Positions 1-20,653 of a DNA stretch of 20,653 nucleotides are shown here, one piece after another; the stretch's first letter is position 1, and each line of letters starts with the position of its first letter. A model generated the notes under the pieces. The model saw nothing but the letters and a program-made list of their open reading frames with translations, was not told where the DNA came from and did no database searches. Source of the DNA: a virus. Both the position numbers and the translations under genes were made by a program. The stretch covers positions 1 to 20,653 of the IMG/VR virus record IMGVR_UViG_3300027969_000485, one strand, 5' to 3'.

Positions 1-2
1 CT

Positions 3-1436
3 ATGAATAAGGATTTAACATTTTATGACAATGCTATTACTACTGCTATCGCTGGTCGTGGTATTACTTCGACTACTTGCTTAAAATATGGTGTACGTCA
101 AGCAACTGATAAGCACTTCTATCCGTACTATGACAATGAGGGAACATTAACGGCAGTTAAAACACGCAAGGTCGCAGACAAGGATTTTGTTATTGCTGGG
201 GACTTTGGTTCGGCTATGATGTTTGGTCAAAACCTATTCCCTGCTGGTAGTAAGTATCTGACTATCTGTGAGGGTGAATTAGACGCTCTAGCGGTCTATC
301 AGATGACTGGCAGTAAGTACCCTGTCATCTCTATCAGAAATGGTGCTAGTGCTGCTCTAAAGGACTGTAAAGCACAGTTTGAATACATTGATTCATTCGA
401 CAATATTCACCTATGCTTTGACGGTGACGAAGCTGGTCAAAAAGCAATGATGTCTGTTGCTGAGTTATTTGGTAGTAAAGCAAAGATGATGAAGATGCGT
501 CAAGGCTACAAAGATGCTTGTGACTATCTAAAACATGACCGCAATAAGGAATTTATCTCGGATTGGTGGGCTAGTGAGAAGTATGTACCTGATGGCATTA
601 TCGAAGGTTCCACATTATGGGAAATCGTATCTAAGCCGATGGAAAAAGCTGAAGTAGATTATCCCTATGCTGGACTTAACAAGCTAACCTATGGAATTCG
701 TAAGGGTGAGCTAGTCATGGTCACTGCTGGGTCGGGTCTAGGTAAGTCACAGTTCTTACGGGAGATTGTGTGGCACATCCTAAAGAACACTGATGACAAT
801 ATCGGCATGATGTTCTTAGAGGAAGGTGTACGCAAGACTGCACGTAGTTTAATGTCGTTGGCTATCAATAAACCCATTCACTTACCTGATGTAGAAGTTT
901 CAGAAACGGAGCTTAAAGATGCTTTTGATGTCACTCTTGGTACTAATCGGTTGTATTTGTTTGACCATTTCGGTAGTAGCTCTCTTGATAATATTGTCAA
1001 TCGAGTTCGATATATGGCTAAAGGACTCAACTGTGGGTTTGTTGTGCTTGACCACATATCTATTATCGTTAGTGGGGGCGATGTGGGCGATGAACGCAAA
1101 GCTCTTGATAGTATCATGACACGCTTGCGGATGTTGGTACAGGAAACGGGAATTAGTCTTATCTGTGTCAGTCACTTAAAGCGTCCTGATAGCAAAGGTC
1201 ACGAGGAAGGTGCTTCTACGTCGCTGGCACAGTTGCGTGGCTCAGGTTCTATTGCTCAGTTATCAGATATTGTGATAGGATTAGAACGTAACGGACAAGC
1301 TCTTGACGCTATTGAAAGGAATACAACTCATGTTAGAGTTCTTAAAAATAGATTTAGCGGTTATACTGGTGGTGCTAGTGATTTGCTTTATAATCCTAAC
1401 ACGGGACGAATGATGGAAATTAAGGATACATTATGA
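3..1436 (+). CDS. T7 gp4-like primase-helicase (possibly 5'-truncated by window edge)
   Basis: Replicative fork protein that would synthesise primers and unwind DNA as a ring. The N-terminal half is a TOPRIM primase core, with the acidic motif CEGELDAL near residues 89-96 and DGDEAG at 140-145. The C-terminal half is a RecA-like helicase: Walker A GSGLGKS at 243-249, catalytic Glu in FLEE at 271-274, Walker B ending VVLD at 347-350 followed by HISI, sensor His in SHLKRPD at 390-396, and arginine-finger region KNRFSGYTG at 448-456. All align by eye with T7 gp4. The 477 residues match T7 gp4 without its first ~60 residues, which carry the Cys4 zinc-binding domain for primer-site recognition. 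The ATG lies 2 bases from the window edge, so that domain may be encoded upstream in frame. The end overlaps the next gene by 4 bases (ATGA). Confident in the family, not in the start. Confidence 0.93.
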   Translation: MNKDLTFYDNAITTAIAGRGITSTTCLKYGVRQATDKHFYPYYDNEGTLTAVKTRKVADKDFVIAGDFGSAMMFGQNLFPAGSKYLTICEGELDALAVYQMTGSKYPVISIRNGASAALKDCKAQFEYIDSFDNIHLCFDGDEAGQKAMMSVAELFGSKAKMMKMRQGYKDACDYLKHDRNKEFISDWWASEKYVPDGIIEGSTLWEIVSKPMEKAEVDYPYAGLNKLTYGIRKGELVMVTAGSGLGKSQFLREIVWHILKNTDDNIGMMFLEEGVRKTARSLMSLAINKPIHLPDVEVSETELKDAFDVTLGTNRLYLFDHFGSSSLDNIVNRVRYMAKGLNCGFVVLDHISIIVSGGDVGDERKALDSIMTRLRMLVQETGISLICVSHLKRPDSKGHEEGASTSLAQLRGSGSIAQLSDIVIGLERNGQALDAIERNTTHVRVLKNRFSGYTGGASDLLYNPNTGRMMEIKDTL

Positions 1437-1753
1437 ACGAAGATTTAGTTACCCAAGCAAGACGCTATGCTGCAAAAGATGAATACCATGTCACTCGTCG
1501 CTACATCACTGAACTCTGTAACGAGATTGACAGATTGCGTAACATCAATACCAATGTGTTTAGCAAGATTCAAGATAACAAAGAAATCTGGGCTGATGCT
1601 GAGCGTTACAAGTGGTTGCGTGACTGTGCGTGGAATGTAGACTTTGAAGTAGTAGCACCTATCGTAGTAAATTGCGATAATCGTATGGAGCAGTTCGAGT
1701 GGTTGGAAGGCAGTAAACTAGATACAATCATTGATGAATGGAGAAAGAAATGA
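1433..1753 (+). CDS. Small phage protein with DAERYKWLR motif
   Basis: 106-residue protein of unknown function. Residues 55-63 read DAERYKWLR and the end carries LDTIIDEW (96-103). This pairing of a D-x-x-RY-x-WLR block with a C-terminal L-D-x-x-I-D helix recurs in many small accessory proteins of tailed phages, so it is likely a real member of that loose family. The N-terminal half (about 1-60) is charged and predicted helical. It starts inside the helicase stop codon (ATGA overlap), which implies translational coupling. No catalytic or metal-binding motif is visible. Confidence 0.8.
   Translation: MNEDLVTQARRYAAKDEYHVTRRYITELCNEIDRLRNINTNVFSKIQDNKEIWADAERYKWLRDCAWNVDFEVVAPIVVNCDNRMEQFEWLEGSKLDTIIDEWRKK
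1740..1743 (+). promoter_or_regulatory. Shine-Dalgarno GGAG that selects the 1750 start
   Basis: GGAG lies 6 bases upstream of the ATG at 1750, which also forms an ATGA overlap with the preceding stop. The alternative in-frame ATG at 1738 would overlap this site and has no comparable Shine-Dalgarno sequence, so 1750 is preferred. Confidence 0.6.
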
Positions 1754-1938
1754 TTTCATATAGAGAAGAACCAGTTGGTGTTGTGGGTACATTTAAAGTT
1801 ACTAAGACATACCTTGTCACAGTCTATGCAGATAGAGAAGATGATTTAGATTCTGCTATTGAAGAAGAAAAGATTAGTGAAGATGATTTAATCGACATTG
1901 ATTATTCATTAGAAGGTGTTGACAGTGCAGCTCTCTAA
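1750..1938 (+). CDS. Small acidic hypothetical protein
   Basis: 62-residue protein, unrecognised. The first half (FKVTKTYLVTVYADRED) looks like one or two beta strands. The second half is strongly acidic (EEEKISEDDLIDIDYSLEGVD). The start is placed at 1750 because that ATG overlaps the upstream stop as ATGA and is preceded by GGAG; an in-frame ATG at 1738 would add four residues. It is coupled to the following membrane-protein gene, which begins inside it. Acidity and size fit an early phage accessory protein, but no function can be assigned. Confidence 0.65.
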   Translation: MISYREEPVGVVGTFKVTKTYLVTVYADREDDLDSAIEEEKISEDDLIDIDYSLEGVDSAAL

Positions 1939-2164
1939 TCTTAAATGGTACGGGACTGCCTTATGTCTTATTGGCATTGCGTTGACTAGCTTTAATATCT
2001 ATCCACTAAACATCTTGTTTGGATTGATTGGCAGTGGTTTATGGACTGCTGCTGGCTATGTCCAAGACGATGCACCGCTAGTGCTTGTAGAAGGTGTAGC
2101 GACTGCGTTGTATGCTTTTGGTGTATTAACATTTATCGTTATGGAGATTTCAAAATGGATGTGA
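1925..2164 (+). CDS. Small multi-pass membrane protein
   Basis: 79-residue hydrophobic protein, here started at the GTG at 1925, which is preceded by AGAAGG at 1911-1916 with an 8-base gap. Alternative starts in the same frame are GTG 1916 and TTG 1919. Three membrane segments are visible: about residues 7-22 (GTALCLIGIALTSF), 27-44 (NILFGLIGSGLWTAAGYV) and 49-75 (LVLVEGVATALYAFGVLTFIV). The phrase LTSFNIYPLNILF followed by a Gly/Trp-rich helix resembles small membrane proteins seen in many aquatic phages, sometimes mislabelled as enzymes. The role is unknown; host membrane modification or superinfection exclusion are possibilities only. It overlaps both neighbours (stop of the previous gene, start of the next). 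Confidence 0.7.
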   Translation: MQLSNLKWYGTALCLIGIALTSFNIYPLNILFGLIGSGLWTAAGYVQDDAPLVLVEGVATALYAFGVLTFIVMEISKWM

Positions 2165-2307
2165 AAGAATTGATTGAGAAACTAGAGCAACGCTACGGCA
2201 ATCCACACGCTTACAAAGACAATGTGTTGATTCACGAAGCGATTAAATACTTAACCTTACTGAACGATGAAGCATCAGCGTTACGGAAACAATTAAATGA
2301 AAAATGA
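2155..2307 (+). CDS. Tiny helical hypothetical protein
   Basis: 50-residue protein beginning MDVKELIEKLEQRYGN and ending ALRKQLNEK, predicted almost entirely helical with a heptad-like pattern. The ATG at 2155 is chosen because GGAG lies at 2143-2146, 8 bases upstream; the frame is open further upstream, but that stretch overlaps the membrane protein. It overlaps the preceding gene by 10 bases and the next by 11. The terminal LRK-Q sequence is echoed in the next two small proteins. Function unknown. Confidence 0.6.
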   Translation: MDVKELIEKLEQRYGNPHAYKDNVLIHEAIKYLTLLNDEASALRKQLNEK

Positions 2308-2518
2308 ACCAGTAGCGTGGATGGTAACAGTAGAAAATGACACAGAGTTTTTTATTGATGAAAAATTGTCTAAAAAACACGCAATTTTTCACAAAGTTGA
2401 TGCTATCCCAGTTTATACCCATCAATACGAAAGACCACACAACACAGTATTAGTACCATGCGATAAGTTAGTAGAAATGCAAGCTGAATTAGCAATACTA
2501 AGAAAGGCACAAGAATGA
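2297..2518 (+). CDS. Small phage protein with EPVAWM N-terminus
   Basis: 73 residues. It opens MKNEPVAWMVTVEN and has IPVYTHQYE in the middle (about 38-46), then a C-terminal helix ending AELAILRKAQE. An N-terminal (E/Q)PVAWM block with an internal IPLYTHP-like block is a recurring signature of small uncharacterised phage proteins, so the gene is probably genuine. It has no known activity. Its 3' end contains a 16-base sequence (2499-2514) repeated exactly at the 3' end of the next gene, where it serves as ribosome-binding region for the following start. ATGA overlap with the next gene. Confidence 0.75.
   Translation: MKNEPVAWMVTVENDTEFFIDEKLSKKHAIFHKVDAIPVYTHQYERPHNTVLVPCDKLVEMQAELAILRKAQE
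2499..2514 (+). repeat. 16-bp direct repeat, copy 1 (C-terminal tail / RBS)
   Basis: TAAGAAAGGCACAAGA, identical to 2771-2786. It encodes part of the shared LRKAQ(E) tail and supplies AAAGG upstream of the ATG at 2515. Confidence 0.8.
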
Positions 2519-2793
2519 CTGCAAATGAACTAGCTGATTATTTAGATTCAAATGTTGGTGCTTCTGTTGATTCTGATAATGAATATATTGACAAAGCATC
2601 AGCCATGCTACGCCAACAACAAGCGGAAATAGAAGCGTTGAAAAATCGCAACTGGGATTTAGTTAGTGAACCTTGGGGGTTTGATAGAAAGCCAGCAGAC
2701 CTAACAGATGAGGAAATACACGACTTAATTGTTAATAAAGTGACTGATTACGACATGATTAAGGAAGCATTAAGAAAGGCACAAGAGAAATGA
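2515..2793 (+). CDS. Small phage protein, helical, MTANELADYL family
   Basis: 92-residue protein. The N-terminal MTANELADYLD and the middle IDKASAMLRQQQAEIEALKNR (about 25-45) match a loose family of phage accessory proteins in which a short N-terminal helix is followed by a coiled-coil AAxMLRxQxAEI block. After it comes a Pro/Asp-rich segment (KPADLTDEEIHDLI) and the ALRKAQEK tail. Function unknown. It is coupled by ATGA at both ends. The C-terminal tail and its DNA are nearly the same as in the previous gene, suggesting duplication or exchange of the 3' module. Confidence 0.72.
   Translation: MTANELADYLDSNVGASVDSDNEYIDKASAMLRQQQAEIEALKNRNWDLVSEPWGFDRKPADLTDEEIHDLIVNKVTDYDMIKEALRKAQEK
2771..2786 (+). 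repeat. 16-bp direct repeat, copy 2 (C-terminal tail / RBS)
   Basis: Identical to 2499-2514. Here it precedes the ATG of the 39-residue gene at 2790 and again encodes the LRKAQE tail. Confidence 0.8.
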
Positions 2794-2909
2794 GTTTTAC
2801 GATTACTACTAAAGATGGTATGCGTATTGACCAGTGGTTCAGGTCAGTCGATGAGTTAGTACAGTCTATGCTGGATAACCCTAAAGATAGGTACTGGAGG
2901 AATTCTTAA
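2790..2909 (+). CDS. 39-residue hypothetical protein
   Basis: Short reading frame MSFTITTKDGMRIDQWFRSV...RYWRNS. It is supported by context rather than homology. It begins in an ATGA overlap with the previous stop, follows the AGAAAGG-containing repeat, and its stop (TAA 2907-2909) overlaps the next ATG as TAATG. Without it there would be an unusual 115-base gap in a block that otherwise has none. It is rich in charged and aromatic residues. Function unknown. Confidence 0.55.
   Translation: MSFTITTKDGMRIDQWFRSVDELVQSMLDNPKDRYWRNS
2896..2900 (+). promoter_or_regulatory. Strong Shine-Dalgarno GGAGG for the DUF1289 gene
   Basis: GGAGG with 8 bases to the ATG at 2909. This favours the long form of the DUF1289 protein over an internal start at 2975. 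Confidence 0.6.
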
Positions 2910-3187
2910 TGGTGTGGAAGTGTCCTCCACTACACCTACCTAACTGGAATAACTTATGGAAATGGAAAACAGATATGAAATACGACCAAGAAGTTTATGA
3001 AGCACTAGCAGAGAATGAACGTAATCAATCAGTTGTAAAATCACCGTGTATCGGTAAATGTACTTACGACATTACAATCATGCAATGTAATGATTGTGGT
3101 AGAACTAAAGAAGAAATCAGTACATGGTATGTAATGACTGATGAGGAAAAACTAGCAGTATTAGAAAGGTTATTACATGACAAATAA
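2909..3187 (+). CDS. DUF1289 family Cys-rich protein
   Basis: 92 residues. From about residue 45 it reads SPCIGKCTYDITIMQCNDCGR, then TKEEISTWYVMTDEEKLAVLERL. This is the DUF1289 pattern: C47, C51, C60 and C63 followed by a GR-T-x-E-I-x-x-W block and a helix. The four cysteines suggest metal or Fe-S binding. DUF1289 is common in proteobacteria, but no function is established that I know of. The GGAGG at 2896-2900 supports the start at 2909, which adds an odd Trp-rich N-terminus (MVWKCPPLHLPNWNNLWKW). An internal ATG at 2975 with a weak GGAAA upstream would remove it. The end overlaps the next gene by 11 bases. Confidence 0.82.
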   Translation: MVWKCPPLHLPNWNNLWKWKTDMKYDQEVYEALAENERNQSVVKSPCIGKCTYDITIMQCNDCGRTKEEISTWYVMTDEEKLAVLERLLHDK

Positions 3188-3608
3188 ATTAGTGGAAGAA
3201 GCTCCATATCATCCCGGCTACGAAGATGCTACTTTTACTCCAGCAATGCGTAATGTCAACGCTACTCATGTGGACTTTGGCTTTCTTCGTGGAATGATTC
3301 CATGCAATCCTTATTTTATGCCGTCAAACATTGACATGATTATGGAACGCAAAGGTAAGTTCCTGTTTGGAGAATGGAAGCGTGAAGGTGAAGACATGAA
3401 AACAGGTCAAAAGATTCTGTTGAAGGCTCTAGCAAAAAACAATACTGTGCTGGTGATTACAGGATATGTTGACACTGATGCTCATGTTTCTTTAATACAA
3501 GTTGTTACACAAAACGGAATGTTAAATCATATTGGCGAAAATAAGCAAGATTTAATAACGTATCTACAAGACTGGTACAATGCGGTAGAAAAAGGAATGG
3601 ACATTTAA
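3177..3608 (+). CDS. Putative PD-(D/E)XK / VRR-NUC-like nuclease
   Basis: 143-residue protein. The core PSNIDMIMERKGKFLFGEWK (49-68) has D53, then E66-x-K68 after a beta-hairpin spacing, followed by TGQKILLKALAK (76-87) and a strand TVLVITGY (90-97). This order (D, ExK, Q-containing helix, strand) is that of PD-(D/E)XK nucleases, especially VRR-NUC-like ones. The assignment rests on motif reading, not on a database hit. It sits just upstream of the DNA polymerase, so a role in processing replication or recombination intermediates is plausible. The N-terminal 45 residues are unrecognised. It is distinct from the second nuclease at 6839-7180. Confidence 0.6.
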   Translation: MTNKLVEEAPYHPGYEDATFTPAMRNVNATHVDFGFLRGMIPCNPYFMPSNIDMIMERKGKFLFGEWKREGEDMKTGQKILLKALAKNNTVLVITGYVDTDAHVSLIQVVTQNGMLNHIGENKQDLITYLQDWYNAVEKGMDI

Positions 3609-5261
3609 GTGCGTATAGTTCTCGACATCGAAACAAATAGTAAACACAATCAGATTTGGATGTGTGTCACTCGAAACATCGAGACAGATGAGGTTAAAGT
3701 ATGGAAGCAAGTAAGTGGATTACAAGAGTATTTGGCAAGTTGCGATTTGATTATCATGCACAACGGAATCAACTTCGACTCCCAAGTACTGAAAGAGACA
3801 TGGAAAGTTACGATGAAGTTGAGCCAAGTGTGCGACACGCTCGTACTAAGCAGACTACTAAACCCAAGCCTCGAAGGAGGTCACAGTCTTGAAGCATGGG
3901 GGCAACGCTTAGGTTTTCCTAAAGGAGATTTCAATGACTGGGATGCTGGCTGGTCTCAGGAGATGGAAGATTACTGTATTCAAGATACTCTTGTTACAGC
4001 GAAGCTATATCAACATTTAACACAAGAATTACAGCAGCAAGAATTTTCACCTAAATCACAGGAGTTAGAACATGAAGTCCAAGCAATCATTACCAAACAA
4101 GAAAGAGCAGGATTTAAGTTGGATGAGGTCAATGCTTTATCTCTTCTGGCTGAGCTTAAAACTAAGCTGGACGTTATTCTGGTTGAAATGCAGAGGATAT
4201 TTCCTCCCAGAGTCACATCTGGACGTACCCACAAAACTTCCGGCAAAGCCCTTAACGACATCATCGAGCCGTTCAACCCGGGCAGTCGAAAGCAAATTGC
4301 AGAAAGACTTCAAGAAAAGGGTTGGAAACCCAGTAAGCACACCGAAAAAGGTAGCGTCATCGTCGACGAAACCACGCTCGAAGGCATCGATATCCCCGAA
4401 GCGAAAGCCATCGCAGAATACTTGATGTTACAGAAGCGTATAGCACAGGTAGAATCGTGGCTAGAGGCTGTAAAAGAAAGTGGCAGGGTACATGGTAGGG
4501 TAATCACAAACGGAGCCGTCACAGGTCGTATGACGCACATGAGTCCTAACATGGCACAAGTACCCAATAGCGGGGCTATTTATGGTCCTGAATGTCGGGA
4601 GTTATGGATAGTTGAGAAAGGTAATAAGTTAGTCGGTATTGATGCTTCAGGTTTGGAGCTTCGTATGCTGGCTCACTATATGAACGATAATGAATATACA
4701 AATGAAGTTATATCGGGCGACATCCACACAGCGAATCAAACCGCTGCTGGGCTGCAAACGAGGAATCAAGCTAAGACGTTTATCTATGCGTTCTTGTATG
4801 GCGCAGGAAGTACCAAAATCGGGAAGATTGTTGGAGGGTCTACGAAAGAAGGACAGAAGCTCATTGATAATTTTCTACAAAACACACCGAAACTTGCTGC
4901 ACTTAGGAAGAAAGTATCTGATGCGTTTTCTAAAAGAGGAAGGTTACAAGGTCTTGACGGACGCAAACTACTCGTTCGTTCCGAGCACTCAGCGCTCAAC
5001 ACGCTACTGCAAGGCGCTGGTGCGATAGTCATGAAACAAGCAGTGGTCATCTTGCATAAAAAGCTAGTTCGTGCTAAGATTTGGCATGAGTTCAAAGCTA
5101 ATGTACATGATGAATGGCAGATTGAGTGTAAAGAAACTGATGCTGAAACTGTAGGTAAATTAGGGGTTGAAAGTATCGAAAAAGCTGGTAAGATACTTGA
5201 GATGAATTGTCCATTAACGGGCGAGTACAAAGTTGGCAATAACTGGAAAGAGACTCATTGA
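3609..5261 (+). CDS. T7 gp5-like family A DNA polymerase with 3'-5' exonuclease
   Basis: 550-residue replicative polymerase. Exonuclease motifs: LDIET at 5-9 (D6, E8), HNGINFD at 51-57 (N52, D57), and YCIQD at 122-126. Polymerase motifs: TGRMTHMSPNMAQVPN at 305-320, motif A GIDASGLELR at 343-352 (D345), motif B from R385 through K389, Y393 and Y397, and motif C VHDE at 499-502 (D501). Y393 corresponds to T7 Tyr526 / E. coli Phe762. T7 gp5 has 704 residues. The main loss here lies before FNPGSRKQI (222-230), where T7 carries its ~75-residue thioredoxin-binding insertion. The GTG start at 3609 directly follows the previous stop and is needed to keep exonuclease motif I; the nearest AAAGGA is a loose 12 bases away, which may limit expression. 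Confidence 0.95.
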   Translation: MRIVLDIETNSKHNQIWMCVTRNIETDEVKVWKQVSGLQEYLASCDLIIMHNGINFDSQVLKETWKVTMKLSQVCDTLVLSRLLNPSLEGGHSLEAWGQRLGFPKGDFNDWDAGWSQEMEDYCIQDTLVTAKLYQHLTQELQQQEFSPKSQELEHEVQAIITKQERAGFKLDEVNALSLLAELKTKLDVILVEMQRIFPPRVTSGRTHKTSGKALNDIIEPFNPGSRKQIAERLQEKGWKPSKHTEKGSVIVDETTLEGIDIPEAKAIAEYLMLQKRIAQVESWLEAVKESGRVHGRVITNGAVTGRMTHMSPNMAQVPNSGAIYGPECRELWIVEKGNKLVGIDASGLELRMLAHYMNDNEYTNEVISGDIHTANQTAAGLQTRNQAKTFIYAFLYGAGSTKIGKIVGGSTKEGQKLIDNFLQNTPKLAALRKKVSDAFSKRGRLQGLDGRKLLVRSEHSALNTLLQGAGAIVMKQAVVILHKKLVRAKIWHEFKANVHDEWQIECKETDAETVGKLGVESIEKAGKILEMNCPLTGEYKVGNNWKETH

Positions 5262-5452
5262 TGGAAGATAAAGATTTAAAGGTTATTGGGCAAGTAATTA
5301 TCAATCTATTTGAAGATAATACTTACTCTATCGGGACTTCAGTTAGTATCGAAGAAACAATGGAACTACTAGCGGATGCTTTTGAAGCAGTCGAAAGAGG
5401 TACATTGGATGGTTTAGATGTATTTAACCAGTTTAGCAGTACACTTCAGTAG
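5261..5452 (+). CDS. Small hypothetical protein
   Basis: 63-residue protein starting MEDKDLKVIGQVIINLFED and continuing SIGTSVSIEETMELLADAFEAVERG. It has an N-terminal beta-like part and a C-terminal amphipathic helix, with no recognised motif. The ATG at 5261 overlaps the polymerase stop as TGATG, and a purine-rich GGAAAGAG precedes it; the frame also has a TTG three bases upstream. It sits between polymerase and SSB, so it may be a replication accessory factor, but that is only positional. Confidence 0.65.
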   Translation: MEDKDLKVIGQVIINLFEDNTYSIGTSVSIEETMELLADAFEAVERGTLDGLDVFNQFSSTLQ

Positions 5453-5486
5453 TATTAAAGAGCAGTTTAATTCAACGCAGTATATT

Positions 5487-5493
5487 AAAGGAG
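5487..5493 (+). promoter_or_regulatory. Strong Shine-Dalgarno for SSB
   Basis: AAAGGAG with 8 bases to the ATG at 5502. The open frame extends upstream to 5418, but this site fixes the start at 5502. It lies in a 49-base intergenic gap (5453-5501), one of the few in the block. Confidence 0.75.
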
Positions 5494-5501
5494 TTGTTAA
5501 T

Positions 5502-5927
5502 ATGAGTAATTTAGAAAAACCAATCAAGTTAGAAGCAGAAGTTCAGTGGGCTTTCTTCAACAAGAAATCAGAGATGTCCGGTAAGTTTCAAGTAGACCTC
5601 TGTAACCTCAGCAAAGAAGCAGTTAGTGCTTTAGAGCAAGCAGGGTTGAACCCACGTCAGCGTCCTGATAAACCAGAAAAAGGTTGGTTCTTGACAGCTA
5701 AGAGTAACTATGAAATTAAACCTTTCGACAAGTCAGGTAAAGAAATTACCGAAGCTGTTGGTAATGGTTCTAAAGCTGTAGCCATGATTAAGCCTTATGA
5801 GTGGAAATGGCAAGCTAAGAAAGGTGTATCACCATCTCTCGTCAAAATCACTATCACTGACCTCGTTGTTTACAACGCAGACTCAGCAGTAGCTGATGAG
5901 CAACTCGATGACGAGATAGCACTGTAA
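5502..5927 (+). CDS. gp2.5-like single-stranded DNA-binding protein
   Basis: 141-residue protein expected to coat single-stranded DNA at the fork and contact helicase and polymerase. Features: EVQWAFFNKKSEMSGKFQVD (13-32), KPEKGWFLTAKSN (57-69), VGNGSKAVA (86-94), PYEWKWQAKKGVSPSL (98-113) and ITDLVVYN (118-125). The chain ends in an acidic tail, DEQLDDEIAL (132-141). The GNGSK block, basic/aromatic OB-fold-like core and acidic tail are what is seen in gp2.5-type proteins of T7-like podophages. It is shorter than T7 gp2.5 (232 residues), and the tail is brief and ends in leucine rather than phenylalanine. Strong RBS and position next to polymerase and exonuclease support the role. Fairly confident. 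Confidence 0.8.
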   Translation: MSNLEKPIKLEAEVQWAFFNKKSEMSGKFQVDLCNLSKEAVSALEQAGLNPRQRPDKPEKGWFLTAKSNYEIKPFDKSGKEITEAVGNGSKAVAMIKPYEWKWQAKKGVSPSLVKITITDLVVYNADSAVADEQLDDEIAL

Positions 5928-6601
5928 TGAAGGCTCTCGTCGATGCGGATATTTTAGTTTACAGATTCGGATTTGCGTCCGAAGGAGACCCTGCAGAATT
6001 TGCGTTAGCTCGTCTATCTGAATTCTTGGACAATCTCTATGTAAACCTTCCTGTCGACGAGGTCGAAGGCTATCTGACTGGTAGAGGTAATTTCAGACAC
6101 GAGATTGCCGTGACTGCTCCGTACAAAGGAAATCGTAAAGCTGATAAGCCATACCACTTTGGATTACTTCGTGAATATATGCAAAAGTCATGGGGTTTTA
6201 CTGAAGTAGATGGCATGGAAGCTGATGACAAACTTGGTATTGAAGCCTACAAACACGATGAAGAAGAGACAATCATTGTTACCCTAGACAAAGACCTCGA
6301 CATGATTCGTGGTAATCATTACAACTTCGTTAAAGAAGAGCAGTACTTCATTACTGAAGAGCAAGGTATTCGTAACTTCTATCTGCAAATGTTAACAGGC
6401 GATAAAGTTGACAACATCATTGGACTGACTGGTATCGGTCCTGTTAAATCAAAGAAGATGCTTGCGGATTGCAATACAGAAAAAGAGATGTACGATGTTG
6501 TTTTAGCAGCATACGATAACAATTTAGACCGTGTCATTGAGAATGGTCGTCTACTATGGATTCTAAGAGAAGAAGGGCAAGTATGGCAGCCACCGAAATA
6601 A
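5927..6601 (+). CDS. T7 gp6-like 5'-3' exonuclease (flap/PIN family)
   Basis: 224 residues, FEN/PIN-like nuclease that would remove RNA primers and may degrade host DNA. Metal-binding acidic residues are in order: VDAD at 5-8, MEADD at 97-101, TLDKDLD at 119-125 and GDKVDN at 158-163. A helix-three-turn-helix, LTGIGPVKSKKML (167-179), follows. YKGNRK at 66-71 is the basic block typical of the family. The start overlaps the SSB stop as TAATG. Length is somewhat below T7 gp6 (300), mostly at the C-terminus. Placement SSB-exonuclease fits a replication cassette. Confidence 0.9.
   Translation: MKALVDADILVYRFGFASEGDPAEFALARLSEFLDNLYVNLPVDEVEGYLTGRGNFRHEIAVTAPYKGNRKADKPYHFGLLREYMQKSWGFTEVDGMEADDKLGIEAYKHDEEETIIVTLDKDLDMIRGNHYNFVKEEQYFITEEQGIRNFYLQMLTGDKVDNIIGLTGIGPVKSKKMLADCNTEKEMYDVVLAAYDNNLDRVIENGRLLWILREEGQVWQPPK
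6571..6576 (+). promoter_or_regulatory. Shine-Dalgarno AGAAGG selecting the 6583 start
   Basis: Six bases upstream of the ATG at 6583. The earlier in-frame ATG at 6556 lacks such a site and would add nine residues deep inside the exonuclease gene. Confidence 0.6.
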
Positions 6602-6993
6602 AATTGAAGAATTTAACAGAAGCACCGATAGTTCGATTGACATGGATTGACGCTCAAGCCGATGCTGGCTGGGAAGAACCTAAAGTTGATTTAGCTGTTT
6701 GTATTACTGTAGGATTTCTTGTAGCAGAAACTGATGACGGGATTTGTGTCGCTGGTACTGTGTCAGACCATTTATGTAACAACGTAATCAGTATTCCTAA
6801 ATCATGGGTTATTGACCAACAACTTGAGGTTAAAGAAGATGAAGCCCCAATCAGCGAAAGCAAAGGGAAGAAACCTGCAAAAGTGGGTAGTAAGCGAGTT
6901 GCAAAAAAGGTTTCCCCAACTAAGGCAGGGCGACTTAGTCTCAACGTCGATGGGAGCTGGAGGAGAGGACGTAAAACTCAGTCCCCATGCTAG
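6583..6993 (+). CDS. Small phage protein with basic, overprinted tail
   Basis: 136 residues. The N-terminal ~82 residues form a plausible beta-rich domain: APIVRLTWIDAQADAGWEEP, then VCITVGFLVAETDDGICVAGTV and VISIPKSWVI. A T-W-x-D-A/S start, a V-x-x-VG(W/F)L strand and an IP-x-x-x-I end are seen in small phage proteins of unknown function. After that comes a low-complexity basic tail (SKGKKPAKVGSKRVAKKVSPTKAG...) that lies entirely within the next gene's coding region in another frame. The last ~50 residues may therefore be overprinted, or may arise from a mutation that removed the normal stop near 6840. The start at 6583 is based on AGAAGG upstream. It overlaps the exonuclease by 19 bases. 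Confidence 0.68.
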   Translation: MAATEIKLKNLTEAPIVRLTWIDAQADAGWEEPKVDLAVCITVGFLVAETDDGICVAGTVSDHLCNNVISIPKSWVIDQQLEVKEDEAPISESKGKKPAKVGSKRVAKKVSPTKAGRLSLNVDGSWRRGRKTQSPC

Positions 6994-7180
6994 AGATTTA
7001 ATCCCATTTCAGATTGAATGTAAGAATTTAGCAAAGATAGCAGTGTATAATTATTACGACCAAGCCTGTACTCATGGTTCAGTTGAGCCACTATTAGTAA
7101 TGAAACAAAACAAGCGGAAGCCTTTAGTTGTATTAGATGCTGAAGCGTTCTTTGACATTATATCAAAACAGAAAGAATAG
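6839..7180 (+). CDS. PD-(D/E)XK nuclease, Holliday-junction-resolvase-like
   Basis: 113 residues. The pattern is AKAKGRNLQKWVVSELQKRF (6-25), GDLVSTSMGAGGEDVKLSP (31-49) and PFQIECKN (56-63). D44 and E60-x-K62 form a PD-(D/E)XK site, with E20 and Q75 in the expected helices. This arrangement is like small phage resolvase/endonuclease proteins and could fill the role that gp3 (endonuclease I) has in T7. The start at 6839 has GAGG 9 bases upstream; the frame is open back to a TTG at 6812. Its first 155 bases overlap the previous gene in another frame, but the conserved KGR..Q and GxDVxLSPxAR blocks show that this frame is the selected one. No partner protein is evident. Confidence 0.78.
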   Translation: MKPQSAKAKGRNLQKWVVSELQKRFPQLRQGDLVSTSMGAGGEDVKLSPHARDLIPFQIECKNLAKIAVYNYYDQACTHGSVEPLLVMKQNKRKPLVVLDAEAFFDIISKQKE

Positions 7181-7182
7181 CT

Positions 7183-8001
7183 ATGACGTATGAAACAATT
7201 ATAGTTCCAGTTAGCGGAGGCAAGGATTCACAGTTGTGTTTAGCATTAGCTCTTGAGCAGTTCCCAAAAGAGAAACTAAGGGTTGTCCATCAAAGTACCG
7301 GCTATGACCATCCTTTAACGTACAAGCATTTAGATTGGATGGAAGAGTTTTACGGAATTAAGATTGAATACACACAGTCTGACAAGTACAAAGATGTGTT
7401 TGACTTAATTGAGAAACAGCAATATTTTCCTAACAATGTAGCAAGGTCTTGCACAGGAGAATTAAAACAAGTTCCATTTGGTAAGTGGCTTGTTGCTAAT
7501 GATTTCTTAAAGGAAAACTCATGTCTAATCTGGATGGGTATGAGAGCTAATGAAAGCAGTGCTCGGTCTACTAAATATGGTGATTTGAACAATGAAGATG
7601 TGTTTTCATTGTCAGACTTATCTGGTAAATATGGGAAGAAGTTTAAAAATGTTTCAGTGTCGTTACCTATTGTGTCGTTTACAGAAGAACAAGTGTTTGC
7701 AGAGTTAGCAAAGCGTGGTCACAAAGTAAATGAGTTATACGCAAAAGGTGCTGCACGAGTTGGTTGTTTTCCTTGTCTACTTGCTAAGAAAGCGGACTGG
7801 GAGATGGCTGCTAAAGATGAAACAGGTCGTGAACATATTCAAAAGCTGATTGAATTAGAGGATAGATTCACGGCTGATTCTACCAATACTCGTAAACTGA
7901 TTAAGATTCATCAAACACGAGATGTGAGACACTTATTAGCGACTGGGTCTTTCTCAGATAAAGTTGACGATAGTTCGTCTTGTGGTTGGTGTTCAATTTA
8001 A
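7183..8001 (+). CDS. PAPS-reductase-like PP-loop ATPase
   Basis: 272 residues. SGGKDS at 11-16 is the PP-loop of N-type ATP pyrophosphatases, following the strand TIIVPV. Further family features are ARSCTGELKQVPF (87-99, equivalent to the RWCTxxLKxxP block), MRANESSARS (120-129), GAARVGCFPC (189-198) and a C-terminal CGWCSI (267-272). C90, C195, C198, C267 and C270 could bind a metal or Fe-S cluster. Enzymes of this superfamily activate a substrate with ATP or reduce/transfer sulfur (PAPS reductase, DndC, tRNA thiolases). The ECGLH motif of assimilatory PAPS reductases is absent, so the substrate is unknown. It is a single gene, with no Dnd partner genes in the window. Start follows the nuclease stop by 2 bases. 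Confidence 0.85.
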   Translation: MTYETIIVPVSGGKDSQLCLALALEQFPKEKLRVVHQSTGYDHPLTYKHLDWMEEFYGIKIEYTQSDKYKDVFDLIEKQQYFPNNVARSCTGELKQVPFGKWLVANDFLKENSCLIWMGMRANESSARSTKYGDLNNEDVFSLSDLSGKYGKKFKNVSVSLPIVSFTEEQVFAELAKRGHKVNELYAKGAARVGCFPCLLAKKADWEMAAKDETGREHIQKLIELEDRFTADSTNTRKLIKIHQTRDVRHLLATGSFSDKVDDSSSCGWCSI

Positions 8002-8004
8002 TTT

Positions 8005-8011
8005 AAAGGAG
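8005..8011 (+). promoter_or_regulatory. Shine-Dalgarno AAAGGAG selecting the 8020 start
   Basis: Eight bases to the ATG at 8020, but only two to the in-frame ATG at 8014, so the later start is preferred. Confidence 0.65.
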
Positions 8012-8019
8012 AAATGATT

Positions 8020-8394
8020 ATGTATTATGAAAATCCAATGTCGTTAAGATTTGAGTTAGAAGATGAAGATGGGAAACTTACACGAGAGTTTACTGTTGAG
8101 GATTGTGAAGCGTGGACTACTCTAGTATTAAAGTTTGCTGATTTCTTATCAGCTCAATATAGTTATTGTATTGCAGACAGAGTATTGTTTATTGCTGACC
8201 ATCCTTACGGCAGAGAAACAGAGTACGCAATCTCTACTAAAGAATATGAGATGATTAAACAGTATCGCAAACGGGAACAAGCAATAGATTCTTTGTTTGA
8301 TGAAGAAGAGTGGGACGATGATGAAAACTTTAAAGCCTGTCCTAACTGCGTTCAAGGCACTTGTGTCATGGGCTGTGGTAAGGAGTTTGCATGA
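8020..8394 (+). CDS. Hypothetical protein with C-terminal Cys cluster
   Basis: 124 residues. The body (MYYENPMSLRFELEDEDGKL to about 100) is acidic and mixed alpha/beta. The C-terminus is ACPNCVQGTCVMGCGKEFA, with four cysteines that could form a small zinc knuckle. An acidic run DEEEWDDDE precedes it. The family is not recognised. The start at 8020 is chosen from the spacing of AAAGGAG. The gene ends in an ATGA overlap with the exonuclease gene, so the two products are probably made together. A zinc-binding adaptor role is conceivable but unproven. Confidence 0.65.
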   Translation: MYYENPMSLRFELEDEDGKLTREFTVEDCEAWTTLVLKFADFLSAQYSYCIADRVLFIADHPYGRETEYAISTKEYEMIKQYRKREQAIDSLFDEEEWDDDENFKACPNCVQGTCVMGCGKEFA

Positions 8395-9131
8395 AGATTC
8401 TCCTACTAGACATAGAGACATCACCGATGACTGCGTATGTCTGGGGAATCTGGGACCAGAACATATCACCTAATCATATTATTGACTCCTCTAACATCCT
8501 ATGCTGGGCTGCTAAATGGTTGGATAGTGATGAGGTGATGTTTGATTCTGTTCATCAATCTAAACCAAAAGCTATGCTTAAAGGTATTCATGGACTTCTC
8601 GACGAAGCTGACGCTGTGGTGCATTATAACGGTACTAAGTTTGACATTCCTACACTTAACAAGGAATTCTTACTATTTGGTTATAATCCACCATCACCTT
8701 ATAAACAAATTGATTTACTTCGTGTGGTTCGTAGTCAGTTTAGGTTTCCTTCTAACAAGCTAGACTATGTATCTCAGCGTCTTGGATTAGGTAAAAAGAA
8801 TGAACACGCTGGCATGGAGTTGTGGACAAAGTGTATGAAAGGAGATAACGATGCTTGGAAGATTATGGAGTCATATAACATTCAAGACGTAGTGTTGTTA
8901 GAGTCTCTTTACCGTCGTCTGTTCTCATGGATTAAACATCATCCAAACCATAATCTCTTCTCTGATAATCCTGTCTGTCCTACCTGTGCTAAACCAAGAC
9001 TACATAAGCGTGGCACTGCTATTTCGTCGGTTGGGACTTATCAACGATATCAGTGCAAGGCTTGCGGAAGTTGGAGTCAAGCAGTTAAAAGCGATAAAAC
9101 CCACAAAGCTACAGTGAAAGGATTAGTATGA
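8391..9131 (+). CDS. DnaQ-like 3'-5' exonuclease with C-terminal zinc ribbon
   Basis: 246 residues. RNase H-fold exonuclease motifs are LLDIETSP (5-12; D7, E9), VVHYNGTKFDIPTL (76-89; N80, D85) and YNIQDVVLLESLY (162-174; D166), resembling the predicted 3'-5' exonucleases related to the exonuclease domain of family B polymerases. After a linker the C-terminus has CPTC at 196-199 and CKAC at 222-225, a zinc ribbon with a GTYQRYQC strand as found in transposase- and helicase-type ribbons. It is separate from the polymerase's own proofreading domain. Possible roles are DNA-end trimming, recombination or host DNA breakdown. ATGA overlaps on both sides. Confidence 0.85.
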   Translation: MKILLLDIETSPMTAYVWGIWDQNISPNHIIDSSNILCWAAKWLDSDEVMFDSVHQSKPKAMLKGIHGLLDEADAVVHYNGTKFDIPTLNKEFLLFGYNPPSPYKQIDLLRVVRSQFRFPSNKLDYVSQRLGLGKKNEHAGMELWTKCMKGDNDAWKIMESYNIQDVVLLESLYRRLFSWIKHHPNHNLFSDNPVCPTCAKPRLHKRGTAISSVGTYQRYQCKACGSWSQAVKSDKTHKATVKGLV

Positions 9132-9454
9132 ACGTGAATGAGATGCCAAGTGAATTAAGACAATGGTGGCTGGATAAATGTGGCGGAGAAGAAAGGCTTA
9201 TCTACTCTGCTAACTATCACGAAGAGAAAGCCGCACAAAAGAAGCAGATTGGAGGCTCCCATTATCAGGTAGCTGCTATCCAACCTTGGGACATCATGTC
9301 TGCTTATGCACTTGACCCTTGGTCTGCAAATGTGGTAAAATATATCCTTCGTTTTCCATATAAAGCAGGTCGTCAAGACCTAGAGAAAGCGAAGCACTAT
9401 ATCGAGTATCTAATTACTCATTATGACGATATCAAAGACAAATACTACGAATGA
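9128..9454 (+). CDS. DUF3310 protein (T7 gp1.7-related domain)
   Basis: 108 residues. IGGSHYQ (41-47), IQPWDIMSAYALDPWSANVV (51-70) and KYILRFPYKAGRQDLEKAKHYIEYL (71-95) are the hallmarks of DUF3310. The same domain occurs in the C-terminal part of T7 gp1.7, which is reported to be a nucleotide kinase; whether this short form has that activity is unknown. It lies two genes upstream of the ribonucleotide reductase, which fits a role in nucleotide metabolism. It begins within the exonuclease stop (ATGA). Confidence 0.88.
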   Translation: MNVNEMPSELRQWWLDKCGGEERLIYSANYHEEKAAQKKQIGGSHYQVAAIQPWDIMSAYALDPWSANVVKYILRFPYKAGRQDLEKAKHYIEYLITHYDDIKDKYYE

Positions 9455-9470
9455 AAGGGAGACTTATGTA

Positions 9471-9626
9471 ATGCCGTTAACAATACCTGAAATAAAGGAA
9501 CGACTAAAACACCTACCAGAATTAGACCTTCTAGAATTATTAGAAATAACAAGCGAAGAGCTGGTAGAACGATTTAGTGATTTAATAGAAGACAAAGCCG
9601 ACACACTAGAGAAAGAAGTTGAATGA
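9471..9626 (+). CDS. Tiny acidic helical protein
   Basis: 51 residues, MPLTIPEIKERLKHLPELDLLELLEIT followed by SEELVERFSDLIEDKADTLEKEVE. Leucine- and glutamate-rich, predicted to be two or three amphipathic helices. The start at 9471 has GAAAGGGAG about nine bases upstream. The frame is open back to 9423, but that part overlaps DUF3310. It ends in an ATGA overlap with the ribonucleotide reductase start, so it may be a coupled leader or a small partner. The opening TIPEIKERLKHLPELDLLELLEI resembles short phage proteins of unknown function. Confidence 0.65.
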   Translation: MPLTIPEIKERLKHLPELDLLELLEITSEELVERFSDLIEDKADTLEKEVE

Positions 9627-11533
9627 CCACTAACTACACAATGACACCTTACAATAACTTTATTGCTAAATCGAGATACAGTCGTTATCTTGACGATAAA
9701 GGTCGTCGTGAACACTGGAATGAAACAGTAGCACGATACTTTGATTTTATGGAAAAGCATTTACAAACAAAGCAGAACTACACACTTACTAAAGAGCTGC
9801 GTAGTGAGCTAGAACAAGCCGTAGTAGCATTAGATGTAGTACCTAGCATGAGAGCAGTGATGACAGCAGGACCAGCCCTAGAGCGTCAGAACGTGGCTGC
9901 ATTTAACTGTTCTTATTTACCAATCGACGACCCTAAAGCCTTTGATGAAGCAATGTACATTCTTCTCTGCGGTACAGGTGTCGGATTCTCTGTGGAGCAG
10001 CAATATGTTAAAAAGTTACCTGAAGTCCCGGAGCAGTTGTTTGATAGTAAGACTTCTATTGTTGTGTCGGATTCTAAAGAAGGATGGGCTAAATCCCTCC
10101 GTCAGCTTTTGGCTTTGCTCTACGCTGGCGAGATTCCAAAGTTTGACGTATCACGAGTTCGTCCTGCCGGAGCAAGACTTAAAACTTTCGGTGGAAGAGC
10201 AAGTGGACCCGGTCCTTTGGAAGAACTTTATAAGTTTTGTGTCACCAAATTCAAAGGAGCCGTTGGTCGTCGTCTCTCATCCCTTGAGTGTCATGATATT
10301 CTCTGCAAAATCGGGGAAGTTGTTGTTGTGGGTGGAGTCAGACGGTCAGCCATGATTTCTTTGTCTGATTTGTCAGACGATAAGATGGCTCATGCCAAAG
10401 CAGGTAACTGGTGGGATGGTCAAGGTCAACGAGCATTGGCAAACAACTCTGCATCGTACCTAGAAACACCCTCTATTGGTCAATTTATGCGTGAATGGAG
10501 TTCTATTTATGAATCACACTCTGGCGAACGTGGTATCTTCAATCGTGAAGCTAGTCAGAAGCAAGCTGCTAAGAATGGACGACGAGATTCGACTTATGCT
10601 TTTGGGACCAATCCGTGTAGCGAAATCATACTCCGTCCTTATCAATTCTGTAATCTGTCTTCTTGCATCATTCGCTCTGACGATACTGATGACAGCATCG
10701 CTAATAAGATTCGTCTTGCGACCATTCTTGGTACTTTTCAAGCGTCGTTAACAGACTTCCCTTATCTGCGTAAGATTTGGCAGAAGAACACTGAAGAAGA
10801 AGCACTCTTAGGTGTGTCAATGACCGGTATCTGTGATAACACTTTGTTGAATAACCCTGACGATGAGTCACTACCTGCACGATTGGAGAAACTCCGTGAC
10901 CTTGCTGTTACTACGAACGCTTTCTACGCTGACGCTATTGGCATTAACCAGTCTGTTGCTGTTACTGCCGTTAAGCCTGAAGGAACTGTTTCTCAGCTCT
11001 GCTCTACTGCAAGCGGTATTCATCCTCAACATAGTAAGTATTATATTAGACGTGTTCGTGCTGACAATAAAGACCCACTCACACAATTCATGATTCAAGC
11101 TGGATTTGTAGCAGAGCCTTGTGTAATGAAGCCTGAGTCAACTACAGTATTTAGCTTTCCTGTAGAAGTAGCTGATGGTGGTTTGCTGCGTGAAGATTTA
11201 TCTGCTGTTCAACATTTAAAACTATGGTTGCTATTTCAGCGTCATTACTGCGAGCATAAGCCATCAGTAACTATCTCTGTACTTGAAAAAGAGTGGATGG
11301 ATGTTGGAGCGTGGACATTCAAGCACTTTGATGAAGTAACGGGAGTGTCGTTCTTGCCGATGGATGGCGGTACTTATAAGCAAGCACCTTATGAAGAATG
11401 TACTGAAGAGCAATACAATCAGTTAAAGTCTTTAGTTCCTACGACGGTAGACTGGGAGAACTTCAAGGAGTATGACGACAATGTGGAAGGTGCTCAGATG
11501 TTGAGCTGTACTGCAGGTGGTTGCTCTATTTAA
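9623..11533 (+). CDS. Monomeric class II (B12-dependent) ribonucleotide reductase
   Basis: 636 residues, reducing ribonucleotides to deoxyribonucleotides for phage DNA synthesis. It aligns by eye with the monomeric adenosylcobalamin-dependent enzyme of Lactobacillus leichmannii: YSRYLDDKGRREHWNETVARY near the N-terminus, FNCSYLP with C96, CGTGVGFSVE (116-125), RPAGARLKTFGGRASGPGPL (180-199), GTNPCSEI (328-335; N330, C332, E334), FCNLS with C343, and KPEGTVSQL (451-459). The C-terminal pair C629-x4-C634 would shuttle electrons to the active-site pair C96/C343. C332 is the expected thiyl radical residue. It is about 100 residues shorter than the 739-residue bacterial enzyme. No activase or small subunit is present, as expected for class II. 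ATGA coupling upstream; the first hairpin terminator follows at 11556. Confidence 0.93.
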   Translation: MTTNYTMTPYNNFIAKSRYSRYLDDKGRREHWNETVARYFDFMEKHLQTKQNYTLTKELRSELEQAVVALDVVPSMRAVMTAGPALERQNVAAFNCSYLPIDDPKAFDEAMYILLCGTGVGFSVEQQYVKKLPEVPEQLFDSKTSIVVSDSKEGWAKSLRQLLALLYAGEIPKFDVSRVRPAGARLKTFGGRASGPGPLEELYKFCVTKFKGAVGRRLSSLECHDILCKIGEVVVVGGVRRSAMISLSDLSDDKMAHAKAGNWWDGQGQRALANNSASYLETPSIGQFMREWSSIYESHSGERGIFNREASQKQAAKNGRRDSTYAFGTNPCSEIILRPYQFCNLSSCIIRSDDTDDSIANKIRLATILGTFQASLTDFPYLRKIWQKNTEEEALLGVSMTGICDNTLLNNPDDESLPARLEKLRDLAVTTNAFYADAIGINQSVAVTAVKPEGTVSQLCSTASGIHPQHSKYYIRRVRADNKDPLTQFMIQAGFVAEPCVMKPESTTVFSFPVEVADGGLLREDLSAVQHLKLWLLFQRHYCEHKPSVTISVLEKEWMDVGAWTFKHFDEVTGVSFLPMDGGTYKQAPYEECTEEQYNQLKSLVPTTVDWENFKEYDDNVEGAQMLSCTAGGCSI

Positions 11534-11555
11534 GAATATTGTGTAGTACTTTGAC

Positions 11556-11584
11556 AGGGGCTTCTTTGGAAGCCTCTTTTTTAT
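11556..11584 (+). terminator. Rho-independent terminator of the plus-strand block
   Basis: Stem AGGGGCTTC (11556-11564), loop TTTG, stem GAAGCCTCT (11569-11577) with one G-T wobble, followed by a run of T. It is located 22 bases after the ribonucleotide reductase stop. Confidence 0.88.
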
Positions 11585-11607
11585 TGTAAAGTTTTAGGAA
11601 AAGATTG

Positions 11608-11635
11608 TAAAGAAAAATGTGTAGTATATTACACA
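11608..11635 (-). terminator. AT-rich hairpin terminator of the minus-strand late block
   Basis: Read on the minus strand, TGTGTA and TACACA (11635-11630 and 11623-11618) flank a six-base loop and are followed by TTTTTCTTT. The stem has only six pairs, so it is weaker than the terminator on the other strand. It is directly downstream of the endolysin stop at 11637. Confidence 0.55.
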
Positions 11636-11636
11636 A

Positions 11637-12113
11637 TTATGATAAGAACAAAGCTCTTTCGTCATTGCGACGATTGACTAGACCTTTAAGAACCTTACCG
11701 CCACCTATCGTGTACTTGAGAAACTCTTCTGCAGCCCCTGCCATGTTTCCTTTAAGAACCTTTTGACGGAGGGTTGAGCGTTGTAGTGTTCCAAGACCAA
11801 CATTGAAACTGAAGCTGACAAGAGCATCAAACTGACCTTGTGTAAGGCTAACAGGACAGTATCGCTCGACACCACGCTCAAAGTTAGCCAAATCTCGTTT
11901 AAGAATGTCATCTACTTCACTCATTGGTAAGACTCTATTCCATCCATCAGGGATAGGAAGGGCTTTACGCTCCGCTAGAGGCACTTTAGCATGATTAGGG
12001 TCAATGACATGACCCACCCCAACAGTCCAAAGAAGAGCAGGACATTGATAAGGCTTGGTCCTAATCCCTTCATGGTGCTTAATAACTTCAATAGCTTTGT
12101 CACTTACTTTCAT
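11637..12113 (-). CDS. Endolysin, GH24 (T4-type) lysozyme
   Basis: 158 residues, a muramidase that would cleave peptidoglycan at the end of infection. The N-terminus KAIEVIKHHEGIRTKPYQCP...LLWTVGVGH carries the GH24 triad as E15-x8-C24-x5-T30. T4 lysozyme has Asp in the second position, while many phage relatives have Cys. Later family blocks are LTQGQFDALVSFSFNVGLG (90-108) and GLVNRRNDERALF (144-156). No signal peptide or SAR segment is seen, so export would depend on a holin that makes large holes. It is the last gene of the late block and overlaps the holin-like gene by 4 bases (ATGA). Confidence 0.93.
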   Translation of the reverse strand: MKVSDKAIEVIKHHEGIRTKPYQCPALLWTVGVGHVIDPNHAKVPLAERKALPIPDGWNRVLPMSEVDDILKRDLANFERGVERYCPVSLTQGQFDALVSFSFNVGLGTLQRSTLRQKVLKGNMAGAAEEFLKYTIGGGKVLKGLVNRRNDERALFLS

Positions 12114-12592
12114 TTCTTAAAGGCTTGAGTTCCAAACCAGAAAGATACGACAGAAGCCCAAATGATTTGAGTCTCATTATCCCACAGATTGTCTAATGCA
12201 ACGGTGAAATCCACACCAGTTCTCCAAGCATACATGAAGCCAAATATCTCCACAAAAGCAAAGAGGATAAACATACCGTAAGTAATGAAGCTACGAGTAA
12301 ATGCTCTAGCGTTGATAACCCATTGAGCTGCACCTTCACCAATAGCAATGTCATGAGCATAGAGAGCTTCACGTTCCTTCTCTGCGGTCTGAATCACTAT
12401 CTGCTCAGTCTTAATCTCTTCTACCTTAGCTTGAGCTATATAGCCTTCTTTGAGCATTTGCAACTCACGCTCAGTTTGTAGCTTAGCCATATCCATCTCA
12501 TGAGCTTTGTCAGCCCTATCCTGAAAGAAGTCTAGCAGCTTTGGAACACCACCAGCTAAAAAGGATATAAGAGTTGATAAGAGTGTAAGCAT
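12110..12592 (-). CDS. Holin-like membrane protein
   Basis: 160 residues. A hydrophobic N-terminal segment (about 1-23, LLSTLISFLAGGVPKLLDFF) is followed by a highly charged helical region (24-80, HEMDMAKLQTERELQMLKEG) and two C-terminal membrane segments, FITYGMFILFAFVEIFGFMYAW (102-123) and IIWASVVSFWFGTQAF (143-158). This order, with a W-x-x-N-A-x-x-R-x-x-x-x-Y block just before TM2 and FWFG at the end, is like three-TM holin families found beside lysozymes. Position directly upstream of the cytoplasmic-type endolysin supports a hole-forming role. No experimental relative is recalled, so the family name is left open. Confidence 0.75.
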   Translation of the reverse strand: MLTLLSTLISFLAGGVPKLLDFFQDRADKAHEMDMAKLQTERELQMLKEGYIAQAKVEEIKTEQIVIQTAEKEREALYAHDIAIGEGAAQWVINARAFTRSFITYGMFILFAFVEIFGFMYAWRTGVDFTVALDNLWDNETQIIWASVVSFWFGTQAFKK

Positions 12593-13041
12593 TATTTAAT
12601 TCCCCAAGTAAGATACCATGCAATAAAACCAGCAACAAAGAAGCACCAGAACTGTACTCTTCGCACTGCTTTTAAATCATGTTGAAATTCTTTGATATTG
12701 TGTTTCTCCAGAGCTTCAAGTTCATTCTTGATGCGAAGCAACGATTCCCACTCTTTTGTGCCGTATTGTTTTACAAACTGCTTTTTAAGCTCAACTTCGT
12801 TGTCTGTTAGAAGTTTTCTACGCTTATATTCGTCTAATGCTTTGAATATAGCTTGTTGCTTTTTAAACTCTGCTTCTCTTTGAGCAGTTCTTCGTTCTTT
12901 AGCTCTTTGCTGTGCAACATCCGCAGCATCTTTCTGGATGTTCTCAACTTGTTTAGTTAATGATTTGGCACTTTCTCGACTTGCGTCAAGACTACCAGTA
13001 AGTGACTTTACTCCTTCGTTGAATCCGAATTGGTCTGGCAT
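12592..13041 (-). CDS. Coiled-coil protein with C-terminal membrane anchor (lysis cassette, unknown)
   Basis: 149 residues. Residues about 15-125 are almost all charged helix and coiled coil (KSLTKQVENIQKDAADVAQQ, then RRTAQREAEFKKQQ). A single membrane segment lies at the end (130-147, QFWCFFVAGFIAWYLTWG). This is a tail-anchored topology, the reverse of an i-spanin such as Rz, whose membrane segment is N-terminal. The gene precedes the holin-like gene with a TAATG junction. It could be a holin regulator, a spanin substitute or a virion membrane-channel component; none can be chosen from sequence. The start follows a 33-base gap with two tandem nine-base repeats and has no strong ribosome site. 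Confidence 0.72.
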   Translation of the reverse strand: MPDQFGFNEGVKSLTGSLDASRESAKSLTKQVENIQKDAADVAQQRAKERRTAQREAEFKKQQAIFKALDEYKRRKLLTDNEVELKKQFVKQYGTKEWESLLRIKNELEALEKHNIKEFQHDLKAVRRVQFWCFFVAGFIAWYLTWGIK

Positions 13042-13051
13042 ATCTCATTGT

Positions 13052-13069
13052 GTGTATAGTGTGTATAGT
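13052..13069. repeat. Tandem 9-bp repeat in the intergenic gap
   Basis: GTGTATAGT occurs twice in direct succession within the 33-base gap between the ejection-type protein and the lysis cassette, the longest intergenic gap inside the minus-strand block. The following TTATAATTAT is AT-rich. It may be a regulatory or promoter element, but no consensus is recognised. Confidence 0.5.
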
Positions 13070-13074
13070 TATAA

Positions 13075-14640
13075 TTATCGTGGTGCAAACAAACGCTGAG
13101 CTTCTTCGTCACTAATTCCTTGAACTGAGACACTGCCTTGTGGTGGGTTTAACGCACCTGTCAGTAATCCTCTATAAGCAAGGTTAGGTGCTCGTGGTGT
13201 TGCGCCAGCAGCAATCTCTTGAACACCTCTAGTAGCTGCTTGTTTTCTAAGGAAACCTTGTAATAAATCCGCAGTAAGACCACTACCTGCTAATCCAAGA
13301 GCAAGAGTTTGTGTTGGAGCTTGAGTCGCTAGTCCTACCTGACCTGCAGCCATAAGCTGAGACCGTAGTGGACTAAACTTTGCTATCATACTTAACACAG
13401 TATCAAAAGGACCACCTTTGGCAACACCTTTAATAATGTTTTGCTCCGATGTACTGAATAACTTCATCTTGTCTTTGTTTGCAGCGAGGTTAATGAAACC
13501 ACGACGGATAAGTTCACTTTCTGATGCTTTAGGGTCAATAGCTCTCACTTCAGCTACATCCAAAGCATCTTCTAACGTCTGAGCACGACTAGCATTTCTC
13601 CAGTCTTTCCTAGCAGACATGATATCTTTAACTGCTTTATCGATACCACCCTTACCAGCCACAACATCATTACCATTGATATTGCTGATGTAATCATCTA
13701 CTTTAGCAACAGCTACCGAGCCTAAACGCTTAATATCAGCATCTTTACTGCCTTTTAAATCGTTTAGCATAGCTCTCATTTTATCAACAGAGCTAAATGG
13801 GATTGAAGTATTATTCCCTAGAACTCTTGACATTTCAGTTAATCGAGCTGTGACTTCTCTAGCTTGGTCAGTACCGGGAACCATACGAGCATCATCTAAA
13901 GCAGTACTAATGTCTTTAAACATATTTTGTATACTAGATGCTTTAACAGTGATACCTGCATCATCTACAGCTTGATATGCCTGAGTTGCTCTATCTTTTA
14001 CTTGAGCAATGGTTTCTCTTGGACGATATTTGTAATCAATACCTTTTCCTACAGATGCTGCAGCTACAGTACCTGTTAAGATACCAGCAATAGTTGCTGC
14101 TGTGTCACTACCAGTAATTTCTTTAACAATCTCAGCAGTAGGTTGTGATACCGCACCTGCAGCAGCAGAAGCAGGGATTTGACGAATTAAGTCTGAAGCC
14201 AGCGCAGGTACATTAGGAGCAACCTTAGCCATTCCTGCAGTACTTGTCATTGCCTGAGTTCCAGCTTGGACAGCTCTTTCAGTAGCATTTTCAGGAGTTG
14301 GTAATACAGTACTCAACATCTTCTCTTGTTCGCCATAGAACGATGGCATACGGCTTTCAGAGCCAAGTGCTTTAGCACCTAGATTGTATACACCTCTACC
14401 AGCTTCTAAGACTGCCGTAGCAGGAGAAGTAAATGCTTCATAACCAGCACGAGCAGTTAGACCAATCTGTCTACCAAGCTCATCTACCATTGAACGACCT
14501 TTAGGAGCTTGTACAGGAGCTAGTGTAGCTTGAGTAGGTTGTTGTGATAACTGATATCTTTCTAAAATATCTTCCTGCGTTGTTCCATCAGGGACATTAC
14601 GAATAAGTGTGCCATCAGGCATTTTGACATCAAAAGGCAT
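13075..14640 (-). CDS. Large internal/ejection-type virion protein
   Basis: 521 residues. It opens PFDVKMPDGTLIRNVPDGTTQEDILERY (2-29), an N-terminal module of the type DG-T-x-I-x-x-VP-x-GTT, seen at the start of many phage virion proteins. Residues about 140-200 are Ala/Gly-rich and hydrophobic (IPASAAAGAVSQPTAEIVKE, then AATIAGILTGTVAAASVG), and the remainder is helical. A further apolar stretch lies around 430-460. These traits, the length and the position after two similar proteins match DNA-ejection/internal core proteins of podophages that form a trans-envelope channel. No transglycosylase motif is visible. AAGGAAA precedes the ATG; two bases separate it from the upstream gene. Confidence 0.68.
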   Translation of the reverse strand: MPFDVKMPDGTLIRNVPDGTTQEDILERYQLSQQPTQATLAPVQAPKGRSMVDELGRQIGLTARAGYEAFTSPATAVLEAGRGVYNLGAKALGSESRMPSFYGEQEKMLSTVLPTPENATERAVQAGTQAMTSTAGMAKVAPNVPALASDLIRQIPASAAAGAVSQPTAEIVKEITGSDTAATIAGILTGTVAAASVGKGIDYKYRPRETIAQVKDRATQAYQAVDDAGITVKASSIQNMFKDISTALDDARMVPGTDQAREVTARLTEMSRVLGNNTSIPFSSVDKMRAMLNDLKGSKDADIKRLGSVAVAKVDDYISNINGNDVVAGKGGIDKAVKDIMSARKDWRNASRAQTLEDALDVAEVRAIDPKASESELIRRGFINLAANKDKMKLFSTSEQNIIKGVAKGGPFDTVLSMIAKFSPLRSQLMAAGQVGLATQAPTQTLALGLAGSGLTADLLQGFLRKQAATRGVQEIAAGATPRAPNLAYRGLLTGALNPPQGSVSVQGISDEEAQRLFAPR

Positions 14641-14642
14641 TA

Positions 14643-15758
14643 TTATTTCCTTTTAGGAAGAGTACTGAAATCTACTTCGTTAGTTTGTGCTGGAGCTGCT
14701 GTCGTTGATGGAGCAAACTCGTACGGTTCTACTTTCTGAGACTTACGACGAGATTGAATAATGTCTGCTGTTTTATTTTTAGCTTTCAATACAGCATTGT
14801 TAAAATTCTTTAATGCGTCTAGTGTAGCTTCTGAATCATATTTACCGTATGCAGCAATTAAAGCATTAGCGAAACGCAATACGTCTTTATCTGTTTGAAC
14901 ACCTTTTTCGTTACTAACTTGTAAATTAACAGCAGTATCAACAGCAGACTTCAATGCAGCATATTTACGACTTTCGTCTGTTGAATTACCTAACAAATTC
15001 TGAGCAGAATATACAGCTATTTTAGATGGGTTTAAATCTAAAGCTCGTACACCTTTTTCGTTCTTAGTTAAATTAGCAATAGACGGTAACAATGCTTCAG
15101 ACTGAGCTGTGTAATTATCTATCTTTGCTAAGTCAGCATCTTCTGATTTCTGTAGACCAGCAGATAGTGGCTTAGGTGGTTTCTCGCCTTTACCTGCAGC
15201 AATCTCGGCTCTACGTAATTTTGCATCTTGTGAGCGTTGTAGAACTTGCAGAATCTTATCAGGTGAACCATACTTAGTAACTACATTGATAACCTGCTCA
15301 TCAGTTGCATTAGGACCTAGATTAGATAACTCAGCACGTAGTTTTTCTTCTTGAGATGCAGATAATTCTGCTTTGGTAATATCTGCTTTAGTCTTTTGAA
15401 TACCTAGACCAGACTTCTCACGCTCATCAGCAACAGCAATAGCTTGCATAGCTTCTTGAGGAGCAAAGGATTTAATAGCATTACCAAAGTCACGCAGACC
15501 TTGTGGGTCAGCTAAGTTAAACTGAGAAGATAGTTGCTTAATCTGAGACACTTTAGCTAACTCAGGGTCTTGTATACCTAGTAAGCCACCAGCAAACTCA
15601 CCTAAACCACGACCACCTTGACGTAATGCCAAGTTAGCTTGTTGTAGTGGGTCTAACTGGACAGCTTGATAGTCTTGGTTATAAGCTCTATTTTGCTGAG
15701 CTTGTTGATAAGCTGCTGGGTTAACTCCAAATAAACTACCAATGATATCTGTTGCCAT
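14643..15758 (-). CDS. Internal/structural virion protein, helical
   Basis: 371 residues, mainly predicted helix. Gln- and Ala-rich start (NPAAYQQAQQNRAYNQDYQAV), a Gly-rich patch GQ..LGEFAGGLLGIQD (48-65 region), a long charged helix (120-210), then a domain with DNYTAQSEALLPSIANLTKN and KYAALKSAVDTAVNLQVSN. No enzyme motif. It sits between two proteins of ejection type, and a virion or ejection-complex role is inferred from that and composition only. The start has AAGGAAT about seven bases upstream. Confidence 0.62.
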   Translation of the reverse strand: MATDIIGSLFGVNPAAYQQAQQNRAYNQDYQAVQLDPLQQANLALRQGGRGLGEFAGGLLGIQDPELAKVSQIKQLSSQFNLADPQGLRDFGNAIKSFAPQEAMQAIAVADEREKSGLGIQKTKADITKAELSASQEEKLRAELSNLGPNATDEQVINVVTKYGSPDKILQVLQRSQDAKLRRAEIAAGKGEKPPKPLSAGLQKSEDADLAKIDNYTAQSEALLPSIANLTKNEKGVRALDLNPSKIAVYSAQNLLGNSTDESRKYAALKSAVDTAVNLQVSNEKGVQTDKDVLRFANALIAAYGKYDSEATLDALKNFNNAVLKAKNKTADIIQSRRKSQKVEPYEFAPSTTAAPAQTNEVDFSTLPKRK

Positions 15759-15767
15759 TATTATTCC

Positions 15768-16817
15768 TTAGTATCTTGGACCAATAAAGCTAGGTTCCGC
15801 TTGATTGGATTGACGAGTAATGAGATTATCAAACCAATTAGATGTATTACCGCCTTTACCACCGCTTAGTGCTTGTCCAGCACCTTGAAATGTTTGCGCC
15901 CAAGGACTGTAAGAGCTGTAAGCCATCTGTGCAGGAGCAGCAGCTTGTTCACCAGCAGTATATATACCACCTTGACGAGCACCAGCATCAGAAATAGTCT
16001 TACCAATACCTAAACTCATCTCATACGGAGTCATACCGAGCTTCTCAACATCAGAGAATAGACCTAATGATGTACGTAATGGGTTATAAGCAGCATTTTG
16101 ATAGTTCTGCATACTTCCTAACAAACCAGCACCACTCGTATTTAAACCAGCACCTTGTCGATACAAGTCAGCACCAAACTGTTGATTTAAACGACCTTGC
16201 TCTTGTGCTCTTTGAGCTATGTCTAAATTCTGCTGTGCTTGAGCATTAAACAAAGCTGCATATTCAGGATTAGATTGAAGCATACCTGAAGTTGTGCCTC
16301 CAGTAGCTAAACCTGTACGACCAGTACGGAACACTTGATTAGCTGTTGCAGCTCTATCACGCTCACGTCCAGCAGCTAATGCAGCTTGTGTGCGGTCCAT
16401 ATACTGCTGTTGAGCTTGTTCAGGAGAGATGTTAGCGTATTGACCACCTAAGTTAAACAAGTTAGTACCAGCACCGAAAGCCTGATTAGCTCCCGTCTGA
16501 AATTGAGAGACATCAGGATTAAGGTTTATATTCCCAAACTGACCTGCTACTTGATTTGACACCGCTTGTAGTCTTGGGTCAAGCGTGTATCCTGCAGAGC
16601 TTACACGACCTGTTGTTGGGTCTATACCGAAGTTAGATGAGCCAAAGCCAGTAGTGATGCCAAACGGCTGAAATGCAGCTTGGTTTCGAGACCAAGTAGC
16701 TGCGTCACGCATTGCCGTAGCTTGTTGATTAGCCGCTTGAGAGGCTTTGTTACCACCAATAAAACCACCGACTGTGCTGAGAACTGGACCTGCTAGTTGA
16801 GCTACTAATTCACCCAT
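15768..16817 (-). CDS. Internal virion protein, T7 gp14-like position
   Basis: 349 residues. The N-terminus (MGELVAQLAGPVLSTVGGFIGG, then NKASQAANQQATAMRDAA) is a Gly/Ala hydrophobic hairpin followed by a Gln/Ala-rich helix, as in small DNA-transfer and internal core proteins. The rest is rich in Gln, Gly, Ala and Asn, with repeated AGxxLFNxGGQ/AGAGLxxSG-like turns and a helical block (QAALAAGRERDRAATANQVF). The combination suggests a membrane-inserting ejection protein. AGGAG precedes the ATG by about seven bases, and the start overlaps the upstream stop as TAATG. Similarity to T7 gp14 is by type and position, not by alignment. Confidence 0.65.
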   Translation of the reverse strand: MGELVAQLAGPVLSTVGGFIGGNKASQAANQQATAMRDAATWSRNQAAFQPFGITTGFGSSNFGIDPTTGRVSSAGYTLDPRLQAVSNQVAGQFGNINLNPDVSQFQTGANQAFGAGTNLFNLGGQYANISPEQAQQQYMDRTQAALAAGRERDRAATANQVFRTGRTGLATGGTTSGMLQSNPEYAALFNAQAQQNLDIAQRAQEQGRLNQQFGADLYRQGAGLNTSGAGLLGSMQNYQNAAYNPLRTSLGLFSDVEKLGMTPYEMSLGIGKTISDAGARQGGIYTAGEQAAAPAQMAYSSYSPWAQTFQGAGQALSGGKGGNTSNWFDNLITRQSNQAEPSFIGPRY

Positions 16818-17116
16818 TATATACTCCTACTGTAAATATGATGATTCATGTTGTCTAATCCTTTAATTGTCGTTTCGTATTCAAAACCAATCGACTTTGC
16901 AAACTTTTCTAATTTAGTATTATCTTCTCTAATCAATGCTGCAATAAAAGGAGACAACTCTGACTGTAGTTTATTTAAATTATCTAGATACTGCTTTTTA
17001 ATATCTGCTGTCCACTTATTTACATCTGTATGAAACCAGTTGTACTTTTGATACTGTTCTAAATACATTGTGTATTCAGGACATTTAACAACAGGAACTT
17101 TAGTACTTAAATCCAA
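16817..17116 (-). CDS. GNAT-like small protein in the tail module
   Basis: 99 residues. The C-terminal half (EDNTKLEKFAKSIGFEYETTIKG) resembles the C-terminal helix-strand of GNAT N-acetyltransferases, where a helix with K-L-x-K-F-x-x-x-x-GF leads into the last strands. The first half (WFHTDVNKWTADIKKQYLDNL) does not show a full acetyl-CoA site (Q/RxxGxG/A is missing). Similar truncated GNAT-like proteins are found in structural regions of other podophages. The start is a TTG at 17116 that overlaps the upstream gene by 10 bases and has no clear ribosome site; the next in-frame Met would be residue 17 (about 17068). Function unknown. Confidence 0.6.
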   Translation of the reverse strand: MDLSTKVPVVKCPEYTMYLEQYQKYNWFHTDVNKWTADIKKQYLDNLNKLQSELSPFIAALIREDNTKLEKFAKSIGFEYETTIKGLDNMNHHIYSRSI

Positions 17117-17469
17117 ACTGGTTGTGGCTCTGTAGGAAATACAGGCTCTGCAACAGGGTTAAACACTAATGTACGGAGCTGAGCACGGTAGGCTTCAAAG
17201 TCTGTTTTATTGCTAAGACTTACATCAGAAAGAACAGACCAATCTGACGCAGCTAACAATAATTTAGCTTTATCAGAACAAGCCTTTAACGGTGCATCTG
17301 AAAATTGACGAGCTACTTCAGCATCTAAGGCAGCTTGTGTTGGTTTCTCAATATCAGTAGATAGCCAAACCAATGAAGAGTAATCATTCTCATCTTTAAT
17401 CGACCATTGAGCATTAGGAGTCAATACCATCAATGCTGATGGATAGCTAATAGGAAGTCCAAAAGACAT
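17107..17469 (-). CDS. Tail fibre assembly chaperone-like protein
   Basis: 120 residues. The second half reads AKLLLAASDWSVLSDVSLSN, then DFEAYRAQLRTLVFNPVAEP ending TEPQPVW. This W-x-x-L, F/W-x-x-YR-x-x-LR and terminal P-x-x-P-x-x-W arrangement is that of phage tail assembly chaperones (Phage_tail_APC type), generally encoded right after a fibre gene. The first half (PTQAALDAEVARQF) also fits. It immediately follows the short fibre gene with a TAATG overlap, and GGAG lies about 8 bases before the ATG. Probably folds or trimerises the fibre. Confidence 0.8.
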   Translation of the reverse strand: MSFGLPISYPSALMVLTPNAQWSIKDENDYSSLVWLSTDIEKPTQAALDAEVARQFSDAPLKACSDKAKLLLAASDWSVLSDVSLSNKTDFEAYRAQLRTLVFNPVAEPVFPTEPQPVWI

Positions 17470-18125
17470 TATAAAATCTCCAATAAAGTAATTCTTGAGC
17501 TGCTGTATGCACCCCAGTTTGCAGTACCGCCGCTATCTGCAAATATGTAAGGAGTATAAGTCAATGCACTCGTAGAAGAAGGTGAGTCTAAAAAGGTAAT
17601 AGCTGTTGAGCCGTAGAAACTATTATTACCAGTAGGTACAGCAGCCATTGCCATTGGAGAACTACTGTTTACGTTAGTTCCATTTCTAAAGATACTTAAA
17701 AAAGCGTTACCGCCATATCCATTTGTTTGCCAAAACATTCCACTAACAAGCACTAATATTTTACTTGAGGTTGAGGTTGGTGTAATTGTTGCAGATGCAC
17801 TTGTAGCAGTAAATGAACCTGAAGTTGTTGAACCTGAACCACCTGAATAAGTTACACTTTGAACAATACGACCACCTGCTGCTGCAAGTTCTTGTTTAAC
17901 ATACGCAGTGTTAGCTAACTGGGTTGTATTAGAACCTGTGGTAGCTGTAGGAGCTGCTGGAGTACCTGTAAATGTAGGACTAGCTAAGTCTGATTTAGAC
18001 GCAATCGCAGAAGAAATAGCATTGAACTCAGTATCAATTTCTGTACCTTTAACAATCTTACTAGGATTGCCTGTATTTAAGCTATCTTTTGTAGCAAAGT
18101 TAGTTGCTTTTGTGTAGTTACTCAC
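17469..18125 (-). CDS. Short tail fibre / receptor-binding protein
   Basis: 218 residues, starting at GTG with AGGAG seven bases upstream. The N-terminal anchor (NFATKDSLNTGNPSKIVKG and IDTEFNAISSAIASKSD) and the block SPTFTGTPAAPTATTGSNTT (49-68), then QLANTAYV, are standard for phage tail fibres. The C-terminal ~105 residues form a beta-rich domain beginning ATITPTSTSSKILVLVSG (112-129) and ending RITLLEIL (211-218), with LDSPSSTSALTY in between. This C-terminal pattern recurs in phage structural proteins and likely forms the trimeric tip. At 218 residues it is short compared with T7 gp17 (553). It would contact the host surface, and the adjacent chaperone supports this. Confidence 0.85.
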   Translation of the reverse strand: MSNYTKATNFATKDSLNTGNPSKIVKGTEIDTEFNAISSAIASKSDLASPTFTGTPAAPTATTGSNTTQLANTAYVKQELAAAGGRIVQSVTYSGGSGSTTSGSFTATSASATITPTSTSSKILVLVSGMFWQTNGYGGNAFLSIFRNGTNVNSSSPMAMAAVPTGNNSFYGSTAITFLDSPSSTSALTYTPYIFADSGGTANWGAYSSSRITLLEIL

Positions 18126-18137
18126 TTATAACTCCTA

Positions 18138-19946
18138 TTAAATATTTTTACCCATCTTGATGCTGAAGTCTAACTTCTGCACAGATAGGGGTGAACCATT
18201 GATGTTTGATTCAAAACCAAGTTGAACCACTTTACCGTTACCGCTTGTTTGCATTTGAGCAGTGTCAAGCACAATACCATTATTAAATGTAGCGATGTTA
18301 TATTCAGCAACTCCGTATTCATAGACAACTTGTGTGTCTAATACAACAGTTCCAGAGTTATAATTATCGGTGTAATCGTAACCCCACTTAATAACTAGAG
18401 CCTGAGCTGAACCACCGATACTAATAATGTTAATCTTCTTCAGAATCTTTAGTGATGTAGGATTACCCATGTCAAAGTAGTTAGTGTAGTAAGCCATACG
18501 ATAGGCTGAGCCGTTATCGTCATAGTTATAATACCTACCAATATAACCTTTTTGACCTAAATACAAGTCTCTGTTAGCTAATACAGCAAAAGCTGTTGGA
18601 TTGATGTCTCTCCAGATAGTTGCTCTAGCTGCACCGTTCTCTAACGCACCACGAGTATCAAAGCAATAAGTGTTGCCAGTACTAGGTAAAGCTAATAGAT
18701 AGAAAGCATCTGCAGCATAATAAACAGCTTTAATGTTATCTTCGGTTTCACCTACGACATCACTCATCAAGGTATCACGAACATTCTTAGATACATCACG
18801 GAATGGTAATGACTTCTCTTGAATTACACGCATCAATGACTGAACACCAGTTTCAGACAAGAACAGGATATCTGTACCACCAACAGACTGCACAGAATCA
18901 CGAGCGATACAACCGACACCAGTAATGATGTCTGATAATGCAATCGTTGTAGGGTCGTCAGCACCGCTATAAACAACAATGCTTCTACGGCAGAATATGA
19001 TTAAGAAGTTATTGTACTGAGCCAATGCTGTGATTGGGTCTCCAGTAGGAATAACAGCACTAATATCTAAGTAACCAGAAGTACCTGTTCGCCAGTTAGA
19101 AGGGTCTTGTAAATCACTAAAGTAAACAGTTTGTGGGTCATCTACTTGACCAGCTACCCAAACACGTCCATAAGCAGATAAAGCACAGTTAGGTTTAAAG
19201 CTAGTAACAGTATGAGCTGTTGGGACATTACCTACATCACCTAAGCGTTGGAATCCGTAACCATTAGTATGCTCATGTGCTCCTGTTCCTGTTTTATGAT
19301 AAACCAAAATAGGATGGTTTTTCTGAGCTAAAATCGCATGAGCTGATGCTGTTGGACCTGTTCCAAAAGGCATAGCAGCTATTTGCCAGTTATCGCCACT
19401 AATGGTATAAGAAGTTAATACCTCAAGACAACCAGAGACAGTTCCGCTAGTTGTTGCTGAAGTAGCTGCTGTTACTGTAAAACTTCCTGCATTGATAACT
19501 GTGGCAACAATATAATATCCACTTGGAAAAGTACCTGAAGATATACTAATATCTAATTCTTCTCCAACAGTATATCCATGAGTTCCGATAGATAAAGTTA
19601 CTGTAGTTCCTGATTGTGAGTATGTTCCTGTTTTAAAACGAACCCCTAATACTTTTTCTTGTCTTAATGTGCTAGTGCCAGTATATATTTTATTATTAGC
19701 AGCACTAATTACTGTATTTCCATCAGACTTTACAAACTCAAATATTGTACGGAAAGCCCCAGTAGAGGCTGCAGTCGTGTTTACATTGTCCCAACCCTTA
19801 CGAGCACCAATACGTCCGTAGCGGTCAATTACGCAGTTGTCTGCTTTGAGAGCATAGCCACTAGAAAGCTGAACAGAGCTATCCTGAGTATTTAACCCAG
19901 AAAAGCCCGGAGCTGCAATCGAACCGTTTGTAAACTGTTCAGCCAT
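18138..19946 (-). CDS. Nozzle / tail tubular protein B (T7 gp12-like)
   Basis: 602 residues. The N-terminus has SGLNTQDSSVQLSSGYALKA (16-35) and DNCVIDRYGRIGARKGW (36-52), typical of the podophage nozzle or stabilisation protein, in which a beta-propeller-like body follows. Later blocks such as YGRVWVAGQVDDPQTVYFSD and LSDIITGVGCIARDSVQSVG fit that. Residues about 106-173 form a distinct beta module (SGTTVTLSIGTHGYTVGEEL, then SGTFPSGYYIVATVINAGSF), like the short FCCH-type insert seen in other phage structural proteins. The start abuts the stop of the tail-tube gene (TAA directly followed by ATG). The order tubular A then B agrees with T7. Confidence 0.85.
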   Translation of the reverse strand: MAEQFTNGSIAAPGFSGLNTQDSSVQLSSGYALKADNCVIDRYGRIGARKGWDNVNTTAASTGAFRTIFEFVKSDGNTVISAANNKIYTGTSTLRQEKVLGVRFKTGTYSQSGTTVTLSIGTHGYTVGEELDISISSGTFPSGYYIVATVINAGSFTVTAATSATTSGTVSGCLEVLTSYTISGDNWQIAAMPFGTGPTASAHAILAQKNHPILVYHKTGTGAHEHTNGYGFQRLGDVGNVPTAHTVTSFKPNCALSAYGRVWVAGQVDDPQTVYFSDLQDPSNWRTGTSGYLDISAVIPTGDPITALAQYNNFLIIFCRRSIVVYSGADDPTTIALSDIITGVGCIARDSVQSVGGTDILFLSETGVQSLMRVIQEKSLPFRDVSKNVRDTLMSDVVGETEDNIKAVYYAADAFYLLALPSTGNTYCFDTRGALENGAARATIWRDINPTAFAVLANRDLYLGQKGYIGRYYNYDDNGSAYRMAYYTNYFDMGNPTSLKILKKINIISIGGSAQALVIKWGYDYTDNYNSGTVVLDTQVVYEYGVAEYNIATFNNGIVLDTAQMQTSGNGKVVQLGFESNINGSPLSVQKLDFSIKMGKNI

Positions 19947-20597
19947 TTAAACTGGAACCCAAGCAGATTCTTCAATATAACGAGTTGACTCTAACGCAAT
20001 AGCATCAGACAAACTCTTCTGGAATAGTGCGTAGGCTTCATTAGAACCTAGTCCACCGTCTTCGCCACGCTCAGCTAATGCCTTGGCATAGGCTAAGAAG
20101 ATTACAGGCTCTGAAGGTACTTTAATGGATGTAGCATCAGATGTTAATTCTGTTTGTGGAACAATGAGGTTAAAGCGAATATCGTAGGCTCTATCAGGAA
20201 TAGGGTAGATATCTACTAAAGTATCACCGTTATCGTTTGTACCGTTGAAGTTATAATATACTGGAGATGACTTTTGGACATTAGCTAACAAGAACTGTCT
20301 ATCCATCCAGTTAGTAGCTGCGTTCTGCATCTCAATGTTAGAGGTATCGTTTAATACATCAATCACACGGAAACGCTGACCAGAACCAGTCAGAACATAA
20401 CTAAAGACATCTGCTGTTGTTGTAGCAGATAAGGTATTAGATAATGCGTTCCAAGTATAAGAAGATTCAACAATGGTTTTAGCATCGTTGACAAAATCTC
20501 CAATTAGCTTAGAATAGGAGTTATCCTGTACAGAAGTAACTTCAGTCTCTCGAAGCCTTCTTAGTACAGAGTTTACTGCGGAAACATAGGTAGTCAT
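19947..20597 (-). CDS. Tail tubular protein A-like (head-tail adaptor)
   Basis: 216 residues, predicted helical at the ends with a beta middle. The opening SAVNSVLRRLRETEVTSVQD and the helix FVNDAKTIVESSYTWN (34-49) are like gp11-type proteins: an N-terminal helix with L-R-x-x-x-E, a loop, then a helix ending in W-x-x-L. The central VDIYPIPDRAYDIRFNLIVP and the C-terminal FLAYAKALAERGEDGG helix agree with this family. The location before the nozzle gene supports the call. Similarity to T7 gp11 itself is weak by eye. AGGA lies 7 bases upstream of the ATG. Confidence 0.78.
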   Translation of the reverse strand: MTTYVSAVNSVLRRLRETEVTSVQDNSYSKLIGDFVNDAKTIVESSYTWNALSNTLSATTTADVFSYVLTGSGQRFRVIDVLNDTSNIEMQNAATNWMDRQFLLANVQKSSPVYYNFNGTNDNGDTLVDIYPIPDRAYDIRFNLIVPQTELTSDATSIKVPSEPVIFLAYAKALAERGEDGGLGSNEAYALFQKSLSDAIALESTRYIEESAWVPV

Positions 20598-20599
20598 AT

Positions 20600-20640
20600 A
20601 TCAGTATCCTAACACAATTCTATATAAAAGTCAATGGTTT
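20600..20640 (-). promoter_or_regulatory. Possible sigma70-like promoter upstream of the tail genes
   Basis: On the minus strand TTGACT (20634-20629), a 17-base spacer and TAGGAT (20611-20606) fit a sigma70 promoter, with four of six matches at -10. But TAGGAT overlaps the AGGA ribosome site of the next gene, which would place the transcription start at the ATG. The same stretch is also open in one frame to the window edge (stop at 20609-20611), so it may be the end of an upstream gene. Confidence 0.25.
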
Positions 20641-20653
20641 TTACCACTTTACT

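Follow-up and report, generated by a model that had tools for sequence, protein, structure and literature searches.

Does a stretch of phage DNA that is open in two frames of one strand encode both the start of a nuclease and a selected tail on the protein encoded upstream, or is the second frame an accident of sequence or assembly? The question arises in the 20.7-kb viral record analyzed here (20,653 nt; the window), which carries a replication block on the plus strand in the order primase/helicase, DNA polymerase A, gp2.5-like protein, 5'-3' exonuclease, an upstream gene (U), nuclease, and PAPS-reductase-like gene, followed by a long gene that we take to be ribonucleotide reductase-like. The polymerase is nearest to that of Pelagibacter phage HTVC103P (51%), and the exonuclease is nearest to those of assorted podovirus-like phages (at most 48%). 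On the minus strand, positions 13075 to 14640 encode a 521-aa protein without a PHROG match at an E value of 0.1.

All features at the junction lie on the plus strand. The last 19 nt of the exonuclease gene (5927 to 6601; PHROG 107) are shared with U. U itself spans positions 6583 to 6993 (136 aa; ATG at 6583 and stop codon at 6991 to 6993), and the sequence suggests a Shine-Dalgarno-like AAGG for it at 6573 to 6576, within the 3' end of the exonuclease gene. The nuclease gene (6839 to 7180; 113 aa; ATG at 6839 and stop codon at 7178 to 7180) is in the +1 frame relative to U, and its Shine-Dalgarno-like GAGG (6826 to 6829) lies inside U codons; GAGG or AAAGG precedes the nuclease start at the same place in nearly all relatives listed. 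The resulting out-of-frame overlap covers positions 6839 to 6993 (155 nt), exactly as an earlier reading of the sequence alone had placed it. That sequence-only reading gave 1 to 19 nt for all other overlaps, which is close to what we found for same-strand overlaps in the early gene block (0 to 23 nt with the chosen starts); the 155-nt overlap is therefore exceptional. The basic U tail that it described contains 14 K/R and 3 D/E among 50 residues.

By profile and catalytic motif, the downstream gene is a predicted PD-(D/E)XK phage nuclease. It matches PHROG 244 ("RusA-like Holliday junction resolvase"; E = 5e-14) and, weakly, Pfam PDDEXK_15 (PF24608; 18.6 bits versus a cutoff of 27); alignments beginning at its first residue were obtained with 74 phage records. 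The motifs KGR, GGEDV, and ECK, named earlier, are all there, and the nuclease alignment shows conserved E-D and E-C-K motif residues. A sequence search of the PDB for relatives of the nuclease returned none. An antisense open frame of 96 codons also crosses the overlap (6654 to 6944; minus strand); it is probably due to chance, as most relatives have interrupted antisense frames. More generally, we rejected an antisense or third-frame gene because the other frames examined were mostly interrupted, with stop codons in 22 to 34 of 35 representatives.

Conservation of the overlap among uncultured phages

Close relatives of U were found in IMG/VR only, and removal of duplicates left 202 loci. The overlap is real and conserved: in 194 of these 202 nonredundant loci, U runs on into a PD-(D/E)XK nuclease gene in the same single phase, with the two frames overlapping by 50 to 179 nt, and the arrangement is found in a widespread group of uncultured phages. 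The other eight loci comprise three contigs that end inside U (L210, L282, and L429), one contig with a cut 5' end and a normal overlap (L041), one with a 1-nt deletion fusing U and the nuclease in frame (L200), and three with HNH endonuclease insertions (L293, L370, and L380). Locus L365 has a U frame with a normal overlap. The lowest U identity to the window within the IMG/VR set was 37%, and an overlap shared by proteins this divergent must be old. The possibility that the tail is a recent accident was thereby refuted, as U proteins down to this identity have the same phase and tail core.

Outside IMG/VR, relatives were reached only by fold search. We found no clear relative when the sequences of U and of its consensus and variant bodies were compared by tblastn with 50,697 phage records, no match when genome contigs were searched with a U profile, and no Pfam match for U. 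Within the group, the two halves of the locus recombine, as seen in L003 (positions 1886 to 2480), where a window-like U (85%) is joined in or near the overlap to a nuclease of the L043/L046 clade. In L109 and L110 (around position 1501), which have the nuclease without U, a frame from the exonuclease side enters the nuclease by 80 to 86 nt in the same phase and ends in a basic-looking tail.

As an estimate of chance, the window nuclease was synonymously recoded; 1.5% of trials kept the full 155 nt of the U frame free of stop codons. Across representatives, the U frame was open for at least 19 codons in 36 out of 36, versus 3 to 20% expected for each, although these probabilities are not to be multiplied because the relatives are correlated.

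Selection on the shared codons

In the phase seen here, each U codon begins with the third base of a nuclease codon, and changes synonymous for the nuclease therefore provide a test of U. The third base of each U codon is in turn the second base of a nuclease codon, which leaves U without free synonymous sites in the overlap. We compared 36 U-bearing representatives with 38 in which the same nuclease occurs without U (L057, described below, belongs to this control set, as L174). With U, same-residue codon differences at nuclease codons 5 to 15 were 0.30, compared to 0.47 to 0.58 downstream; without U, the value was 0.63, and there was no dip. A tree-based synonymous count agreed (P = 0.0012 with U and 0.80 without U), but the sequences are related and all constraint P values given here are consequently optimistic; the without-U control is the main argument. 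The synonymous-site test proposed by the sequence-only reading came out in favor of constraint in the first part of the overlap. An initiation-related codon bias was ruled out, as nucleases without U show no dip.

Individual codons tell the same story. Ala8 was encoded by GCA in 33 out of 35 sequences with U and in 10 out of 32 without it (P = 7e-8), and Gly10 was encoded by GGA in 34 out of 36 and 6 out of 38, respectively (P = 1e-12). A third-base T that would create a stop codon in the U frame was never seen with U (0 out of 256 sites), whereas it occurred at 53 out of 170 sites without U and at 262 out of 536 corresponding sites further down the U-bearing nucleases. The constrained codons (5 to 15; positions 6851 to 6883, plus strand) encode in the U frame a basic core around SESKGKKPAKV. 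Its net charge was +4.6, compared to +2.6 expected from stop-free synonymous recoding; about half of the core basicity is therefore a by-product of the KAKGR region of the nuclease, and the remainder is kept. These comparisons give good support to selected overprinting of the tail core and show that selection holds the U frame open and basic atop the nuclease code over the first 11 to 15 shared codons.

The distal overlap (6884 to 6993, plus strand) behaves differently. Tail length and stop position vary by clade, and beyond about codon 20 the tail seems mostly free to vary in length, with one clade possibly excepted. In the clade with a 179-nt overlap, codons 44 to 59 were also slow (0.07 versus 0.23; P = 0.001). 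Stop positions differ in its sister clade (89 to 179 nt), and we therefore claim only a weak, clade-specific distal constraint.

The same frozen sites could instead mark an element in the DNA or RNA where the nuclease begins (a binding site, a promoter, or a ribosome-loading site), with the U tail merely tolerated as read-through. Nucleotide identity is very high near codons 5 to 12, and HNH genes have inserted at exactly this spot, which makes the DNA a recognizable target. An element of this kind nevertheless seems improbable to us, although the lack of free synonymous sites in U leaves it a small probability. Third bases are frozen at nuclease codons 8, 10, 12, and 15 and variable at codons 2 to 4, 9, 13, and 17, and this alternation is better explained by constraint acting on U residue by residue than by a single unbroken nucleotide element. 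Neither the alternation nor the missing stop-making T is expected of such an element, and the pattern is absent from nucleases without U. In addition, a search for conserved RNA structure around the nuclease start found none, and there was no excess of sigma-70 promoters.

Somewhat less probable still is that the whole tail is a neutral by-product, in which the U stop codon was lost once, the nuclease codons happened to stay open, and the tail is unselected. The drift of tail length (50 to 179 nt) and of distal sequence agrees with this account, as does the general tendency of +2 de novo frames to be basic (PMC8227390) and the charge of +2.6 that stop-free recoding yields by itself. The account may hold for the tail beyond about codon 20. 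For the core, it is contradicted by three results: synonymous change is constrained, no stop-making T occurs, and the charge exceeds expectation.

A single fused product made by +1 frameshifting within the overlap is very unlikely. The in-frame fusion in L200 (positions 2000 to 2580; a single contig, in which a 1-nt deletion places U and the nuclease in one predicted frame) implies that fusion might be tolerated, but an A-AAA-AAG run near position 6904 (U frame) would give a -1 rather than the required +1 shift and lies outside the conserved core, and the nuclease has its own Shine-Dalgarno-like site and start in relatives. We rejected frameshift fusion, as no suitable site was present in the overlap. 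Finally, a false extension in the window caused by an indel or a read error, the second option of the sequence-only reading, has a negligible chance of being correct, for although the deletion in L200 does alter the frame relation, the arrangement of the window recurs in about 200 contigs assembled separately, down to the most divergent U, and U length changes directly upstream of the overlap are whole codons.

The U protein and the origin of its tail

The AlphaFold2 model of U has a confident five-stranded barrel (blocks of up to 95 pLDDT) and a disordered tail. From this model, we predict an Sm/LSm-like small beta-barrel at residues 11 to 82 and a disordered basic tail at residues 86 to 136 (both boundaries approximate). 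When the body alone was used in a structure search, the best 50 entries were all of the Sm/LSm type (Z scores of 8.0 to 8.7), mostly superimposing at 2 to 3 Å over 53 to 68 residues; the best Foldseek E value was 0.02. The U body thus likely adopts an Sm/LSm-like fold. Uncharacterized phage proteins of about 82 to 133 aa with the U fold were also present in BFVD. The pelagiphage proteins HTVC025P gp20 (82 aa) and HTVC031P gp16 (93 aa) match the U-body profile with modest scores. Both are standalone, lie elsewhere in the replication block, end at the barrel, and overlap the next gene by 4 nt. Homologues ending near residue 85 had been named as a sign that the tail is an artifact or a recent accident; only these remote standalone relatives do so, and they date the tail instead. 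Because they stop at the barrel end, the U tail is derived, having been gained. In many phages without U (e.g., Lentibacter phage ICBM2), the exonuclease gene directly precedes the nuclease gene with a 4-nt overlap.

The conserved arrangement and the tail-less remote relatives support the first option of the sequence-only reading, an extra basic tail of U overprinted on the nuclease gene. Its broader interpretation held in this part and failed for the indel, while the suggested nucleic acid binding is a role that the tail may have. We consider it very likely that the U tail is an old, single-phase, selected extension overprinted on the nuclease gene and that it is derived; its core may serve as a binding arm. 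In the simplest account of its origin, a gene for an Sm/LSm-like barrel would have entered this phage group between the genes for the exonuclease and the nuclease and read on into the latter, and the tail would have been retained as a derived extension above an older gene. With no stop codon at the barrel end, ribosomes would read on across the nuclease start, out of the nuclease frame, and the readthrough portion would form a disordered lysine/arginine-rich tail; nuclease translation would start separately from the Shine-Dalgarno-like site within U. The basic core could then be a flexible arm binding nucleic acid (or a partner), attached to a barrel that would itself bind RNA or DNA; U would work within the replication and recombination module of the phage. 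An Sm-like barrel with a lysine-rich arm, encoded in a replication block, suggests a nucleic acid-binding accessory protein.

Four loci have exchanged or interrupted the junction, each a single case in which assembly errors are possible. In L057, whose exonuclease is close to that of the window, an HslV-family peptidase gene (L057:5535-6092; PHROG 1040, E = 3e-26) occupies the place of U and enters the nuclease out of frame by 92 nt. In L380, an endonuclease VII-like HNH gene (L380:1718-2287) lies between U and the nuclease, and its frame overruns the nuclease. The cores read in these frames are SESKGTQT (charge 0) under the peptidase and SEEQGEAT (charge -3) under the HNH gene, so that the conserved basic core accompanies U as the gene overrunning the nuclease. 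In L370, another endonuclease VII-like HNH gene (L370:1709-2203) separates U from the nuclease, and its frame stops immediately. In L293, a different HNH gene (L293:2763-3416) replaces the nuclease, and U enters it by 98 nt and gains a new tail.

In both L370 and L380, the first 13 or so nuclease codons differ synonymously from those of close relatives while the rest is nearly identical, as if a recoded or co-converted nuclease copy had been brought by the insertion. The L380 nuclease equals that of L163 from codon 13 on (in the portion compared) and differs at six of codons 4 to 12. The HNH gene probably brought these changes along, either by co-conversion or in a recoded copy, and they are therefore not independent drift. 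We tentatively raise the idea, which we think is more apt to be wrong than right, that the nuclease 5' end is a portable tail cassette. Unrelated upstream genes (the Sm-like U, the HslV-like peptidase of L057, and the HNH gene of L380) would have been joined at the nuclease start, each drawing its tail from the same out-of-frame stretch, and free-standing HNH endonucleases would use the doubly constrained DNA as an insertion site, bringing a differently coded copy with them.

Comparison with known overlaps and folds

In tailed phages and bacteria, long overlaps are often put down to annotation errors or omitted above about 59 bp, and the U/nuclease pair is a clean counterexample. The case is strengthened by many natural variants, by a matched control set of the same nuclease lacking the overlap, and by loci in which the upstream gene has been naturally exchanged. 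It also offers a tractable example for studying the gain of a disordered charged tail by overprinting and selection on two codes at once. Gene callers that trim overlaps may remove real tails of phage proteins.

The predicted U body resembles Sm, LSm, and Hfq barrels in its short helix and five strands. It differs from them in having 6 to 17% identity in the alignments listed and no established Sm motif. Some Sm proteins carry basic tails.

Among viral overlaps, 84% are shorter than 50 nt (PMC7017920). Long prokaryotic overlaps are usually in phase 1 and originate by 3' extension of the upstream gene, and those above 59 bp were omitted as possible misannotations (PMC3887535). The U/nuclease overlap shares the phase class and upstream 3' extension of these unidirectional overlaps and, unlike the omitted ones, is backed by selection tests. 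In the PvuII C/R pair, a small gene likewise overlaps a downstream endonuclease gene that has an independent translation start, but the overlap is about 20 nt, the proteins are different, and a functional tail was not shown (PMC2997769). The HNH genes in L293, L370, and L380 recall the phage T4 homing endonuclease genes segC, segF, mobA, and mobC, which overlap upstream genes by 11 to 24 bp (PMC2988022); in the present loci, the HNH genes have invaded what was already an older and longer overlap. The closest parallel in kind is offered by genes A and C of phiX174, each a case of same-strand overlap through de novo out-of-frame extension over another gene (PMC8227390). As in phiX174, an existing phage gene was extended out of frame over its neighbor. 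In contrast to phiX174, the genes are unrelated to A and C, the host genomes are those of tailed dsDNA phages, about 200 natural variants are at hand, and both exchanged upstream partners and a control set without U exist. Terminal same-strand overlap with de novo C-terminal extension is thus a known kind of event, of which the U/nuclease overlap is a new and unusually well supported case.
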